From: Fibrobacter succinogenes
GTDB lineage: Bacteria; Fibrobacterota; Fibrobacteria; Fibrobacterales; Fibrobacteraceae
Length of the DNA stretch: 64,000 nucleotides
Direction of reading: 5' to 3'
NCBI GenBank assembly: GCA_902756345.1
Contig: CACVQR010000013.1
Coordinates: forward strand, 1-64,000
Shown: piece after piece, positions 1-64,000 of the stretch
Layout of the letters: each line of letters starts with the position of its first letter
Position numbering within the stretch: position 1 is the first letter of the stretch
The notes under the pieces: model-generated
Told to the model about the DNA's origin: nothing
Database searches by the model: none
What the model saw: only the letters and a program-made list of their open reading frames with translations
Made by a program: the position numbers and the translations under genes

Positions 1-92
1 CCACGAAAAAAGGCAAATGGGGTCTGAGGTCGGACCTACGGTCCTTTGGGGTATGAGCTCGGTCGCCTTCGGCTCCCTCTGGGGTTCAAGGA
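1..92. repeat. Imperfect ~30-bp tandem repeat with small hairpins
   Basis: Two and a half diverged copies of a unit beginning TGGGGT, then nTGAGnTCGG, CCTnCGG and nCC. Each unit holds a small hairpin (GGACC-TAC-GGTCC in the first, GCC-TTC-GGC in the second). The following C-rich stretch to about 185 has no ORF that looks real. It may be an intergenic dispersed repeat; its function is unknown and the window edge cuts it off. Confidence 0.4.
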
Positions 93-196
93 AACTTGAC
101 AAAAAAGGGGGAAGCCTCCCCCTGGTTCGCACTCCGTTGCTCTCCACCCCCACGCCTAGGGGGACACCCCCTAACACCCCCGTTCCTTGTTAAAGC

Positions 197-877
197 CTAT
201 TTGACATCTTTTTTCTTTTGAGAAATATTCACGTTAAACATCAAGTTGACATCAAAATAGAATCGATTGTTACCAGAATCCAACTCATTCCCATATCGAA
301 ATTCAAAAGATAAAATCTTATAAGTAATGTAGATGCCGGCACCAAGTTCCTTGTAATATACCGTGTAATAATCAGCGTCTAAAGAACAGCAGTCAGGAGA
401 ATCTATGTGTGCATAAGAATTGTTTGAAAAAAATTGACTGAATCCAATATTGAAATTTGGCTGTATAGGATATTGTTCTATCAGCATTATTCCAAATGGA
501 CGATTAGGTTTTGACGCTTCATCCCAAACAAATGGTGTAACCCATGTTTGTATCCCCAAATAATCACTTGCGACCCCTGCCGTGAAACGCGGCAACACAC
601 TTGTCTCTAGAGCCACACCAAGAACAAAATATTCTACACGCCCCAAAGCGGTCCCTTCCAACATGACGGGTATTTCAGTAAAACCGTCATGGCCATCATC
701 ATCTCTTTGAATAACTTCGTCATAATAATCTCCTGCAACAACGGCTCCTCCAAAACCCATAGATAGCGAATGAGGTTTCACGTTCATGAACTTGGATGCC
801 GATGGAGCATGTGACGAACACCCCGCAAGCAGCAAGGCGCACACCGCCAAGACAATCCATAAAATTCCGCGAGCCAT
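197..877 (-). CDS. Hypothetical lipoprotein, 226 aa
   Basis: A predicted exported lipoprotein: a hydrophobic N-terminus ends in a lipobox, LLAGC, with the acylated Cys near residue 20, followed by Ser-rich sequence. The rest has alternating aromatic and polar segments compatible with a small beta-rich envelope protein (for example RYGNELD near the C-terminus), but I recognise no family. It stands alone: the next gene rightward is on the other strand, and the spacer to the left is repeat-rich. The end is a plain stop with a lysine-rich tail. It could be an outer-membrane-associated protein; function unknown. Confidence 0.7.
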   Translation of the reverse strand: MARGILWIVLAVCALLLAGCSSHAPSASKFMNVKPHSLSMGFGGAVVAGDYYDEVIQRDDDGHDGFTEIPVMLEGTALGRVEYFVLGVALETSVLPRFTAGVASDYLGIQTWVTPFVWDEASKPNRPFGIMLIEQYPIQPNFNIGFSQFFSNNSYAHIDSPDCCSLDADYYTVYYKELGAGIYITYKILSFEFRYGNELDSGNNRFYFDVNLMFNVNISQKKKDVK

Positions 878-975
878 TGTCTACAAAATAGAATATCTGG
901 CCAAAAATCGAATTCATTCCATCCAACAATTCGTAGACTTCATCAAATAAAACAGGGTTAAACAACGCCAAAACA

Positions 976-1029
976 GTGAAATATAAACATAAAACATTGA
1001 CTTTTTTGTGATTTTTATGTATATTTCAC
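976..1029 (+). promoter_or_regulatory. Promoter of the toxin-antitoxin operon inside a long inverted repeat
   Basis: A -35 TTGACT (997-1002) and -10 TATATT (1020-1025) are separated by exactly 17 bp. They lie within an inverted repeat with arms 976-994 and 1013-1029 (GTGAAATATA-aa-CATAAAA against TTTTATGTATATTTCAC; the arms match apart from a 2-base insertion). A palindrome over the core promoter is what one expects of an operator bound by the RelB-type antitoxin encoded just downstream. Confidence 0.65.
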
Positions 1030-1059
1030 TTAGAATCCACCCACTTAAAAGAGGGCACA

Positions 1060-1341
1060 ATGGCAAATCTGACGATTACACTGGACGACGACGACAAAAA
1101 GGGCATCGCCGATTTTTGCGAAAAGGTGGGAATGACCATCTCGGGGCTATACAACGTATTTACCAAGCAGGTTCTACGCGAAGGAAGAATCCCTTTTGAA
1201 ATTTCCATCAACCGTCCGAATCGGGAAACTATCAAGGCGATGGAAGAGTCAGATGAAATTTACGCGAAATACCAGAAGAACCCCTCGAAGATGAAGACGT
1301 ATACGGTCAACGAAGCCATTCGGGAGATGAAATCTTGGTAG
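1060..1341 (+). CDS. RelB/DinJ-family antitoxin
   Basis: A small (93 aa) antitoxin of the RelB/DinJ family. The N-terminus (MANLTITLDDDDKKGI) and the following helix-turn-helix-like segment (VGMTISGLYNVFTKQVL) match the ribbon-helix-helix DNA-binding domain of the family. The C-terminal acidic and lysine-rich half would wrap the toxin. Its last codons overlap the first codons of the toxin gene by 7 nt, the classic coupled arrangement. It should repress its own promoter through the inverted repeat at 976-1029 and neutralise the downstream RNase. Confidence 0.9.
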   Translation: MANLTITLDDDDKKGIADFCEKVGMTISGLYNVFTKQVLREGRIPFEISINRPNRETIKAMEESDEIYAKYQKNPSKMKTYTVNEAIREMKSW

Positions 1342-1631
1342 AGAAAGGACCTAGATACAAAATCCTATGGACATCACAATACAAGAAAGATGTCAAGCGA
1401 GCAAAGAAACGGAATTACGATATGGAGGAATTATACGCCGTTGTTTCAAAGCTCGCAAATGACGACCCTCTTGAAGACAAGTATCGGGATCATGCTCTTG
1501 GAGGAAATTGGTCCGGGCATAGAGAACTTCACATCAAGCCGGATTGGCTCTTGGTTTACCGTAAACAAGACGATGTATTGATATTGGAACTTGTCCGCAC
1601 AGGAACGCACTCGGACCTGTTTGACAAATAA
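1335..1631 (+). CDS. YafQ-family mRNA interferase toxin
   Basis: A 98-aa toxin of the RelE superfamily, YafQ branch: a ribosome-dependent endoribonuclease that cuts mRNA in the A site. The family pattern is visible: a Lys-rich N-terminal helix (YKKDVKRAKKR), then HALGGNWSGHRELHI, KPDWLLVYR and a C-terminal GTHSDLF. These supply the His, Asp-Trp, His and Phe positions considered catalytic in YafQ. All appear intact, so the toxin is probably active. The start overlaps the antitoxin stop region, giving translational coupling. Confidence 0.9.
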   Translation: MVEKGPRYKILWTSQYKKDVKRAKKRNYDMEELYAVVSKLANDDPLEDKYRDHALGGNWSGHRELHIKPDWLLVYRKQDDVLILELVRTGTHSDLFDK

Positions 1632-1682
1632 AATCACACCGCGGCCGGCGCTCACCCCGTTGATAAGCACATCCGTCGGAAC

Positions 1683-2021
1683 CTATTTCTTCTTCGCTTT
1701 CGCGGCGGGCAGTTCCGGCAACATCGCATCGAGCAGGCGAACCAGCAAATCGCCGTCTTCAATTTGCTCGTTGGTCACACGGAGCATGGGCTTTGCACCT
1801 TCGTAGGGCAACTGCTTCTTTGCGCCGGGGAGCATCGCCAAGGCCGCGGGCACAGGCTTTACCAGCAAGCGATCATCGTAAATTCCACCGAAGATTTTCC
1901 CGTCAGCGTACAAGATGTACTCGCCCATCATCTTGCGGGTCGTCACGCGGAATCCGCCTTCAAGCAGCTTTCCATTGAACTGCTCCAAAACATGGTCACG
2001 AAACTTCTCTGAACTCGGCAT
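1683..2021 (-). CDS. TfoX N-terminal domain protein
   Basis: A 112-aa single-domain protein resembling the N-terminal domain of the competence regulator TfoX/Sxy. The typical motif VTTRKMMGEYILYADGKIFG lies near residues 26-45, followed by the LLVKP strand. It lacks the C-terminal DNA-binding-like TfoX domain, as do many stand-alone family members. The C-terminus is Ala/Lys-rich. Codons 2-12 carry the left copy of a 31-bp direct repeat found again at 3337-3367 beyond the Fic gene. The role in the cell is unclear. Confidence 0.8.
   Translation of the reverse strand: MPSSEKFRDHVLEQFNGKLLEGGFRVTTRKMMGEYILYADGKIFGGIYDDRLLVKPVPAALAMLPGAKKQLPYEGAKPMLRVTNEQIEDGDLLVRLLDAMLPELPAAKAKKK
1987..2017. repeat. 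31-bp direct repeat, left copy (inside tfoX-like 5' end)
   Basis: Bases 1987-2017 are identical to 3337-3367. The left copy lies inside the coding region of the TfoX-N gene and so is the probable source. The copies are 1,350 bp apart and bracket the Fic gene plus the SMR gene start. Identity stops sharply on both sides. Confidence 0.9.
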
Positions 2022-2075
2022 GGATTCCTCTCAACTTTTTTCACAATATAAAAAATTAATTTGTATATTCTCCTC

Positions 2076-2129
2076 ATGTCCAATTATCTATTCCTCATCC
2101 TCGCCATTGTCGCAGAAGCCGCCGGCACC
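2076..2129 (+). pseudogene. 5' remnant of a small multidrug resistance (SMR) transporter gene
   Basis: An ATG opens a frame of 18 residues, MSNYLFLILAIVAEAAGT, which matches the first transmembrane helix of EmrE/QacE-type SMR pumps, including the membrane-embedded Glu of the AE-x-x-GT motif. The frame then runs into unrelated Lys/His-rich sequence at the first GGTGGTA palindrome and ends at 2229-2231. The matching C-terminal SMR tail lies at 3367-3426, so about 65-70 codons have been replaced by the Fic cassette. Confidence 0.7.
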
Positions 2130-2141
2130 AAAAAGCACCGA

Positions 2142-2164
2142 AAAGGTGGTACAATACCACCTTT
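2142..2164. promoter_or_regulatory. Palindrome 1, candidate operator upstream of fic
   Basis: A perfect palindrome: AAAGGTGGTA, 3-nt spacer CAA, TACCACCTTT. An identical half-site pair recurs at 2206-2228, with centres 64 bp apart. The symmetry and placement suggest an operator for a dimeric regulator, possibly the winged-helix part of the Fic protein itself. Confidence 0.6.
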
Positions 2165-2205
2165 CCACAAAAAAAAAACACAGATTAAGCATAATATTCA
2201 CATTA

Positions 2206-2228
2206 AAAGGTGGTATAATACCACCTTT
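2206..2228. promoter_or_regulatory. Palindrome 2, candidate operator overlapping the fic promoter
   Basis: Same half-sites as palindrome 1 with spacer TAA. It ends 26 bp before the Fic start codon and just upstream of a TATATT-like -10 (about 2244-2249), so a bound protein would block the promoter. Confidence 0.6.
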
Positions 2229-2254
2229 TAAGCAAATTTTGTTATATTTAGGGT

Positions 2255-3322
2255 ATGAAGCGCCCAAATCTCGAAAAAAACCTTGCCGAATGGCAGGCAA
2301 TGCAGCCCCTTAGCGAGCACGACCAATTCCGCCTGAGCCGTCGTTTTTCGGTGGATTTCAACTACAACAGCAACCATATCGAGGGCAATACGTTAACGTA
2401 CGGACAAACGGAATTGCTGCTCTTTTTTGGCAAGGTGGAAGGTATCGCGAAGGTTAGGGATTGCGAAGAAATGAAGGCCAGCGAAGTTTGTCTTAAAATA
2501 ACTTCAGAAAAATCGCAGGACACACTCTCACCATTAACCCAAAATTTCATCCGCCAATTGCACAGGACCCTGATTCGAGAAGATTATCAAGTCCATTACA
2601 CTCTTCCCGACGGGAACCACTCATCATATACAATTCATGCGGGGCAATACAAAACGCGCCCGAACAGCGTCATTACACGTTATGGGGATATTTTCACCTA
2701 CGCATCCCCAGAAGAAACTCCTGCCTTAATGGCAGACCTTGTAGATTGGTACAACGAAACGGAATCGTCAAAATCAATGAATCCCGTCGATCTCGCCGCT
2801 TTGTTCCATTACCGTTATATCCGCATTCACCCCTTTGAAGATGGAAACGGGCGAATTGCACGATTAATCGTCAACTACATTCTAGCCAGGCACGGCTACC
2901 CAATGATGGTGGTCCGTAGCCGCAAGAAAAACGAATACCTTGACGCTCTACACCAATCCGATTTGGAAGTCGGCGACGCCCCTTCTGATGGAGCGCAAGC
3001 GACTCTTCGACAAATCAGGGCGTTCAAGAATTATTTCAAGAAAATTTATGCCGAAGAAATCGCATACAACATAGGCTTTGTTCAGGAGCATTCACCCGAT
3101 GTTTGGTGGTACGATGGGGAACGGATAACATTCCGCAGCGAGAACTCGACAAGAATTCTCGAAAGCCTATTGGACAACCCATCCATTACATACCGAGAAC
3201 TGCAACAAAAAATCGGGATCAACATGTCAGCCATTCAAAAACAGTTAAAAAATATGACCGACAAGGGGTATATCCTGCGGTCGGAAAACGAATGGCGAGT
3301 GATTATCGTTCCTTCTACGTAG
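2255..3322 (+). CDS. Fic-family protein with N-terminal inhibitory motif and C-terminal winged helix
   Basis: A 355-aa Fic-domain protein, expected to transfer AMP or another nucleotide-derived group to a target hydroxyl. The core motif HPFEDGNGRIAR is complete at residues 192-203 (His192 base, Asp196, Arg203). An N-terminal S39-N-H-I-E43-G44 fits the class II inhibitory helix (S/T-x-x-x-E-G/N), so the enzyme is probably self-inhibited. Residues about 290-345 (NPSITYRELQQKIGINMSA and following) read as a winged helix-turn-helix. Two palindromes upstream suggest autoregulation. The gene interrupts an SMR gene and has a 31-bp direct repeat just beyond its stop. Confidence 0.92.
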   Translation: MKRPNLEKNLAEWQAMQPLSEHDQFRLSRRFSVDFNYNSNHIEGNTLTYGQTELLLFFGKVEGIAKVRDCEEMKASEVCLKITSEKSQDTLSPLTQNFIRQLHRTLIREDYQVHYTLPDGNHSSYTIHAGQYKTRPNSVITRYGDIFTYASPEETPALMADLVDWYNETESSKSMNPVDLAALFHYRYIRIHPFEDGNGRIARLIVNYILARHGYPMMVVRSRKKNEYLDALHQSDLEVGDAPSDGAQATLRQIRAFKNYFKKIYAEEIAYNIGFVQEHSPDVWWYDGERITFRSENSTRILESLLDNPSITYRELQQKIGINMSAIQKQLKNMTDKGYILRSENEWRVIIVPST

Positions 3323-3336
3323 AACAAACACCCCTA

Positions 3337-3367
3337 AAAACATGGTCACGAAACTTCTCTGAACTCG
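3337..3367. repeat. 31-bp direct repeat, right copy
   Basis: Identical to 1987-2017. Here it sits between the Fic stop codon (14 nt away) and the surviving SMR C-terminal codons, exactly at the right-hand breakpoint of the Fic-for-SMR replacement. It carries no open gene of its own. Confidence 0.9.
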
Positions 3368-3426
3368 TCCTGATTATTTCAGGCGTTGCCGTACTGAATC
3401 TATTTTCGAAAATGGATCTCCACTAG
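3367..3426 (+). pseudogene. 3' remnant of the SMR transporter gene
   Basis: Reading from 3367, the codons give VLIISGVAVLNLFSKMDLH and a stop at 3424-3426. This matches the last transmembrane helix and tail of EmrE-like SMR proteins (pattern LI-x-x-GV-x-x-x-NL-x-S). No start codon belongs to it, and the 31-bp repeat lies immediately upstream. Together with 2076-2129 it shows that an SMR gene was disrupted here. Confidence 0.7.
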
Positions 3427-3575
3427 GATATTCTATTCGACGGGTTCTATCTGCGGTCTTATCCTGCAGGGGGAGATAACCATTTCGGCGAAAGCCCCCC
3501 TCTCGCACAGATTAATTTATTTTCAATAGAAAATCACCTTAAAAAAGTTATATTTAACAGAGAAAAGGAGGAAAT

Positions 3576-5660
3576 ATGAAAATTCTCGCTTTGGTGTCAC
3601 TCGTCGTATCCACAATCACATTTGCCGCTCCGCAGTACCCGTTTCCCCAGAACAAACAGTATGCATACGGGCATATCTTCAACCCCGACCTGAAAAAGAC
3701 GGAAACCGCCATCCGCCAAAAGTTCGATGACTGGCGCAAAAAATGGGTGACCGAGAATGTCATGGTCGATGGCGTTCCGACCGCATACATTAAAATGTCT
3801 GATTCCAAAATTTTCCGAATTTCTTCTAAAGACATTGCATACGGTATGTTGGTTTCGGTTTATATGGCCGATGCGTCCAACGACGCCCAATCGCTATTCA
3901 ACCAATTCATGAACTTCTACCGTTGCTTCGCACTCGAGAACAAAGAACCGAAAACCTGCAAAAGCCCTTACTTCAAAATTATGGCAGGCGAGGTTTCCGA
4001 AAATGATTCCAGTTTAGTTCGTTTTATGGGCGTGTCCAACCCCATTGCCGACATGGATGCCGCTCTTGCACTTCTCTTGGCCGACAAGCAGTGGGGTTCC
4101 GAAGGTGCAGAAAAATACGCGACCTATGCAGAAACGCTATTGCAGGACATCTACAACAATGATGTAGATGCCAGCGAAAAGACACATATCAAGGCTTATT
4201 CGGACTATGATCCCGCATTTAGCCCTAGTTATTCCGCCTTTGCCAACTTTAAAATTTTTGCTGAATCTGGAGCGGCACTCAAGGATGCATGGAATACATT
4301 GGCAAAGAATACCGCTGCAGAACTCGTCCTCTGTCAGGATTCCGCAACAGGACTCGTTCCGCTCTGGTGTGATTATAGCACGCATAAACCAGTGAAGGTT
4401 ATGGATGATTATTCTTATGAAGAAGATCCTGGTTTCAATTATGACGCTTTATTGGTCCCATGGAGAATGGCTTCGGCGTATTATTGGTACGGCGACGAAA
4501 ACGCCAAGAAAGTTAATGATAAACTTGCCAAGTGGTTGTCATCTGCATCGTATGGACATGCTAGCTATATCAAAACCTATTATAAATTGGATGGATCAAA
4601 CTCGATTTACGGCAAGAAGGATGTCGCAGAAGCTAGCGGCGTCGGCCTAGCGTTTAGTTCTACAGACAAGTACGATCCCTATTTGGAGACGGTCTACGAA
4701 TCACTGATGAACCTGAATTCCAAAACGGCAAGAACGGAGACGGAACGTATTTTGGAACTGTTACTCTTGACCGGAAACATGCCGGACTTGACACATATGG
4801 AAAATACGAAAAACATCGTAACCGCATCGGTTATGCGTCAGCCACAAATGCCCAAAGGCACGCAGGATTCTACGCTCAAGGTTTCCGGTTTCGGAAACTG
4901 GGTTACCAAATCGAACGGCTTTAACAAAATCACCATCTTCCCCGATTCCACCAAGAAACCGCTCTTTGCCGATAACGGAAAGGCTTTTGTCAAAGCCGAA
5001 ATGCGTGCGGAGTCTAGCGTAGGCAAGGATTGCACAGGAGCAGATTGTTACGTCTTTAGCGGACTCGCTCTTTATCTGGACGACAAGTACCAAGACCTGA
5101 GCGATGTAGATACCATCCGCATGACACTCAAGACGCAAGGCGTAATCGAAGTTTCTGCACTTTGCTACGGCAAAAACGAAGATGGGCTCGGGATTCCCTG
5201 TTGGAAAGGGGGCCCCATTAACCCCAGCGAAAATTTTACAACCTTAAGCTTCTGGATCGACAACCATGAAATAGAAAAAGAAACCATGGGCAAAGTCAAG
5301 GGCTTTGCTTTCGAACCCATGATGACTCCGGGCGGCTACGCCTCTATCGAAATCCAGGACATCAAGTTCTTAACCCAAGACGGCAAACTTGCCAAGCTTT
5401 ATAACGTTCTTGGAATCGACACGACGCAGCAGCCGGTAATACTCGCCACCTTGAAAACAAGCAAGCCCGCCATCCATGTCGCAGGCCGCACCATCAGCAT
5501 CCAAAACAACAAAGTAGCAAAAGCCCAACTGTTCGACATGCAGGGCCGTCTACTTTTTGAAAAGACAATCCGTCCAAACGGTTTTATAAACGTACCTCGC
5601 TCAGGCTCTTATATTTTGCGCTTGAACAACCAGGTAATACCGATAAAGGTTCACGAATAA
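3576..5660 (+). CDS. Secreted GH8-like protein lacking the catalytic acid (probable pseudo-enzyme)
   Basis: A 694-aa exported protein with a signal peptide ending near TFAAP and a strong ribosome site (AGGAGG, 3563-3568). Residues about 20-400 align with GH8 endoglucanases and closely with the neighbour at 9540 (shared APQYPFPQ start). The GH8 acid motif SEG-x-x-YGM, where Glu is the proton donor, reads S84-K85-D86-I-A-Y-G-M here: the Glu is Lys (codon AAA). The signature A-(S/T)-D-x-D reads IADMD, while the base motif keeps YDA-x-x-x-PWR. Residues about 430-610 form a CBM-like beta domain, then a sorting-type tail (FDMQGRLLFEK). It probably binds rather than cuts glucan; a changed activity is possible. 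Confidence 0.85.
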   Translation: MKILALVSLVVSTITFAAPQYPFPQNKQYAYGHIFNPDLKKTETAIRQKFDDWRKKWVTENVMVDGVPTAYIKMSDSKIFRISSKDIAYGMLVSVYMADASNDAQSLFNQFMNFYRCFALENKEPKTCKSPYFKIMAGEVSENDSSLVRFMGVSNPIADMDAALALLLADKQWGSEGAEKYATYAETLLQDIYNNDVDASEKTHIKAYSDYDPAFSPSYSAFANFKIFAESGAALKDAWNTLAKNTAAELVLCQDSATGLVPLWCDYSTHKPVKVMDDYSYEEDPGFNYDALLVPWRMASAYYWYGDENAKKVNDKLAKWLSSASYGHASYIKTYYKLDGSNSIYGKKDVAEASGVGLAFSSTDKYDPYLETVYESLMNLNSKTARTETERILELLLLTGNMPDLTHMENTKNIVTASVMRQPQMPKGTQDSTLKVSGFGNWVTKSNGFNKITIFPDSTKKPLFADNGKAFVKAEMRAESSVGKDCTGADCYVFSGLALYLDDKYQDLSDVDTIRMTLKTQGVIEVSALCYGKNEDGLGIPCWKGGPINPSENFTTLSFWIDNHEIEKETMGKVKGFAFEPMMTPGGYASIEIQDIKFLTQDGKLAKLYNVLGIDTTQQPVILATLKTSKPAIHVAGRTISIQNNKVAKAQLFDMQGRLLFEKTIRPNGFINVPRSGSYILRLNNQVIPIKVHE

Positions 5661-5679
5661 TTCGCGCGCTATTCTAGCG

Positions 5680-6567
5680 CTAATCTTCTTCCTCGGAAAT
5701 GCCCATGAGCGTCATGGCGCCTTTCCAGGTTTCACGATTCTCGAATCCATCGCGCTTGCCGCCGCCGTAGCGGGCGTGTGCGAATTCTTCTACAAGGGTT
5801 TCCCAGCCTTCCAATTTACCCTCTTTCACGAGGTTGTCGAGATTGACCGCGGAGGCGGCCATTCCAAATTTATCGGCCACGTATTCCTTGCAGATGCTTT
5901 CGAGTTCCAGCAACCATTCGCGACTGTCGGCCGTATTCACGCGCTGTTTGAGCACCAGCATTTGTTCGCGCAGGGCGTTTTCTGCGGCGTTTTTCGCCGC
6001 AACGGCCTCTCGCACGGCAGCACGGCGTTTCACGCGCCACAGGCCCGCTAAAAGCACGCACAAGGCCACAACAAGCCCCACACCAAGCGGAAGCGGGTTA
6101 AAAGGCTCATTCACGCGCACATCGACGCTTTCGCTGCGCAAATCGAGCGGTTGCCCCATTTGCGTCGGGATTTCAAACCGCATCGCCGGAATATGCAAGT
6201 CACCCGTATCGGCGGCCACAATTTTGTAGGTAAACGTAATCGAGGCGACTTCCTTGCCGTCTTTCACCGACCGCGCCGATTCCTGCGACATGCCCACCTG
6301 AGTCAGGCCCTTCGCATTCGCCGAGCCCGTCGGCACCACCAAAAGCGCACTCCCTTGCACGCCCCATGAAACAGTCACCGGAAATTCAAACGTGTCGCCC
6401 ACGGTCACCGCGGGCATTCCGCCCTGCTGCCCCGCCGAAATCGAAATCCCGAGCTGTTCCAGCGTCGGCATTTCGATCTCCGGCGCTGCGACAACGCTAT
6501 CGCCAGCGCCAGCAGACTGTACCGAATCCGCCGCCACACTTTCCACATTCAAAGAATCGTTTTCCAT
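5680..6567 (-). CDS. BatD-like single-pass membrane protein
   Basis: I place the start at the ATG at 6565-6567 (295 aa), because upstream codons overlap the terminator of the next gene. An N-terminal extracytoplasmic-type region (residues about 35-160) has beta strands around FPVTVSWGV and FTYKI, as in the Ig-like modules of BatD proteins. One transmembrane helix follows (PLGVGLVVALCVLLAGLW), then a basic, helical cytoplasmic domain of about 115 aa. No clear signal peptide is visible. BatD proteins usually sit in batABCDE operons, but no moxR or batA is here, so the assignment is tentative. Confidence 0.6.
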   Translation of the reverse strand: MENDSLNVESVAADSVQSAGAGDSVVAAPEIEMPTLEQLGISISAGQQGGMPAVTVGDTFEFPVTVSWGVQGSALLVVPTGSANAKGLTQVGMSQESARSVKDGKEVASITFTYKIVAADTGDLHIPAMRFEIPTQMGQPLDLRSESVDVRVNEPFNPLPLGVGLVVALCVLLAGLWRVKRRAAVREAVAAKNAAENALREQMLVLKQRVNTADSREWLLELESICKEYVADKFGMAASAVNLDNLVKEGKLEGWETLVEEFAHARYGGGKRDGFENRETWKGAMTLMGISEEED

Positions 6568-6585
6568 ACACGTAGAATATACAAA

Positions 6586-6618
6586 AAGAAGCCCTTGACG
6601 TTTAGTCAAGGGCTTCTT
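6586..6618 (-). terminator. Rho-independent terminator after the GH8 lipoprotein gene
   Basis: A perfect 14-bp stem (AAGAAGCCCTTGAC with GTCAAGGGCTTCTT) and 5-nt loop, followed by a T-run when read leftward. It ends transcription of the gene that stops at 6681. Confidence 0.9.
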
Positions 6619-6680
6619 ATGCCGATGAGGGGACGCTGGCTTACGCCAATGCAATCTTATTACCGTCCCCGAATCTCTAT

Positions 6681-8162
6681 TTAAAACGGTCTTACAAAGG
6701 CTCCGTTCAGCAAGGCGCTATACATTCCAAGCAAAATATCGGTAAAGTAGCTGCTACCGCTGTTGCTCGGGACCTTCGCGTTGACCAAGGGCGTGCAAGA
6801 TTCAAGCCAAGCCGGGTTGTTGCCAAGGCCAGTTGCGCACCAAGCCGAAAGCCAATGGGCCGGAACTGTCGAAGTATTAGCATCTTTCTTGGCCGGATCC
6901 CACGAGTAGTTGATTGCAAGAGCCGCACTGGAAGGGTCGCCACCGGACTTTCCGACAATAAAGGTATTCAGCGTGGTCAGCACACTGAGAGCACGCGGAT
7001 CCTGGAACCAGTAGTAGTCCCACGCAATACGCCACGGAATACGCACCGATTCCTTGTTGAACGTCCAGTAAGTATTATCGGCAGAACCATTGGCCGGCTT
7101 TGCAGCAGCGCCAGCGGCATCGCTCCAGTCAGGGAACACGCCGGTACCCGCAGCCTGCACCGTGGCCATGTAGTTATACATGGCATCAAGCACGCCAGCC
7201 CAGTTGTGGTTCGGGTCAACCATGGCGAACAAGCGGAGCGCCACCGGAGAGAAGTAACTCAAGTTGTAGACAATCGGGCCCGTGGAGCCGTCCCACATGG
7301 GAGTGTCGCCCGACAAGAGCAGCAGGCTTGTCTTGTTGACTTCGTGATCCCAAATAGCGCCAATGATATTCAAGGCATCGGCAAGGTATGCCTGGTTCAG
7401 CGTCTTGTAGTACATCAACACCAACGAAGTCGCGATATCCAGGTCGGCATCTGTCGCGCTGGAATTGTCGATTTCGTTATAGTGGAAACTGAACGTAATC
7501 CACGGAGTCAAATAAGAGGGAACCGTTGATGTAGAATTGTACGAACGATAAGCCCTGGAGTAATTCCACAAGCGAATGAATGCATCTTCATCACCGTTGA
7601 AGTAGGTCAACAACATGCCGTAACCCGTACCTTCAGACACCGTGCAACCACGGGCCTTCATGCCAGAAACAGTAGAGTTCTTGTCTTGGCATTGCTTGGC
7701 GTAATAGCCCGTAGTCTGGGAAGACCAAATGACACGACCCGCAGGCAGAAATTCAGGGAGGAAGATGTCCGCATAGTCTTGGGCAATGTCAGCATAATAA
7801 ACAGATTCTTCTTCAAACGTGACAAAGTGGAAAGGCTTCCAAGCCTGGTAAACCGTTGCCGGATAAGCCGTATTGGCGGTAGAGGCAAGAGCCACCGTCG
7901 GAGTCCACGGAGCCGTCGGATCAACAACCACCGGCGGCGTCGTCGGATCGGTCGGAGTCACAGTCGGATTCGTGCTGGGATCCGTCGGATTCACAGACGG
8001 ATTCGTGGAGGGGTCTGTCGGAATCAAAGAAGGGTCGGTCGAAGGATCTACAACCGGATTAGCAGGAGCTGCCGACGAATCATCGCCACAAGCCATTAAA
8101 CCAAATGCCGCACTTAAAACCAGAGGGGCAAACATCGGAGCTAAAAGTTTTTTAATCTGCAT
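6681..8162 (-). CDS. GH8 glycoside hydrolase lipoprotein
   Basis: A 493-aa surface lipoprotein: the signal ends in LMAC (Cys25), then a linker of repeated PTDPST/NPT units (residues about 40-85), then a GH8 catalytic domain. The acid motif is canonical (VSEGTGYGM, Glu177) and so is the GH8 signature (ATDADLDIA, Asp238 and Asp240). At the usual base position (YDA-x-R-x-PWR) it reads KESVRIPWR, so Glu replaces Asp; this may mark another GH8 subfamily or altered specificity. Expected activity is endo-hydrolysis of beta-1,4-glucan or xylan. It has no sorting tail, consistent with lipid anchoring. A terminator lies at 6586-6618. Confidence 0.88.
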   Translation of the reverse strand: MQIKKLLAPMFAPLVLSAAFGLMACGDDSSAAPANPVVDPSTDPSLIPTDPSTNPSVNPTDPSTNPTVTPTDPTTPPVVVDPTAPWTPTVALASTANTAYPATVYQAWKPFHFVTFEEESVYYADIAQDYADIFLPEFLPAGRVIWSSQTTGYYAKQCQDKNSTVSGMKARGCTVSEGTGYGMLLTYFNGDEDAFIRLWNYSRAYRSYNSTSTVPSYLTPWITFSFHYNEIDNSSATDADLDIATSLVLMYYKTLNQAYLADALNIIGAIWDHEVNKTSLLLLSGDTPMWDGSTGPIVYNLSYFSPVALRLFAMVDPNHNWAGVLDAMYNYMATVQAAGTGVFPDWSDAAGAAAKPANGSADNTYWTFNKESVRIPWRIAWDYYWFQDPRALSVLTTLNTFIVGKSGGDPSSAALAINYSWDPAKKDANTSTVPAHWLSAWCATGLGNNPAWLESCTPLVNAKVPSNSGSSYFTDILLGMYSALLNGAFVRPF

Positions 8163-8277
8163 AATAGCCTCATTTATAGTTTTGAGTTAAATATATATTT
8201 TATTCCCCCTATACGGAAAAATAACCCTCAAAAATTATAATAGGTATGGTCTAAATCACAATTTCGTATACAATTAG

Positions 8278-8304
8278 AAAAGGCCGCGCTATGCGCGACC
8301 TTTT
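8278..8304 (-). terminator. Terminator after the 9245-8328 gene
   Basis: Stem AAAAGGCCGCGC with GCGCGACCTTTT (one mismatch), loop TAT, 23 bp beyond the stop codon at 8328. Read leftward, the stem ends in a T-run. Confidence 0.8.
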
Positions 8305-8327
8305 CTTAAGATTTTACCGAAGTAAGA

Positions 8328-9245
8328 TTACTTCAGCATGATCTGCTGAGAGAGACCCGCAGCGCGAACCATGTAGACACCAGCCTGAAGCTTGGAGAGG
8401 TCCATGGTCTTCACGGAGGAAGCAGCCATCACGACCTGGCCCTGGAGGTTCACGATTTCAGCCTTGGCAACAGACTTGCCGAAGGAGAGGGTGCGGCCAG
8501 AGAGCTGAGCCTTGAGAGAGCTAGCAATAGCCTTGGCACCGATAGCCACCGTCGTCGTAACGCAGCCACCACCATTAGCACCGATAGACATGATGTTGAA
8601 GCTACCAGAGGTACCATCCTTAGCCTGGATCTTGAACTTCAAAGCAACGAGCTTAGCGGCAGCTTCTTCACCGGTAATCTTGCCGTCGCCCCAGCCAGCC
8701 TGCTTGAAGCCGGACCAAGCGAATTCCTTCACGGTACCGGCAGTAGACTTAGCGAGAGTCACAAACGGGTTATCGTAGCCGATAGCCTTGTCTTCTGCGT
8801 CGCCGAGACCCATTTCGAGGGTTGCGCCCACGTCAACGGAGTAACCGATGCAAACACCGCCCATAGCGGTAGCGTCAGCAGCGACCATCACGTCAGAATC
8901 AGCGTCCGTGCTACCGGCAACGTTAAAGCCGATACCAACGAACGGGTCATAAGTCAAGGTACCCTTGCTCAACTTGAAAGTACCGCAAACACCGCCGCAG
9001 TGGTCGATAATCGGGTCGAGTGCATCCGCAGACCATTCAGTACCCTTCGGAACCGGCCAAGTAACAGTGGAAGCACCACCATCGGCATCGTCACCGTAGT
9101 TGAACCAGTAACCGGACTTTTCGCCACCGGCGTCGAGTTCGGTGTTGACCTGGTAGACCATAGAGTCACCAATCCAAGTTTCGAAGCCGAAAGACATCGA
9201 AGCTGCGGCCAGGAAGGCAGAAGCAGTAAGAATTTTCTTGTTCAT
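8328..9245 (-). CDS. Secreted beta-rich protein with sorting-type C-terminus
   Basis: I choose the ATG at 9243-9245 (305 aa), which follows a GAGAGA ribosome site and begins a clear signal peptide (MNKKILTASAFLAAASMSFG). The mature part has Gly/Asp/Trp-rich strands (GYWFNYGDD, FAWSGFKQAGWGDG) like a jelly-roll carbohydrate-binding domain and paired Cys residues (HCGGVCG). The last 70 residues resemble a type IX secretion tail: VAKAEIVNLQGQVVMAA, then LQAGVYMVRA. No catalytic motif is visible. It lies between two GH8 genes, suggesting a glycan-binding accessory; this is inference. Confidence 0.75.
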   Translation of the reverse strand: MNKKILTASAFLAAASMSFGFETWIGDSMVYQVNTELDAGGEKSGYWFNYGDDADGGASTVTWPVPKGTEWSADALDPIIDHCGGVCGTFKLSKGTLTYDPFVGIGFNVAGSTDADSDVMVAADATAMGGVCIGYSVDVGATLEMGLGDAEDKAIGYDNPFVTLAKSTAGTVKEFAWSGFKQAGWGDGKITGEEAAAKLVALKFKIQAKDGTSGSFNIMSIGANGGGCVTTTVAIGAKAIASSLKAQLSGRTLSFGKSVAKAEIVNLQGQVVMAASSVKTMDLSKLQAGVYMVRAAGLSQQIMLK

Positions 9246-9539
9246 AATTCTCTCTCTTTTTTTAATGTGATAGCTCAAAATGAGCGGTTTGCCCCTTAAT
9301 ATATCTTTTTTTTCGCCCCCTTGTCAAAGATTTTTTCTCATTTTACGGCATTTGTTAACTAGGCTTGCAATAAACGCCTAATTTTCGCGAAAAACGCAAA
9401 CAAGTCTACAAAAATTTACAAGAAACCCCTAAATTCGTTCAAATTCCAAATGTTAGCTACATCACACTTGGCACATGCTCAACTTTTTTATTTCTTTCAT
9501 AAAAGTGATAAAAAAGGAAAATAATTTAATTTTATCGCT
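9246..9539. other. Divergent spacer between two secreted-protein genes
   Basis: 294 bp without a gene. It is AT-rich, especially at 9475-9535, and must contain the promoters for the leftward gene at 9245 and the rightward GH8 gene at 9540. I could not assign confident -35/-10 pairs and saw no palindrome. Confidence 0.6.
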
Positions 9540-11687
9540 ATGCCTAAAAAATCTCTATATAATGTGCTAGCTGCAGCATCTATCGCCACGCTCCTTGCAA
9601 CGCAGGCTTTTGCAGCACCTCAATACCCATTCCCCCAGCAAATGACATATAAGTACGGCAACACCGCAACGTATGTCGACCCAAACGTCATCCAGACTCA
9701 TTTCAACGACTGGAAAAGTGCCTGGTACGAAGACATGGGCAACGGAACCGCACGAATCATCAGCCCCAACGATAGTACCGAAATGTCGGTGTCCGAAGGC
9801 ATTGCCTATGGCATGATGATCATGGTCTACATGTCGAGCACCCAGGCCGACCACCAAAGCGAATTTGACAAGCTGTGGGCCTACTGGAAAAAGTACGCCG
9901 GCGGTTCTGCCGCAGGCATGAACTGGCACGTGAACAACAAGAGCGGAAATGCCGACAACGGCTCTGCTTCTGACGCAGACATCGATGCCGCCTTCGCCTT
10001 GATCATGGCCTCCAAGCAGTGGAACAACGCCACCTACCTGAACGACGCCAAAACCCTTATCAGCTGGATGAAATCCAAGGACATGGAAAGCGACGGCCGC
10101 GTCAAGGCCGGCAGCAATTGGAACCCGGCATTGAACCCCAGCTACGTGATTCCCGCCGCATTCAAGCTCTTTGCCGACGTTACCGGAGATTCCTTCTGGG
10201 AAACCGCCGTCAGCACAAACCTCAAACACCTTTCGCAGTGCCAGAATGCAACCTCAGGCCTGATGCCCGACTGGTGCGATTGGAGCAGCCACAAGGCCGC
10301 CGATAATACGGGAGCCGCCGTTTCGGGCGGCAAGGGCGGATTCTTCGATGACGCCGCACGCACCCCCTGGCGCATGGCCATGGCCTACAACTGGTACGGA
10401 ATCAAGGAAGCAAAGCAGGTAAACGACAAGATTGTCCCGTGGCTCGAAAAATCGACTTACGGCGACGCCAATATGATTTGGCCGGGCTACTCTCTTGACG
10501 GAGCAAGCTGCCCCTACGCCTTCTTTACCACATCTACCTATGTCGGGGGCCTCGGACTCGCCATGGGTTCGGCAGACGACCCCAAGAATTACCTGGAATC
10601 CGTCTACACGGTTCTTGCAAATTCCGAAGGCGCCAAGAAGGCCGGCGCCTACAAGGGCGAAAAGTACTACCCCGCCACGCTCAATATTCTGTACATGCTC
10701 TCCATGAGCGGCAACATGCCCAACCTATACGACATGACGGGGCTTACCAAGTACACCCTGACCAAGACCCGCATGCCAACCGCCCCGAACGCCACCTTGA
10801 TGCCGGTCAATTCCGGCGCAGCCGTATGGGGTTACGAAAACTGGGGCACCTACGCCGACAAGTACGGCGTCACGGTCATGGTTCCCGATTCCGGCAGCTC
10901 GGGCGTTTACAAGATGGCCGATGGCAGATACATCGTGAGCGCCGAAATGCGAATCGCCTCCGAACCCACCTACGAAGCCGGTGCCGACTTGATTTACCCC
11001 TTTGCAGGGGTCGCCCTTTCTTTCGACAAGCAGGACGGTTACTACGACCTTTCCGACCTTGCCGCCATCAGGCTCACCTACACGAGCCAGGGCGTTATCC
11101 GCTTGGCCATTTTGGACCAGCAGACCATCATTGACCAAAACGAAGGGGGCGAACCCGGGTTCTTCTTGCACCCGTCAGCCGAAGGCACGACCGTGAACAT
11201 CGGTGTCACCGAAAACGATTTCGGTTATAGCTACGAAGACTACCTGAAAGACAAGTTTGTAACGCCCTCCTGGGTAAGCGGCGGCGGAAACGACCGCGAT
11301 ATGGTCATGAAGGCTGTCCGCGGACTCAAATTCGAGCCCAAAATGAGCAAGGGCGGCTTCGGTGCCATCACCATTTACGCCCTCGAGCTCCTGGACGCCC
11401 AGGGTCAGGTGATTACCCGCCTTACGAACGGGAATTTCGACGCCATTAGCCCCAAACGTGCCGTAAACGCCCAAAATGCCCAAATTCAGGGCAAAAACAT
11501 CGTTTTCAGCAATATGCCGGGCAACGCCAAGCTCGAAATCTTCGACATGAACGGCAACAAAATCGCCTCGACGGGCCTCCAGAAATCCGGTTCCCTGGCT
11601 ATTGACCAGCTTGTTCACGCCAAGGGCAACTACATCGCCCAAATCAAGGGCGAAGGCATCCAAAAAAGTCTCCGTATTCGCAGGTAA
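9540..11687 (+). CDS. Secreted GH8 endoglucanase with CBM-like domain and sorting tail
   Basis: A 715-aa exported cellulase-type enzyme. The signal peptide ends at QAFAAP. The GH8 domain (residues about 27-400) has the proton donor motif VSEGIAYGM (Glu86), the signature ASDADIDAA and the base motif DDAARTPWR, all intact. Residues about 425-640 form a beta-rich module shared with the 3576 protein (PFAGVALSFD, DLSDLAAIRLTY), probably carbohydrate binding. The end (KLEIFDMNGNKIAS, then GNYIAQIKGEG) fits type IX sorting. No strong Shine-Dalgarno precedes the ATG. It is a full-catalysis paralogue of the 3576 protein. Confidence 0.92.
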   Translation: MPKKSLYNVLAAASIATLLATQAFAAPQYPFPQQMTYKYGNTATYVDPNVIQTHFNDWKSAWYEDMGNGTARIISPNDSTEMSVSEGIAYGMMIMVYMSSTQADHQSEFDKLWAYWKKYAGGSAAGMNWHVNNKSGNADNGSASDADIDAAFALIMASKQWNNATYLNDAKTLISWMKSKDMESDGRVKAGSNWNPALNPSYVIPAAFKLFADVTGDSFWETAVSTNLKHLSQCQNATSGLMPDWCDWSSHKAADNTGAAVSGGKGGFFDDAARTPWRMAMAYNWYGIKEAKQVNDKIVPWLEKSTYGDANMIWPGYSLDGASCPYAFFTTSTYVGGLGLAMGSADDPKNYLESVYTVLANSEGAKKAGAYKGEKYYPATLNILYMLSMSGNMPNLYDMTGLTKYTLTKTRMPTAPNATLMPVNSGAAVWGYENWGTYADKYGVTVMVPDSGSSGVYKMADGRYIVSAEMRIASEPTYEAGADLIYPFAGVALSFDKQDGYYDLSDLAAIRLTYTSQGVIRLAILDQQTIIDQNEGGEPGFFLHPSAEGTTVNIGVTENDFGYSYEDYLKDKFVTPSWVSGGGNDRDMVMKAVRGLKFEPKMSKGGFGAITIYALELLDAQGQVITRLTNGNFDAISPKRAVNAQNAQIQGKNIVFSNMPGNAKLEIFDMNGNKIASTGLQKSGSLAIDQLVHAKGNYIAQIKGEGIQKSLRIRR

Positions 11688-11782
11688 ACATTATTTTAAG
11701 GGTTAATAGCCCCAATTTCTCCGTAATTAAGGTATCTTTAACATCGATGGGAAAAAGTATGGGAATCTATAAGGGAAAACTC

Positions 11783-14011
11783 ATGAAAGCTACAAAATTA
11801 CTCCCCTGCCTGCTCGCCTTCGCAGCCATTCCTGCAATGGCCGCTGCAGCAAATGCAACCCCAAAACGTATTGGCCCCGTAAGCTACTACGGAGCACTTC
11901 ACACCAGTGGTGGTAAAATCATCGGTTCCAAGAACAACGAAGAAGCCGTGATCCGCGGCATGAGCCTTTTCTGGTCCGACGCTACAGGTATACCCTACTA
12001 CAACAAGAACGTCATTAGCTGGGCAGCCGAAAACCTGCCCATGGACGTTTTCCGTTTCGCCATGGGTATTAACTATTACGACAGCAATGGCGGTACTAGC
12101 AATGCCCTCGACAAGAGTTATTCCTATGCGGGCGCACCCGAAGGATACATGACCACGATCGACCAAATGGTGGAAGCCGCTATCGAAAACGACATCTACA
12201 TCATTCTCGACTGGCACAGCCACCGCGCCGACAGCGAACAAAGCATCGCCAAGGATTTCTTCAAGAAGATGGCGGAAAAGTACAAAGACGTTCCTAACGT
12301 CATTTACGAAATCTTTAACGAACCCGTGAACCAGGGCTGGAGCCAGATCCAGAGCTATGCCAATGCCGTTATCCCCGGTATTCGCGCAAGCACCGAAAAC
12401 CTGGTGCTGGTCGGCACCCCGAGCTGGTCTCAGATGACCCAGTACGGTGGCGTCAGCGGCACGAACGTGGGCTACGTGCTCCACTTCTATGCAGGCACCC
12501 ATGGTGTCGGAACCTACGGTGGACGCGCTACCCAGGCCAAGAGCTCCGGTAACGCCGTGTTCATTACCGAATGGGGCACCACCAATGCCGACGGTGCTGG
12601 CAGCCCGAGCAGCGGCAGCACCCAGGAATGGATGAGCTTCATGGACCAGAACAACATCAGTAACTGTAACTGGAGTCTGCGCGCTGTCGGTAGCCAATAC
12701 GCAACCGATGGCAAGCAAGAAACTTCAGCCATATTCGATGGAGGCTCCGACGGAGATTTGAACACTGTCGGCAAGCTCAACAGCGCAAGCTACAGTGCTT
12801 CTGGCAAGCTGGTTCAGCCGTACCTTGCAAAGCACAAACGCGACTGGGCAAGCATGCTAGCCAAAACCCTGAAGAGCGGTTCCTGCTCCTTTAACGCTAC
12901 GACGGTCAAGGAATCCGAATCTAGCGTTGCAAGCGCCTTCAAGTCCGGTTGTACTTACTCGTCCAGCAACGAAGGCGTCGTGACCTCTACCGGCGATGTC
13001 AAGAGCGCTGGTTACGTCATCATGACCGCTAACGACGGCTCTCAATCCGTGGTGCAGGTGACGGCTATTCCCAAGCAGACTATTCCGAACTTCCAGGATC
13101 TGTCTTGCAACTACAGTGGTACCTGCAACGTCAACCGCGCAATCTCTTACTCGAAGAAAGACGACAAGACCCTCAAGGAATGGATTCTGACAACGGAAAC
13201 CAAGACTCTTGAAGGATCCACCTTCACCCTCACCTCTCTCAACCCTGAAATCGTCACAGTCAAGAAGGCCTCCTGCGTTTCTTCTTCCTGCTCTAATACA
13301 CAGAGCGGCAAGCAGGTCACCATGTTCGAGTTCAAGGGCTTCGGTACGGCAAAGATTGTCGGAACCGCTCCGGCAGCCACCGGTTTTGGCGCTCTGAACG
13401 ACACCATCACGGTGACCTTCACCAAGGCTACCAACAAGATGACCAACAACTTCAAGAACACTACGCTCGCCTTCGGTGCAAGCGCACCCAAGTTGGTCCC
13501 GGACACCACGATGTACCACACCAAGGTTACCTACACCTTCAACGGCAAGGATTCCTCTCCTTACGTGACCAAGAGTGGTAACGGCCTTACCGCCGGCAAC
13601 CAGAACGCTATCGTGCGCATTACCGCTAACGCCCCAGAAGCAGACAACTACCAGGAATTCCACCAGAGCATTACGGTAATCGTGGGTGACAGCTCTCAGG
13701 CTGTGAACAAGGACGAATACTACAGCTCTGAACCGGTCGTCGTTCCGCCGGATACTGGCGTTGGCATTCTCAAGACGAACAAGGTCCTGCCTCTGCACGC
13801 CACTATCGCCAAGTCCATGCTGAGCGTAGGCTCTCGCGATGCTGGCGACATCAACGTGGACGTATTCTCGGTGACGGGCCAGAAGGTTCTCTCCAAGACC
13901 ATGCGCAACAACGCAACGATGTCTCTCGCCAATGTCCCGACCGGTTCCTACCTGATCGTGATTACCCAGGACATCAAGCAGCTGAACGTCAAGTGGAACA
14001 AGGCTGAATAA
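11783..14011 (+). CDS. Secreted GH5 cellulase with long beta-rich C-terminal region
   Basis: I choose the ATG at 11783 (742 aa), with AAGGG upstream, which starts a good signal peptide (MKATKLLPCLLAFAAIPAMA). The GH5 domain covers residues about 30-350: VIRGMSLFW, proton donor in YEIFNEP (Glu180) and nucleophile in ITEWG (Glu263), typical of the GH5 endoglucanase branch with bacterial EGZ-type enzymes. Residues about 360-660 are Thr/Ser-rich beta modules with Cys pairs. The C-terminus (INVDVFSVTGQKVLSK, then PTGSYLIVI) is sorting-type. A terminator follows. It probably acts on cellulose outside the cell together with the nearby GH8. Confidence 0.92.
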   Translation: MKATKLLPCLLAFAAIPAMAAAANATPKRIGPVSYYGALHTSGGKIIGSKNNEEAVIRGMSLFWSDATGIPYYNKNVISWAAENLPMDVFRFAMGINYYDSNGGTSNALDKSYSYAGAPEGYMTTIDQMVEAAIENDIYIILDWHSHRADSEQSIAKDFFKKMAEKYKDVPNVIYEIFNEPVNQGWSQIQSYANAVIPGIRASTENLVLVGTPSWSQMTQYGGVSGTNVGYVLHFYAGTHGVGTYGGRATQAKSSGNAVFITEWGTTNADGAGSPSSGSTQEWMSFMDQNNISNCNWSLRAVGSQYATDGKQETSAIFDGGSDGDLNTVGKLNSASYSASGKLVQPYLAKHKRDWASMLAKTLKSGSCSFNATTVKESESSVASAFKSGCTYSSSNEGVVTSTGDVKSAGYVIMTANDGSQSVVQVTAIPKQTIPNFQDLSCNYSGTCNVNRAISYSKKDDKTLKEWILTTETKTLEGSTFTLTSLNPEIVTVKKASCVSSSCSNTQSGKQVTMFEFKGFGTAKIVGTAPAATGFGALNDTITVTFTKATNKMTNNFKNTTLAFGASAPKLVPDTTMYHTKVTYTFNGKDSSPYVTKSGNGLTAGNQNAIVRITANAPEADNYQEFHQSITVIVGDSSQAVNKDEYYSSEPVVVPPDTGVGILKTNKVLPLHATIAKSMLSVGSRDAGDINVDVFSVTGQKVLSKTMRNNATMSLANVPTGSYLIVITQDIKQLNVKWNKAE

Positions 14012-14045
14012 TCCAGTTCCCGCGAACTAAAGCGCAGTACATTTT

Positions 14046-14080
14046 AAATACAGGCTAAGCAATTAGCCTGTATTTTTTTT
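14046..14080 (+). terminator. Rho-independent terminator of the GH5 gene
   Basis: A perfect 13-bp stem (AAATACAGGCTAA with TTAGCCTGTATTT), GCAA loop and run of T, 34 bp after the GH5 stop codon. Confidence 0.95.
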
Positions 14081-14360
14081 GCCCTCATTTTTACGCACAT
14101 TGTATTGCTGCATACAACAAGCGCATATTGCCTAAACGCATATTGCCGGCAACCATACTGTGCCATGACAGTCTGCAATTATAGCAGGCGCAACGCAACA
14201 AACAACACGAAGCCCTAACCATTCACTCATAGACGGCGATTGCAGGCGATTTATGACAAGGGTTCTTGCCCACGCAACACATCGAATAAGCTGCGTAGCG
14301 CAGGCATATACCAGAAGAACGACATGTTGCCAAGAAGATTACTGCCGGCTACTACCGCAT
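14081..14360. other. Non-coding spacer between convergent terminators
   Basis: About 280 bp with no credible gene. An 11-bp word CGCATATTGCC occurs twice near 14122-14148. A 61-codon frame at 14253 runs through the leftward terminator and looks accidental. I see nothing else in it. Confidence 0.5.
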
Positions 14361-14388
14361 AAAAAAAGACCCCGCTTCGAGCGAGGTC
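14361..14388 (-). terminator. Terminator of the six-gene barrel operon
   Basis: Stem GACCCCGCT with AGCGAGGTC (one mismatch), loop TCG, followed on the minus strand by seven T. It lies 29 bp after the GH18-like stop codon. Confidence 0.85.
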
Positions 14389-14416
14389 CTAAAGAACGTT
14401 CCCAGCGAACTAAGGA

Positions 14417-15472
14417 TTACTTCTTCTTAGCCTTGTAGTTGACTTCGGGGCGGAGTTGCAAGCCGATGGTCACGAGGAGCGAGACGATCGGTTCGTGATG
14501 GTCTTGGGAGAGGTCATAGACCGCAACACCGGCCATGCCTTCGCTCTTGACCTGTTCGGCCACTGCCTTCACAGAAGGGATGCCCATGAACACGATGGTT
14601 TCTGCATCGCTCACGGCCACTTCGGACTTGGAAGAAGCATCGAAGGTCACCTTGTATTCCGGAGAATCAAACTTGCCCATGAGTTCGGCGTAGGACACAT
14701 AACCTTCGTTACCGCTACCCGTACCCTGGTGAGAAGTTCCGAGGCCCTTGGCACCGCTCCAAGTCTTGCCATAAAGGAAGATTACAGGCACGAGCAAGTC
14801 GCCGTTCACGCCGGCGCCCTTCACTGCATCCAAGGTTTCTTCGACAGATTTAGCACTCTGGTTCGGGACCACGGAGGAATTGTCTTCGGTCATCTGGTCG
14901 GCCATGAACACGTCCACGTAAGCGAGGCGGTTCAGAGCGTCTGCCTTGTAGGCATCCATGCCGGCAGCCGGATAAATCACGGCGGTCACCGTAGAGCCCG
15001 AAAGGCCATCAACCAAGGCATTCAGCAACTTGGCGTAATCTTCGGCATCTTCTGCCGTGAGGTTCTGCCAGTCCACTTCCACGCCGTCGCCGCCGTTTGT
15101 AGAAAGCCAGCTAGAGACATTCGAAACGAAAGTCGGCAAAAGTTCTTCGGAAGAAGCGATAGCCTTCAAGTTGCCTTCGTTTTCGATACCGCCCACGGAG
15201 ACAATCAACTTCACGTTGTTGTCTTTGGACATCTGCACAAGCGTCTTGAAGTTTTCGGCGTCGTTTTCGTCAGCAAAGGCGACCGAGCCATCTTCACCGG
15301 CTGCGAGGCCGACATAGTGAATGTCGGTCACAAAGTTGTAGCGGATATCCTTCGGATAGAACTGAGAATACTGGCTCCAGTAAGGGTAGAATCCAACCAC
15401 CTTGTCGGCGGCAGCCTGGGCAGTAACCGCAGCTCCAAGAGCAAAAGTCAAAAGAATCGATTTAATGTTCAT
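14417..15472 (-). CDS. GH18-like secreted protein with catalytic Glu changed to Gln
   Basis: A 351-aa exported protein (signal MNIKSILLTFALGAAVTAQA) with a GH18 TIM-barrel pattern: VVGFYPYWSQY at the start, KLIVSVGG in strand 3 and FMADQM in strand 6. The family's active-site motif DG-x-D-x-D-x-E reads D129-G-V-E-V-D134-W-Q136, so the proton donor Glu is Gln (codon CAG). Loss of this residue normally abolishes chitinase activity, as in chitinase-like lectins. It is the last gene of a six-gene operon with three outer-membrane barrels; a glycan-binding role is the likeliest reading. It has no sorting tail; the end is Lys-rich. Confidence 0.85.
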   Translation of the reverse strand: MNIKSILLTFALGAAVTAQAAADKVVGFYPYWSQYSQFYPKDIRYNFVTDIHYVGLAAGEDGSVAFADENDAENFKTLVQMSKDNNVKLIVSVGGIENEGNLKAIASSEELLPTFVSNVSSWLSTNGGDGVEVDWQNLTAEDAEDYAKLLNALVDGLSGSTVTAVIYPAAGMDAYKADALNRLAYVDVFMADQMTEDNSSVVPNQSAKSVEETLDAVKGAGVNGDLLVPVIFLYGKTWSGAKGLGTSHQGTGSGNEGYVSYAELMGKFDSPEYKVTFDASSKSEVAVSDAETIVFMGIPSVKAVAEQVKSEGMAGVAVYDLSQDHHEPIVSLLVTIGLQLRPEVNYKAKKK

Positions 15473-15486
15473 AATTTCACCTCGCC

Positions 15487-16422
15487 CTAGTTAATTTCAC
15501 GGATCTGACCATTGTCGTCGCAGTAAAGCTTGGTTGCCGGATAAACCTCGGTTTTCACCGGGTTGGCCTTTTCAGCTTCGGTACAGGCGCGATAAGCCCA
15601 GCCATGAGCCTTACCGAACATGACGTACTGGTAAGAAATGGCGAACGTATCGATGGCAACACTCTGCAGCATCGTCAAGTCATCGTCAACACCGTAGAAG
15701 TTCAACTGGTTCAAAACCTTCATGTGTGCGGTGGAAATCGCACCTGCAGTCGGCACCGAGATGGTGTCCATCTTCAAGGTATCCGTTTCAGCCTTGGTAC
15801 CCTTTTTATTGAAGCTCATCTTTTCGGTGATTTCAATATCCACAGTATCAGAGCAAGCGGTCTTGTCGCATGTCTTGTAGCCATGAACTGCCGTAATGGT
15901 CGTGCCATCTTCTGCATAGTCGATCTTACCGGTTACAGCACCCTTCTTTACGCCAAAGTAAACAAGGGTTACAACAGGGGCCGCAGCGTCGGTAGAGTCG
16001 TCAATCGCAAGTATCAAGGTGTCCCTTTTCGTTTCGCTTGCGAAAACGGAATCCTTAGTGCCACCGGCCCAGTCCTTTTCCCAGTCAGCTTCGGTAAAGC
16101 CGCCAAGCTGGGTAGAGACCATGATCGTGTGGAGCATTTCCGTATTGTCGGCATACTTGGCAACGTCAGCTTCCTTTGTAGAATCAAAAACAGCCTGAGT
16201 GCCATTTGCCTTGGCGGCATCAGCAAGTTTCGAATTGTAGCTTGCCACAAAATCCTTAATCTGGACACGGACCAATTCAGGGTGCAGCTGAATGTAAGCA
16301 GCATCGCTGAAATCTGCGGGGAAGTTTCCGGCCAACGCCTCTTCGTCGTCAACATCCATGGAGGAGCAGCCGATAAGAGCAGAGGCAACCGCAGCAGAGA
16401 ATAAAAGCTTAAAATTTTTCAT
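15487..16422 (-). CDS. Hypothetical lipoprotein of the barrel operon, 311 aa
   Basis: A lipoprotein with signal and lipobox ALIGC (Cys19) and ribosome site GAGGTG. The mature part is acidic and beta-rich with several Cys (CDKTACSD, YRACTEAE, KLYCDD) that could pair outside the cytoplasm. I do not recognise the family. It lies 14 nt before the GH18-like gene and 10 nt after the third barrel, so all are surely cotranscribed. It could be the periplasmic or surface partner of the barrels. Confidence 0.75.
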   Translation of the reverse strand: MKNFKLLFSAAVASALIGCSSMDVDDEEALAGNFPADFSDAAYIQLHPELVRVQIKDFVASYNSKLADAAKANGTQAVFDSTKEADVAKYADNTEMLHTIMVSTQLGGFTEADWEKDWAGGTKDSVFASETKRDTLILAIDDSTDAAAPVVTLVYFGVKKGAVTGKIDYAEDGTTITAVHGYKTCDKTACSDTVDIEITEKMSFNKKGTKAETDTLKMDTISVPTAGAISTAHMKVLNQLNFYGVDDDLTMLQSVAIDTFAISYQYVMFGKAHGWAYRACTEAEKANPVKTEVYPATKLYCDDNGQIREIN

Positions 16423-16432
16423 TGCACACCTC

Positions 16433-18583
16433 TTAGAAGTTCACCGTCACGTCGGCGATGATAACGTTCTTGTCGATAGAAAGTTCTTGATTAGCAGGAG
16501 CGCCGGTAGCAAGGTCGATCGTCAGGAACGTCACCTTGTCCGTCAGCAAACCGTACTGGACAGAAAGGTAGGAGTTCGGAGCGATCTTGACTCGAGGACC
16601 AGCCAGGAGCAAGGATTCTTCGGCCTTGTTGATTAAGGCGGAACCGGACACCGGGTAAGCGATGCCGAATTCGCGAGTAGACATCTGGTAACCGGCTAGG
16701 AGAGCGAGAGGACCAACGACATCTACGTTCAAGCCGGCCATGATGCGGTCGTTCTTACGCTGGAAACCCTTGTCTTCTTCGCTGTGGTCGTAGGAGCCCT
16801 GGACCTTGATTTTGCGATCGAGACCCGCAATGCGGCCGACATCCACGCCGAGGCCTGCGCCATAACGCGTGTACTTGATTTCTTCGACATCGGAAGAGAC
16901 AGTCGAAATCATGCCGAAGATCGCATTCAGTTCAACTGCGCTGTTCCAGTTGAGGTCGACATTGACATTCAAACCCTTGCGGTCGGGAGTTGCAACACCC
17001 ATAGGCAGGGACATGTCATTTGCCGGATCCATCAGGAACAAGGCCTTGTTCTGGTCAGCAAGTTCAAGACGCTTCAGGACATCGGCATTGTAGCCGTTGC
17101 GATAGAAGTGGGCGCTCTTGTAGTTGTTGAACAGGCGAGAGTACATGTTGTTGGATTCCGCATCGTCGGTCAAGGCGTTCTTGGAATAAGACGTCATGAG
17201 GTTCGTTGCGTTGAGCGGATTGGAATTGTACACGGCCAGGTACATGTTTTCGAGGCTAGCCATGCCGAATTCATCAACCAGGCTAGTGTAGTTGGCGTCC
17301 TTGAACAGGGCATTAGCATTCAGCACCGAGGTGCCGCCACGGTATACCGGGCTAGAAGCCATTTCGCTCCAGAACTTTTCATCGTTCTGCAAGTACATCA
17401 CCTTGATGGAACCTTCGATACCAGCAATATCCAGGTTCACGAACGGTTCCACATAGAAGGCCATTCCGTCGTCCTTGAAAATTTCTTCTTCATGGACTTC
17501 TTCCTGCTTGGTGCTTTCAGAAACCTTGATGTAAATGAAGGACGTATCCATCGGGTTCGTGATAGCCGGGTCCATCTTGCTGGTGAATTCGGTAAGAGCG
17601 TATTCCTGCTTCTTGTAGTCCCTGACGTAGTCGCGGTCAACGCTCCACCAGCTCTTGGCAAGTTCGCCGTTCAAGCCGAAGGAAACCGGAAGATTCGAGA
17701 GCAGTTCCTTGGAATCAAAACCGATTTCAGCAGAAACCACTGCGTTGTCTTCGTAGTACACGGTGTCGGACTTAGCGATAGCGCGGGAGCGACGGCTCTT
17801 TTCGCGGTCAAACACATCGGTGTAGTTCACGCCCAAGTGTGCGCCAAAGGCGTCGGCACCGAGACGCAGGCCGTAGAAGTAGCGGTCAGAGAAATCGAAG
17901 TCGAAGAACACCTGGTCATACTTCTTGGCAGTGTTGCGCATACGGGCACCCGTTGCCTGAGCATGAATATCGCTGAAGGGGCCGATATTGCCGCTATGGA
18001 AGTCGGCGTTCAAGCCCTGCATCAGGCGGTTGCTCGTGGTATCGAGGTTACGCATGGCCAAAGCTTCGACTCGCTTCTGGGCAAAGATTTCGGGTTCCTG
18101 GAGCAGTTTCTGCTGCGGAGTGTACAAGGTGTAGGGAGTAAAGCCTACGCGCATGTAACCCAGGTTGAAATCCAGGTGCTTGTTCAAGATAGAGCCATCG
18201 TAGCTGAACCAGTGGCCAATCACCGGATTGTTGTTTTCGTCAAAAGCGTTCTGCCAATCCTTGTGCAGGCGGAGTTCCAAGTGGATCTGGGTTTCAGAGC
18301 TCGGACGTGCCGTGAGCACCAGGTTAGCGTCTGTATAAGCCTGGTTTTCCTGAGTCGGAGAATCATCGCTGAACTGGTCGGACTTGGCCATGGAGGTAAG
18401 GCCACCAGCCTTGATGTTTCCGTTGAGTTTAAGTCCCAAAACTGCGGCGTTCAGAGAGTCAAGCTTCTGCAGCAAAGAAGTCTGCTGGGCTTCCACGCTC
18501 TCGCCTTCGGCAAAGGCCGTTGCAGCAGAGAAGAGGATTGCGGAAGTAAGACCGAAAGCGGAAATTTTCTTATTGAACATCAT
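16433..18583 (-). CDS. Outer-membrane beta-barrel protein, operon copy 3
   Basis: A 716-aa protein with signal peptide (cleavage near AFAEG), a short helical N-terminal stretch (QQTSLLQKLDSLNAAVLG), then many amphipathic strands and a final TVNF. The terminal Phe is the usual signal for barrel assembly. The N-terminal layout (LQKLDSLNA, then a G-N/A-I-x-A strand) and motifs such as YTLYTPQQKLLQEPEIFAQKR also occur in the gene upstream (LTLFLPSLDIMYEPQIFARKR), so the two are diverged duplicates. The start ATG follows GGAGG. Putative porin or surface adhesin scaffold; substrate unknown. Confidence 0.82.
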   Translation of the reverse strand: MMFNKKISAFGLTSAILFSAATAFAEGESVEAQQTSLLQKLDSLNAAVLGLKLNGNIKAGGLTSMAKSDQFSDDSPTQENQAYTDANLVLTARPSSETQIHLELRLHKDWQNAFDENNNPVIGHWFSYDGSILNKHLDFNLGYMRVGFTPYTLYTPQQKLLQEPEIFAQKRVEALAMRNLDTTSNRLMQGLNADFHSGNIGPFSDIHAQATGARMRNTAKKYDQVFFDFDFSDRYFYGLRLGADAFGAHLGVNYTDVFDREKSRRSRAIAKSDTVYYEDNAVVSAEIGFDSKELLSNLPVSFGLNGELAKSWWSVDRDYVRDYKKQEYALTEFTSKMDPAITNPMDTSFIYIKVSESTKQEEVHEEEIFKDDGMAFYVEPFVNLDIAGIEGSIKVMYLQNDEKFWSEMASSPVYRGGTSVLNANALFKDANYTSLVDEFGMASLENMYLAVYNSNPLNATNLMTSYSKNALTDDAESNNMYSRLFNNYKSAHFYRNGYNADVLKRLELADQNKALFLMDPANDMSLPMGVATPDRKGLNVNVDLNWNSAVELNAIFGMISTVSSDVEEIKYTRYGAGLGVDVGRIAGLDRKIKVQGSYDHSEEDKGFQRKNDRIMAGLNVDVVGPLALLAGYQMSTREFGIAYPVSGSALINKAEESLLLAGPRVKIAPNSYLSVQYGLLTDKVTFLTIDLATGAPANQELSIDKNVIIADVTVNF

Positions 18584-18598
18584 ACTTACACCCTCCCA

Positions 18599-20860
18599 TT
18601 AAAATTCCACGTTAATGGAGGCTTCAAGGAGCATCTGCGAGAATTCATGCTTGAACATTCCAGTCGCATCCTTCTTTACATCGTAATAATCCGGCAGGTT
18701 CGGGGAGCCGTCGACGGCGCCGGCGACAAGGAGACCGGTATTGTATTCGTTTTCGACATTGATCATACCAAAGTTCACGGCGAGCCATGCGTTAGGAGCA
18801 ATGTTGTAGTCGAGGCCGACCATCCACTGCATCTGCGTCCCCTTCAGCAAGGGAGCATTCTGCGTAATCGCATTAGACGTATTCGTGAATTCCGTATTGA
18901 TCATCTGCACGCCGAGATTCACGCCGAGACGCGGCAGGTACTGCACGTAGAGGCCGCCGTTGATGAAGTCGGACTTTACTTCGGACTTCAGCTCAGCTGC
19001 GCCAAGCGCTGCCATGAAATCGGTTTCCAAGGAACGTTCGGAATGCTTGTAGGAACCGGAGATTTCAAGCGGCTTCGTGAAACCGATCATCTTGAAGATG
19101 TCGACCTTGGCGCCGCCGCCGAATTCCATGTAGTTTGCAGCCTTGTAGCTGATGGTCGAAACGTTGCCCATATGGTCGTCTTTCACAACCTTCAGGCCCT
19201 TGACCTGGTTGAACATGCTGAACATACCCTGGACTTCGGCAAAGTCCTTGAAATTGCCGGTCAAGGTAGCACGGGCACCCATACGGTTCGGAGTAGCAAG
19301 GCCGTTAGGCAAGGCAAGCTGGAGAGCCGGGTCATAGAGCGTTTCCATCAAAGCGAGCTGGTTGCGCGTGAAGACGTTGGTCGTCCAGGAATTCTTGTTG
19401 TAGTTAGCGATGCTGTAGCTTTCGACATCGGAACCGGCAAATGCGTTATCGTCGGTACCGAGAGTCGTTGCCACCGGGCTGAACTTCGGGTCGAAATTAT
19501 AGAGAGCGTCAAAGGAAGAATACAGCGGAGAGTTCACGCCGAACTTGACCGTCTGACCGTCCTTATCGGAGTTCTGGATGCGTTGGGCAAAGAATCGCGG
19601 AGACTGAGCGAGGTTATTGAACCAGTTGCTGTCGTTCATCACGAAGTCGACACCAAGGCGGGCACCGAAGGTTTCGTTCTTGTAGCCCACGTTCGCATTG
19701 ACCAAGAGAGCCGTACCGCTCAGGTCTTCGGTATGGAAGCTGTCGAGAGCGACATAAGGTTCTTGATCTTCGTTCAAGGCGAGTCCGACCAGGTTACCCA
19801 TTTCGTCGTACTGGAGAGCGTAAGAAGAGTCGGCCGTATAAACCTTGTCGTTGGACATCGCGAATTCGCCAGTCACATCGAGAATCAGGTTGTTGTTCCC
19901 CATAAGCGAGGCCACGTCGGCACCCAAGCGACCGCTTACGACCAAAGTCTTCTGCGGGTTGAGTTCGTAGGGGTTGATCGATTCGCGTTCATACGGGTTC
20001 GTGTAGTTATTTTTCGGATGACGGTAAGTGTAGGAATAGCTGTCTTCGTTATCGAAGATGTACATGGGAGTCACACCCACGTAGACATTGCGATTGACAG
20101 GCAGGAGTTCGAAGTTACCGGCCAAGAGGAACTTGTCCATGTTGGCTGCCTGGGAGGCGCCCCAGACATGTTCGTTAGGCATGATGTTGCCTTCGGCACC
20201 GCCGAGGTCCAAGACCGCGGTACGGTTGATACGGGCGAACAAACCTTCGGCACGGACCTGACCAAGGGCAAAACCGAGATCCTTACGGAACTGGAGGTTG
20301 ACACCCTGCAGGTTACGCTGGTTGCCTTCGATCATCTGTTCGTGTTCGGCCATGTAACGCTTGCGGGCAAAGATCTGCGGTTCGTACATGATATCGAGGC
20401 TCGGCAAGAACAACGTCAGCGGAGAGTACTGCTGGCGGAAATCACCGACGACCCAGTAGAAGGAATCATCCAGATTGCCTTCGACATTGAGCCATGCGAC
20501 CGAGACGGTCTTTGCGGCAGAAGCGAAGTATTCCTGCATGCCGGCGCCCAGGCGTACCATTGCGTTTGCACGCACATTTTCCCAGGGGCGGAAACCGAAG
20601 TTAATGTCAGCAGTCACGAATTCGTCTTTTTCGACACTCGGCATGTGGTTGAGACCCGAATAATCGTTGTCGGTTTCGAACCTGGACGACTGGGCAACCG
20701 CGCGAATGGCACCGGTGATTTCAAGACCGCGCTTGGCGTTGATGGAATCTACCTTGCTCTCGAGCAATTCCTGATTTTCTACAGCCGTAGCTGCAGAAGC
20801 GGCCATGGAGGCGGCAAGAATGGCGGCAAAAGTCTTTTTCATATTCATAATCTTTTTCAT
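18599..20860 (-). CDS. Outer-membrane beta-barrel protein, operon copy 2
   Basis: I choose the ATG at 20858-20860 (753 aa), 8 nt after AGGGGG; a GTG three codons earlier sits too close to that site. It has a signal peptide (MNMKKTFAAILAASMAASA), a short coil (NQELLESKVDSINAKRGLE) and a large beta-strand region, ending NVEF with a terminal Phe. The segment PSLDIMYEPQIFARKRYMAE matches the copy 3 protein. It sits 15 nt before copy 3 and about 15 nt after copy 1. An outer-membrane pore or adhesin role is inferred from architecture. Confidence 0.82.
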   Translation of the reverse strand: MKKIMNMKKTFAAILAASMAASAATAVENQELLESKVDSINAKRGLEITGAIRAVAQSSRFETDNDYSGLNHMPSVEKDEFVTADINFGFRPWENVRANAMVRLGAGMQEYFASAAKTVSVAWLNVEGNLDDSFYWVVGDFRQQYSPLTLFLPSLDIMYEPQIFARKRYMAEHEQMIEGNQRNLQGVNLQFRKDLGFALGQVRAEGLFARINRTAVLDLGGAEGNIMPNEHVWGASQAANMDKFLLAGNFELLPVNRNVYVGVTPMYIFDNEDSYSYTYRHPKNNYTNPYERESINPYELNPQKTLVVSGRLGADVASLMGNNNLILDVTGEFAMSNDKVYTADSSYALQYDEMGNLVGLALNEDQEPYVALDSFHTEDLSGTALLVNANVGYKNETFGARLGVDFVMNDSNWFNNLAQSPRFFAQRIQNSDKDGQTVKFGVNSPLYSSFDALYNFDPKFSPVATTLGTDDNAFAGSDVESYSIANYNKNSWTTNVFTRNQLALMETLYDPALQLALPNGLATPNRMGARATLTGNFKDFAEVQGMFSMFNQVKGLKVVKDDHMGNVSTISYKAANYMEFGGGAKVDIFKMIGFTKPLEISGSYKHSERSLETDFMAALGAAELKSEVKSDFINGGLYVQYLPRLGVNLGVQMINTEFTNTSNAITQNAPLLKGTQMQWMVGLDYNIAPNAWLAVNFGMINVENEYNTGLLVAGAVDGSPNLPDYYDVKKDATGMFKHEFSQMLLEASINVEF

Positions 20861-20875
20861 GTTCTGCACCCCCTA

Positions 20876-23431
20876 TTAGAACCAAGCCTTAGCTTCGGCA
20901 GAAATGTAGTGGGAATGCCAGTCATTAACCGAAATCGCTTCGTCGGAATGAGTCATCCACTTATAGCGAACGTGCAGACCAGCGCGATCGGCGAAGTCCC
21001 AGTCAAAGCCGATACCGATTGCGGTTTCGAGGTAGTTGATCGGGGCCTTTTCGTAGTACAGAGAAGTAAAGCTGTTGATCAGGCTAGAGGTCTTGGAAAT
21101 GTTCGGGGATACTTCCTTGGCCGTATAAGCGTTTTCGGCGCGGAAGGTTTCAAGACCGAGAACACCCACCATGTGGAAGGTCGGGGTCACAGCGACAGAC
21201 GGTTCAAAGTGACCGTAGAAGCTCCACAAGAGCATGTCCTTCTGGGATTCGCTGTAGGCAATCGGGGCGATCGTCGTAGAGAGACCGGAGATTGCGGCGT
21301 AGCCCGTCATCATGATCGTGCGGTCGGTACCGAACCAGCCACCGATATCATAGCCACCCATGAAGGAGAGGTAAGAAGACCACTTGGTGTGAGACGGAAC
21401 TTCACCCTTTTCGATCTGTTCGGTGCTTTCGTAGGCAACGAAAGATTCCCAGAGTTCCCAAGTTCCACCATAGAGACCGCCCTGCTGGCGATACTGCTTG
21501 ATACCCCTGTCGGAACCAACCATGGTACCGGTACGGGCCACGTAGGCAGCGCCATCGGCGTTACCGGAGTCAGCCACGAACAGAGGCTTGTGCTTGGTCC
21601 AGGAATTCGTGGATTCCCACATGTTACGACCGTTCAAGCGGTAGTTGAAGAAAATGACATCCTGACCGTCTTCGATCTGGCGATGCAAACCGTACTGCAA
21701 GTCAAAGTAGCCACGGTTGAAGGTCGGTTCCAACTTGAAGTTGAGGCCGGCCATGTTCGGGGTGTAGCGGAGAGAACCACCGTTCAGGTAGGCTTCGTCC
21801 TTACGCCAGCTGTTGAAGCGGGACGGGTTGCTCAAAGAATACGGAGAGTAGAAATCCTTCGGGAGGAAGATCGCTTCGACCGTCATGGGCCAGCCTTCGA
21901 CATACTTGGACTGGGCCTTCACGTAAACACCCACCTGCGGGGTATTCATCTTGGATTCGTTAGCATCCGGGAGGTAACCACTACTGACGTTTGCTTCGCT
22001 GTAGTTAGCGGCATCGGCAGTCTGGTAGAAGCGGACAGAGTCCGTCATGCTGAGGGCCACATCGGCCATCAAGTAGAGTTTCGGAGTAACGTTACCCTTG
22101 ACGTCGATAGAAGCGACATGCGTATTGAGGATCGTGGGGCCGACATCGGAGAACTTAATCCACTGGTTACGGAATTCGTCTTCGTAAATGATGTCGTCGT
22201 CAAAGATGACGCCCATGTAGTTCAAGCCGAGAGTCAGGTTGTCCGCAATTTTTTCCTTGGCGATACGGCCATGGTAAATGGAACCGCGGAAGTCGTAAGT
22301 ACCGGACATTTCAAGTTCGCCAGGCTGGCCACCGTACATGCGCAGACCGTCACGGGTACCGATGTCGGCGTCGGCCGGCTGGGACACGAGGAACTGGGCC
22401 TTCATGTTGAACGGGAGCTGATAGACGTTGGCAAACACACCACCGAAGCTGCGGTTGGTCCAGAATGCACGGCCACCTTCCTTGACGGGCTTGAACACCT
22501 TTTCCTTATAGTAGGTAGAAACAGTCTTTTCGTCTTCGAACAGTTCATACTGCCAAGCGAAGCGCGGGTTGGTTTCACGTTCCCACATAGTGAGCGGAGA
22601 AGCGTTTGCCCAGATAACACCACCGGCGGTCACGTAAGCGCCAAAGACGCCTGCACGAATGTCCACGCCGAAGTTCATTTCTTCGTTCACGGTCGTGGAG
22701 TAGTAGTCCGTGGAGTGGTCATACAGGACATGTTCGTCCTTGTTGCCAGGAACCTGAGTCGGGTGCTTGGCAAGGTTGTTGCCATAGAGACCGGACAGGT
22801 CGAACGGGAAGCTCATGTTCGTCCAGAGGGTCATGTACGAGTTCGGCATGGCCACAATGTTCATGTTGAGCACGGCGTCCACCGAGGTACGGGCCATGTC
22901 GTTCTTGGCCCACGGGCTAACATCGGAATAGTGGAAGTTCTTCAAGCGGAAGGCCAAGTAACCGGAAACCGCCATCGGAAGATCGTCCTTACCCATAATG
23001 GTCGATTCCATGTTGTTGGCAAGGGTATCGAGACCTTCTTCCACGTTGGCCATCTGCGTCTTGGAGTCAAGATGCGAGGAGGCGTTCACGACGAGCGGCT
23101 GGTAAGGAGCCTTTTCGGCCGGAGTCGCAAGGTCGCGAGCGGGGGCGGCTTCTTCAGCCACCGGTTCGGGCTCGTAAGCCGGTTCAGGTTCGGCGGCAGC
23201 TTCTTCGACAGGTTCTTCTGCCGGAGTTTCTTCAGCGGGTTCTTCGGCAGCAGATTCTTCTGCGGCCGGTTCAGATTCGGATGCTTCCGCAACAGATTCT
23301 TCGGAGCTTTCTTCAGCAGCGGGAGCGGCTTCTTCGAATTCTTCGGTAGAAGGCACTTCGTCGTCCATCTGGGCCAGGGCCAAAGACGTGCAGCAAAGCA
23401 GAGTCGTAAATAGTGTAGGTAATTTGCGCAT
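20876..23431 (-). CDS. Outer-membrane beta-barrel protein with acidic Ala/Glu/Pro N-terminal region, operon copy 1
   Basis: An 851-aa protein: signal peptide (TLLCCTSLALAQ), then about 80 residues of Glu/Ala/Pro/Ser repeats (EEPAEETPAEEP-like), then a barrel of alternating aromatic strands ending KAWF. The acidic region would be extended and periplasmic, perhaps spanning peptidoglycan or binding a partner. The barrel part has long, Asn/Trp-rich loops that could face glycans. It is the second gene of the operon, 9 nt after the jelly-roll gene, with ribosome site AGAGG. Confidence 0.82.
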   Translation of the reverse strand: MRKLPTLFTTLLCCTSLALAQMDDEVPSTEEFEEAAPAAEESSEESVAEASESEPAAEESAAEEPAEETPAEEPVEEAAAEPEPAYEPEPVAEEAAPARDLATPAEKAPYQPLVVNASSHLDSKTQMANVEEGLDTLANNMESTIMGKDDLPMAVSGYLAFRLKNFHYSDVSPWAKNDMARTSVDAVLNMNIVAMPNSYMTLWTNMSFPFDLSGLYGNNLAKHPTQVPGNKDEHVLYDHSTDYYSTTVNEEMNFGVDIRAGVFGAYVTAGGVIWANASPLTMWERETNPRFAWQYELFEDEKTVSTYYKEKVFKPVKEGGRAFWTNRSFGGVFANVYQLPFNMKAQFLVSQPADADIGTRDGLRMYGGQPGELEMSGTYDFRGSIYHGRIAKEKIADNLTLGLNYMGVIFDDDIIYEDEFRNQWIKFSDVGPTILNTHVASIDVKGNVTPKLYLMADVALSMTDSVRFYQTADAANYSEANVSSGYLPDANESKMNTPQVGVYVKAQSKYVEGWPMTVEAIFLPKDFYSPYSLSNPSRFNSWRKDEAYLNGGSLRYTPNMAGLNFKLEPTFNRGYFDLQYGLHRQIEDGQDVIFFNYRLNGRNMWESTNSWTKHKPLFVADSGNADGAAYVARTGTMVGSDRGIKQYRQQGGLYGGTWELWESFVAYESTEQIEKGEVPSHTKWSSYLSFMGGYDIGGWFGTDRTIMMTGYAAISGLSTTIAPIAYSESQKDMLLWSFYGHFEPSVAVTPTFHMVGVLGLETFRAENAYTAKEVSPNISKTSSLINSFTSLYYEKAPINYLETAIGIGFDWDFADRAGLHVRYKWMTHSDEAISVNDWHSHYISAEAKAWF

Positions 23432-23440
23432 AAAATCCTC

Positions 23441-24184
23441 TTAAATCTCGTTGCGGAACGGATAGTTCATCGGACCTTCGTAAGCCTTACCGTGCTTCTT
23501 GATCACGATATCGTCAATCCAGACCTTGAAGGACTCGTTTTCGTCTTTACGGACTTCGAGACGGAATCCCTTGAAGTTGCTCCAGCTAAACGGCAACATG
23601 ACTTCGCGGGTATTCTTGGCATCCCAGTACACACCAGTCGTACCGAACAACTTGAGGGGAATGCTAAAGTGTTTCCATTCCGTAGTGATTTCGCCAAGGC
23701 TCTTGGAACGGAGCTTCACCTGCAGGGATTCGCCACCGCTCTTCACGCCGTCATCAACGAGCACGAACAAGGCGTTTTCGCCGCCCTGGGCACCCTTGAT
23801 CCAGAATTCCAGGACACCTTCTTCGAAATACGGAGTCAAGTCGACAGAACCGGCAATACAAATAGCCACACCGGAATAGTCGCTTGCGATAAGTTCAATT
23901 TCCATGGAAAGGGCGCCTTCCATGGCATACTTGTCCGTAAGTACCGGTTCGGGGTTTTCACGCGGGTACTGGTAGGTATATCCACCACCACGCGGAATAG
24001 CTTCACGCATCACGACGGACACGACATCTTTGTCGGGTCGGAACGGCTTCGCCTGTTTAGTGACAAAACGGGACTGGTCGCGGTCGCGATAGTCGCTAAA
24101 ACCATAACCAGCAAAAGAGAAAGACGCTAAAAGGAGTACGCCCAAGGCGCACACCCAGCTTGCTTTATGCGGATTTGCTTTCAT
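23441..24184 (-). CDS. Secreted jelly-roll (CBM11/CIA30-like) protein, first gene of the barrel operon
   Basis: A 247-aa exported protein with signal peptide ending at SFAGYG. Residues about 85-235 have the strand order of a galactose-binding jelly roll: ALSMEIELIASDYSGVAI, GVLEFWIKGAQGG, LFVLVDDG, WKHFSIPL, FKGFRLEV and VWIDDIVI. The last pair is the typical closing strand of CBM11 and CIA30-like domains. No enzyme motif is seen. Its position at the head of an operon of three barrels, a lipoprotein and a pseudo-GH18 suggests a periplasmic or surface carbohydrate-binding subunit. Confidence 0.8.
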   Translation of the reverse strand: MKANPHKASWVCALGVLLLASFSFAGYGFSDYRDRDQSRFVTKQAKPFRPDKDVVSVVMREAIPRGGGYTYQYPRENPEPVLTDKYAMEGALSMEIELIASDYSGVAICIAGSVDLTPYFEEGVLEFWIKGAQGGENALFVLVDDGVKSGGESLQVKLRSKSLGEITTEWKHFSIPLKLFGTTGVYWDAKNTREVMLPFSWSNFKGFRLEVRKDENESFKVWIDDIVIKKHGKAYEGPMNYPFRNEI

Positions 24185-24422
24185 AATATCTAAAATTCTC
24201 CAGATACGGACGGGTACAATATAACTTGTTTTTGAGGGGTTCGGAGGCGCTGTTTTGCAAAAAAAAGGTTGAAGTGGGGTAAATTCTCCCCAAATTTCTT
24301 ATTTTTCGCTATTTTTCGCGTTTTCGTAAGTAAACACATTATTTTTACTACAGATTGTCCAATCCGTAAAAAAAGTGTAATTTTATTTTACAACCAAGAT
24401 ATTGCCTAATATAGAGGTCTTT

Positions 24423-25577
24423 ATGAAATTTCCGCACTCCTATTCGTTAGCTCTTGCGCTCGCAGGCAGCATTCTAATTTCCGCCTGTTCTAGCGAAAGC
24501 AGCCACAAAGCCGTGGAGCCGACTCCAGAAGAACCTGAACACCAGGTAATCGCCGTTGACTATTCCAAAGGCCGCGCCATGAACAAGCGCCTCGGCAAGG
24601 GAATCAACTTGGGAAACTCCTGGGATTCTCAGGGCAACTCGCTGGATTGCAGCTGGGGCAACTGCATCGAAGACAATGATTTTGCCGTAATCAAGAAAAC
24701 GGGTTTCAACTCCGTCCGTCTCCCGGTTCGTTGGCAGCAGAATTCCGACTACAGCACGCATACCGTCGATCCCGAACGTCTTGAAGGCGTAAAAGAAGAT
24801 ATCAAGCTCGCCTTGGCGCAAGGCCTCGCTGTCGTCGTGAACTTCCACCACTACGTGGAATTGAACAACGCCGGCAACAAGTTCAGTTCTGATCCGGCTG
24901 CCTACAACGCCGAAAAGGAACATTTCTTGCAGTTGTGGGCACAAGTCGCAGCCGAGCTGGACGCTATCGCTCCGGACTCCATGCTTGTTTTCGAGATCCT
25001 GAACGAACCCACCATCGCAAACGCACAAATGGTGGACGAACTCCTGAACGACGCATACAAAGTAATTCGCGCTACGGCACCCGGAAAGACGATCATGTTC
25101 GAATCTTACCACGCCGCCAAATTTGCCGACTTGAGTATACTGCACTTGCCGCAAGACGGCAACATCATTTATTCCGGCCATTATTACGAACCCTTCAGCT
25201 ATAGCCACCAAGGGCACAGCTACCCCTGCAAGGGCGACGCCGCCTACGCCAACAACGCCATGTACGACCTTCAGACTTATGTCAAGCAGGCAACGGCTCT
25301 TTATCCGGACGTAAATGGCGGGCACATTCCCATGAACATGGGTGAATTCGGTATTTCGGGCGGTGGCGACTTCGCAAACTCCAGGGAATGCGACGCCGAC
25401 GGCGTTCTCCCGTCTGCAAGAATGAAGGCCCAGTGGGCAGAAAAGTCGATTGAAATTGCCGAAAGCCTGGACATGTCTTGGCACTACTGGGGCTTTACGA
25501 AGGTCGGCGGATTCGAAGCCTACGACCGCAATGAAGCCACCTGGTACGAAGGCTTCCCTGCAGCATTCGGACTTTAA
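24423..25577 (+). CDS. GH5 cellulase lipoprotein
   Basis: I choose the ATG at 24423 (384 aa), preceded by GAGG; the upstream in-frame TTG is unlikely. The lipobox is LISAC (Cys22), followed by a short Pro/Glu linker. The GH5 domain has the endoglucanase pattern: KGINLGNSWD, FNSVRLPVRW, NFHHYVELN, proton donor in FEILNEP (Glu195), HYYEPFSYSHQG and nucleophile in NMGEFG (Glu308). All catalytic positions are intact. It is a cell-anchored cellulase or related beta-glucanase. It is divergent from the barrel operon, sharing a 238-bp AT-rich spacer. Confidence 0.92.
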   Translation: MKFPHSYSLALALAGSILISACSSESSHKAVEPTPEEPEHQVIAVDYSKGRAMNKRLGKGINLGNSWDSQGNSLDCSWGNCIEDNDFAVIKKTGFNSVRLPVRWQQNSDYSTHTVDPERLEGVKEDIKLALAQGLAVVVNFHHYVELNNAGNKFSSDPAAYNAEKEHFLQLWAQVAAELDAIAPDSMLVFEILNEPTIANAQMVDELLNDAYKVIRATAPGKTIMFESYHAAKFADLSILHLPQDGNIIYSGHYYEPFSYSHQGHSYPCKGDAAYANNAMYDLQTYVKQATALYPDVNGGHIPMNMGEFGISGGGDFANSRECDADGVLPSARMKAQWAEKSIEIAESLDMSWHYWGFTKVGGFEAYDRNEATWYEGFPAAFGL

Positions 25578-25586
25578 TAAGGCTTT

Positions 25587-26354
25587 TTACGGGCGAACGA
25601 GAGTGCCGCCCCAATGCTCGTCAAAGAAGGCTTGGAACAAAGGTTCCGGGCCTTTTTTGAGTTCTTCGATAACTTCGGCAGTGGGGCGCGTGCCGCGATA
25701 CAGTTCGCGGTAGGCGCGCTGCAAATTCTGGACACGCTCTTCGGGGAAACTTTCGGGATGCAGACGCAGGGCGTGCAGGTTCAAGGCGCCGTAGCGGATG
25801 GGGTTCCCCGACGCCTTGGTGCATGGGGGAACGTCGCGGTCGACCTTATGGGTGCCGCCCACGAAAGCGTAGGCGCCGACTTGATTGCGCTGCTGGATGG
25901 CGGTAACGCCACCGATGGTCGCATATTCGCCGATGCGCACGTGACCGCCCAACTGGCAACTGTTCGCAATGACGACTCCTGTTCGAATGTCGCAGTCATG
26001 GGCGATATGCGAGTAGGCCATTACCAAGACATGGTCTGCGACGCGTGTGCAACCGCCGCCCTGTACCGTGCCACGGTTGAGCGTACAATATTCGCGTATG
26101 GTGCAGTTTTCGCCGATTTCGAGCCGGGTGGGTTCGCCCGCGTATTTTAGATCTTGCGGAGGACCACCCAAAATGGCGCCGTCATAGACATGCGTATTTT
26201 TGCCGACCGATACCCCGCCGTACACATGCACGCGGGATTCCAAAATGACCCCTTCGGCGATTTCGGCACCGGCATCTACCAAACACCACGGACCAATAAC
26301 GGCAGAATCGTGAACTTTGGCTTGCGGGCTTACAAATGCAGAAGGATGGATCAT
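25587..26354 (-). CDS. lpxA: Acyl-ACP--UDP-N-acetylglucosamine O-acyltransferase
   Basis: A 255-aa left-handed beta-helix enzyme that makes the first acyl transfer of lipid A synthesis in the cytoplasm. The hexapeptide repeats run from residue 1 to about 185. LpxA markers are GGPPQDLKYAGEPT (residues 63-76) and the catalytic His119 in YSHIAHDC, equivalent to E. coli His125. A helical C-terminal domain follows. Length is normal. It is divergent from the GT2 gene; the 96-bp gap between them is almost filled by a heptamer-repeat element (26363-26431), which must overlap its promoter or leader. Confidence 0.95.
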   Translation of the reverse strand: MIHPSAFVSPQAKVHDSAVIGPWCLVDAGAEIAEGVILESRVHVYGGVSVGKNTHVYDGAILGGPPQDLKYAGEPTRLEIGENCTIREYCTLNRGTVQGGGCTRVADHVLVMAYSHIAHDCDIRTGVVIANSCQLGGHVRIGEYATIGGVTAIQQRNQVGAYAFVGGTHKVDRDVPPCTKASGNPIRYGALNLHALRLHPESFPEERVQNLQRAYRELYRGTRPTAEVIEELKKGPEPLFQAFFDEHWGGTLVRP

Positions 26355-26362
26355 ACTTATGG

Positions 26363-26431
26363 ATTCAGAATTCGGAGTTCAGAGTTAAAAATTAGAAAAT
26401 ACAATTCCGAATTCCGAAATCCGAATTCCGA
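26363..26431. repeat. Heptamer-repeat inverted element A
   Basis: Left arm of five 7-bp units (ATTCAGA, ATTCGGA, GTTCAGA, GTTAAAA, ATTAGAA; 26363-26397) and right arm of four units (ATTCCGA, ATTCCGA, AATCCGA, ATTCCGA; 26404-26431). The right arm is the reverse complement of the left-arm word ATTCGGA, so the whole can fold as a long imperfect hairpin. It fills the divergent spacer of lpxA and the GT2 gene. Confidence 0.8.
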
Positions 26432-26450
26432 TTTTTCTAACTTTAAGCAC

Positions 26451-27554
26451 ATGGGTGGTATTATCATTGCATGCCTTACTGCGCTGTACGTATTGTTGTT
26501 CCTATTTTTCATAATAGGAGTGATTCGCACACACCGTTACAGAGGGCCCAAGGCCACCCCGAGCGTCACCGTAGTCGTGCCCATGCGCAACGAAGAAGAA
26601 TTCGCGCAGCGCACGCTGGAAGCCCTAGCCGAGCAGGATTACGTTGGTGAGTGGGAAGTGATTTGTGTCGACGACCGTTCGACCGATTCCACCAAGGAAA
26701 TTCTCGAAAAGTTTGCAGCCAACCATCCGAAATTCAGGGTACTCAGCCTTTCACCTGATTTACCGCAAATCGCAAGCCCCAAGAAGCGCGCCCTAGAAAG
26801 CGCATTCAAGATTGCAAAGTACGAAGTGCTTTTGACCATGGACGCCGACTGCATTCCGCGCAAGAGTTGGATTACCGCCATGGCAGGCCGCTTTAACGAC
26901 GGCATTTGCATTGTGCAGGGCCCTAAACAGAATAACGGCAGCCGCACGATGCCGCACCTGTACCAGAAACTCGAAACCCTGGGCTACACCGCCATGGAAG
27001 CCGCCGGATTCAGCTGGGGACACCCCATTGTGGCGAGCGCGGCCTGCCTTGCCTACAAAAAGGATTTGTTCTTTGCCGTGGGCGGTTTCGGCGACTTGGT
27101 GAACCTTTCGAGCGGCGACGACGACATGCTCATCCACAAGATGATGAAAATCCCGGGCACCAAAGTTTGCTACAACCTCGATAAAGACGCGGTCATTGAA
27201 ACTGCCCCGGTACATACCTGGAAGCAACTCTTTAACCAACGCGCCCGTTGGAGCAGCAACGGCACCAACTACGAAAGCAAGGCGTACGTCTTGATGCTCA
27301 CGCTGATTTACACCTACTACATCTGGATGTTCATTAGCCCGTGGTGCGTGCTCTTTTTGGATTGCCCCTGGCAGTGGTGCATTTTCAGCATTCTGCCCAA
27401 GATTCTGGTGGACTTTGTATTCCTGATGATTGCTTCGTGGAAATTACACGCCAAGCGCAAGATGCTTGCATTCTTGCCCACCGAAATCATCCAGGTTCCG
27501 ATGATTGTGTTTGCCGTGCCCGCAGGGATTACCGGCATGTTCAGGTGGAAATAA
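26451..27554 (+). CDS. Membrane-bound family 2 glycosyltransferase
   Basis: I choose the ATG at 26451 (367 aa), since upstream frame is repeat DNA. One N-terminal transmembrane helix (IIIACLTALYVLLFLFFIIGV) anchors a GT-A domain: VTVVVPMRNEEE, CVDDRSTDST (metal and nucleotide side), MDADC (the D-x-D motif), GDDDML and the QRARW motif near residue 265, which marks processive-like GT2 enzymes. Two or three more transmembrane helices follow. Likely polysaccharide or glycolipid synthesis at the inner membrane; acceptor unknown. It shares a repeat-filled spacer with lpxA. Confidence 0.88.
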   Translation: MGGIIIACLTALYVLLFLFFIIGVIRTHRYRGPKATPSVTVVVPMRNEEEFAQRTLEALAEQDYVGEWEVICVDDRSTDSTKEILEKFAANHPKFRVLSLSPDLPQIASPKKRALESAFKIAKYEVLLTMDADCIPRKSWITAMAGRFNDGICIVQGPKQNNGSRTMPHLYQKLETLGYTAMEAAGFSWGHPIVASAACLAYKKDLFFAVGGFGDLVNLSSGDDDMLIHKMMKIPGTKVCYNLDKDAVIETAPVHTWKQLFNQRARWSSNGTNYESKAYVLMLTLIYTYYIWMFISPWCVLFLDCPWQWCIFSILPKILVDFVFLMIASWKLHAKRKMLAFLPTEIIQVPMIVFAVPAGITGMFRWK

Positions 27555-27557
27555 TCC

Positions 27558-27614
27558 AATGTGAAATGTGAAGTGTGTAATTAATCTCACACATTCCACA
27601 TTAAACATTACACA
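27558..27614. repeat. Heptamer-repeat inverted element B
   Basis: Left units AATGTGA, AATGTGA, AGTGTGT (27558-27578) and right units TCACACA, TTCCACA, TTAAACA, TTACACA (27587-27614) share a 7-bp phase and are reverse complements (word TGTGNAA). It lies between convergent genes, and the right arm contains the stop and last codons of the CCA-type gene. It could serve as a two-way terminator. Confidence 0.75.
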
Positions 27615-28893
27615 TCTTTCTCGCCCAGGCGACGGCTTCTTCGGCATTCTTGATTTCGCCGTCGAGCTGGAGTTCGAAACTCTTCTTGATAATTTCGCCC
27701 ATTTGCTTGCCCGGCTTGACGCCCATATCCATGAGCATTTTGCCCATTAGGTAAGGTTGCGGGGCGTTTTCAATCAAATCCAGTCCGTTTGATGCATTCC
27801 AGAACTTGTCGGCAAAGCATTCGCCATCGGCTGTGGAGCCCGCATAGAATTCGCGGGGAGTGCATTTTACGAGCAAGCCGAGCAACTTTAAGCCGCCGAG
27901 CTTTACAGCGAGGCGACGAAGTGCCGGAGCGTCGTTTACGATTGCCGTATCCAGCTCTTGGTAAGCCTTCAAAAGCGGAGGCACAATCTTGAGCAGGTGC
28001 GTTTCGTTCGTGATGCGTTCCAGGAACTTGAGCGAAGTTTCAGCGGAGCCACACAAGAGGGCGGCAAAGGCAAATTCCATCGCCTGCGCCTCGGGCAAGG
28101 TGTCGCGCAAGGCTACCATGTTGTCGAGAACGATTCCAAGCGTTTCCCAGGAATTCTTGAACGGATGAATCTCGGGGAAATATTCGTCAAGTTTGATGTC
28201 CAAGAAAGCCTTGAGGCCGAGCGAAGGTTTGCCGGGCTTCAAAAGCCACTTCTTGAATTCTTCGAACAGGCGTTCTACGCTCAAGTCGTCGAGCGAAAGC
28301 GTGCGGCAAAGTTCTACCGTAGAGGGCGCAAGCGTGCAACCGAAACGGCTGGCAAACTGCACCCCGCGCAAAATACGCAAGGAATCTTCGGCAAAGGCCG
28401 GGCCCACATGACGCAGCGTATGCGACTTCAAGTCATCAATACCGCCGTAAGGGTCGCATAGCGTGAGTTCCGGCAGTTCCATGCCCATGGCATTAATCGT
28501 AAAGTCGCGGCGGAGGGCAGCTTCCTTGAAGGAGAGCTTTTCATCGGTATGCACCACGAAGCCGCGGTGGCCATAGCCCACCTTGCTTTCGGTACGCGGG
28601 AACGAAAAATCGAGCGAAAGGCCCTTCATGGCTAAGTGAATCACGCCGAAAGCCTTGCCCACCAAATTCGTGCGGCCGTACTTCGAAAGAATCGGAACAA
28701 GCGCGTCTTGCGCCATATCGTAGACTTCGACATCGTAGTCGCGGCAGGACTTGCCTAAAAGCGCATCGCGGACCCAGCCGCCTACTAAAAACGCACGGCC
28801 GCCCGCCTCGCGGATGTCGCCAGCAATTTTGAGAAGGCGCCCCGGCAAATCCGGTTCGAACCATTCACCCGAGAGCGTCTGCAATTTAGCCAT
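27601..28893 (-). CDS. CCA tRNA nucleotidyltransferase / poly(A) polymerase family protein
   Basis: A 430-aa class II nucleotidyltransferase, which adds or repairs the CCA end of tRNA or adds A residues to RNA. Motifs in order: FLVGGWVRDALLG (residues 36-48), the metal-binding D-x-D in RDYDVEVYD, RRDFTINAM, and DPYGGIDDL. The neck then has FAEDSLRILRGVQFASRF. The length and head domain suit a CCA-adding enzyme; whether it adds CC, A or CCA cannot be read. It is the last gene of the operon led by the sigma factor at 32125 (14-nt gap). Its last codons come from heptamer element B. Confidence 0.9.
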   Translation of the reverse strand: MAKLQTLSGEWFEPDLPGRLLKIAGDIREAGGRAFLVGGWVRDALLGKSCRDYDVEVYDMAQDALVPILSKYGRTNLVGKAFGVIHLAMKGLSLDFSFPRTESKVGYGHRGFVVHTDEKLSFKEAALRRDFTINAMGMELPELTLCDPYGGIDDLKSHTLRHVGPAFAEDSLRILRGVQFASRFGCTLAPSTVELCRTLSLDDLSVERLFEEFKKWLLKPGKPSLGLKAFLDIKLDEYFPEIHPFKNSWETLGIVLDNMVALRDTLPEAQAMEFAFAALLCGSAETSLKFLERITNETHLLKIVPPLLKAYQELDTAIVNDAPALRRLAVKLGGLKLLGLLVKCTPREFYAGSTADGECFADKFWNASNGLDLIENAPQPYLMGKMLMDMGVKPGKQMGEIIKKSFELQLDGEIKNAEEAVAWARKMCNV

Positions 28894-28907
28894 CTACAAG
28901 GACCGCC

Positions 28908-29339
28908 TTACTGGAAATTCCCTGCATCTGCAGTGGAGGTATCCGGTTCCGGAGTTTCGGCTGTCTCTTCGGCAGACTTGTAGCGGTCATAAATACTGGT
29001 CGTCTTTACATCCGACGAATCATGAAGCGCCTTGGTCACAGACACTTCGCCATCTTCACCGGCCTTTGTCGAATCGGTCAACTTGGACTTTGTCGTATCC
29101 GATGCGGCAAAGCGGTCATAAATGCTCTTGCGGGTGGCGGCCCCTTCGGCCTTCTTCAGCGCCTCTTCTTCGCGGCAAACGCGCAATTCTTCTTCGGCAT
29201 AGGCGCGCTGGTCAGGCGAATAGGTCATGGTGTTTAGGCGGTATTCCATTTCTTCGCACACCAGTCCTTGACGCTCGCCCGCACAACTAACCAAAAGCAT
29301 GGCAATGCCAAAAAGCATCCACACAGCAACACGATTCAT
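28908..29339 (-). CDS. Small lipoprotein with duplicated SIYDR motif
   Basis: I start at the ATG at 29337-29339 (143 aa), the only start that gives a lipoprotein signal: VAVWMLFGIAMLLVSC with Cys near residue 20. The mature part has two Cys in LVCEEMEYRLN and LRVCREEE in a helical region. Two copies of a short motif follow (KSIYDRFAASDTTKS and TSIYDRYKSAEE) in a disordered acidic tail. No family recognised. It sits 17 nt after the beta-propeller gene and 14 nt before the CCA-type gene. It may be an accessory of the propeller protein. Confidence 0.75.
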   Translation of the reverse strand: MNRVAVWMLFGIAMLLVSCAGERQGLVCEEMEYRLNTMTYSPDQRAYAEEELRVCREEEALKKAEGAATRKSIYDRFAASDTTKSKLTDSTKAGEDGEVSVTKALHDSSDVKTTSIYDRYKSAEETAETPEPDTSTADAGNFQ

Positions 29340-29356
29340 AAAAACCTCTGCGCCCA

Positions 29357-31495
29357 TTAATGGGCAATAATAAACTTGCCCTTCTTGACCTTGGAGCCTT
29401 TTTTCACGACGTAGTAGTAGACTCCCGGTGTTACCAACTTGCCGGAATCCTCGCGACCGTTCCATTCCACCTTGCCACCCGCAACTTCTTCGTTGCGGAA
29501 ATATTTGATCAGGGAGCCTCCACGGTTATAAATGCTCACCGTAGACTTTTCGGCAATGCCATCGATCGTGAGGAAGGCTTGAGTCTTGGGCCTAAACGGA
29601 ACCGGATAGGCATGAACTTTCACCTCGGCGGAATCGGTCATATTCTTACGGGCGTCCTTAAGGTCGTTACGGCGGTAGTAGCTCACGCCCTTTTCGTGGG
29701 CAAACCAGGCTGCCCCCACAACCGGATCAATGGCGAGGTCAGCGACATTGTTGTCAAGCAAGCCGTCTTTTGTGGTAAAGTGCAAGATCTTCAACGTATC
29801 GGGAGAACCATTCTTGGGTGTCAAGCGATATACACCCTGGTTTGTCGTTCCGACCCACAAGTTGCCATGACTATCCACATCGATCGACGTAAATTCGGCA
29901 CCGAGCATACCATTTGTCGAAGCAGGCGTCATGATCGTATCCGCTTCTTCATCCAGATAAGCCAGTGACGACATCGTGACCAGCCACAACCTGTCACCCA
30001 CAGGGTCGTATACCATGTCGACCGGGGCGGGGTTCATGCCGCCATAATATTTGACTTGGCCGTTAACGAGTTCGCCGCCATTGGCTTTCGGCGAAGGGAA
30101 CGTGATTACGTCGAGGCCGCCTTCGCTTGCAAGAGCCGTACCGTCCTTGTTAGCGATATATACAACCCATTTGCCGTCTTCGTCGATTTTAGAATGCATC
30201 ACGCCAGGTACCGGGTTACTGCCGATTCCGTTTGCACAATGTACTTCGCCATCTTTGGTAAAGTAGACGACTCCGTAATTGGGATTCTTTCCTGTTGACG
30301 TCAAGAAGCCGGAATTGTCGGGAGCCGCAATGGTTGCAACAGAGATTGCGTAATTGGGAAGGTACTTGTCAAAACAATGATTGTCTTCGGCCTTAAAATC
30401 ATATTCAAGATGGGCGCCCCATTTCGAATACATCAAATACACAAAGCCCCAAATATGGTAGAACATGGAACCATCGGGCAAATAGGACAAGGTCTTCATT
30501 CTTGCAGAATAGCCATTCGGTCCGTTTGACAAAGTTGAATAAGCGTAATGGGGTTCGCCCCAGCCACCGATGCTACCGTAGCTCAACTTGCCATCGACAG
30601 ACATCGCCAAGACGCCCCCTTCGGGAGTCGCCTTCACTTCGTACACTTCACCGGGACTATATCCATTGAATCCGGTAAGATCCGTAACGGTTTTTTCGCC
30701 AGTCTTGTTAAAGAAGACGTATTCAGAACCGACGAGATACGTTCCATCTGCCGTTTTAACCTGCCACTTGACCTTGCTAGAGCCATCGTCGTGATAGAGT
30801 TGCTCATCAGTCAAAACTTGAGAATCTACCGTCACCTTCTTGACCGGTTCGTCAAAGCCTTCTACAACAGTGCCCGCAGGAACGAGGGACCACGAATTCG
30901 GGTCGCTCAGGCGCTTGTCAGAAGCCAGGTTTGCCCAATCCATTTTACGGACATAGGTTTCCTTGTCCATCTTGGCGTACAGGGAATCGCCACGGATCAA
31001 AAGTTCGCGAACAGGAGTAATGGAAAGGGACCTCGAACCGATACGATCAATCGTCAATAACGAACGGCCTTGGAAGGCGTCAAAGAACGCAAGACGGTCC
31101 TCGAATGCAATCGTCATGATATGACCGCTCATAACGGTGCCGTGGGGTACCGCACGAACATTGTTCTTGACATAGGAGCGGTTGATAATGCGCCAAGGAA
31201 TACTGCCATCGGCAAACACAGCCACAAGACCGTATTCCGAAACGGCGTAGACCGCATTGTTCGAAGAAACAACGGAATGAAACCTGGATGTTTCAAGGCC
31301 ATGTTCCGAATGATACACGACATTTTCGTAAATGGAACGGAAACGCAGGCCACCATCGGTTGCCAAAAGAACTCCGTTAGCAAAAGGCGTCACATCATGT
31401 ATCGGAAACGGGTCCGAAAACGCACCCCATTTATCGTAGGCGCCCACATACGCTGCCCAAAGCAGCAAACAAAAAACTAGAGATTTGAACTTCAC
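29357..31495 (-). CDS. Secreted beta-propeller protein with FlgD/sorting-type C-terminal domain
   Basis: A 712-aa exported protein starting at a GTG (31495) next to AGGGGG. Signal peptide: FCLLLWAAYVGAY. Repeated blades resemble two-component-regulator propellers: VTPFANGVLLATDGGLRF near the N-terminus, and GNLWVGTTNQGVYRL and LAIDPVVGAAWFAHEKGV late. The last 85 residues form a FlgD-like Ig domain (AYPVPFRPKTQ, VSIYNRGGSLIKYF, TPGVYYYVVKKGSK). The layout recalls PorZ-type proteins of type IX secretion, but this is only a resemblance. It is nine nt after the sigma-factor gene, so the two are cotranscribed. Confidence 0.78.
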   Translation of the reverse strand: MKFKSLVFCLLLWAAYVGAYDKWGAFSDPFPIHDVTPFANGVLLATDGGLRFRSIYENVVYHSEHGLETSRFHSVVSSNNAVYAVSEYGLVAVFADGSIPWRIINRSYVKNNVRAVPHGTVMSGHIMTIAFEDRLAFFDAFQGRSLLTIDRIGSRSLSITPVRELLIRGDSLYAKMDKETYVRKMDWANLASDKRLSDPNSWSLVPAGTVVEGFDEPVKKVTVDSQVLTDEQLYHDDGSSKVKWQVKTADGTYLVGSEYVFFNKTGEKTVTDLTGFNGYSPGEVYEVKATPEGGVLAMSVDGKLSYGSIGGWGEPHYAYSTLSNGPNGYSARMKTLSYLPDGSMFYHIWGFVYLMYSKWGAHLEYDFKAEDNHCFDKYLPNYAISVATIAAPDNSGFLTSTGKNPNYGVVYFTKDGEVHCANGIGSNPVPGVMHSKIDEDGKWVVYIANKDGTALASEGGLDVITFPSPKANGGELVNGQVKYYGGMNPAPVDMVYDPVGDRLWLVTMSSLAYLDEEADTIMTPASTNGMLGAEFTSIDVDSHGNLWVGTTNQGVYRLTPKNGSPDTLKILHFTTKDGLLDNNVADLAIDPVVGAAWFAHEKGVSYYRRNDLKDARKNMTDSAEVKVHAYPVPFRPKTQAFLTIDGIAEKSTVSIYNRGGSLIKYFRNEEVAGGKVEWNGREDSGKLVTPGVYYYVVKKGSKVKKGKFIIAH

Positions 31496-31504
31496 CCCCT
31501 AAAA

Positions 31505-32125
31505 TTACGAAAATTCACTCGCCCGCGTTAGCAAATCGTCCAAATTCATGCAAGAACTTTCATTATTTTTATACTTGGACATATATACATTCTTCGATCT
31601 ACGCATCTTCTTGATTGCATCGGTTTTTCTTTTTTGGAATGTACTGCGATTCACGCCACAATAAAGACACGCCTCGGAGGCCCGAATTTCGCCGATATAG
31701 GAATATTCCACTGCCATTTTCTCGGCAGAGGTGAGTCCCTCCATCAAGCGGTCCAGTTCCCGGCGGATGACACGCCTGCGGCGTTGTTCATAGACTTCGC
31801 AGGCAACAGCGTCCGTTCCCGAAGCGTCGTAAGCAACAAAATTGTCTGACAGCTGCGAAAACGGAGTTACCGGGGGCAATCTTCTGTTCATGTCATGAAA
31901 AGCGTTATGGATAACAGCCCGAAACCATGGGGTCATCGGCTTATTCAAGTCCAAAGTATACGCAGACCGGCACAAACGGAGCGCAACCTCCTGAAAAAGG
32001 TCTTTTGCGCCGTCGGGGTCGCTACTCTGAAACTGACAGAGTTTGTAAATTTGTGAAGCGTTCTTACGCCACACCTTTTCAACCCATTTGGGAGGTTCTT
32101 CTGTTAAAATTCTGGATTTAGCCAT
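31505..32125 (-). CDS. Sigma-70 family (ECF-like) RNA polymerase sigma factor
   Basis: A 206-aa sigma factor. Region 2 is seen in DAKDLFQEVALRL-like sequence (GAKDLFQEVALRLCRSA, residues about 39-55) with TPWFRAVIHNAFHD for promoter opening. Region 4 is LTSAEKMAVEYSYIGEIRA, then a helix-turn-helix with CLYCGVNRSTFQKRK. The two Cys are unusual there. No anti-sigma gene follows; instead a secreted propeller protein and a lipoprotein do. It heads a four-gene operon ending in a CCA-type enzyme. It may control cell-surface genes; its targets are unknown. Confidence 0.85.
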   Translation of the reverse strand: MAKSRILTEEPPKWVEKVWRKNASQIYKLCQFQSSDPDGAKDLFQEVALRLCRSAYTLDLNKPMTPWFRAVIHNAFHDMNRRLPPVTPFSQLSDNFVAYDASGTDAVACEVYEQRRRRVIRRELDRLMEGLTSAEKMAVEYSYIGEIRASEACLYCGVNRSTFQKRKTDAIKKMRRSKNVYMSKYKNNESSCMNLDDLLTRASEFS

Positions 32126-32172
32126 AAGCCTATCGGAATTTTGACAGCGAACTTTCAGTTGCGATAAAATTT

Positions 32173-34095
32173 ATGAAAATAAAAGCGAAAAAACGGATTT
32201 TTGGAATTTTTGCAAACTATTGTTTGCAGCTATCAACAGTTTTTTTTAGTTTGGCTTCATTTTTGGTAATTTATCCACAATCTGTTAACGCACAGGAGTT
32301 CAATATGAACTCCATGCCACCCCCGGAAATGCAGATGCAGTACAGCGCGGGCGCCTTGAAAGACAGTGGAAAACTGACCGTATGGGTTACCATTCCCGAA
32401 AAGTGGCACGTGAACGCGAACGAAGTCACCGACGAATTCTTGAAGCCCTCTTCGATCGAAGTGAAGGCCGAGGGAATTGAATTCGGCGATGTGGTGTGGC
32501 CCAAGCCGATTAAAGAATATAACGAGGCGCTGGAACTCGAGATTCTGACCTTCCGCGGAGAATTCAAGATTGAAATCCCGGTGAAGGCAGTCGCCGACAA
32601 GTACGATAGCCTTGGAACCGAGGCGACCTTCCATTACCAGGCTTGTGACAATTCCATTTGCCTGGCACCTGCGAGCAAGACGATTTCGCTCAGCGAAAAT
32701 GCGGCTGGCGCAAAATCCAGCAACGTGAATAGCAGCGCAAAAAAAAACGATTCCGAAAATGAAGTAGCCGCTAATAAGCGCGGCAACGAAAACTTGGAAG
32801 CAAGCACCACGGAAGCAGCGGAGAACAGCGCCGCTTCGGCCGGAATTATCGCACTTTTGTTCTTTGCATTCCTCGGCGGAATCATTCTGAACTTGATGCC
32901 GTGCGTGCTGCCGGTGCTTTCGCTCAAGCTCTTTAGCCTGATTAAGCAGGCAGGCGAAAGTCGCGGACGGCTCCTCGCTTTGGGAGGAGCCACAACGGCG
33001 GGCATTCTGGCAAGTTTCTGGGTGCTCGCCGCCGTTGTCGCCGCCGTCAAGGCCGGCGGCGGGTCCGCGGGCTGGGGCATGCAATTCCAGAGCGCAGGTT
33101 TCATCGCCTTCATGGTCGTGATTCTGACCGCATTTGCCATGAGCTTCTTTGGCGTATTCGAAGTGTGGCTCCCGTGGGGTGCCACCACCAAGATGGACGA
33201 AGCCGGCCATAAGGCGGGCTTTGCTGGAGCCTTCTTTACCGGCGCGCTCCTCGTTCTCTTAAGTACACCGTGTTCGGCCCCCTTCCTCGGAACCGCGATG
33301 GGATTCGCCTTTGCGCAAACGACCCCCGTACTCTTCTTGTTCTTTACCGCGGCAGGCATAGGCCTTGCTCTCCCCTACATGCTCGTGAGCGCCTTCCCGA
33401 AAATCCTCAAGGTATTCCCGAAACCGGGCCCGTGGATGGTCAAGCTGCAAAAGGTGATGGGCGTATTGCTCCTTGCAAGCGTCGCATGGCTATTGTGGAT
33501 TGTGAACGAACAGGCCGGCACCGCAGGCGTCGGAATGTTCGCCATTGTCGTCGTGGCAAGCATTGCCTGCAGCGTACTGCTTGGCAAGTTCGCGCCTCCG
33601 GGAGTCGCCTTCAAGCGCGAAGTTGCTGGATTTGGATCGAGCGTCATCGTCATTGCAGCACTCTGGTTCGCCGTCATTTCGCCACGCTACGAAAGTGCCG
33701 CCAGCGAAAAGTTCAACGCCCGCATGCAAGAACAGATGACTGCAGACGGTTGGTACCGCTACAGCCCCGCCATAATCGAAGAATTTGCAAAAGCGAAGCG
33801 CACCATATTCATCGACGCGACCGCCGACTGGTGTCTCACCTGCAAGACAAACGAAGCCGCAGTCCTCAACCGTGACGAATTCCGCCGCGCCATGGACAGC
33901 TTGAATGTGGCGCTTGTAAAAGCCGACTGGACTCGCGAAACGCCTGAAGTGAACGCATTACTACGCAGCATGGGAAAGTCGGGTGTGCCCGCCTACGCGA
34001 TTTACCCCGCAGGCGATGCCACTAAAAAAATCGTGCTGCCGGAATTGCTCACGACAGCAGCGATTGTAGAGAATATTGTAGGACGTAGGAAGTAG
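32173..34095 (+). CDS. dsbD: Thiol:disulfide interchange protein DsbD
   Basis: A 640-aa inner-membrane protein passing electrons from cytoplasmic thioredoxin to the periplasm. A signal anchor ends near SVNAQ. An N-terminal DsbD-alpha-type domain (residues about 45-170) contains CDNSICLAP. After a charged linker come eight transmembrane helices with MPCVLPVLSLK (first Cys) and LLSTPCSAPFLG (second Cys). The C-terminal thioredoxin domain has DWCLTCK (Cys554 and Cys557). All key cysteines are present. It is divergent from the sigma factor. Its stop codon lies inside the left arm of heptamer element C. Confidence 0.93.
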   Translation: MKIKAKKRIFGIFANYCLQLSTVFFSLASFLVIYPQSVNAQEFNMNSMPPPEMQMQYSAGALKDSGKLTVWVTIPEKWHVNANEVTDEFLKPSSIEVKAEGIEFGDVVWPKPIKEYNEALELEILTFRGEFKIEIPVKAVADKYDSLGTEATFHYQACDNSICLAPASKTISLSENAAGAKSSNVNSSAKKNDSENEVAANKRGNENLEASTTEAAENSAASAGIIALLFFAFLGGIILNLMPCVLPVLSLKLFSLIKQAGESRGRLLALGGATTAGILASFWVLAAVVAAVKAGGGSAGWGMQFQSAGFIAFMVVILTAFAMSFFGVFEVWLPWGATTKMDEAGHKAGFAGAFFTGALLVLLSTPCSAPFLGTAMGFAFAQTTPVLFLFFTAAGIGLALPYMLVSAFPKILKVFPKPGPWMVKLQKVMGVLLLASVAWLLWIVNEQAGTAGVGMFAIVVVASIACSVLLGKFAPPGVAFKREVAGFGSSVIVIAALWFAVISPRYESAASEKFNARMQEQMTADGWYRYSPAIIEEFAKAKRTIFIDATADWCLTCKTNEAAVLNRDEFRRAMDSLNVALVKADWTRETPEVNALLRSMGKSGVPAYAIYPAGDATKKIVLPELLTTAAIVENIVGRRK

Positions 34096-34159
34096 GAAGT
34101 TAGAAGAATTTTTCTGCAACAGACTTCCTACTGTTTACCGTCTACTGTCTACTATTCTA
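34085..34159. repeat. Heptamer-repeat inverted element C
   Basis: Left units GTAGGAA, GTAGGAA, GTTAGAA (34085-34105). Right units TTCCTAC, TGTTTAC, CGTCTAC, TGTCTAC, TATTCTA (34125-34159). The arms are reverse complements with strict 7-bp period. The stop codons of both convergent genes (dsbD and the glycogen synthase) fall inside the arms. Confidence 0.8.
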
Positions 34160-35386
34160 TCTCTTGCCTTCTTTTTTATAGCGCTCAATGCATTCCTGGT
34201 AGAAGTCGTAAGTCTGCTTGGCAATCGACTTCCAGCTGAATACGTCAATGGCGCGCTTGCGGCTGACTTCGCCCATTTTCTTTGCAAGTTCCGGATTTCC
34301 GAGAATCTTGTTGAGCTTGTTCGCAAAATCAGTCTGGAAAGCCTTCGGGTCAGCCGGTTCAAAATCCGTTTCGGATACATGTTTCAACGGAACTAGGAAT
34401 CCGGTTTCGCCGTCCACGATGATTTCGGGAATTCCACCCACTGCAGAGCCCACCACCGGAGTACCGCAGCTCATGGCTTCAAGGTTGATGATACCGAACG
34501 GTTCATAGAGCGAAGGCGTTGCAAACACGGTCGCATGGCTGTAAAGCACGCGGAGTTCTTCGTGCGGAACGGCTTCCTGAATCCAGACCACGCCGTCGCG
34601 CGTCTTCTGCACCTCTTCGATGAGAGCCTTGCATTCGTCGGCAAGTTCGATGGTATCCGGAGCACCGGCGCAGAGCACCACCTGGGCACTCTTGTCGATT
34701 TGCGGAATCGCCTGGATCAGCTGGCTGATGCCCTTCTGTCGCGTAATGCGACCCACGAACAGCACATACGGACGCTTCGGATCGACACCCCACTTGGTGA
34801 GGATGCTTTCGTCGAAAGTCGGAGCATAAAAGTCCGGATCGATACCGTTGTAAATCACCTTCACGCGATCCTCGGGAACGCCGTAAAGTTTCATCACGTC
34901 GCGCTTCATGCCCTCACTCACGGCAATCACACCGTCGGCAGCCTCGTAAGCGGTGCGTTCGATCCAGCAGCTCATGGCGTAACCGCCGTCGCCCAACTGT
35001 TCGGCCTTCCACGGACGGTGCGGTTCGAGCGAATGCGTCGTAAGAATTAGCGGGCACTGCAAAAGGCGGCTAGCGAGCACGCCGCCAAAATGACTGTACC
35101 ATGTATGACAGTGAATGACGTCGATATTGTCGAGCGCGGCAGCCCACTGGAGGTTAATGTCCAGCGGCTTGAAAATCTTCTGAAAACGATCATCATGCGG
35201 GTTCAAGCCCAGCTTGCGCGAAAATCCGATTGCACGGATATTGTCCTTGTCTTCGTCTTGCACGCCAAAGCAACGTGCTTCCACATGACAAAGCTTTGCA
35301 AGCTCTTGGGTAAGGAACTTAACATGGATACCTGCACCGCCATAAATTTCCGGCGGGAATTCGTTAGTCAAAATTGCAGCGTTCAT
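34157..35386 (-). CDS. glgA: Glycogen synthase, GT4 type (Corynebacterium-type GlgA)
   Basis: A 409-aa retaining GT-B enzyme elongating alpha-1,4-glucan from a nucleotide-glucose donor. The N-terminus has TNEFPPEIYGGAGIHVKFL, as in the short actinobacterial-type GlgA family. IHCHTWYSHFGG and LTTHSLEPHRPWK mark the acceptor side, and VLFVGRITRQKG and EPFGIINLEAMSCG (the E-x7-E motif) mark the donor side. Length fits that family rather than the longer E. coli GlgA. Fibrobacter stores glycogen, consistent with the call. Heptamer elements with the same word flank it on both sides (C and D). Confidence 0.88.
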   Translation of the reverse strand: MNAAILTNEFPPEIYGGAGIHVKFLTQELAKLCHVEARCFGVQDEDKDNIRAIGFSRKLGLNPHDDRFQKIFKPLDINLQWAAALDNIDVIHCHTWYSHFGGVLASRLLQCPLILTTHSLEPHRPWKAEQLGDGGYAMSCWIERTAYEAADGVIAVSEGMKRDVMKLYGVPEDRVKVIYNGIDPDFYAPTFDESILTKWGVDPKRPYVLFVGRITRQKGISQLIQAIPQIDKSAQVVLCAGAPDTIELADECKALIEEVQKTRDGVVWIQEAVPHEELRVLYSHATVFATPSLYEPFGIINLEAMSCGTPVVGSAVGGIPEIIVDGETGFLVPLKHVSETDFEPADPKAFQTDFANKLNKILGNPELAKKMGEVSRKRAIDVFSWKSIAKQTYDFYQECIERYKKEGKR

Positions 35387-35392
35387 AATCTA

Positions 35393-35434
35393 GTAGACGG
35401 TAAGATGTTAGAAGTAGACAGTTGATTAGTAGTT
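35393..35434. repeat. Heptamer-repeat element D
   Basis: Six 7-bp units in one phase: GTAGACG, GTAAGAT, GTTAGAA, GTAGACA, GTTGATT, AGTAGTT. It starts 7 bp upstream of the glgA start codon, in its leader. The word is the reverse complement of the right arm of element C at the other end of the same gene, so glgA is bracketed by inverted copies. Confidence 0.7.
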
Positions 35435-35453
35435 AGTTTTCTTCAATAATTAT

Positions 35454-35486
35454 AAAAAAAAAGAACCCTTGCGGATTCTTTTTTTA
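35454..35486 (-). terminator. Terminator after the 49-aa peptide gene
   Basis: A-run, stem AAGAACCC with GGATTCTT (one mismatch), loop TTGC and T-run, 17 bp beyond the peptide stop. It ends the transcript of the repeat protein and peptide. Confidence 0.75.
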
Positions 35487-35502
35487 CGAAAAACATTTGA
35501 TA

Positions 35503-35652
35503 TTACAAATCTACTGGCGTATCTGTTTCGTTATTGTCTATACCAGAGCAATCGGCACCATCTCCGTCACTTCCACATAGAAGATTCACAGAATGTAAAA
35601 CGCAAATAACTTGCATTTTGGGATTTTCATACACTTTCTTTTTTTGATTCAT
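35503..35652 (-). CDS. 49-aa leader-like peptide
   Basis: A short gene on the minus strand: start ATG at 35650-35652, ribosome site AGAGG 7 nt upstream, stop at 35503-35505. The product begins MNQKKKVYENPKMQVICVLH and continues SVNLLCGSDGDGADCSG and an acidic tail ending PVDL. The pattern basic start, Y-E-x-P-x-M-x-V-I, LL-x-GS, then a Cys/Asp/Gly-rich tail resembles precursor peptides cleaved after a Gly-Ser or Gly-Gly. I recall similar short peptides in Bacteroidota and Fibrobacter annotations, without a known role. It follows the InlB-repeat gene by 12 nt and precedes a terminator, so it is probably cotranscribed. Confidence 0.65.
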   Translation of the reverse strand: MNQKKKVYENPKMQVICVLHSVNLLCGSDGDGADCSGIDNNETDTPVDL

Positions 35653-35664
35653 AATTAGACCTCT

Positions 35665-38253
35665 TTACTTAACTAAGACCCTGTTTCCGTTATGGAAGTA
35701 AATACCCTTGGTAAAAGGCTTACCCTTCAACAGTTTGCCATTCAAGTCAAACCAGCGATCCATTTTCATTTCACCAGTTAGAGTGTTGAATTTGCCTATC
35801 GCCATAGGCTGATCCGATTCATTCACGATTTCAACGCCAATTTCATCTGGCAAATCAGAAATATTTGAACGTAGTGCCGAAGCGGCAGCTTCACCCTTCA
35901 TGACAGGACGGCCCGCCATTACAACTTCATTATATATCAAATATGCACGCATCGGGCTCAAGGTCGACCCGCTCTTTAACTTCTGGAACTTTCCCGACAC
36001 GCCATCACTTTCTTGGTTCGAAGGAATAAATCCATACACACGCCCTTGCTCACCATCACCTTCGACCCATTTTCTCAAAGAGTACGCACTTCTAAACTGC
36101 CAATTTCCAAATTCCACATATGACTCCTCCGTCTTAATAGAAACGGTTTCACCCGCAGGCAAATCGATAGAAAGTTTTTCCCTGAGCGGCACATACACAT
36201 AGGGCACATTAGCTTGCAATACTGTACTTACAAACATCAGCTTAACCACTGCTCCGCTCCCCGAATTGCTCAAGCCCGCAAATTTACAGAATATACCGCC
36301 TGTCACATAGGCAGCATCCACTGTAAACGGAAGCGTTATCGTCGTAGATGAATGACGTTTGAAATTACGCGTCATTTCAACTGTATTCACTTCGATCGCT
36401 TGAGGTACATTCGTCGCAACCTTTGAATTGCCGTCAATGATTGCGAGGGAATGGTCCAGCGTTATCTGGATTGCGCCATAATCTTCAACGAATTCCGCCT
36501 CAACCGTGGCCTCGTTTTCGGCGACCTTCAGAGTATACACGCCTTCTTTTGGTTCAATCACTTCGCCGTTATAGGTCAAGGCTCCACGCACGGCATAGCC
36601 GGTCTTCGCACGAATAGTAATAGTCGAAGCCTTGGCGTAAGTTCCGTCTTCGGCAATATCGCCAGAAATGACTTCCATTTGTTCGGGCAAAATCACCTTG
36701 ACGCGGTTATATTGCCACAAGGCCTTGATAGTCATGTCATTTGCGGGCATTGTCGCCGGAATTTCAACATCCCAACCAAGGAACGTGTATTCATTTCTTG
36801 TCGGATTTTTCGGTGTAGCAACCACCGAACCCTCTATACCGGAAATACTAGCAATGTTCGAGCCGCCGTCCGTATCGAACGTGATTGTATATAATTTATT
36901 CCAAACGGCTTTCAAGGTTGTCGTCCCACGGGAAATCTTCGTGGGAACCGACGGATTCCATCCGGCAAAGGCATAACCTTCCTTAGTCGGATTTACCGGA
37001 GCGGTAACCGGATCACCGACTTTCCCCTCAATTGTATCCACAGCGGAGCCCCCGTCCGAATCAAAGACAATTTTAGACTTGCTCACAATTATGGGGTGAT
37101 TCATAGATATGGTTCTTGCCATGCAATTGGAAGTTTCCGAAATGGAGACACGGTCAATCACGTAAGACCCCGCTTCAAGCTTTATTACAGTCCCTTCACC
37201 AAATGATTTTCCATTATTCAAATAAAAAGTGGAATTGTTCAAACCAATGGCACAGTTATCATCCATAGTCGCGCCGATAGCATCGCCACCATAGAACCCC
37301 GTTGTCGAGCCCAGCTGGTTCTTTACGGTGAGCGTATAATGATAGTTCAAGCTATTTGCCGGCATCTTGTGAATTTCAACTTTGAACGTATCAGAGTGAA
37401 AATCCGCCTTTAGACGGGTCGAGCTTTCCAAATCGTAATAGACACGATACGTTCCCGCATCACTAGCTGAAGGCGCACCAACGCAATTGGCGCTGTTGCC
37501 AACCAAACAATGTCTTCCGCGCAAGACCTCACCTGAATTGTAGGTACCAACCTTCAAAAGGTTCTGAGCCCACCCTGTATAAGTCAGATACTTTTCGCTA
37601 GCCGGATTTGTCGCATTGTACAGCACGGGAGCCGTGGTAAAAGAAACTGTCGGCACGACAGACCTTTGCACATGCAGATAAACCTTCGGTGGAGACGATC
37701 TGGTTGACCACGCGTTCAGATTGATACTGCTTACCAGTTCATACCCCGATACCGACTTGCTTGCAGAAACAATTATGGCGGTCAGCGCCTTTCCGTCAAT
37801 GCGATCTCTCGTATAATAGATATGGAGATGGTGGTCCTTATGTTTGTTATTGCTGATATCGACATCTTGAACATTGCTATTTTCGTTCGCAATAACCATC
37901 TTGGTATACCTGGCACCCAGTGTATCGAAACTGGAGGCAGGAGTGGTAGACGAACCCACATCACGAACGATAATATTCGTAATGGGGAGGCTGAATGTAT
38001 CGTTACTTATTTTTTTCACTGAATCAGTTTTAGTGTACCCCATATATACATAAGCGTCAATACCTGCATTTTCCTGCAAGTCTGCAGGTTCATTCCCTTT
38101 TTTCACGACAGTATAGGCACTCGGAAATTTTTTATACACGCTACTTCCGCCGATTCTCAATTGAAGATTGTTGATAAACTTTCCGGCCCACGACACCGAA
38201 GAAAGAAGCATGACGCAAAGCGCTATACCCAGGAATGTCAATCTATTTTTCAT
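35665..38253 (-). CDS. Secreted protein with InlB-type (Listeria-Bacteroides) repeats
   Basis: I start at the ATG at 38251-38253 (862 aa), after GAGGTG, which gives a signal peptide (LTFLGIALCVMLLSSVSWAG). The first half is beta-rich and unrecognised. Two InlB B-repeats follow around residues 455-555 (IVFDSDGGSAVDTI, GYAFAGWNP; ITFDTDGGSNIASI, YTFLGWDV). A further beta region ends with a sorting-type tail (MDRWFDLNGKLLKGKPF, GIYFHNGNRVLVK). Likely a surface protein for adhesion. It lies upstream of the 49-aa peptide in the same operon. Confidence 0.82.
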   Translation of the reverse strand: MKNRLTFLGIALCVMLLSSVSWAGKFINNLQLRIGGSSVYKKFPSAYTVVKKGNEPADLQENAGIDAYVYMGYTKTDSVKKISNDTFSLPITNIIVRDVGSSTTPASSFDTLGARYTKMVIANENSNVQDVDISNNKHKDHHLHIYYTRDRIDGKALTAIIVSASKSVSGYELVSSINLNAWSTRSSPPKVYLHVQRSVVPTVSFTTAPVLYNATNPASEKYLTYTGWAQNLLKVGTYNSGEVLRGRHCLVGNSANCVGAPSASDAGTYRVYYDLESSTRLKADFHSDTFKVEIHKMPANSLNYHYTLTVKNQLGSTTGFYGGDAIGATMDDNCAIGLNNSTFYLNNGKSFGEGTVIKLEAGSYVIDRVSISETSNCMARTISMNHPIIVSKSKIVFDSDGGSAVDTIEGKVGDPVTAPVNPTKEGYAFAGWNPSVPTKISRGTTTLKAVWNKLYTITFDTDGGSNIASISGIEGSVVATPKNPTRNEYTFLGWDVEIPATMPANDMTIKALWQYNRVKVILPEQMEVISGDIAEDGTYAKASTITIRAKTGYAVRGALTYNGEVIEPKEGVYTLKVAENEATVEAEFVEDYGAIQITLDHSLAIIDGNSKVATNVPQAIEVNTVEMTRNFKRHSSTTITLPFTVDAAYVTGGIFCKFAGLSNSGSGAVVKLMFVSTVLQANVPYVYVPLREKLSIDLPAGETVSIKTEESYVEFGNWQFRSAYSLRKWVEGDGEQGRVYGFIPSNQESDGVSGKFQKLKSGSTLSPMRAYLIYNEVVMAGRPVMKGEAAASALRSNISDLPDEIGVEIVNESDQPMAIGKFNTLTGEMKMDRWFDLNGKLLKGKPFTKGIYFHNGNRVLVK

Positions 38254-38438
38254 TTTCACCTCATTACTAAAAGGCTCATGCCGTTTTTGAATTAGACCGG
38301 CCAAATATAACATTTTTGCAACATCGTTATAACATTTTCTTATAAAAGTATTGCAAAAAAAAACACCCAAGCCGAGAGTCGCGGGCAAGCTTGTTTGCCC
38401 ATAACCGAGGCGCAGTGTTTTGAATTGACAAAGTCAAT

Positions 38439-38469
38439 AAAAAACACCCCGCCCATTCAGACGGGATGT
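38439..38469 (-). terminator. Terminator after the esterase lipoprotein gene
   Basis: Stem ACACCCCG with CGGGATGT (one mismatch) and T-run on the minus strand, 22 bp past the stop at 38491. A second hairpin (GGGCAA with TTGCCC, near 38389-38406) lies in the leader of the next leftward gene and has no clear T-run. Confidence 0.75.
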
Positions 38470-38490
38470 AAGGAGTGAGTGTGGAGTTTC

Positions 38491-39825
38491 TTAGAAGTTC
38501 TTGCACTGGCCTTTCCACTTGCCCGGCTGGCCAAGGATAGCGCCATTAATGTACTTGCCAGAAGAACCTACAAAATCATCTTTGCGGAATGTTTCGCCAC
38601 CGAGGTGCCAACGCATCCAAGCAACGGTCGCTGCCATGCCGCCCCACGGACCGGAACCATGGCCCCAGCCGCATTCGCCGTTCTGGCATTCATTGCCCTG
38701 ACCACCAGTCATCTTGAGGAGGCAAGCCGGAATCTTGACGTTATTGTTGTTGTAGTCGCCTTCGGCGTTCGGGCGTTCCATACCGCCTTCACCGTAGACG
38801 ATTGCAGCAGTCTTTCCGGCAGGGACATTCGCTAGTTCAGCATGGTTGAATGCACCGCTGTTGTTGAGGACAGCCGTAATCACGCGCTTGTCGTTGATAA
38901 GCATCTTTTCGGACTGGAGACCGCCCATGGAGTGGCCGCTTGCGCCCACCTTCGTCATATCGAGCTTGCCGTACAGCACATCACCCTGGGTAGAATTCTT
39001 CTTGGCAAGCCAGTCGAGTGCGGGGATACCACGGTTCGTACCATCCGGAGATTCGCTGGTAGCCACCACCACGAAACCGTGAGAGGCGAGACGACGAATG
39101 ATACCTTCGTAATCGTTGGGGCTAGAGCCGCCACCCGGGCCCCACAAGATAACACCATGCTTCTTGGTATTGGAAAGCTGCTTCGGGTAGCAAAGGACGC
39201 CACCGCCGTTGTCGGCCGTATTCTTGATATATTCGACTTCCAGGTAGTTCTTTTCTTCTTCCTTGCCATCAACGAGGAAGATGCCGTCATCGGCCTTCAC
39301 TTCGCTAGAAGAGCTGGCCGGCTTTACGGCTTCGCTGGAGCTGGACTTGGGGGAATCCACGGCAGAGCTAGAAGTCGGAACGGGATCGGAACCAGCGGCA
39401 GAGCTGCTAGAGATTGCAGGAGGATTCGTTGCCGTCGTATCGATAGGCTGCTGTTCACCGCCAGGTCCAACCACAGGTTCGGTAACCTGAGCAGTCGTGT
39501 CTGCGGGCTGAACAGTCTGCGAAGGATCTGCAGGCTGAGTGGGGTCAGTCACGCCCTGATTCGGATCTGTCGGAGTCGCATTCGGGTCTGCCGGATCCAC
39601 AGGAGTAACGGTCCCCTGTTGTGCAGGGTCAGTCACCGTCTGTGAGGGATTTGTAGCCGGATCAGTGGCCAAGCCACCGCCCTGTTGCTGATCCTGGTAC
39701 TGTTGCTGGGCTTCAGCAACGGCGTTATTGACTTGATCCGCAGCATCGCCGCAGTTGACCAAAGCAAAGGCGGCACCTGCAACCACCAGGCCCTTTGCCA
39801 GATTCTTGAAATATTTCGATTTCAT
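38491..39825 (-). CDS. Alpha/beta-hydrolase lipoprotein (cutinase/dienelactone-hydrolase-like esterase)
   Basis: A 444-aa lipoprotein. Signal with ALVNC (Cys25), then about 160 residues of Gln-, Thr/Pro/Asp- and Ser-rich linker, then a hydrolase domain. The nucleophile elbow is GHSMGG (Ser near residue 295), with an oxyanion-type WGPGGGSSP strand earlier and SHGFVVVATSES between, as in PET-hydrolase-like and dienelactone-hydrolase-like folds. Late Cys residues (CLL, NECQNGECGWGHGSG) could form disulfides, and the His in GHG may be catalytic. It likely removes ester groups from plant polysaccharide. Ribosome site AAAGGAG. The spacer upstream holds two palindromes. Confidence 0.82.
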   Translation of the reverse strand: MKSKYFKNLAKGLVVAGAAFALVNCGDAADQVNNAVAEAQQQYQDQQQGGGLATDPATNPSQTVTDPAQQGTVTPVDPADPNATPTDPNQGVTDPTQPADPSQTVQPADTTAQVTEPVVGPGGEQQPIDTTATNPPAISSSSAAGSDPVPTSSSAVDSPKSSSSEAVKPASSSSEVKADDGIFLVDGKEEEKNYLEVEYIKNTADNGGGVLCYPKQLSNTKKHGVILWGPGGGSSPNDYEGIIRRLASHGFVVVATSESPDGTNRGIPALDWLAKKNSTQGDVLYGKLDMTKVGASGHSMGGLQSEKMLINDKRVITAVLNNSGAFNHAELANVPAGKTAAIVYGEGGMERPNAEGDYNNNNVKIPACLLKMTGGQGNECQNGECGWGHGSGPWGGMAATVAWMRWHLGGETFRKDDFVGSSGKYINGAILGQPGKWKGQCKNF

Positions 39826-39909
39826 TGTGACTCCTTTTATACCTTTCCCTTAACACCATTTTAAAGATACCTTGAAAAACAAGCGAAAAAAACAGTCCGA
39901 AACGAGTTT

Positions 39910-39930
39910 CTATGGACAATAAGTCCATAG
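39910..39930. promoter_or_regulatory. Palindrome upstream of the esterase gene
   Basis: CTATGGAC and GTCCATAG separated by AATAA, about 85 bp upstream of the esterase start. It is a possible operator; no T-run follows. Confidence 0.4.
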
Positions 39931-39999
39931 TCAAAAGGAGCCAAAAATGGCGAAATTAACTCAAAAAGCAAGATTTTCGCATTCTAATTTATATGTAAT

Positions 40000-40016
40000 T
40001 TATCCATAATGGATAA
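40000..40016. promoter_or_regulatory. Second palindrome between folE and the esterase
   Basis: TTATCCATAATGGATAA is a perfect 17-bp palindrome centred about 88 bp from the first one. Both share the ATGGA/TCCAT core, which suggests one regulator. The rest of the 308-bp spacer (39826-40133) holds only the folE terminator. Confidence 0.4.
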
Positions 40017-40063
40017 GGTTATTCTTACACACGCAAAAATCCATTATTCCGCTTATTTGTCCT

Positions 40064-40095
40064 AAAAAAAGAAATCCCCCGATCAAATCGGAGGA
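40064..40095 (-). terminator. Terminator after folE
   Basis: Stem TCCCCCGAT with ATCGGAGGA (one mismatch), loop CAA, followed on the minus strand by TTTCTTTTTTT. It lies 39 bp beyond the folE stop codon. Confidence 0.85.
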
Positions 40096-40133
40096 AAACT
40101 CTCAGGAAAAAATAACACAATTTAAAAAACAAC

Positions 40134-40703
40134 TTACCTAGGAGCGTAAATCCTGGACATGAATTCGGCGCGGGTCTTTTCGTCGGTCTTGAAACGGCCC
40201 AAAAGCTGAGTCGTCACCATGGTGGCCCCCGGCTTTTTCACCCCGCGCATGGTCATGCACATGTGAGACGCTTCCAAAACGACCGCGACTCCCTTCGGAT
40301 TCAGTTCCTTCTGGATGAGCTCTGCAATCTGACGCGTCATGCGTTCCTGAATCTGCGGGAAACGTGCGTAGAATTCCACCACGCGCGGAATCTTGGAAAG
40401 ACCGACCACGCAATCGCCCGGAATGTAGGCCACGTGAGCCTTGCCCGTGAACGGAAGAAAATGGTGTTCGCACATACTGGCAAACTGGATATCCGGCACG
40501 ATAATCATTTCATCGTACTTTTCGTGGAAGCGCGTCTTGAGAATGTCTTCGGCACGCATCTCGCCCGAAAGGCCCGTCATGAGTTCGGCGTACATCTTGG
40601 CGACACGCTTGGGCGTATCGACAAGACCTTCGCGGTTCGGGTTTTCGCCCATGCCTTCCAGAATCATCCGGAAGCCGTCTTCCATTTTCTTGAAATCCAT
40701 CAT
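40134..40703 (-). CDS. folE: GTP cyclohydrolase I
   Basis: A 189-aa enzyme converting GTP to dihydroneopterin triphosphate, the first step toward folate. Clear motifs: the zinc Cys and two His in [19 protein letters not shown] (residues about 83-101), [20 protein letters not shown], and [16 protein letters not shown] with the second zinc Cys in SHMCM. Length is standard. It starts 19 nt after the stop of the InlB/GLUG gene at 40723 and may share its transcript, an odd pairing. A terminator follows. Confidence 0.97.
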
Positions 40704-40722
40704 GGGGCCAAAGATAGCAAAA

Positions 40723-42870
40723 TCAGCGGATCGTGACAGCGCGAGTTTCGTTTCCGTAGCGGATCAGGAACTTGCCCGCATCCATGAAATCCATAAGCAT
40801 CGTCGGTTCCGTCCTTTCGCGGCGAAGCAGGCGGCCCTGCAGGTCGTACACGAAAAGCATCTTGCCCGGAGCAAGCCCGAACAGGCTTACGCTCTTGCCG
40901 CCCACTACGGCGCGCCATTCGCCCTGGAGCGTTCCGGGCTGAGCAGGCATGGTGCCGCCGGTAATGACAAAGTTGTCGATGTAGCCAAATTCTTGGACGT
41001 ACGAGCCATTCACTTTGACATTCACGACATTCTTGTAGCTGCTCGCATTGCAGAACAGGCCCGCGAACAGGTGTTCGTCACCGCAGCTACTATTTGCAAG
41101 CAAGCCCGTAATGGTGTGCCCGTTACCCAGGAAAGTTCCTTCGTAATCCCAGATGGCGTCCCACACGAAATAGGTCAGCGAATCGTCGAGATTCAAAACG
41201 GAATCTTGCCACATGTTTTCGTTGATGACAATGTCGGAATCGAGCGTAGCGCATGCCTTGGGGTTGCGCTCGGTGCTATCCAAGGTGCCGTTGACAAGGC
41301 CCGCGAACCAGTAGAGTTCTTCCTTGTTCTTCAAGTGGTAACAGCCCGCTGTATCCTGTTCGGGCATTTGCGGGGCCGGAGTCCATTCCGCAAACAGATC
41401 GATGCTTTTCTTTTCCGTCAACTGGACTGCCGAATAGTAGCCGAGCTTTTCCGGCGTCCAGCGGTAGAATTTGGCGCCTTCGCGAGCGGGAGCCTTGAAT
41501 TCAAAACCGACATCGGCGGCATTGAACGCAGTCAAGTTTTCCAGGCTGTTTTCGCCACCGTTCATGTGGTACGTAATCGTATATTCCGTCGTATTCCACT
41601 TGGCATAAACAGTAAGGTCTTCGGTATTGCCCGCAGGGATTTCCGTGATTTCCTGTTCCAATAGCGAGTCCGCATACCAGCCCGCAAATTCAAAGCCGGA
41701 CCAGTAAGCCTTTCCGAGCACATAGGCCGCAGAATCCGCCGACCACTTGACTACATGCGGCTTGTAGAATTCGGTACCGTTATAGAACTGGCCGCCGTTC
41801 ATTTCGATATCGACGACAAAGTAGCTCTTCCATTTGGCGTAGAGAGTCCAATCGCCGTAATGTTCCGTCTTGATGGTATCGATTCTTTGCGTAAAGTCTT
41901 CGTCCAGGAACCAGCCTTCGAATTCGTCGTTTTCTTTTTGCGGGTCGGCAAGAACGATGGCAGAATCACCCTTGGCATACCCCGCCGGATTCAGTTCGCT
42001 GTTTTCGCCACCGTTCAAGACATAGTGAATTTCAAACTGGACGCTGTCGGCTGCGGGAGTGCTGCTTGCGACCGTAGAACGCAAGCCTTGAATAGAGACA
42101 TCGGCATAGACATTCGTCATCTGGACAAGGCCAACGACTTTGCCTACAATTCCGCTAGCATCGCTGCCCGAGAAATAAGAATCCGTAACGCCCAGGTTCC
42201 TTACGACCGTGACATTCTTGCCCCACACATCGTTTTCGTCGCCGAGGGTCACGAACAAGCCGTCGTTTCCGCGCAGGCCAGAAATCTTGAAACCGTTACC
42301 TTCAAAAGTTCCCTTGAACTTCAAAGGTACCCACCACACGTAATCTTCCCTGGACAAGTTGCCGGTAGAATCCAGAAGATTTTCGTTCACCACGATATCG
42401 TTCTGGAGCGAGATGCAGCCTTCGAATTTATAATCGTCCTTTTTGGAGAAGGCGGTAGAATCGGCAATCGAAACCGTGGCGATACCGTAAAGTTCTTCGG
42501 CGGTATAAATCAAATAGCAGCCGCGTTCATCTTGCTTGGGCGTTTGCGGTACAAGGCCCCAGCGTGCATACACGCTGAAACTGCCCAAGTAGTTTGCAAG
42601 CACGAACATGGAGTAATCTTGATACTCGCCATAATACATGTTGGGCGGAACGTCCACCCCTTCAGCAAATTCAATATACCAGCCTAAAAAGGAATACCCT
42701 TCGCGCGACGGTTCTTTTAAATCGAAACGGCCCACCGCCTCGTCGTAGCTTTCGGGATTTTCAGGATGGTTCACGCCGCCGTTCAGATTATAATTGATCG
42801 TGTAGGCGTTAGCCGACACTGCGGCTAACAGCATTAAGTACCCTAACACTGCGTAAACTGAACGAAACAT
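40723..42870 (-). CDS. Secreted InlB/GLUG-repeat surface protein, shorter paralogue
   Basis: A 715-aa exported protein (signal ends SANAY) that starts directly with an InlB-type repeat ([19 protein letters not shown]). It then has a GLUG-like region ([20 protein letters not shown]), three more InlB repeats ([21 protein letters not shown]) and a second GLUG-like unit. The tail is sorting-type ([23 protein letters not shown]). Compared with its neighbour at 42975 it lacks about 100 residues after NVYADVSIQ; the junction there ([14 protein letters not shown]) has no match. Probably an adhesin; 19 nt before folE. Confidence 0.85.
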
Positions 42871-42974
42871 TTTTTCTCTTCATCACTCAAAGTGACAAAC
42901 TGAATATATATCAAAAAAATCTAGATTCTCACGGAACCTGGATTTTCCTTGGACATTAAACGTAATTTTACAAA

Positions 42975-45449
42975 TTAACGGACCGACATTGTTTTCATTT
43001 GTTTACCATAGCGAATCAAGTACCGCCCCGCCATAGGAATATCGATCTCCATCGAAGACTGCGTTGTCATACGGCAGATAACACGGCCCTGTACATCCAT
43101 TACAAGAAGCGTACGCCCAGGCACGAGTCCAGACAAAGTAACGCTGTTGCCGCGAACAGAGGCTTGCCAATCGCTTTTTGCCTCAACATTCGAAAGGGCC
43201 ATACGGTTTCCTGTAATGTAAAACGACTTTATAAAACCAACGTCACGAAGGTACGAATCCTTAATCAAAATATCAACAACCTGCTTATAAGACCTTACGA
43301 CATAGAACATTCCGCCATACGTTTCAAAATCAGAATAACGATTGTGCATCAGCAATCCTGAAATAGAATGCCCGTTCCCGTTAAAACTGCCATCAAAATA
43401 TTCAATGGGTTGCCACACAAAATAATCCTTTCCGGCAAGGTCCAGAACATCATCCTTCGCTATACTGTCATTGACGACAATGTCTGCTTCTAGTGATGCA
43501 CACGCTTCTGCATTGCGTTCAACACCTTCTAGCCGCCCATTGACCATTTCAGCAAACCAGTACAATTCTTCCCTTGTGCCAATGAGATAACAGCCTTTCA
43601 AATTCTGTTTGGGCTTCTGCGGCTTAGGGAACCATTCCGCATACAAATCAATATTTTGCATCCTGGAAATTTTTTCTGCTACGCCGCCCAGTTCACCATA
43701 AGTCCAACGGTAAAAATCTGCACCCTCACGGGTCGGCGCCTTGAACTTGAAACCGTCATCTTCTCCTGTAAAAGTACTCGGATTGTCCGGATGGTTTGTA
43801 CCGCCATTCAAGTGATACGTTATCGTATATGTCTTCGGGCTCCATTTGGCGTACACCGTAACATCCTCGGTATTCCCGGCAGGAATTTCCGTAATCTTTT
43901 TCGTGAAAAGCGAATCCGCATACCAGCCGTCAAATTCAAATCCGGATCCCCGGCTAGCCGTACCTAGCACAAATGCAGCAGAATCTGCCGACCACCTGAA
44001 TTCCAAAGGTAAATAGAAGGTGCGCCCGTTGTAAGTTTGGCCTTTATTCATTTCGAAATGAATGACAAAGAAGCTTTTCCACTTTGCATAAAGTTTCCAA
44101 TCGCCATAATATTGCGTCTTTATGGTATCGATTTTTTGGACAAAGTTGCTATCCAGGAACCAACCCTCGAACACATCGTTTTCTTTTTGCGGGTCGCCCA
44201 ACACAATGGCGGAATCGCCCTTGATATAACTAGCCGGATTTTGCTCACTGTTTACACCGCCATACAAGACATAATCAATCGAGAACGCGTTTTCTTTAAA
44301 GACAGGGTACGCCGCCGTGTCACCATTATCGATACACTTGGAGTTTTCCACCTCAAATATGATACTGCTTGTAGAGCAGGCATTGCCCTTTTTTGCCACA
44401 ATGCAGTCTGTAGAAGTCCCTTTCACTTGGCCCGCGAAAGAGACATTCCTTAAAACGGCGACATCCATTTCGCCAACAATGCCGCCCGCATAAGCGCCTT
44501 CAACAAGCCCTAAACTGTAGGAATTTTCAATGAAGGCTGCACGCGAATAATCAGCGGCACTTTTACCGGCGTACTGTGGGGCATTCAAGGCCGGCCTCAT
44601 AGCCGTCACACATTCATCTGGAGCCAAGAATACACTACCGATCAGGCCACCGGCATAATCTTCCGCATGGACCGACACGTCCGTATATACATTATTCATT
44701 TGAACCGGCCCGCCAATTGTCGCCGCGATACCGCCGACAACTTTACCAGAAAAGTAGGAATCCGTAACGCCCAAGTTCTTGACAAAAGTAGGCGCTACGT
44801 TTCCACCATAAATATTTCCGAGTTCCATAAAAAGGCCGTAGTTTCCGCGCAGGCCCGAAATCTTGAAACCGTTGCCTTCGAACGTCCCCTTGAAAAGAAC
44901 CGGAATCCAGTACACAAATTCTTCCAAAGACAGATTCTTGTCTTTATCAAGCAAGTTCTTGTTAACGACAATATCATTCAAGAGAGAAATACAACCTTCA
45001 AATCGATACTCGGGACTGTATTCATAATCCTGTTTAGAAACCGAAGCAATACCATACAATTCCCTGGCGGTTCGGATCAAGTAACAGCCTCGTTCATCTT
45101 GCTGCGGAATTTCAGGAACAAGACCCCACCTTGCTTCCACCGTAAAATTTTCAATATCACTCACGAGCCAGCTTCTTGAGAGATTCCTGAAACGAGCAAA
45201 ATTTTCCCCTTTATAATAGCTGGAGTCCTTGCCGCTTGCAGACACAACATACCACCCTAAGAAGGCATAGCCTTCCTTTGAAGGTGCTTTCAGAATAAGC
45301 TTGGTCGTATCACGTTCGTAACTCGCCGGATTGTCCGGATGGTTAACGCCACCCATCAAGTTGTACGTGATTGTATAGGCCTGCGCCGAAATTGCGGCGA
45401 CAAGCACAAACGCCAAAAGGATAAAACCCCTGAAAAATGAGTATAACAT
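42975..45449 (-). CDS. Secreted InlB/GLUG-repeat surface protein, longer paralogue
   Basis: An 824-aa tandem duplicate of the 40723 gene, with the same domain order: signal peptide (LVAAISAQA), InlB repeat (ITYNLMGGVNHPDNPASYE), GLUG-like repeats ([31 protein letters not shown]), InlB repeats (DYVLYGG, EMNKGQT, TYHLNGG), a final GLUG unit (GSFNGNGHSISGLLM) and a sorting tail (VMDVQGRVICRM, MAGRYLIRYG). It has two extra GLUG units that the shorter copy lost. Surface adhesion is the likely role. A 104-bp spacer separates the copies. Confidence 0.85.
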   Translation of the reverse strand: MLYSFFRGFILLAFVLVAAISAQAYTITYNLMGGVNHPDNPASYERDTTKLILKAPSKEGYAFLGWYVVSASGKDSSYYKGENFARFRNLSRSWLVSDIENFTVEARWGLVPEIPQQDERGCYLIRTARELYGIASVSKQDYEYSPEYRFEGCISLLNDIVVNKNLLDKDKNLSLEEFVYWIPVLFKGTFEGNGFKISGLRGNYGLFMELGNIYGGNVAPTFVKNLGVTDSYFSGKVVGGIAATIGGPVQMNNVYTDVSVHAEDYAGGLIGSVFLAPDECVTAMRPALNAPQYAGKSAADYSRAAFIENSYSLGLVEGAYAGGIVGEMDVAVLRNVSFAGQVKGTSTDCIVAKKGNACSTSSIIFEVENSKCIDNGDTAAYPVFKENAFSIDYVLYGGVNSEQNPASYIKGDSAIVLGDPQKENDVFEGWFLDSNFVQKIDTIKTQYYGDWKLYAKWKSFFVIHFEMNKGQTYNGRTFYLPLEFRWSADSAAFVLGTASRGSGFEFDGWYADSLFTKKITEIPAGNTEDVTVYAKWSPKTYTITYHLNGGTNHPDNPSTFTGEDDGFKFKAPTREGADFYRWTYGELGGVAEKISRMQNIDLYAEWFPKPQKPKQNLKGCYLIGTREELYWFAEMVNGRLEGVERNAEACASLEADIVVNDSIAKDDVLDLAGKDYFVWQPIEYFDGSFNGNGHSISGLLMHNRYSDFETYGGMFYVVRSYKQVVDILIKDSYLRDVGFIKSFYITGNRMALSNVEAKSDWQASVRGNSVTLSGLVPGRTLLVMDVQGRVICRMTTQSSMEIDIPMAGRYLIRYGKQMKTMSVR

Positions 45450-45483
45450 GTCTCCTCCTTATATCTCATACAAAATATATATC

Positions 45484-45518
45484 AAAAAAGCCGGACGTTA
45501 CAGGACATCCGGTTTTTT
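45484..45518 (-). terminator. Terminator after the argA-nitroreductase operon
   Basis: Stem AAAAAAGCCGGA with TCCGGTTTTTT (one bulged G) and a 16-nt loop, 36 bp past the nitroreductase stop on the minus strand. Confidence 0.75.
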
Positions 45519-45553
45519 CCGTTGACAAAATGTCACAATCTACACAGAAAGCG

Positions 45554-46144
45554 CTATAAATACTCCACCAGGTTCCCGGTACGCGGAGATTCAGTGCGGT
45601 TCGGGAGGCCACTTTCGGTATCGGCGTAGCCAAGCGCCACCGAGGCGTACACGCGCTCGTCCTCGCGCAAGCCAAAACCGCGCAGGTATTCGAGCAGGGT
45701 CGGATCTTCATTAAGCCACTTGAGCTGATTGATATAGCAACTGCCAAGGTCCAATTCGTTGGCGGCAAGCATCATGTTTTCGACAGCGCAGGCGACATCG
45801 GCCATGTTGTTGCCGTAATCTTTTTTGTTTGCGACCACAATCAGAACGGGAGCATTGTAGCTGAAGGAATAATTTCCCTTCTGCGAAAGCATGATCGAAT
45901 TCTTGAGACTCTTGTAGAGGTCGTCGCGGAGTTCCATCTTCGCAAAGGCGGTCTGCACGAGTTCCTTGAGTTTTGCAATCACCACGGCATCCGAAATCAC
46001 GAAGAAGTGATTGCTCTGAGCATTACCGCCGGTGGGGCCGAATCGGCCCGCATCCACGATGGTCTGCAACTTTTCAAGTTCCACCGGCTGCGCCTTGAAC
46101 TTGCGGGTGCTGCGACGAGTTTTGATAGCTTCGAGAGTATTCAT
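45554..46144 (-). CDS. Nitroreductase-family FMN protein
   Basis: A 196-aa FMN-dependent oxidoreductase of the nitroreductase fold. The FMN phosphate-binding start IKTRRSTRKFKAQPVE and RFGPTGGNAQSNHFFV are typical. AVENMMLAANELDLGSCYI is the usual central helix, and VALGYAD the final strand. The natural substrate is not readable from sequence; it may reduce nitroaromatics, quinones or flavins. Its start overlaps the argA stop by one base (TAATG), so it is translationally coupled. Confidence 0.92.
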   Translation of the reverse strand: MNTLEAIKTRRSTRKFKAQPVELEKLQTIVDAGRFGPTGGNAQSNHFFVISDAVVIAKLKELVQTAFAKMELRDDLYKSLKNSIMLSQKGNYSFSYNAPVLIVVANKKDYGNNMADVACAVENMMLAANELDLGSCYINQLKWLNEDPTLLEYLRGFGLREDERVYASVALGYADTESGLPNRTESPRTGNLVEYL

Positions 46145-47502
46145 TACTTATCCAGCGGCAAAATCAAGATACGGGATTTACGCTTCTGGTTGTAGTGGTC
46201 GCGCTTGCTCTTGGGCAAATCGCTGACCGTACCATCTTCGAATCCGAAATGGTAGAACCAGTCGAGTGCCTGCGTCGTGAGCAAGAACAGCTTCTTGTAG
46301 CCCTTCATGCGGCCGACAGAAATCAGGTGGCGAACGATAGCATCGCCAATGCCCGACTTGCGGTAGTTCGCGCCCACGGCAATGCCTGCGACTTCGGCCA
46401 TGCCATCTTCGAATGCATGCAAGGCGCCACAGCCGTGAATACTGTTGTCGATGCTGTAGACAACGTAATCGTTGAGCTTTTCGGAAATGCTTTCCTGCGT
46501 ACGCGGCACCAAGAATCCCTTGTCGATGTAGTCCTGCATAATGCGCAAAATGTCGGGAATATCTTCGATGTTTGCAGGCCTAATGCTCGAGTACTGGTTG
46601 GCGTACACCATGGTACCGTCACCGCGGGCGCTGAATACTTCTTGCAGCACGCTGCCCTGGAATTCACCGCTCAGCAAGTGAACACGATTCGCACCCGCCT
46701 CGCAGGCCCGAATAGCATTCATCAGGTAGTCCATCTGCGCAAAGTCGAGCTGATCGGAATTCAGTTCCAGCAGTTCCTTTGCCTGGTCCACATCCATAGC
46801 CGAGATAACGCCCGAATCCGTGGGTTCCAGGTACTTGGTGTTCCGGCCAGTCACAAGGCCTTCGAGCTTGATACCGTTCTGGTTACCGATGAAGAAGAGC
46901 TTGCCCACCTTCATGTACTTGCAGAGTTCGGTCGCCAGTTCGGTAGAACTGATATTGTAGGCGTGCCCAAGTTTGTTCCAACCAATCGGCGGAATAATCG
47001 GCACGAACTTTTCGTCTAAAAGCTGTTCCAGAATATCGCGTTGAATGCGTTCAATACGGCCGGTGCGCATGTAGTCGACACCGTCTATAACGCCCATGCT
47101 GCGAGCCAGCACCCAGTTGCCCTGAATGCCCCGGAGGCCGCTTGCTGTGAGGTGACTCATGATATGCTGTGCAACGCCGAGAGACGCCTGCTCGATGTGC
47201 GGCAAGGCCTCTTCGCTTGTAAGACGCACGCCGGCATGGAACGTGGATTCCAGTTCCCACGCCTTGAGCTGGGCATCGATGCTGTTACGCGTACCCGGCA
47301 CGATAATGATGCGGATACCTGCCTTGTGCAAAAGCGCAATGTCGCGCATGAGCACCGGGAAAAGCGGGTGACTCATCAAGTCATCCTCGATTTTCAGCAC
47401 AAACAGCTGGCCCTTGAAGCGTTCCATATAACCGAACACTTCGCGAATAAAACCGGCAACTTCAAAATGTTGCGAATTAAAGTCAGGCGTTGCGTTATTC
47501 AT
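46144..47502 (-). CDS. argA: N-acetylglutamate synthase
   Basis: A 452-aa enzyme acetylating glutamate, the first step of arginine synthesis. An N-terminal amino-acid-kinase-like domain (residues about 30-290) has IIIVPGTRNSIDAQL and IIPPIGWNKLGHAYNIS. A C-terminal GNAT domain (about 300-445) has VAGIAVGANYRKSGIGDAIV, the acetyl-CoA loop, and LTTQALDWFYHFGF. This two-domain layout is that of E. coli-type ArgA. The kinase-like domain is probably the arginine feedback site. It is coupled to the nitroreductase gene, a pairing without obvious logic. Confidence 0.93.
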   Translation of the reverse strand: MNNATPDFNSQHFEVAGFIREVFGYMERFKGQLFVLKIEDDLMSHPLFPVLMRDIALLHKAGIRIIIVPGTRNSIDAQLKAWELESTFHAGVRLTSEEALPHIEQASLGVAQHIMSHLTASGLRGIQGNWVLARSMGVIDGVDYMRTGRIERIQRDILEQLLDEKFVPIIPPIGWNKLGHAYNISSTELATELCKYMKVGKLFFIGNQNGIKLEGLVTGRNTKYLEPTDSGVISAMDVDQAKELLELNSDQLDFAQMDYLMNAIRACEAGANRVHLLSGEFQGSVLQEVFSARGDGTMVYANQYSSIRPANIEDIPDILRIMQDYIDKGFLVPRTQESISEKLNDYVVYSIDNSIHGCGALHAFEDGMAEVAGIAVGANYRKSGIGDAIVRHLISVGRMKGYKKLFLLTTQALDWFYHFGFEDGTVSDLPKSKRDHYNQKRKSRILILPLDK

Positions 47503-47534
47503 AGTAAATAAGTTAGAAAAATGTTTTGTTCATA

Positions 47535-47567
47535 AAACAAGCGCGGCCCCATGGGACCGCGCTCGTT
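47535..47567 (-). terminator. Terminator after nuoA
   Basis: Strong stem AAACAAGCGCGGCCCC with GGGACCGCGCTCGTTT (few mismatches) about 31 bp beyond the nuoA stop. It isolates nuoA from argA. Confidence 0.85.
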
Positions 47568-47597
47568 TAGTTGAGATAGAATACTCTTTCTCGAATC

Positions 47598-48005
47598 TTA
47601 GTCTTGGATTCGAGTCCAGTTGAGGATTCCCTTCTTGACCAGGTAGATATAGCCTGCTTCAAGAATCACGAGGAATCCGAGCAACACGAACAACAAGTCC
47701 CAGCCGCCCTTGAGGAACTGAACGGTCCAGGGGTAGAGGAACGCCACTTCGAGGTCAAAGACCAGGAACAACATGGCGACCATGTAATACTTTACGGGAT
47801 ATCGTTCGCCCGAAGTACCGGAAACATGCGCGACACCGCATTCGTAGGACGTACCTTTGATCGAGGTCCCCTTGATTTTCCCAGGGTGCAGGAACCAGTT
47901 TGCCACCAAAAGGGCAGTGGGAACAACGAGTGCAAGGACCACGAGAATGGTCATCGCAAAAGTAGTATCAAAGATTTCAACGTTCGACATAGTGAGTTCA
48001 AACAT
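47598..48005 (-). CDS. nuoA: NADH-quinone oxidoreductase subunit A
   Basis: A 135-aa complex I membrane subunit. It has three transmembrane helices: TFAMTILVVLALVVPTALLV, then the conserved cytoplasmic loop SYECGVAHVSG with the reactive Cys, then KYYMVAMLFLVFDLEVAFLYPW with its acidic residues, and LLFVLLGFLVILEAGYIYL. ATGs at codons 1 and 6 are both possible starts. The gene is alone: no nuoB follows, a terminator does, and upstream is a divergent lipoprotein. The rest of complex I must lie elsewhere. Confidence 0.93.
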   Translation of the reverse strand: MFELTMSNVEIFDTTFAMTILVVLALVVPTALLVANWFLHPGKIKGTSIKGTSYECGVAHVSGTSGERYPVKYYMVAMLFLVFDLEVAFLYPWTVQFLKGGWDLLFVLLGFLVILEAGYIYLVKKGILNWTRIQD

Positions 48006-48058
48006 AGTAAATTTCTTTTTTCTCGTTAAGTCCCAAAATGTAAACTATATTTACTGGC

Positions 48059-48994
48059 ATGAAAAAGATCACTACATTTTTGGGATGTGTGGGTGTGGTG
48101 TGCTTATTCTGGGGGTGTTCCGACAATGATATCCTGACCCCGAACGGACCTATTGCTGAAGAACCTGCTATTTCTTCCGCAAAAGAATCTCCGGTCGCGT
48201 CATCTTCTTCATCATTAACGGATGCTCCTGCAACAAGCTCTTCCTCTATTAATGGTAATTCGAACCCGACTCCGTCGTCCAGCGATGGAAAACCCGGCCC
48301 GGTAACGATTACCCGAGATTCTATCGTCAAGCAAGACATTGACTTGAGCAAGATCGAAACCCCGAACTACAGCAGTGGCGTTTTCTGCTGGAGCCAGGAG
48401 TGCGAAACCAAGTATGCCGGAATGACTTCCAACCCGGATCTCCAGTCCTCGTCGTCTGCCATCAGCATCGACATCGGCATGTCCGAAGAAGCAAAGGTTC
48501 CGCCGACCATCAGCGGCAACACCATGACGGATATGCGCGACAACCAATCCTATAAACTGGAAACGGTCGCTGGCGTCCGCTGGATGGCTGAAAACCTGAG
48601 GTACAAGACCGAAAACGGAAGTTTCTGCGAAGACAAGGAAGGCAACGACGTATGCGCCAAGAACAAGAGCGTGTACTACACTTACGGCGTTGCACAGAGA
48701 GTCTGCCCCATGGGCTGGCGTCTCCCGACCGCAGACGAAGTCACCGCAGCAGCAGCGGCCCAGCCCGATAGCTGGTGGGTCATTGGCGGAAGATTCAAGC
48801 TCGACGAAGAGGGCAAGGTCTCGGAATTCGGCCTGAACGACGGACAAGGCTACATCTGGATTATCCAAAACGGTAGCAACACCTCCTGGAGAATCAAGGC
48901 CTATTCCGGCGACGAGGTGGAAAAGGCATTCCAGTCCAGCGAAGGCCCGCGAGCCTACAACGTGCGCTGCGTCGAAGGCGCCGATATTGAATAA
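48059..48994 (+). CDS. Lipoprotein with Fibrobacter major paralogous domain
   Basis: A 311-aa lipoprotein: signal LGCVGVVCLFWGC with Cys20, a Ser-rich linker (residues about 40-85), then a domain of the kind repeated widely in Fibrobacter (TIGR02145). Hallmarks: TMTDMRDNQSYKLETV, RWMAENLRYKT, YYTYGVAQRVCPMGWRLPT and the closing YNVRCVEG. Four Cys could form disulfides. Function of the family is unknown; members are surface or secreted. A terminator follows. The gene is divergent from nuoA with a 53-bp spacer. Confidence 0.9.
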   Translation: MKKITTFLGCVGVVCLFWGCSDNDILTPNGPIAEEPAISSAKESPVASSSSSLTDAPATSSSSINGNSNPTPSSSDGKPGPVTITRDSIVKQDIDLSKIETPNYSSGVFCWSQECETKYAGMTSNPDLQSSSSAISIDIGMSEEAKVPPTISGNTMTDMRDNQSYKLETVAGVRWMAENLRYKTENGSFCEDKEGNDVCAKNKSVYYTYGVAQRVCPMGWRLPTADEVTAAAAAQPDSWWVIGGRFKLDEEGKVSEFGLNDGQGYIWIIQNGSNTSWRIKAYSGDEVEKAFQSSEGPRAYNVRCVEGADIE

Positions 48995-49015
48995 CCTAAA
49001 CCTTTAACAAACGAA

Positions 49016-49045
49016 AAACCCGGGCGCACGCTCGGGTTTCTTTTT
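49016..49045 (+). terminator. Terminator after the paralogous-domain lipoprotein
   Basis: Stem AAACCCGGGCG with CGCTCGGGTTT (one mismatch) and following T-run. It may also act leftward for the zapA transcript that ends at 49060. Confidence 0.85.
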
Positions 49046-49059
49046 ATCTGTAAGACTTG

Positions 49060-49374
49060 TTATAGCTGATCGATATTGTCCACGCCTTCGTCCAAAAGGA
49101 GCGTAAGGTTCTGGACTTCCTTTTCCATCTGGTCGTAATAGTTTTTCGCGCGACCCAGCTGCTTGCGGAGTTCCATGATTTCGGACATAAGCTCCACGGC
49201 AAGCAATGCCATGCGCTTTCGATTGTCCATCTGGAATTTCGCCGAGCGTTCAAAACGCTGGTTGATGCTTTCCACAATGTCATTCAGTTCCGCATCGGGT
49301 AAGTCGGTGCGAATCTGAATGGACTCCTGGGCAACGGAAATGGTTACCGATTTCAAAGGTTCGATACTAGCCAT
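49060..49374 (-). CDS. zapA: Cell division protein ZapA-like
   Basis: A 104-aa protein of the ZapA type, which binds and bundles FtsZ at midcell. The N-terminal beta-strand head (KSVTISVAQESIQIRTD) is followed by a short helix (LNDIVESINQRFER) and a long coiled coil containing the family segment RMALLAVELMSEIMELRK. Size and layout are standard. It lies 43 nt after a gene for a coiled-coil protein that looks ZapB-like, supporting a division role for both. A 6S-like RNA lies 3 kb to the right, beyond uvrC; zapA and 6S RNA are neighbours in many Proteobacteria. Confidence 0.85.
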   Translation of the reverse strand: MASIEPLKSVTISVAQESIQIRTDLPDAELNDIVESINQRFERSAKFQMDNRKRMALLAVELMSEIMELRKQLGRAKNYYDQMEKEVQNLTLLLDEGVDNIDQL

Positions 49375-49417
49375 TATTTAATCCCTACGCCGAATGGATC
49401 ATCGTCCATCAGCATCC

Positions 49418-50284
49418 TTATCCGAAAAAACTTGTCTGCGAGCCCTCCTGCTTGCTCGCGAACAGATCATTGTCCTTTTCATCGGCCCCATGAACTTCGA
49501 TAGTCGGAACATCGTCTTCGGGTTCCTGAGCCGTTTCTTCTGCGGGTTCTTCGGCGGGCACTTCTTCAAGTACCAAGTCGTCTGCAGCTTCGCCCTGTTC
49601 CGTGGATTCTTCAGCAGGTTCTTCCGGGGCTTCTTCTGCAACTTCTTCAGCAGATTCTTCTGCGGGCTGTTCGGCCGATTCATCCTGATCGATAGAAATG
49701 TCTGTACCCAGTTCGTTTTCGATGGTTGCCACCAGCTGGTTGAACTTTTCCTGGGCTTCGGCAATTTCGTCGTTCTGGGCCTGTAGCTGTTCGTTCAGGC
49801 TGTCTACAAGAGCATTCTTTTCGGAAAGCTGTTCCATGAGGTTCGCGATAGTCGCATCCTTTTCGGCCACCTGGGTATTGAGGGCGCCCAGGAGTTCCGC
49901 CTTTTCGTTCACCTGGCCGGTCAGCAAGTCGGACTTTTCAGTCAGTTCGCGAATCTTGTCGTTCAGACTTTCAATGCAACCGTCTTTTTCCACAAGCTGC
50001 TGACCGAACACCGTGACGCGATCCACAAACTTTGCAATTTCGGCATCTTTCTGGTTCAGCATTTCTTGCTGTGCATTTGCCTGGTTGGCACGGGCGTCAA
50101 GGGCGGCCTTGCAGTCTGCCAGGTCGTGCTTGGCCGATTCAAGCAACAGGGTCTTGTCCTGCGCCATGGCCACAGCCTGCGACAATTCGCGTTTGATTTT
50201 GGCGTTTTCTTCTTTGAGGGTACGGACCGTGCCCAGCACACCCTCGATTTTTTGAGATAAAACACTCATTTTTTCTAAATTCAT
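49418..50284 (-). CDS. Coiled-coil protein with acidic tail, ZapB-like start
   Basis: A 288-aa protein. The first 185 residues are an almost unbroken coiled coil (LSQKIEGVLGTVRTLKEEN at the start, then heptads rich in Glu/Leu/Lys). Residues about 195-265 are a disordered Glu/Ala/Pro tract (PAEESAEEVAEEAPEEP). The short end is TSFFG. No signal peptide, so cytoplasmic. The opening resembles ZapB and the gene precedes zapA, so it may be a larger division factor. The acidic tract is like that of the outer-membrane protein at 20876; this is probably convergence. Confidence 0.7.
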   Translation of the reverse strand: MNLEKMSVLSQKIEGVLGTVRTLKEENAKIKRELSQAVAMAQDKTLLLESAKHDLADCKAALDARANQANAQQEMLNQKDAEIAKFVDRVTVFGQQLVEKDGCIESLNDKIRELTEKSDLLTGQVNEKAELLGALNTQVAEKDATIANLMEQLSEKNALVDSLNEQLQAQNDEIAEAQEKFNQLVATIENELGTDISIDQDESAEQPAEESAEEVAEEAPEEPAEESTEQGEAADDLVLEEVPAEEPAEETAQEPEDDVPTIEVHGADEKDNDLFASKQEGSQTSFFG

Positions 50285-50354
50285 TTCTGCTCCGTCTAAT
50301 GAGTTTTAGAACTTTAACATTATTAAGATAACTAAATTTTTTCATAAAAACCAA

Positions 50355-52214
50355 ATGATTTCTGTAAATGAACATATACAGCGGCGACTGACGGAATTGC
50401 CGGACCGGCCGGGCGTTTACATCATGAAAAACGCCCAAGGGAAAATCATTTACATCGGAAAGGCTAAAGTTCTAAAGAACCGCGTGCGCAGCTACTTCGA
50501 CGGCTCCGAGCACAACGGACACCGCGCGGCAACGCTCATGCTTCCCTACATTCGCGATATCGAATGGATCATTACCGAAAGCGAGCAAGAGGCGCTGATT
50601 CTTGAGGCGAACCTGATTCGCAAGCACACGCCCAAGTACAACGTACTTTTGAAAGACGACAAGCACTTTCCGTACCTCGCGTTCTCGGTCAAGGAGCCCT
50701 TCCCGCGGCTTTCGCTGTCGCGTTCCGTCAAGAAGGACGGCCGCCAGTATTATGGCCCGTACATGAGTTCGCGCTATATCGATAAGCTCATCGACATTGC
50801 GGCAAGGTTGTTCAAGATTCGCGAATGCTCCATGGAACTGCCGGCCAAACACCCCGTACGTCCTTGCCTCAACTACCACATCGGGCGCTGCAGCGCTCCT
50901 TGTGCCGGGCTCATTACGCAAGAGGAATACGCCAAGGATGTAGAAAGCACGCGCCTGATGCTTGAAGGCAAGCGCGACGACTTGATCGACAAATGGCAGC
51001 GTGAAATGGAAGAGGCGAGCGCCAATCTGGATTTTGAAACCGCCATGAAAAAGCGCGACGCGATCCAGGCGCTGCAAGCTTCCGGCACGCACCAGAAAAC
51101 CGACACCACCGACCCGAACTTGTCGCTCGACGTGGTAACGCTCCGCCGCAACGGCGACATGGCCGCGGCCGTGATTCTCGAATACCGCAAGGGCGTGCTC
51201 ATGGGGCGCAGACATTACCGACTCGAATGCAAGCTCGAAGACGACGAGACCGAAATATTCCGGCAGATGGTGCTCCCGTGGTACATGGAGGCGCCCCTGA
51301 TTCCTGCCGAAATCGCAACCGACATCGTGCTCCCGGAAGACCGCAAGGAACTCGAAGCAGCCTTAAGCAAACAGGCAGGGAGAAAGGTCTCTTTCAGCAC
51401 GCCCCAGCGCGGCGAAAAACTCGGATTCCTGAAGCTTGCAGGCGCGAACGCCGATATGATTCTCGTTGAAATGCGCGCCGAAGTGCAAAAGTACAGCGAA
51501 ATCGACCAGAGCGTCTTTGAATTGCAAAAGGTTCTCGGGCTTAAAAAGACTCCGTTCCGCATCGAGTGCGTCGACATTTCTCACCTTTCGGGCACAAATA
51601 CCGTGGCAAGCCTCGTGGCATTCAAGAACGGGCGGCCCGACAAGGCGAACTACCGCAAGTTTATCATTAAAACGGTAGAAGGCGTCGACGACTTCGCCAG
51701 CATGCGCGAAGTGATGACCCGCCGCATTCGCAGGCTCGAAAACGAGGGCGTTCCCATGCCCGACCTGTGGGTATGCGACGGTGGTAAAGGCCAAGTAGAC
51801 GCCACCATGCAGATTCTAAAGGAACTCGGCCACGACCAGGATTTACCGCTCATCGGGCTCGCCAAGCGCCTCGAAGAAATCGTGTTCCCCGACGACCGCA
51901 AAAGCATCGTGCTGCACCGTACAAGCCCGGCACTTAAACTTTTGCAGAACGCCCGCGACGAGGCGCACCGATTCGCCATCACCTACCAGCGCAGCAAGCG
52001 CAAAAAAGACTTGGAAGTCGAATGGCTCAAGATGCCAGGCGTGGGTCACGAAACCCGCATCAAGATTTTGAGCAAGTACAGGAGCGCCGAAGCGTTCATG
52101 GCAGCCCCCATCGAAGACATCGAAATCCTGCTCGGAAAGGTCCGCGGCAACAACCTACGCGACCAAGTCGCAAAGTACGTCACAGAATTTATCACTCCCG
52201 ATACTGAAGGCTGA
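50355..52214 (+). CDS. uvrC: UvrABC system protein C
   Basis: A 619-aa nucleotide excision repair nuclease, cutting on both sides of a lesion after UvrB loading. Domains in order: GIY-YIG (GVYIMKNAQGKIIYIGKAK, residues about 20-38), a Cys-rich segment (PCLNYHIGRCSAPCAG), a UVR helix pair (about 205-235), and an RNase-H-like nuclease domain (ECVDISHLSGTNTVAS and CDGGKGQ). C-terminal helix-hairpin-helix motifs are around MPGVGHETRIKIL. Length is typical and every domain looks complete. Confidence 0.97.
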   Translation: MISVNEHIQRRLTELPDRPGVYIMKNAQGKIIYIGKAKVLKNRVRSYFDGSEHNGHRAATLMLPYIRDIEWIITESEQEALILEANLIRKHTPKYNVLLKDDKHFPYLAFSVKEPFPRLSLSRSVKKDGRQYYGPYMSSRYIDKLIDIAARLFKIRECSMELPAKHPVRPCLNYHIGRCSAPCAGLITQEEYAKDVESTRLMLEGKRDDLIDKWQREMEEASANLDFETAMKKRDAIQALQASGTHQKTDTTDPNLSLDVVTLRRNGDMAAAVILEYRKGVLMGRRHYRLECKLEDDETEIFRQMVLPWYMEAPLIPAEIATDIVLPEDRKELEAALSKQAGRKVSFSTPQRGEKLGFLKLAGANADMILVEMRAEVQKYSEIDQSVFELQKVLGLKKTPFRIECVDISHLSGTNTVASLVAFKNGRPDKANYRKFIIKTVEGVDDFASMREVMTRRIRRLENEGVPMPDLWVCDGGKGQVDATMQILKELGHDQDLPLIGLAKRLEEIVFPDDRKSIVLHRTSPALKLLQNARDEAHRFAITYQRSKRKKDLEVEWLKMPGVGHETRIKILSKYRSAEAFMAAPIEDIEILLGKVRGNNLRDQVAKYVTEFITPDTEG

Positions 52215-52345
52215 ATATTCCAAAATGGAGTAGGGCTCGTTTGTATAAAAACGACCTTTACGAACTAATTTCGCCAAGCAACGATAAGAATTCTTTACTT
52301 ATCATTTATTTTAAAAGGACAAAAAAATATTTTTCGTTTTTTCGC

Positions 52346-52374
52346 TTGCTTTTGCCCCTCAAGTTGTCTATATT
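52346..52374 (+). promoter_or_regulatory. Promoter of the 6S-like RNA
   Basis: A -35 TTGCTT (52346-52351) and -10 TATATT (52369-52374) with exactly 17 bp between. Seven bases after the -10 is 52381, the first base of the closing stem of the RNA. Confidence 0.7.
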
Positions 52375-52380
52375 ACAGGT

Positions 52381-52544
52381 AAGGCATCCCACGGATTAAC
52401 GCCCGATCTAACAGTATTTTTAAAGCTCGTCGCTCTTGGTGTTCAGTTTAGGCGCGCATCGACGCGAAAAACAAAGCCCCGAGGCACTGCTATCATTTTT
52501 AAGTGAGTAGCTTCGAGTGTTCTACCGTGAGGGATGCCTTTTTT
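52381..52544 (+). ncRNA. 6S-like RNA
   Basis: A 164-nt structured RNA between uvrC and a YhhN-like gene. The ends pair as AAGGCATCCC with GGGATGCCTT, extended by ACGG with CCGT across a GA bulge and then AACGC with GTGTT. A large unpaired bubble follows (about 52408-52430 against 52485-52505) and an apical stem (TCTTGG with CCGAGG). One long rod with a central bubble and this length are the features of 6S RNA, which mimics an open promoter to bind RNA polymerase. The closing stem runs into six T, giving termination. A promoter lies at the right distance. No ORF fits. Another regulatory RNA is possible. Confidence 0.6.
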
Positions 52545-52565
52545 GTACCCTGAAAAAGTTTCCCA

Positions 52566-52594
52566 CAAAAAACACCCTATAAAGGGTGCTTTTT
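52566..52594 (-). terminator. Terminator after the YhhN-like gene
   Basis: Stem CACCC with GGGTG, extended by A/T pairs, loop TATAAA and T-run on the minus strand, 19 bp past the stop at 52613. Confidence 0.8.
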
Positions 52595-52612
52595 AGTTGA
52601 GTATCTGTAGGC

Positions 52613-53377
52613 TTATGCCTGCGGCTTGACCGTTGCACGAATCAGCATGAGCTGCGCCGGCACATACAGCCACCAGATAATATTGTTCGCAATTTCGGCA
52701 ACCGACTGCAGTGCGCTGTGGTCGTCACCCGTGACCATCGAAAGACCGACGCACACATCACCGAAGAAGAAGGCGACCATGCCCCAGCAGATAAGCTTTG
52801 CATTTGCCGCCGGGAAATACCCTTTGCGCGGAGCAAGCATACCCATTACGACAGAGGTAATCACAAATATGCCATAAACCACGACAACAGCCACCGTAAG
52901 GCCCAATGTGCCGGTAGCGATCAGGGCGACGCCTGCGATAACAGCCACAGCCAACAACCAGTAAATCTTGGGGAGGCTCTTGTCTGCTTCGGACTTGCGG
53001 GAATGCCTGTAAATCAAGATGGTCTGGAACACCATGAAGAAGGTGATACCGAGAACGGTGCTTATGGTTCCTGCATCAGGAGCAAAAGCCTTAATCAAGC
53101 TAAAGCTGTAGTCCGCCAACAGCGAGAACACGAACGCCGCACGCAGCAACTTGCCATCGCGGCCGGAGAACGCGCTTGATGCCGTGATAAAGGCAAGAAT
53201 CGTCAGCATGGTTGTCATGACCGACTTGGTGTAAAGCTGCAGGGTGCCAGAATCCGACAGGCATTGGCTTACCGCGCCGCAGGAATAGAAGTCAAACCAA
53301 TCCTTGCCAGCCGTAATGAGGAGGAACACAGCAAGGACAGAAAAAACGATTTTTTGAGCAGTTGTTTGTAAAAGCAT
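52613..53377 (-). CDS. YhhN-family (TMEM86/lysoplasmalogenase-like) membrane protein
   Basis: I start at the ATG at 53375-53377 (254 aa); the longer frame upstream adds a polar, unlikely leader. The protein has about eight transmembrane helices. Conserved acidic positions of the YhhN family appear in VFSLLADYSFSLIK and FFFGDVCVGLSMV, and the end WWLYVPAQLMLIRA fits the family's closing Y-x-x-AQ-x-LI pattern. Eukaryotic members hydrolyse lysoplasmalogen; bacterial roles are mostly untested. Fibrobacter has plasmalogen-type lipids by report, so a lipid-cleaving role is plausible. Monocistronic. Confidence 0.7.
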   Translation of the reverse strand: MLLQTTAQKIVFSVLAVFLLITAGKDWFDFYSCGAVSQCLSDSGTLQLYTKSVMTTMLTILAFITASSAFSGRDGKLLRAAFVFSLLADYSFSLIKAFAPDAGTISTVLGITFFMVFQTILIYRHSRKSEADKSLPKIYWLLAVAVIAGVALIATGTLGLTVAVVVVYGIFVITSVVMGMLAPRKGYFPAANAKLICWGMVAFFFGDVCVGLSMVTGDDHSALQSVAEIANNIIWWLYVPAQLMLIRATVKPQA

Positions 53378-53449
53378 GAATAAAGGATAGCAAAATTCAC
53401 GCTTGTTTGGTAAGCTTTTTGTAATATTTTGCAAAATAATCGGTCAAAC

Positions 53450-55375
53450 CTACTTGATTCGCACCTGACGCAAGTTTTTACCCTGTCGGACAAGGTAAGT
53501 TCCCGGAGCCTGCTTTAAAGAATGCCCCAAGAATCGGCCCTGCATATCAAAGACCTGGATAGATTCGCCCGCATTCAACGGCTGTAGCATTCCGACAATG
53601 CCGCGCTGACCAATGGCTGTCGTGGAATCTTCATCTATCGAATCCTGTTTGGTGGTATCCGGTTCCACGAAGGGGTGGTCCGGATCGTCTACGATGACCT
53701 TGAACGTCACGGAGCCTTCGCAGCCCGAGGCGTTCGTGTGGACCGCCTTGTAGTAGCCGCTCATGGTGCCGTCCATGTTCTTGAAGCGGATTTCACGACT
53801 TGTCGACTTGAATTCCGCCGGACCACTCCACACCCAGCGACCGCCTTCCCACGGGTGCGGGCCAATCGAAAGCGAATCGCCCTTGTTCAGCTTCACGTCG
53901 GTCGTCTCGTTCCAGCCGCCATCGTGGATTTTTACATACGGTATTATGGTATCCGGCTTGCATGCGCCACCTTCGGCGCCTTCGATCACCATCGTGGTAA
54001 TCGTGTTGGACTTCGCGGTCATCGAAAGCGCCTTGCCCGAAATCACGATATCGGATTGCTTGGTGAGGCTGCCGGGCAGTTCGAACCGCACCACCTTCGC
54101 GCTCGTGCCAATCTTCACGAATTCACCCAGGTCGAAGCTGTACTTCACGTCGCTAGAACCGCTATTGCGCACGATAAGCACCAGCGCTCCCTCGGGCGTG
54201 AGTGCCGCGAGCGTGTTGCCGTTGTCGCTATCGATAATGCGCGAACCCGGACGGATGTAGCGGCTGAATGCGGCATGCATGTAGTAACGCGCATTCGGGC
54301 TGAAAGTCTGCTTGCTGTGGTTCAGCGCGAGGCTACGCCAGTTCTCAGCCGGGTCGCCAATCTGCCAGTCCACCCAGGCGCTCGCCTTCATGTCGCGCAG
54401 GTCAGCCAAAATCACGCCCGCCATCCAGAGCGCAATGTTCTCGTCGCCGCTCTTGTGAAGCGGGCCCGTTTCGGACTGCCACACCTTCTTGTCTTTCGCG
54501 AACGCCGCGTTGAAAAGCTTCGCGCGGGAATCACCGCCGGAATAGCTGTGCGTGTTCACCTGGAACATGTAAGAAAGCGCTTCGGAACTGTACTTGTTGA
54601 ACTGGTTCAGGGCATCGCCAATGTTCGTCTCGTCGGCGGCACTCACCGAAGTCTCCGGGAACAGGCCCTTCTTCTGGAGCGCCTTGCCGAGTTCCACAAT
54701 CATCTTCGTCTGGTTGTTCTTGAACCCGCAACCTTCCTGTCCACCGTTCGCCTTCCACCAGCCGGCACTCGGTTCGTTGAACGGTTCCACCGTGCGGAAC
54801 GTAATTCCCCATTCCTTCTTGAAATGCAGCGCCACTTCGGAGAGGTAGTCCGCGAAGTCGTCGAAATAGTCTTCCTTGAGGTTGTCGCTGCCGTCGCTAG
54901 AGCCCGAAACGCAGCCACTCTTGGTCATCCACCACGGGGGCGAATTGCTGAACGCCTCGAAAATCGGGCTCTTCACGCGCTTGGAAAGTTCAATCGCAAT
55001 CGTACGCTGGTAAGGGTCTGCCGTCCAGTCAAAATCGCCCTTTTCCGTGGGCTTGTAGCCGGGAACGTTCGCGCCGCCGTCGCCCTTCGTTAGGTGATTA
55101 TGGCCTGGCTGGTCGCCGCCGCCAATATTGTAGCGGAAAATCGTATAGCCCAAGCCCGTATCGGGGTCGGCAATCGCACCCAGAAGCTTGCTGCGGTTCG
55201 CCTCGCTCCAGGCACCCGCCTTCACGGCCCACCAGCAGAGGCTCGTGCCCCAGCCCTCGAAAACCTGATACTTTTTGCCGGGGTCGACAACGACCTTAGT
55301 TTGTGCCATGGCGCCATTTGCAAGGAATGCAACTGCAGCGCTAGAAATAGTAAAAAACCGAACCAATCCTTTCAT
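53450..55375 (-). CDS. Secreted GH30 glycosidase (endo-beta-1,6-galactanase-like)
   Basis: A 641-aa exported enzyme (signal ends GAMAQ). The GH30 TIM barrel plus side beta domain spans residues about 25-470: FEGWGTSLCWWA, FRYNIGGGDQPGHNH, SNSPPWWM, proton donor in EPFNEPSAGWW (Glu201) and nucleophile in VWQSETGP (Glu302). The FNEPSAGWW sequence is like fungal and bacterial endo-beta-1,6-galactanases, so arabinogalactan side chains are a likely substrate. Residues about 480-575 form an Ig-like module and the tail is sorting-type (VFDMQGRFLGHS, GTYLVRQG). Both catalytic Glu are intact. Confidence 0.9.
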   Translation of the reverse strand: MKGLVRFFTISSAAVAFLANGAMAQTKVVVDPGKKYQVFEGWGTSLCWWAVKAGAWSEANRSKLLGAIADPDTGLGYTIFRYNIGGGDQPGHNHLTKGDGGANVPGYKPTEKGDFDWTADPYQRTIAIELSKRVKSPIFEAFSNSPPWWMTKSGCVSGSSDGSDNLKEDYFDDFADYLSEVALHFKKEWGITFRTVEPFNEPSAGWWKANGGQEGCGFKNNQTKMIVELGKALQKKGLFPETSVSAADETNIGDALNQFNKYSSEALSYMFQVNTHSYSGGDSRAKLFNAAFAKDKKVWQSETGPLHKSGDENIALWMAGVILADLRDMKASAWVDWQIGDPAENWRSLALNHSKQTFSPNARYYMHAAFSRYIRPGSRIIDSDNGNTLAALTPEGALVLIVRNSGSSDVKYSFDLGEFVKIGTSAKVVRFELPGSLTKQSDIVISGKALSMTAKSNTITTMVIEGAEGGACKPDTIIPYVKIHDGGWNETTDVKLNKGDSLSIGPHPWEGGRWVWSGPAEFKSTSREIRFKNMDGTMSGYYKAVHTNASGCEGSVTFKVIVDDPDHPFVEPDTTKQDSIDEDSTTAIGQRGIVGMLQPLNAGESIQVFDMQGRFLGHSLKQAPGTYLVRQGKNLRQVRIK

Positions 55376-55539
55376 GGTTCTAAATATATCCTAAAACAAG
55401 GCGAATGTCAAATGTGGACTTTTTCGGATTGTTTTTTCTTTTTTTCAAACGTCACAGGAAAATGCATGTTACTTGCAATACCTAGGCGATTTATATATAT
55501 TAAAAGAATCCTAACCATCACCTTTTAACGGAGTTCAAA

Positions 55540-56283
55540 ATGCTCTACAAACACTGGAAAAAATTAGCTCTCGCTGTGACCAGTTTTTTCTGGGCTAGCT
55601 GCGACAACACCTCGTCTGCCAACGATGAAAACTCGCCAGAATCCAGTTCGTCGATCGAAACTCCGAAATCCAGTTCTGCTAAGGCCGCCCCTGAATCAAG
55701 CGCAACAGCAGGCAATGCATCCAGTTCTTCTGCCGCGCAGCCTAACTCCAGTGCCACGGCGGCCAATCCGGAATCCAGTTCCGAAACCGAGGCAATCTCC
55801 AGTTCTTCTGAAGCCATTGACCCGAATGTCGCAGAAAGCTCTAGCAGCCTAGAACAGCAGATTGTCCCCTTGTATGGCGTTACAGATACAATCATCCCGG
55901 TCATCACTCCCAAATATGGCGTTGTCGTAAGAAGCTCCAGCAGCGAAGTAATTGCGCCTAAGTATGGCGTCATGAATCCCATTTGCCAAAAATACGGATC
56001 GGACCTCTATTGTGAAGACGGCGTCACCTGCAAAGAAGAAACAAAGGATTCGACACAGGTTCCTGAATGTACCGGCGACCAGCTTTGCGCCAAGTACGGA
56101 GTCGTAGTCGTCAAGGAAACCGTTTACAAGTGCGACGACGGAACGGTTTATAATGAAGCCGAATTCAAGGCCAAATACGACATCTTGGACGGCGCCGTAG
56201 ACTTGTACGGTTGCCCGAGCGACATTTGCGAATCACAGCCGCTGTACGGCGTTTCAAGCAAAATTACACACCCTAATAACTAA
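55540..56283 (+). CDS. Radical-SAM-associated lipoprotein with seven Tyr-Gly motifs
   Basis: A 247-aa lipoprotein with signal and lipobox FWASC (Cys21), ribosome site GGAG, and a Ser/Ala-rich linker (residues about 24-105). The C-terminal part repeats a (L/K)-Y-G-(V/S/C) motif seven times, with Tyr at 112, 126, 142, 152, 186, 223 and 236 (PLYGV, PKYGV, PKYGV, QKYGS, AKYGV, DLYGC, PLYGV), mixed with nine Cys. Three nt after its stop begins a SPASM radical-SAM gene. The pair fits the known 'rSAM/lipoprotein system', in which the lipoprotein is the supposed target of the maturase. The Tyr-Gly or Cys sites may be modified; that is inference. Confidence 0.82.
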   Translation: MLYKHWKKLALAVTSFFWASCDNTSSANDENSPESSSSIETPKSSSAKAAPESSATAGNASSSSAAQPNSSATAANPESSSETEAISSSSEAIDPNVAESSSSLEQQIVPLYGVTDTIIPVITPKYGVVVRSSSSEVIAPKYGVMNPICQKYGSDLYCEDGVTCKEETKDSTQVPECTGDQLCAKYGVVVVKETVYKCDDGTVYNEAEFKAKYDILDGAVDLYGCPSDICESQPLYGVSSKITHPNN

Positions 56284-56286
56284 AAA

Positions 56287-57363
56287 ATGCAGCTCGGCCT
56301 CAAGAAAAAGCTTGCGCTCGAAGCGTTCCGCCTTTATCGCCATAACGAAATCAAGGCGCACCCGCTGACGTATTTTTTCTGGGAGTGCACGTTGCGCTGC
56401 AATTTGCATTGTCAGCACTGCGGCAGCGACTGCGTTGCCGACGCCATTCCCGACATGCCCCGCGAAGATTTTTTGCGGGTACTCGACAGCCTTGCCCCAC
56501 ATGTCGATCCCCAAAATTTTACCGTTGTCATTACCGGCGGCGAACCGCTCATGCGCGGCGACCTCGAAGAATGCGCTCAAGAAATCAAGAAACGCGGCTA
56601 CGCCTGGGGCATGGTGACAAACGGACTTGCGCTCACTCCCGAACGCTTTACCAAACTCATGAACGCAGGCCTACGTTCGCTCACCATCAGTCTTGACGGT
56701 CTTGAAGCGAACCACAATCTTTTCCGCGGCAACGCCCACAGTTTTGAACGCGCCGTGCGAGCGATCCACATGGCCGCAAGCGTGAAGGAACTCACCTTCG
56801 ACGTGATGACCTGCGTGAACAAGAAGAACCTAAGCGAACTTCCGCAGATTCACAATATGCTCGTGAACCTGGGCGTCAAGCGCTGGCGAGTTTCGAACGT
56901 ATTCCCCAAAGGCCGCGCCAAAGACAATCCGCTATTCATGCTCACGAACGACGAATTCCGTCAAACTTTTGAATTCATTCGCGAGGCAAAAAAGCAGGGC
57001 CAGATAAACGTGAATTACGACTGCGAAGGTTTCCTCGGCAGCTATGAGAAGGTCGTTCGCGACCATCCGTTCTTCTGCTGGGCCGGCGTGAACATTGCCT
57101 CGGTCCTTTGCGACGGTAGCATTTCGGCTTGTCCGAGCCTGCGCGGCGACTACATTCAAGGCAACATCTACAAAGACGACTTGTGGGATGTGTGGCAGAA
57201 CCGTTACCAGGTGATGCGTGACCGCAGCTGGGCACGCATCGGTGAATGTAAGGATTGCAAATACTGGCGCTACTGCGAAGGTTCCAGTTTGCATTTACGC
57301 GACGAGCACACCAAGGAACTCGCTTACTGCCATGTTAAAAGGCTGGAGGCGGCGGGCGTGTAG
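56287..57363 (+). CDS. Radical SAM/SPASM maturase of the rSAM/lipoprotein system
   Basis: A 358-aa radical SAM enzyme. The cluster motif is C38-x3-C42-x2-C45 inside WECTLRCNLHCQHCGSDC, followed by the SAM-binding TGGEPLMRGDLEE. Further strands (GMVTNGLALT, LTISLDGLEANH) complete the barrel. The C-terminal SPASM region has several Cys (FFCWAG, VLCDG, SACPS, GECKDCKYWRYCEG, YCHVK) for auxiliary iron-sulfur clusters, as in peptide and protein maturases. It starts 3 nt after the lipoprotein gene without a clear ribosome site, so translation is coupled. It probably modifies that lipoprotein before export. The next gene converges. Confidence 0.9.
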   Translation: MQLGLKKKLALEAFRLYRHNEIKAHPLTYFFWECTLRCNLHCQHCGSDCVADAIPDMPREDFLRVLDSLAPHVDPQNFTVVITGGEPLMRGDLEECAQEIKKRGYAWGMVTNGLALTPERFTKLMNAGLRSLTISLDGLEANHNLFRGNAHSFERAVRAIHMAASVKELTFDVMTCVNKKNLSELPQIHNMLVNLGVKRWRVSNVFPKGRAKDNPLFMLTNDEFRQTFEFIREAKKQGQINVNYDCEGFLGSYEKVVRDHPFFCWAGVNIASVLCDGSISACPSLRGDYIQGNIYKDDLWDVWQNRYQVMRDRSWARIGECKDCKYWRYCEGSSLHLRDEHTKELAYCHVKRLEAAGV

Positions 57364-57387
57364 TCTGCGCGTTTTTCCGCGCCCAAA

Positions 57388-58119
57388 TTATTTCAACCCA
57401 CGCAGGATTTCTTTTTGCTCCTGCGTGATGCGGTAGCTTTCGCAGGCTTTCTGGATGGTTTTTGCGTGAATCCAGGGCGAAAGTTTGCGGCCCTTGATGT
57501 AGGGGAATGTCGCGTCCCATTGCTTGGCAAGCGCCGTCGCCATGAACCAAGCGATTACCATTTGCACGTAGTAGCGGTCGGTCGCTCGAACCTTGCCATC
57601 CGCGCATCCCGTATCGGAATCGTCGAACAGATTCTCGTCTATCGCGGCGACCAACTTTAACTGACGCGCATTGAATCGCTCGTCCAAAAAGAACGTCATG
57701 AGCATGTTCACGCCGAAGCGAACCGTGTAAGGGTGCTTTGACTTGAGCCATTTTTCGATGCACGACACGAACCGCTTTTCGTCCTTGAGCAATGCCTTCG
57801 GGGCTTTTCCGTCGCATACGGCCCAGTTGTCAATGTAGGGCAGAAACTGTTCGATGCGGCGCAGGCATTCGTCAAAGTCCTTGATGCGCTCGACCACAAA
57901 GAGGTGTACCTGGTTTTCTTCGAAGTACTTGTGCGGGAGTTTGTCTAAAAACTTGGCGACATCGACCGCAGCGAACTCCTTCGCAATCTTTCGCATGGTA
58001 GGCACCCGCACGCCGATAATCGATTTCTTGTCGATGTTCGGCAACAGCGACGCGTGAAAATCGCGATACTTTAAATCCTGTTCGGCCAACAGGCGCTTGA
58101 CAAGTTTAGCATGGGTCAT
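57388..58119 (-). CDS. DNA alkylation repair protein, AlkD-like
   Basis: A 243-aa all-helical protein of the AlkD HEAT-repeat type. The N-terminal YRDFHASLLPNIDKKSIIGVRVPTMR segment (split here for length: GVRVPTMRKIAKEF) is typical, and WAVCDGKAPKAL and YTVRFGVNMLMTFFLDE match the conserved repeat faces. Such enzymes remove bulky or charged alkylated bases without flipping. It has an intact C-terminal helix pair (PYIKGRKLSPWIHAKTIQKA). It converges with the radical-SAM gene (24-nt gap) and lies 13 nt after the transporter gene on the same strand. Confidence 0.85.
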   Translation of the reverse strand: MTHAKLVKRLLAEQDLKYRDFHASLLPNIDKKSIIGVRVPTMRKIAKEFAAVDVAKFLDKLPHKYFEENQVHLFVVERIKDFDECLRRIEQFLPYIDNWAVCDGKAPKALLKDEKRFVSCIEKWLKSKHPYTVRFGVNMLMTFFLDERFNARQLKLVAAIDENLFDDSDTGCADGKVRATDRYYVQMVIAWFMATALAKQWDATFPYIKGRKLSPWIHAKTIQKACESYRITQEQKEILRGLK

Positions 58120-58132
58120 GGAATAAATATAA

Positions 58133-59062
58133 TTATTCCGGTTTTGCGATTTCTGTTTGTGCAGGTTCCTTCGGCTTGATCCTTGCGCTCAAATAACTGA
58201 GCACCAGGTTCTGCCACACCACGTAGCAGGTGGGCGCGAGTGCCACCACAGGGCCCGCATACAAAGTGGCAATCCAAATGACGAGCGTGGTGTTCTTTTG
58301 GCCCATGCTCTGCGCACTTTCGATGGGGCGGCGATTCCTTTCGACATACCAACCGAGAGCATACAAAAGAATGCAAAGAATCAGCGAAATGCCCGCCATC
58401 ATGGGGAACTTTCCGCTATTCCAAAGTTCCGTGAATCCCATTTCGCGAATGTCGTAGCTTGCCTTCGCCAAAATCACGAATACCGAGAAGGTCCACACGA
58501 ACATGGTGTACTTCTGGTATTTGGCGGCACGATCGGCAAGCTCCGGGTAAAACGCGCGCAGGCCAAGCGCAAACGCAAGCGGAATGCTAATAATGGGCTG
58601 AATCGTATTGAAAATCTTCATCGCGATTTCGGAGAGACCCGCATCGGTGCCGGTCAGGTAACCGAATACCAGCGGAATCGAAAAACACGCAATCAGGTTT
58701 CCGCTCAAGAAAATCTTTAACGCAAGCGAGGCCGAACCGCCGAGCATCTTGGCCATGGCAGGGGCAGCGTTTGCAGGCGGGCAAAGCGCAATGATGGCAC
58801 CACCCAAAAGCACTTCGCGCGGGAGGTCGAAAAGCTTTACGATGCCCGCGATAGCGGCGACCAGAATCAGGCTCACCACCAGGGCGCGGATTTCAATTTT
58901 AAACGTGTAACCATGCGTCTGTGGCGGAATTTTCGTCACAAACGTCAAAAACATCATGGTACCAATCAAAAACGGCATTAACGGCGAAAGCACGTGCGCC
59001 TGCGGGAGCAAAATCCCGAGCAAAATCGCAATCGGCATCAAAATGGCACGCAAGTTCTTCAT
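58133..59062 (-). CDS. Bile acid:sodium symporter family transporter
   Basis: A 309-aa membrane protein with about ten transmembrane helices of the BASS/SBF superfamily. Typical features are MPFLIGTMMFLTFV in an early helix, the crossing segment LCPPANAAPAMAKMLGGSASLAL, and the later LVIWIATLYAGPVVALAPTCY. The short cytoplasmic tail is polar. Members carry organic anions with Na+; arsenite or pantoate exporters belong nearby, so the substrate is uncertain. It is followed 13 nt later by the AlkD-like gene on the same strand. Confidence 0.82.
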   Translation of the reverse strand: MKNLRAILMPIAILLGILLPQAHVLSPLMPFLIGTMMFLTFVTKIPPQTHGYTFKIEIRALVVSLILVAAIAGIVKLFDLPREVLLGGAIIALCPPANAAPAMAKMLGGSASLALKIFLSGNLIACFSIPLVFGYLTGTDAGLSEIAMKIFNTIQPIISIPLAFALGLRAFYPELADRAAKYQKYTMFVWTFSVFVILAKASYDIREMGFTELWNSGKFPMMAGISLILCILLYALGWYVERNRRPIESAQSMGQKNTTLVIWIATLYAGPVVALAPTCYVVWQNLVLSYLSARIKPKEPAQTEIAKPE

Positions 59063-59129
59063 ACGCGGCCAAATGTAGAAAACCGCCCAAACCTAGGCAA
59101 GATAGGGATTAATTTCTATATTGTGGCCC

Positions 59130-60521
59130 ATGTTACGTTCAAGGTACGAAGCGTTTGACTTCGTGGAAAAGAAGGCCGAAGTCAAGAAAAAGTCGGGCAA
59201 CCCGATTTTGATGATCGTGTCCGGCTACCTCGCGCTGGTTTCTTTGGGAGCACTCCTGTTGTCGCTTCCGTTTGCGCAGCGTGAACCGGTAGGCGTTCTC
59301 GACGCCTTCTTTACGGCCATGTCTGCCGTGTGCGTTACGGGTCTTTCTACCATCGATATCAGTGCAAGCTTTACCACTTTTGGCAACTGGGTTCTAGTCA
59401 TTCTCATGCAGGCGGGCGGTCTTGGAATCATGACGATTTCTACCGTGATCATCCTCCTTGCCGGCATGCACCCGGGATTCAACCACCAGTCGGCCCTCCT
59501 TGCCAACTACACGCAGGAAGGTAACGTCGATGCCGGCCGAATCCTAAAGGCTGTGCTCCCCTTTACCTTCGGGCTCGAAGCCATCGGCGCCGTCATCTAC
59601 TTTACGCAGTTCAGCGGCATGGAACTTTACGACCGCATATTCTGCAGTCTGTTCCAGGCGGTCAGCTCCTTCTGTAACGTGGGCTTCACCTTGTTCCCTG
59701 ATTCTCTGGTGCGCTTCCAGCTGAACCCGCTCATGAACATCACGACCTGCGTGCTCGCGCTCGCCGGCGGTTTCGGTTTCCTGGCCATTACCGAAATCCG
59801 TTACCTGTTCGACTTTAAAAAACGCGCTATCCGCAAGGTGTCGCTGCATACCCACATTGCCACTGGCTTTACCCTGATTATCGTTCTCGTGAGTATCGCC
59901 TTCTTCATGTTCAGCGAATGGAGCAATACTTTTGCAGGTCTGAACTTCGGAGAAAAGCTGGAATCCAGCGCCTTCATGGCATTCACCAGCCGTACCGCAG
60001 GTCTCAACAACATCGACACCTCGGCCCTGAGCGTGGGCTCGCTGTTCTTCTTTGTGATTATCATGCTCATCGGCGCAAACCCCGGTAGCTGCGGCGGCGG
60101 TATCAAGACGACTACGACCGCCGTGATTTTCTTGCTAGGGTTCAACCGCCTGCTGGGCCGCAACAAGACCCAGATTTTGGGTCGCACCATTCCCGAAACC
60201 ACGGTCGATAAGGCCGTGCGAATCTTCGTGGTGGCAATCGTGGTCGTGGTGGTGGCAACGCTCGTACTGCTCGAAACCGAGGCCGCCGGCAACTCCATCG
60301 AACAGGTTTCGTTCCTCAAGGTATTCTTCGAAGTGGCAAGCGCCTACAGCACCTGCGGCCTTTCCATGGGGCTCACCCCGGATCTTTCGATTCCTGGCCG
60401 AATTGTGATCTGTACAGTGATGTTTGTCGGCCGCATGGGTCCGCTGTTCCTGATTTCTGCAGTGGCTAAAAAGCAGGAGCAGGGCATGTGGTATGCCGAA
60501 GAAGACATCATGGTCGGCTAA
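59130..60521 (+). CDS. Potassium uptake protein, TrkH/KtrB family
   Basis: I choose the ATG at 59130 (463 aa) over an upstream TTG. It is a membrane K+ channel subunit with four M1-P-M2 repeats. Each selectivity loop keeps its Gly: VCVTGLSTID, FCNVGFTLF, SRTAGLNNID and YSTCGLSMG. The intramembrane loop GANPGSCGGGIKTTT is also clear. The length fits KtrB more than the longer TrkH. The trkA/ktrA-type partner follows 128 bp downstream, separated by heptamer element E. Together they form a gated K+ uptake system. Confidence 0.92.
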   Translation: MLRSRYEAFDFVEKKAEVKKKSGNPILMIVSGYLALVSLGALLLSLPFAQREPVGVLDAFFTAMSAVCVTGLSTIDISASFTTFGNWVLVILMQAGGLGIMTISTVIILLAGMHPGFNHQSALLANYTQEGNVDAGRILKAVLPFTFGLEAIGAVIYFTQFSGMELYDRIFCSLFQAVSSFCNVGFTLFPDSLVRFQLNPLMNITTCVLALAGGFGFLAITEIRYLFDFKKRAIRKVSLHTHIATGFTLIIVLVSIAFFMFSEWSNTFAGLNFGEKLESSAFMAFTSRTAGLNNIDTSALSVGSLFFFVIIMLIGANPGSCGGGIKTTTTAVIFLLGFNRLLGRNKTQILGRTIPETTVDKAVRIFVVAIVVVVVATLVLLETEAAGNSIEQVSFLKVFFEVASAYSTCGLSMGLTPDLSIPGRIVICTVMFVGRMGPLFLISAVAKKQEQGMWYAEEDIMVG

Positions 60522-60543
60522 GGCGCCTACGGCGCAGTTGGCA

Positions 60544-60641
60544 GAGCTTAGTCGGTAGAACTTAGATAAAAACACGATAAGCAGTTCATTTCATACTTTT
60601 TTTAGGCTCTAAGTTCTAAGCTCTAAGTTCTAAGTTCTAAA
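60544..60641. repeat. Heptamer-repeat inverted element E
   Basis: Left units GAGCTTA, GTCGGTA, GAACTTA, GATAAAA (60544-60571) and right units CTCTAAG, TTCTAAG, CTCTAAG, TTCTAAG, TTCTAAA (60607-60641). The right array is a clean 5-unit tandem repeat, and the left holds the reverse-complement word CTTAGA. It lies between the two K+ uptake genes and ends 8 bp before the second ATG. Confidence 0.85.
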
Positions 60642-60649
60642 TTTAACCT

Positions 60650-61306
60650 ATGGCTTCTAAACAATTTGTAGTGATCGGACTGGGTAACACGGGCTACTTT
60701 TTGGCCCGCCATTTGACCGCACTCGGACACGACGTGATGGTCGTAGACCCAAGTCCCGAAAAAATTCAGGATATTTCGAACCAGGTGGCCCAGGCAGTCG
60801 TTGCCGACGGAACCCGCAAAAAACAGCTCCAGTCGCTCCCGCTTTCCAAGGTGGACAGCGTCATCTGCTGTATCGGCGAAGACCTGCAGGCATCGCTTCT
60901 CACGGTCCTGAATCTCAAGGAACTGGGCGTCAAGCACATTATTGCCAAATCCAGTAGCCCGGCACACACAATTATCCTCGAAAAGCTCGGCGTGGCAGAC
61001 ATCTTCCACCCGGAACGCGACATGGCCATTTCCTTGGCCGAGCGTCTCAACCGCCCGAACATGCTCGACTACCTGCCGTTCATGGAAGGCTTCTCCATCG
61101 TCGAAATCGCCTGCCCCGACGCCTTCCTCGGCAAGACGCTCAAGGACCTCTCGCTCACCCACAAGTACGGCATCCAGGTGATCGCTATCCGCGACCCGCT
61201 GGAACCCAAGCCCAAGATCGGTAACATTGCCGACTACGTGCTCAAGGAAAACGACGTGCTGTTCGTGATTGGCCCGAACGAGGCTCTGGACAAGCTCAAG
61301 ACCTAA
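60650..61306 (+). CDS. Potassium uptake regulatory subunit, TrkA/KtrA family
   Basis: A 218-aa cytoplasmic RCK protein that gates the membrane subunit in response to nucleotides. The N-terminal Rossmann domain has VVIGLGNTGYFLARHL (G-x-G-x-x-G) and the acidic residue of MVVDPSPEK. A TrkA-C domain (residues about 140-218) has FLGKTLKDLSLTHKYG and the closing DVLFVIGP. A single RCK unit of this size is the KtrA form. The spacer before it is mostly heptamer element E. A terminator follows. Confidence 0.93.
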   Translation: MASKQFVVIGLGNTGYFLARHLTALGHDVMVVDPSPEKIQDISNQVAQAVVADGTRKKQLQSLPLSKVDSVICCIGEDLQASLLTVLNLKELGVKHIIAKSSSPAHTIILEKLGVADIFHPERDMAISLAERLNRPNMLDYLPFMEGFSIVEIACPDAFLGKTLKDLSLTHKYGIQVIAIRDPLEPKPKIGNIADYVLKENDVLFVIGPNEALDKLKT

Positions 61307-61330
61307 TCTTGGCGCAGCCAAAGACAATTA

Positions 61331-61360
61331 AAGCCCGGCTTGAAAAGTCGGGCTTCTTTC
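61331..61360 (+). terminator. Terminator after the trkA/ktrA gene
   Basis: Stem AAGCCCGGCTT with AAGTCGGGCTT (one mismatch), loop GAA and a pyrimidine-rich tail, about 25 bp past the stop. It may also serve the leftward gene ending at 61391. Confidence 0.85.
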
Positions 61361-61390
61361 TATTCAAAACTTGAACGTATTACAAATAAA

Positions 61391-61978
61391 CTAGAATACA
61401 GGCTTGTTGGAAGTGGCGCGTTCTGCGGAGCGGCTTGCGCTCGAATTCTTTTCGGTTGCAAGCTTGCGGTGCGTCACGGCACCGACAGCAAAGTAACGGC
61501 CGTCCTTCTGGACCAGTCCAGTGTAAATATTCAGAACCTTTTGGGAGAACCACTGCTGGTACAGGTTCAAAATGCTTTCCTTGAGGGCCGAAGTTTCGTC
61601 GATAGCCGGGTTGCCCGAGGGCTTGCCGTACTTGAGCGTAAACTGTTCGGACATGTAGGCTACCGCTTCAAAAGACTTGTTCAGACGGGCGCGTTCGACA
61701 CGACCGGTACGAATTTCAAAAGAATAGAACTTGTCATTCTTGTTAAAGATAAAGTCAACCTGGACCGGCAGTTCACCGAACATGAATACGGGAATGACGA
61801 CACGTTCGCCTTCGCCACTTTGACCATACGGCTCGTAACCGAGCTTCATCACCTCTTCAATAACGGTCTCACGGGTGGCACCGAAGGGAATACCCGCAAA
61901 GTCATTATAACGCTGGGCGGCCGCTTCCAGAGAAAGCAGCAGGGTCAAAATCGTTATAATAAATCCAAAGTGTTTCAC
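61391..61978 (-). CDS. Hypothetical exported protein, 195 aa
   Basis: Signal peptide (IITILTLLLSLEAAAQ) and a mature part of about 170 residues. YNDFAGIPFGATRETVIEEVMKLG (given here as GIPFGATRETVIEEV) recalls short periplasmic proteins with a 'G-x-x-FG-x-s-x-e-v' opening, but I cannot name the family. Mixed alpha/beta middle with FNKNDKFYSFEIRTG; the end is Ser/Arg-rich. It converges with the K+ gene and diverges from aroC, so it stands alone. Function unknown. Confidence 0.7.
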   Translation of the reverse strand: MKHFGFIITILTLLLSLEAAAQRYNDFAGIPFGATRETVIEEVMKLGYEPYGQSGEGERVVIPVFMFGELPVQVDFIFNKNDKFYSFEIRTGRVERARLNKSFEAVAYMSEQFTLKYGKPSGNPAIDETSALKESILNLYQQWFSQKVLNIYTGLVQKDGRYFAVGAVTHRKLATEKNSSASRSAERATSNKPVF

Positions 61979-62083
61979 AGGATTCTCCTAGAATCTTTGT
62001 AAAAGATAGTAAACTTTGCCATGTTGGTAAGTCCTTATCTGATATTTTCTTAGAAAAAACGCCGATTATCTATATTTTGACTC

Positions 62084-63169
62084 ATGGCAAGCACATTTGG
62101 CAAAATTTTTAGCGTTACTACCTGGGGCGAATCCCATGGTCCGGCCGTCGGTTCGGTCCTGGATGGCTGCCCTGCAGGCCTCGAAATCACCGAAGAAGAA
62201 ATCCAGGCGGAACTCAACCGCCGTCGCCCCGGGCAGGGCAAAATGACCACCGCCCGCGACGAAAAGGACCAGGTGAAGATCCTTTCGGGCGTTTTCGAAG
62301 GCAAAACCACCGGGACCCCGATTTCTTTCGCCGTCTTTAACGAAGACCAGCGCAGTCACGACTACGCCGAAATTCAAAAGTGGTACCGCCCCGGGCACGC
62401 CGACCTGTGCTACGACCTCAAGTACGGGTTCAGGGACTACCGCGGCGGTGGACGCAGCTCTGCCCGCGAAACTATCGGACGCGTTGCCGCAGGTGCCGTG
62501 GCCAAGAAACTTCTGAAGCAGGTGAACGGCACCGAAATCATCGCCTGGGTGAACTCCATCGGCGAAGTCGATTGCGGCACGCTCGACCTGAACAGCCTCA
62601 CGCTCGAACAGATTGAAAAATCCCCCGTGCGCTGCCCCGACCTGGACGCAAGTGCCAAGATGGAGCAAGCCGTTCTCGATGCCCGCGCAAACGGCGACAG
62701 CATCGGTGGCACCGTATGCCTCTTGGTCAAGAATCCGCCCATCGCCCTCGGCGAGCCCGTATTCGACCGCCTAGACGCGTTACTCGCCCAGGCAATGCTG
62801 TCGATTCCCGCCTGCAAGGGCTTTGAAATCGGAAGCGGTTTCGCCTCTGCCCGCATGCACGGGAGCCGCCACAACGATGAACTTTATTTTGACGGCCACG
62901 CCTACCACACCCGCACCAACAATGCAGGCGGTAGCCTCGGTGGAATCAGCAACGGCGAGCCCATCTATTGCCGCATGGCATTCAAGCCCACCGCCACCAT
63001 TTCGCAGGAACAGAAGACTGCTGGCCGCGGTGGCGAAAACGGAACGCTTGCCGCCCGCGGACGTCACGACCCCTGCGTCGCAGTCCGCGCGCCGGTGATT
63101 GTCGAAAGCATGGCCGCCCTCGTTCTGGCAGACTTGTTCTTGCAGCAGAAGAGAAACTGCCTAGAATAA
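62084..63169 (+). CDS. aroC: Chorismate synthase
   Basis: A 361-aa enzyme making chorismate from EPSP with reduced FMN. Family signatures are all present: TTWGESHGPAVG near the start with the catalytic His, RRRPGQGK, RPGHADLCYDLKYGF, the central GGGRSSARETIGRVAAGA, and the late GRHDPCVAVRAPVI. Length is normal. It is followed after 70 bp by lpxK; that spacer is heptamer element F. No ribosome site is obvious for lpxK, so some coupling with aroC is possible. Confidence 0.97.
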   Translation: MASTFGKIFSVTTWGESHGPAVGSVLDGCPAGLEITEEEIQAELNRRRPGQGKMTTARDEKDQVKILSGVFEGKTTGTPISFAVFNEDQRSHDYAEIQKWYRPGHADLCYDLKYGFRDYRGGGRSSARETIGRVAAGAVAKKLLKQVNGTEIIAWVNSIGEVDCGTLDLNSLTLEQIEKSPVRCPDLDASAKMEQAVLDARANGDSIGGTVCLLVKNPPIALGEPVFDRLDALLAQAMLSIPACKGFEIGSGFASARMHGSRHNDELYFDGHAYHTRTNNAGGSLGGISNGEPIYCRMAFKPTATISQEQKTAGRGGENGTLAARGRHDPCVAVRAPVIVESMAALVLADLFLQQKRNCLE

Positions 63170-63239
63170 ATTCGGATTTTAGATTTCAGAATTAGGAATT
63201 TCATTTTTGCCGTTCCGAACTCCGAATTCCGAACTCCGA
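63170..63239. repeat. Heptamer-repeat inverted element F
   Basis: Left units ATTCGGA, TTTTAGA, TTTCAGA, ATTAGGA (63170-63197) and right units GTTCCGA, ACTCCGA, ATTCCGA, ACTCCGA (63212-63239). It fills the aroC-lpxK spacer completely, starting one base after the aroC stop codon and ending directly at the lpxK ATG, and uses the same word as element A. Confidence 0.85.
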
Positions 63240-64000
63240 ATGAAAATGTTCATTCCACGTTTATTCATCGCCCTCTGCTACCGCGCCGTATACAAATTGC
63301 ATCACGCGCTCTGCCTTAGGCCAGGCGCACCTCTAGAACATTCCAAGCTAATCGTTGTCGGAAGCTTTCGCACCGGTGGTGCCGGAAAGACGCCTTTCTG
63401 CATCTGGCTTTGTAAGCACTTGGCTGCACAAGGCAAGACGGTAGCACTCCTCGCCCACGAATACGCCTTCGACGAAATCAAAATGCTTCGTCAGAAATTT
63501 GCAGGCAACGAAAGCGTCCAGGTTTTTGCGACCCGCAACCGTTACCGCCTGGCCCACGAACTCGACAAGTCGTGCAAGTTCGATTGTATCGTCTGCGACG
63601 ACGGATTCGAAGACAGCCGTTTAGTCGGAGCAACCACCATCCTCTTGCTGTGGGAAAGCATCCCAACAAAAATTTCGGAACTCTGGCCCTGCGGGGGCAT
63701 GCGCAGTCTCGCGAAAGACCACGGCCTAGACCACGACAAGAGTTCTCCTATGGTCCGCATACTGAGGTGTGAAGGCGGAAATCCGGCCGTACGATTCGTT
63801 ATAGATAAAGTATTGCATTTTTATTCGGGCAAAGAATTTGTCAAGAAAAACGCTAAAGCAAACATCGTGTGCGGCCTCGGAAATCCCGAGCGGTTCTGCA
63901 GCGACCTTCAAGATTTCGGAATCGAAATCGGCCACAAGTTCTTTTTCAAGGATCACAGCAAAGCATTTGCGGCCCAATTTGAAAAAATCATTCAAAACCG
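63240..64000 (+). CDS. lpxK: Tetraacyldisaccharide 4'-kinase, partial
   Basis: The frame is open from the ATG at 63240 (or 63246) to the window end, so at least 253 codons; the 3' part is missing. LpxK phosphorylates the lipid A disaccharide at the inner membrane. The Walker A region reads VVGSFRTGGAGKTPFC (family GN-x-x-x-GG-x-GKTP), and the later metal/base motif reads DDGFED where DDGFQH is usual. The N-terminal stretch FIALCYRAVYKLHHAL is the membrane-facing helix. The diverged DDGFED may be a lineage trait. Heptamer element F abuts the start, so no Shine-Dalgarno is visible. Confidence 0.85.
   Translation, partial: MKMFIPRLFIALCYRAVYKLHHALCLRPGAPLEHSKLIVVGSFRTGGAGKTPFCIWLCKHLAAQGKTVALLAHEYAFDEIKMLRQKFAGNESVQVFATRNRYRLAHELDKSCKFDCIVCDDGFEDSRLVGATTILLLWESIPTKISELWPCGGMRSLAKDHGLDHDKSSPMVRILRCEGGNPAVRFVIDKVLHFYSGKEFVKKNAKANIVCGLGNPERFCSDLQDFGIEIGHKFFFKDHSKAFAAQFEKIIQN

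Follow-up and report, generated by a model that had tools for sequence, protein, structure and literature searches.

Fibrobacter succinogenes is a leading cellulose degrader of the rumen, and cellodextrins do not accumulate outside its cells. The mechanism of cellodextrin transport in strain S85 was called unknown by its authors (PMC6851124, PMC4668043). The ABC genes FSU_1687/1688 of S85 were raised on cellulose, and FSU_1687 was likened by the authors to known cellobiose importers; a MalA-like outer-membrane barrel was not found, and a TonB-dependent route was proposed from the raised TonB, ExbB and ExbD (PMC6851124). Three S85 products, Fisuc_1523 (GH5), Fisuc_1525 (CBM30) and Fisuc_1530 (GH18, "cellulose binding", CBP-9), are in the same family order as the locus described here (PMC3079729, PMC6851124). 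Full-text literature searches for Fisuc_1526-1529, FSU_2008, FSU_2009 and FSU_2010/2011 returned no paper naming these loci. The preliminary description of the locus had not recognised it as a described system. This should be narrowed, because three of the products were catalogued singly in S85, while no paper was found that deals with the barrels or with the six genes taken together.

The window, a stretch of 64,000 nt, is contig C13 of a 3.36-Mb genome whose close relatives are Fibrobacter. In the open reading frame list of the window, six frames lie on the minus strand between 14417 and 24184 (Table 1). They are transcribed in the order of a CBM30 protein (gA), three barrels (gB, gC and gD), a lipoprotein (gE) and a GH18 protein (gF). 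The gaps between them, in transcription order, are 9, 6, 15, 10 and 14 nt, the second being contingent on the GTG start picked for gC. Thus the leftward direction given in the preliminary description stood, and its gap range of 9-15 nt was corrected to 6-15 nt. At the operon end, where it placed a single terminator, there is a terminator-like hairpin, although over the whole scan such sites were no commoner in the window than in shuffled sequence. The six-gene order recurred in every Fibrobacteraceae genus examined, instead of being dispersed among relatives, which ruled out a chance arrangement. We predict from the gene arrangement that the six genes are a real operon.

Table 1. Features of the six-gene locus and its flanks, in window coordinates.
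Feature	Position	Strand	Remarks
gA, secreted CBM30 protein, 247 aa, first gene	23441..24184	-	Pfam CBM30 E 2.5e-17; probable orthologue of S85 Fisuc_1525/FSU_2007
gB (BRL1), outer-membrane barrel, phylum-wide core subunit	20876..23431	-	145/167 phylum genomes; C-terminal Phe in 64/65 relatives
gC (BRL2), outer-membrane barrel, phylum-wide core subunit	18599..20869	-	146/167 genomes; AF2 model
gD (BRL3), paralogue of BRL2	16433..18583	-	only in clade I (six-gene or chitin-like) loci
gE, fast-evolving lipoprotein	15487..16422	-	lipobox ...LIGC|SS; no family match
gF, pseudo-GH18, catalytic Glu replaced by Gln	14417..15472	-	PF00704 E 1.7e-30; probable orthologue of S85 CBP-9, Fisuc_1530/FSU_2012
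Terminator-like hairpin and T run, operon end	14366..14390	-	consensus match only; about 27 nt beyond the gF stop
Divergent GH5 cellulase lipoprotein	24423..25577	+	PF00150 E 3.9e-34; probable S85 Fisuc_1523/FSU_2005
Convergent GH5 cellulase, often-conserved neighbour	11747..14011	+	PF00150 E 8e-47
Flanking enzyme, putative GH8	9540..11687	+	labelled from sequence reading; relatives beside the operon in several genera

The S85 equivalences of Fisuc_1523, Fisuc_1525 and Fisuc_1530 were assigned via family and locus numbering. The GH5 lipoprotein was present where the preliminary description had it, divergent from the operon, and it kept this position in most Fibrobacteraceae loci with enough flank; cellulase activity was reported for Fisuc_1523 (PMC3079729). 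The convergent GH5 protein carries a weak T9SS-type C-terminal sorting signal, with Por_Secre_tail just below the curated cut-off.

The first product, a secreted protein, had been described as CBM-like, and this was borne out by the Pfam CBM30 profile, which gA matched at 63.8 bits against a cut-off of 27. Its match to the solved CBM30 structure 1wmx was weak (E 1.4e-5) and covered a short stretch (1wmx 75-142). The S85 counterpart of gA, proposed from family and gene order (PMC3079729, PMC4619616), was detected under both glucose and cellulose (PMC4619616), and Fisuc_1525 was found in the medium fraction only (PMC4668043).

At the other end of the operon, gF has a GH18 fold: it matched PF00704 at 107 bits, and its PDB matches were chitinases and chi-lectins. 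The DxxDxDxE catalytic motif was absent: gF reads DGVEVDWQ in place of the DGxDxDWE of active family members. As had been noticed in the preliminary description, the catalytic Glu is missing; it was absent from all 29 Fibrobacteraceae sequences checked, and retained in all sequences of a related locus in family f4. CBP-9, the probable S85 orthologue of gF, was reported to bind cellulose (PMC3079729, PMC6851124). The S85 counterpart is a highly and stably expressed CAZy gene, in a class shared with Cel51A (Fisuc_3111) and GH94 (Fisuc_2900) (PMC6204037). In the S85 envelope FSU_2012 was slightly down on cellulose (PMC6851124), and the abundance of Fisuc_1530 in the medium was about six-fold that in the outer membrane (PMC4668043). 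That a cellulose specialist has conserved an inactive chitinase suggests a change between chitin and cellulose in its ancestry.

The lipoprotein gE gave no match in profile searches of Pfam, NCBIfam and PDB, so it is as unrecognised as it was at first sight. Its lipobox Cys was invariant among 22 relatives, and a C-terminal motif, HGWAYRxC...YC, was conserved.

The three barrels are large, about 650-750 residues, with signal peptides judged by eye. All three in the window end in Phe, as do 158 of 160 barrels among relatives. Barrels 2 and 3 are paralogues with 28-30% identity in two stretches, the duplicates of the preliminary description, and their duplication is an old one, preceding Fibrobacteraceae. 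Profile comparison of barrels 1 and 2 showed a common part in the N-terminal segment only. No Pfam family over its cut-off was found in the window barrels, profile searches of BRL1 and BRL2 against PDB gave zero sequence matches, and the weak profile matches were to OMP_b-brl, with a single one to Porin_4. In these sequence searches the barrels were not matched to a known porin family. A search for the Plug domain (PF07715) found none in any of the barrels, and the only four TonB-plug proteins of the genome lie elsewhere, none of them being one of the barrels. An internal segment of gC, at about 417-527, was considered as a plug; its conservation was barely above that of the remainder (0.48 vs 0.40), which did not establish it as one.

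The AF2 model of gC was of low confidence (pLDDT 55, pTM 0.56) and showed many long antiparallel strands from about residue 25, after a short N-terminal helix. When this low-confidence model was compared with PDB, the listed top matches were outer-membrane barrels (Z 11-14). Usher, AlgE, Serratia chitoporin and TonB-receptor barrels were among the structural matches, the last through the barrel part only. Usher, AlgE and TonB-receptor barrels scored alike. Because the fold is generic and the model is of low confidence, these matches were used solely to read gC as an outer-membrane barrel, consistent with its strands and terminal Phe. The model of gB (pLDDT 42) was unusable, and no fold search was made with it. 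In the window, BRL1 has an acidic, low-complexity Glu/Ala/Pro-rich extension at its N-terminus (23140-23390), present in some Fibrobacter species and missing in others with otherwise similar proteins. An apparent disruption of BRL2 by stop codons in genus g4 disappeared on re-alignment, which showed zero internal stops.

Relatives of gC were present in 146, of gB in 145 and of CBM30 in 147 of 167 Fibrobacterota genomes; a scan for close relatives matched only Fibrobacter. BRL1 and BRL2 were neighbours with a constant order and a shared direction in all 120 genomes where both were placed. Outside Fibrobacteraceae (56 genomes), BRL2 and CBM30 occurred together in 37 and were jointly missing from 18, with one mismatch (Fisher p 9e-14, phylogeny ignored), and the joint absences were spread over several families. 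Barrel presence in these 56 genomes tracked CBM30 far more tightly than GH94. BRL1, BRL2 and CBM30 were jointly absent from G160-G163 (genus g15 of f4) and about 14 more genomes outside Fibrobacteraceae. The genomes that miss all three together may represent lineages not using cellulose.

Three layouts were derived from a homology-guided gene-order table. Layout (a), in Fibrobacteraceae, is CBM30-BRL1-BRL2-BRL3-lipoprotein-GH18. Layout (b), in f7 and f11, is SBP5-permease-permease-ATPase-ATPase-BRL1-BRL2-Cel51A type (CBM30/CBM11)-GH94-GH94. It forms a single co-directional run in some genomes (L069; also L112, whose read stretch includes one GH94); in variants the ABC genes are divergent, or GH94 is elsewhere or not on the stretch read. 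Layout (c), in f4, is CBM30-BRL1-BRL2-BRL3-GH20-GH18, and a second GH18 gene is divergent from it. The ABC genes of f8 come after the BRL1-BRL2 pair, and in nearly all of the other families the gene after the barrel pair encodes a CBM30 protein or Cel51A. The Cel51A-type protein of layout (b), which carries CBM30 and CBM11, is 49% identical over near full length to one protein of the window's genome. In f8 (L068 11966-13927) and f6 (L058 2072-3982), the protein after BRL2 has about 640-650 aa with CBM30 and CBM11 and without the enzyme part, so that by its sequence it would seem to serve binding alone.

Fibrobacter itself encodes the ABC importer, Cel51A and GH94 away from the operon. In the window's genome the ABC operon is on another contig (C1:385990 region), and in one Fibrobacteraceae locus (L018/L084) it lies just downstream of the six genes with an enolase in between. 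The enolase gene is directly upstream of the SBP5 ABC operon both in the window's genome (L105 9116-12647) and in G145 (L018, L084).

The BRL1 tree was split with 100/100 support into two clades, one holding Fibrobacteraceae, f2 and the GH20/GH18 locus of f4, the other the Cel51A-linked loci. The BRL2 tree, a quick one in which the f2, f5 and f6 rows are long branches, gave the same split, with BRL3 in the first clade only. By these trees, the Fibrobacteraceae operon is the sister of the chitin-like locus of f4. We infer that an ancestral chitin-like locus may have been re-purposed for cellulose, with GH18 retained as a binding protein. Positional orthology of GH18 between f4 and Fibrobacteraceae is not established, because the Fibrobacteraceae GH18 scored best with the divergent f4 GH18 and not with the GH18 that closes the f4 operon. 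Two f4 genomes, G158 (L055, L108) and G156 (L056, L109, L110), carry layout (c) together with a type-(b) BRL1-BRL2 pair without ABC genes. These two paralogous loci within single genomes offer a natural test of glycan specificity.

We consider, with a probability of about 0.55, that the operon is an outer-membrane capture and uptake machine for cello-oligosaccharides or cellulose chain ends. The CBM30 protein, the dead GH18 and the lipoprotein would hold cellulose chains or oligosaccharides at the cell surface, with gE proposed as a candidate surface docking part. BRL1 and BRL2, joined by BRL3 in the Fibrobacteraceae branch, would form large plug-less barrels that conduct sugars to the periplasm. 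A cellobiose-type SBP5-ABC importer and a GH94 phosphorylase, encoded elsewhere in the genome, would complete the use of the sugars, a step proposed because of gene context in other families and the S85 papers. We infer the conduction of sugar, the assembly into a single complex, the cello-oligosaccharide ligand and the binding roles of gA and gE, whereas for CBP-9 cellulose binding was reported. The uptake reading was favoured because the ABC importer, Cel51A and GH94 are linked to the same barrels in other families, and because BRL1 and BRL2 are always adjacent and BRL2 is co-inherited with CBM30. It also draws on the paralogous f4 locus, which swaps in GH20 and an intact GH18 where the Fibrobacteraceae GH18 has lost its Glu, and on S85, where the operon GH18, Cel51A and GH94 share the class of high and stable expression (PMC6204037) and the ABC genes rise on cellulose in the study that found no MalA-like barrel (PMC6851124). 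That the genome has only four TonB-plug proteins, none of them one of the barrels, points the same way. Weighing against uptake are the location of the ABC importer, Cel51A and GH94 elsewhere in Fibrobacter, the slight fall of FSU_2012 on cellulose (PMC6851124), the presence of Fisuc_1530 and Fisuc_1525 mainly in the medium (PMC4668043), and the weak AF2 models (pLDDT 42 and 55).

The main rival of the uptake reading, less probable but still to be taken seriously, is an adhesion or anchoring complex, in which closed barrels would anchor the CBM30 protein, the dead GH18 and the lipoprotein to grip cellulose while sugars enter elsewhere. The reported cellulose binding of CBP-9 (PMC3079729, PMC6851124) and the loss of GH18 activity suit such a complex. 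The barrels are also co-inherited far more closely with CBM30 than with GH94, a pattern that fits surface binding no less than uptake. Adhesion, however, does not account for f7 and f11, where the barrel genes share a run with the ABC importer and GH94 genes, nor does it say why an anchor should require two or three large barrels. That linkage to the ABC importer and GH94 is equally unexplained by a secretion or surface-display device, in which the barrels would carry Cel51A or the CBM30 protein through the outer membrane or display it there. Such a role is improbable to us, although one of these two proteins follows the barrel pair in nearly all other families and the fold matches include usher and AlgE barrels, because the fold match is unspecific and the six-gene layouts of f1 and f4 put CBM30 first and binding proteins or enzymes last. 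We find it similarly hard to favour general or chitin-oligosaccharide porins that were inherited from an ancestor living on chitin and do nothing special for growth on cellulose today. The sister relation to the f4 GH20/GH18 locus, with full BRL1 support, speaks for such porins, but the GH18 is dead, cellulases flank the operon in Fibrobacteraceae, and in S85 the counterpart of gF belongs to the CAZy genes with high expression (PMC6204037). The preliminary description had proposed an envelope machine that binds glycan without cutting it, perhaps for adhesion or oligosaccharide uptake. This interpretation is partly supported: its first part fits well with the CBM30 protein, the dead GH18 (CBP-9) and the barrels beside CBM30; of the two functions, the wider gene order favours uptake, and adhesion may be a second role of the machine.

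The operon is a good candidate for the outer-membrane step missing in S85, though its barrels have no plug. If the uptake reading is true, it fills a gap in how cellulose-eating rumen bacteria feed, and it supplies named, phylum-conserved candidates for the missing step, so that the question is now testable. More tentatively, the locus could encode a glycan importer that works without TonB, its two or three large barrels having no plug and its binding proteins including a dead chitinase; this would be a phylum-wide counterpart of Sus, re-specified between chitin and cellulose by swaps of partner genes.

Of the S85 proteins, Fisuc_1525 is the probable orthologue of gA, CBP-9/Fisuc_1530 that of gF, and Cel51A/Fisuc_3111 that of the third gene in the distant operons. 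They were catalogued individually, and no paper was found that links them to the barrels or treats them as one operon. The SBP5 cellobiose and cellodextrin ABC importers (Thermotoga, Pyrococcus Cbt, S85 FSU_1687/1688) are of the same transporter type as the one linked to BRL1-BRL2 in other families, but they act at the inner-membrane step and are located elsewhere in the window's genome. LamB, chitoporin and AlgE-type porins are likewise plug-less outer-membrane barrels, with Serratia chitoporin and AlgE among the structural matches; no sequence relation to them was found, and the Fibrobacterota barrels are larger, paired and linked to CBM30. The SusCD loci of Bacteroidota PULs resemble the locus in having a barrel beside a surface glycan-binding protein and matching enzymes, with loci that differ by glycan. 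In contrast to SusCD, the Fibrobacterota barrels come in twos or threes, have no Plug and match no TonB-receptor family, and no SusD-type partner was recognised, gE having no Pfam or PDB profile match. In other Fibrobacterota families, the barrel pair instead adjoins an SBP5 ABC importer and GH94.

Follow-up and report, generated by a model that had tools for sequence, protein, structure and literature searches.

What does a radical SAM enzyme do to the surface lipoprotein that is encoded directly upstream of it and carries seven X-Tyr-Gly tripeptides (xYG)? The question is raised by a gene pair near the end of a 64,000-nucleotide stretch of Fibrobacter succinogenes DNA, here called the window, to which all coordinates of the pair refer (plus strand unless stated). 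The answer was sought by comparing both genes with their relatives in Fibrobacter, in its order and in other phyla.

The lipoprotein and enzyme genes

The lipoprotein gene (55540–56283, 247 aa) is followed after exactly 3 nt by the enzyme gene (56287–57363, 358 aa). A consensus scan gives a sigma-70-like promoter match (TTGCAA-17-TATATT, 55473–55501), by itself no proof of function, and a GGAG ribosome-binding site (55530–55533) lies 6 nt 5' of the ATG. A terminator-like stem with a T-run is found at the end of the enzyme gene (57352–57370), the count of such structures in the region not exceeding that in shuffled sequence. Because the neighbouring long ORFs on both sides are oriented the opposite way, the lipoprotein and enzyme genes look like a two-gene unit. 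The ORF at 53450–55375 on the minus strand encodes a secreted glycoside-hydrolase-like protein, presumably resembling GH30, and is transcribed away from the pair; a strong TTGACA/TATATT match (55411–55383) belongs to this ORF. The window's genome belongs to the same genus as records named Fibrobacter, in agreement with the cellulose-degrader context given in a preliminary description of the locus.

That description had also recognized a radical SAM/lipoprotein pair, and the enzyme bears this out. It is a full TIGR04133 member, matching the profile over its full length with 599.3 bits (curated cut-off 425), and both Pfam PF04055 (radical SAM) and PF13186 (SPASM) score above cut-off. TIGR04133 is the family named rSAM_w_lipo (NCBIfam 'TIGR04133 family radical SAM/SPASM protein') and TIGR04134 that named lipo_with_rSAM ('radical SAM-associated putative lipoprotein'). 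The proposed membership of the lipoprotein in TIGR04134 found no support: the profile (curated cut-off 39.8) has zero matches in the window lipoprotein and the rest of its genome. The model itself works, because partners from Proteiniphilum, Paludibacter and Treponema pass it. No NCBIfam or Pfam family is matched by the window lipoprotein at cut-off.

Features of the enzyme

An AlphaFold model of the enzyme (pLDDT 86, pTM 0.88) has the SPASM peptide-maturase fold, and its closest solved folds are SuiB, CteB, anSME, SkfB and ChlB, with Z about 24–26. SuiB makes a Lys-Trp crosslink, CteB a thioether, and anSME oxidizes Ser or Cys. Since the model matches many SPASM enzymes equally, the solved folds do not discriminate chemistry, and assignment from them was dropped. 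Assignment by HMM score alone was dropped as well, the top other families lying within a few bits (about eleven). The second-best NCBIfam match is TIGR04103, which we take to be the family of PlpX and IPR026482, at 139.9 bits, far below its cut-off of 725, followed by TIGR04053 (136 bits), NirJ2 (131 bits) and AhbD (129 bits); a Fibrobacter paralogue of the enzyme ranks TIGR04053 above TIGR04103. A tree with TIGR04053, TIGR04347, NirJ, MftC and PqqE as comparison families joins TIGR04133 with PlpX and the GDL-motif enzymes, with modest support (90/83) and long branches.

The radical SAM cysteines C38/C42/C45 and the SPASM cysteines C264, C282, C321, C324, C330 and C348 are invariant in 18 TIGR04133 sequences from several phyla, as are four extra cysteines, C34, C49, C176 and C246. 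The last Cys of the usual SPASM motif CX2CX5CX3C, as read from these sequences, is missing. Given this missing Cys and the four other invariant Cys, the ligand site of an auxiliary cluster in TIGR04133 enzymes may be unusual or open.

X-Tyr-Gly sites in the partner proteins

The lipoprotein starts with a signal peptide, MLYKHWKKLALAVTSFFWAS-C (55540–55602), whose lipobox FFWASC ends in the lipid-anchor Cys21; alignment and genome searches find it common to the Fibrobacter partner lipoproteins, and we propose it as the recognition element for the enzyme. A Ser-rich linker follows (55603–55860), and after it come seven motifs in the order LYGV, KYGV, KYGV, KYGS, KYGV, LYGC and LYGV. Sites 1 and 2 are L-Y-G in IVPLYGVTD (55870–55878) and K-Y-G in ITPKYGVVV (55912–55920), sites 3 to 5 are K-Y-G in IAPKYGVMNP (55960–55968), ICQKYGSDL (55990–55998) and LCAKYGVVV (56092–56100), and sites 6 and 7 are L-Y-G in AVDLYGCPSD (56203–56211) and SQPLYGVSS (56242–56250). 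These seven YG dipeptides compare with 0.58 expected from composition, in keeping with the earlier suggestion of several sites on one lipoprotein, and 200,000 shuffles of the mature part never reached six. On a motif model built from the linked partners, the flanks are strong at six of the seven sites; they are weak at site 4 (QKYGSD), the least certain. Close orthologues carry 5–8 sites, many of them within a repeat S-S-x-I-A-A/P-K-Y-G-V.

For 60 of the 65 distinct enzymes in Fibrobacter and its order, an xYG lipoprotein is encoded upstream at a distance of at most 1.3 kb and usually no more than 60 nt. Among the other five, two have an upstream xYG lipoprotein (L011, L057), one a downstream one (L046), and two are at contig ends; every TIGR04133 gene with enough contig in this group is adjoined by an xYG lipoprotein. 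The 25 representative Fibrobacter partners contain 61 YG against 13.2 expected, and only SS ranks higher. For other phyla the survey covered loci from Bacteroidota, Spirochaetota and Neomarinimicrobiota and a few other records, and an upstream exported protein with xYG is present at 52 of 54. The first site there usually reads E/M/A/K/L-Y-G-V/T/S-P; 67 of 82 partners have Pro as the second residue after Gly, and the first YG mostly lies 0–13 residues past the lipid-anchored Cys. Some of these partners are tiny lipoproteins of 60–85 aa containing little but two or three YG sites. Because the mature parts differ between partners of TIGR04133 enzymes, YG stands out as their shared feature.

Orthologues lacking YG and separation of the pair were both looked for among the relatives, and neither was found. 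Tyr-Gly had been named at the outset as the likely target, and its recurrence in Fibrobacter, its order and the other phyla supports that choice; we are confident, if short of certain, that X-Tyr-Gly is the site of action.

In more distant Fibrobacterota, xYG is retained by some partners that are secreted but have no lipobox. Those at L072, L074-L077 and L079-L081 have a C-terminal tail resembling a T9SS sorting domain, which in the one tested partner matched Pfam Por_Secre_tail just below cut-off. Fibrobacter also has a distant paralogue of the enzyme (L083:4099-4884, L084, L085), whose score of about 270 bits lies below the TIGR04133 cut-off, and 1 nt downstream of it is the gene for a zinc-ribbon protein with a conserved IYGPP and no signal peptide; this protein may be a cytosolic target for the same chemistry.

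The signal peptide as a predictor of further sites

Aligned signal peptides of the Fibrobacter partners have the form YKHWKK(I)xLxLTAxFWASC, or in short KHWKK...FFWxxC. A model of these 24 positions alone, at E below 0.002 in the window's genome, picked out seven proteins: three beside a second TIGR04133 gene, the window lipoprotein, and three unlinked to an enzyme gene, each of which has an xYG (PLYGVVQ, FLYGPMA and ALYGVPP). Genus-wide, nearly every Fibrobacter genome with the enzyme yields two to twenty matches; in one (G032) the enzyme is present and a match is absent. Outside the order there are almost none, with one exception (G063).

The motif model had been trained on linked partners, and the unlinked proteins were picked by signal peptide, with its HW partly serving as a selection criterion and some weak matches (short or differently oriented loci) omitted. 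A strong xYG site is present in 25 of 26 such unlinked proteins, which form eight families and of which 19 are homologous to linked partners, versus 3 of 41 ORFs of the window, a small control and the only source of the background YG statistics (Fisher p 5e-14).

One 99%-complete Fibrobacter genome (G009; L206, L222) has no TIGR04133 gene over cut-off and encodes FLWxGC lipoproteins with a related signal peptide and with xYG (ALYGSS; CLYGAG and VLYGAP). Loss of the enzyme, an assembly gap or the use of another enzyme are alternative accounts of this state.

Chemistry at the sites

X-Y-G is the motif of the spliceases, for which several sites per precursor are possible and whose prototype acts on MYG and LYG (PMC10533398, PMC10373908, PMC11002830). 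The Nif11 precursor that goes with a TIGR04103 enzyme of Nostoc (853 bits) ends in IALYGLPPELF. When scored with the Fibrobacter motif model, its IALYGLPP site and two published PlpA-type tags surpass 57 of 58 background YG sites, and as sequence the tail of the precursor is practically the Fibrobacter motif. Since the tag matches the target of enzymes that excise a tyrosine fragment from the backbone, the window lipoprotein may be a multi-site backbone-edited surface protein. The best explanation, to which we assign a probability of about 0.55, is a splicease recruited by the signal peptide and editing several surface lipoproteins, each at several sites. Tyramine excision as such we consider somewhat better than an even bet, well below our confidence in the site, because the enzyme-level signals in its favour, TIGR04103 as the second-best family and the grouping in the tree, are each weak.

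The strongest competitor, possible though rather unlikely, is that the enzyme acts at X-Tyr-Gly by other chemistry and the tyramine is kept, with a crosslink at Tyr or X, epimerisation or C-H oxidation as the outcome. The SPASM fold is common to many chemistries, the nearest solved structures being SuiB, CteB, anSME and ChlB, and PlpX is barely separated by HMM score from families with other chemistries. Against it, the Nostoc substrate shares its flanks with the Fibrobacter sites, and no conserved second residue that might be a crosslink partner was noticed at a fixed distance from YG. Moreover, among the families that we recall, we know of none other than the spliceases with an XYG tripeptide as radical SAM target.

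It is improbable that YG instead marks surface lipoproteins for binding or export, with the enzyme either just recognising it or modifying something else. The short distance between the anchored Cys and the first YG in other phyla is as for a sorting signal, and G009 keeps its xYG lipoproteins with no TIGR04133 enzyme detected; however, many Fibrobacter sites are far from the lipobox, with up to eight per protein, and YG is also kept in another Fibrobacterota family, whose partners are no lipoproteins, and in the zinc-ribbon partners of the distant paralogue.

The preliminary description had named nearby Cys as another possible target, and the enzyme could then crosslink cysteines within the lipoprotein. 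Thioethers are the product of many SPASM enzymes, and the window lipoprotein has eight Cys besides that of the lipobox, several of them near YG. As a general rule, however, this fails: Cys was rejected as the target because most partners from other phyla (52 of 82) have no Cys past the lipobox, and a partner from the same class as Fibrobacter (L078) has five YG and zero other Cys. We regard thioether chemistry as highly improbable. Finally, the YG runs could be read as low-complexity sequence left by repeat expansion beside an incidental enzyme gene, since some of the sites are in a repetitive Ser-rich stretch and close orthologues differ in their number (5 to 8). This idea is effectively refuted by the shuffles (composition cannot yield seven YG), the pairing survey (the pair is conserved) and the loci of other phyla (dissimilar proteins have the motif in common).

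Proposed mechanism and function

The splicease reading starts from what comparison between genomes shows: the gene pairing, the sites and the signal peptide common to the partners. The TIGR04133 enzyme would be recruited in the cytoplasm by the signal peptide KHWKK...FFWxxC, which we infer to be its leader, and would then act on the unfolded lipoprotein at the X-Tyr-Gly sites. The protein would next be exported, lipidated at Cys21 and displayed on its Ser-rich stalk, bearing up to seven electrophilic ketoamides. The likeliest use of these would be reversible protease inhibition at the cell surface, with X setting the specificity.

Protease inhibition has been attributed to the beta-residues of spliceotides (PMC10373908, citing Scott et al. 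2022). On the Fibrobacter lipoproteins, beta-residues would sit on a Ser-rich stalk at the surface, with Lys or Leu determining the specificity, and the simplest use would be as a defence against rumen or gut proteases; covalent attachment to partners via the ketone is an alternative.

A wider reading, offered tentatively and at slightly under even odds, is that backbone splicing in Fibrobacter extends to an entire set of surface lipoproteins, which a dedicated lipoprotein signal peptide would bring to the enzyme. Beta-amino-acid ketoamides would in that case be numerous on the cell surface, and TIGR04133 would be an export-coupled splicease class acting on surface proteins in several phyla. 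The set would consist of the approximately two to twenty signal-peptide matches per enzyme-bearing genome, with one to eight sites each.

If true, a family pair that NCBI names only by number would gain a chemistry, and 'radical SAM-associated putative lipoprotein' would become a testable class of backbone-edited surface proteins in Fibrobacterota, Bacteroidota, Spirochaetota and others. Protein labelling could profit from an export-coupled system that has several sites, a short tag and a signal peptide as leader, and gut and rumen bacteria would possibly wear a protease-inhibiting coat.

The enzyme/lipoprotein pairing, as numbered NCBI families, and splicing as a chemistry are already known, and a Fibrobacter RNA-seq study names radical SAM genes without linking them to lipoproteins (PMC5442110). 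No paper on TIGR04133, TIGR04134 or the NCBI product name was found in the literature consulted. Apparently new are the connection of TIGR04133 with X-Y-G, the Fibrobacter substrates with several sites and the signal peptide they share, and the substrates encoded away from an enzyme gene; the 2022 study of Scott et al. may already cover the family.

Comparison with known systems

Compared with the TIGR04133/TIGR04134 pair, the window locus has the same full TIGR04133 enzyme, a lipoprotein immediately upstream and xYG in the partner. It differs in having seven sites far from the anchor, where TIGR04134 partners mostly have one or two beside it, and in its Ser-rich stalk and different signal peptide.

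With the PlpX/PlpY spliceases (PlpX being in IPR026482; PMC11002830) it shares a SPASM radical SAM enzyme, X-Y-G in the partner, the possibility of several sites per substrate and similar flanks (PMC10533398, PMC10373908). In contrast, its enzyme does not approach the TIGR04103 cut-off and has a different SPASM Cys pattern, and its predicted substrate, an exported lipoprotein, has a signal peptide in place of a Nif11 or nitrile-hydratase leader. No small conserved PlpY-like ORF was noticed beside the pair when the ORFs of the window and its relatives were read, PlpY itself being small.

The TIGR03913 GDL-motif (DUF1843) system also has a SPASM enzyme, grouped with PlpX in the tree, and several small partner peptides with xYG or xYA/xYM near the N-terminus, but these peptides are short and lack a signal peptide, the enzyme is longer and the motif is not always YG. 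On Azospirillum and Aureibacter plasmids (L187:37-737, L186:1156-1869), DUF1843 peptides encoded next to related radical SAM enzymes frequently have xYG or xYA/xYM at their start, which suggests the same kind of site.

The solved SPASM/twitch enzymes SuiB, CteB, anSME, SkfB and ChlB resemble the window enzyme in overall fold and differ in substrates and chemistries. CteB, SkfB and SuiB carry an N-terminal RRE domain (PMC8326336), for which the window enzyme has no room, its N-terminus being one 20-residue helix in the AlphaFold model.
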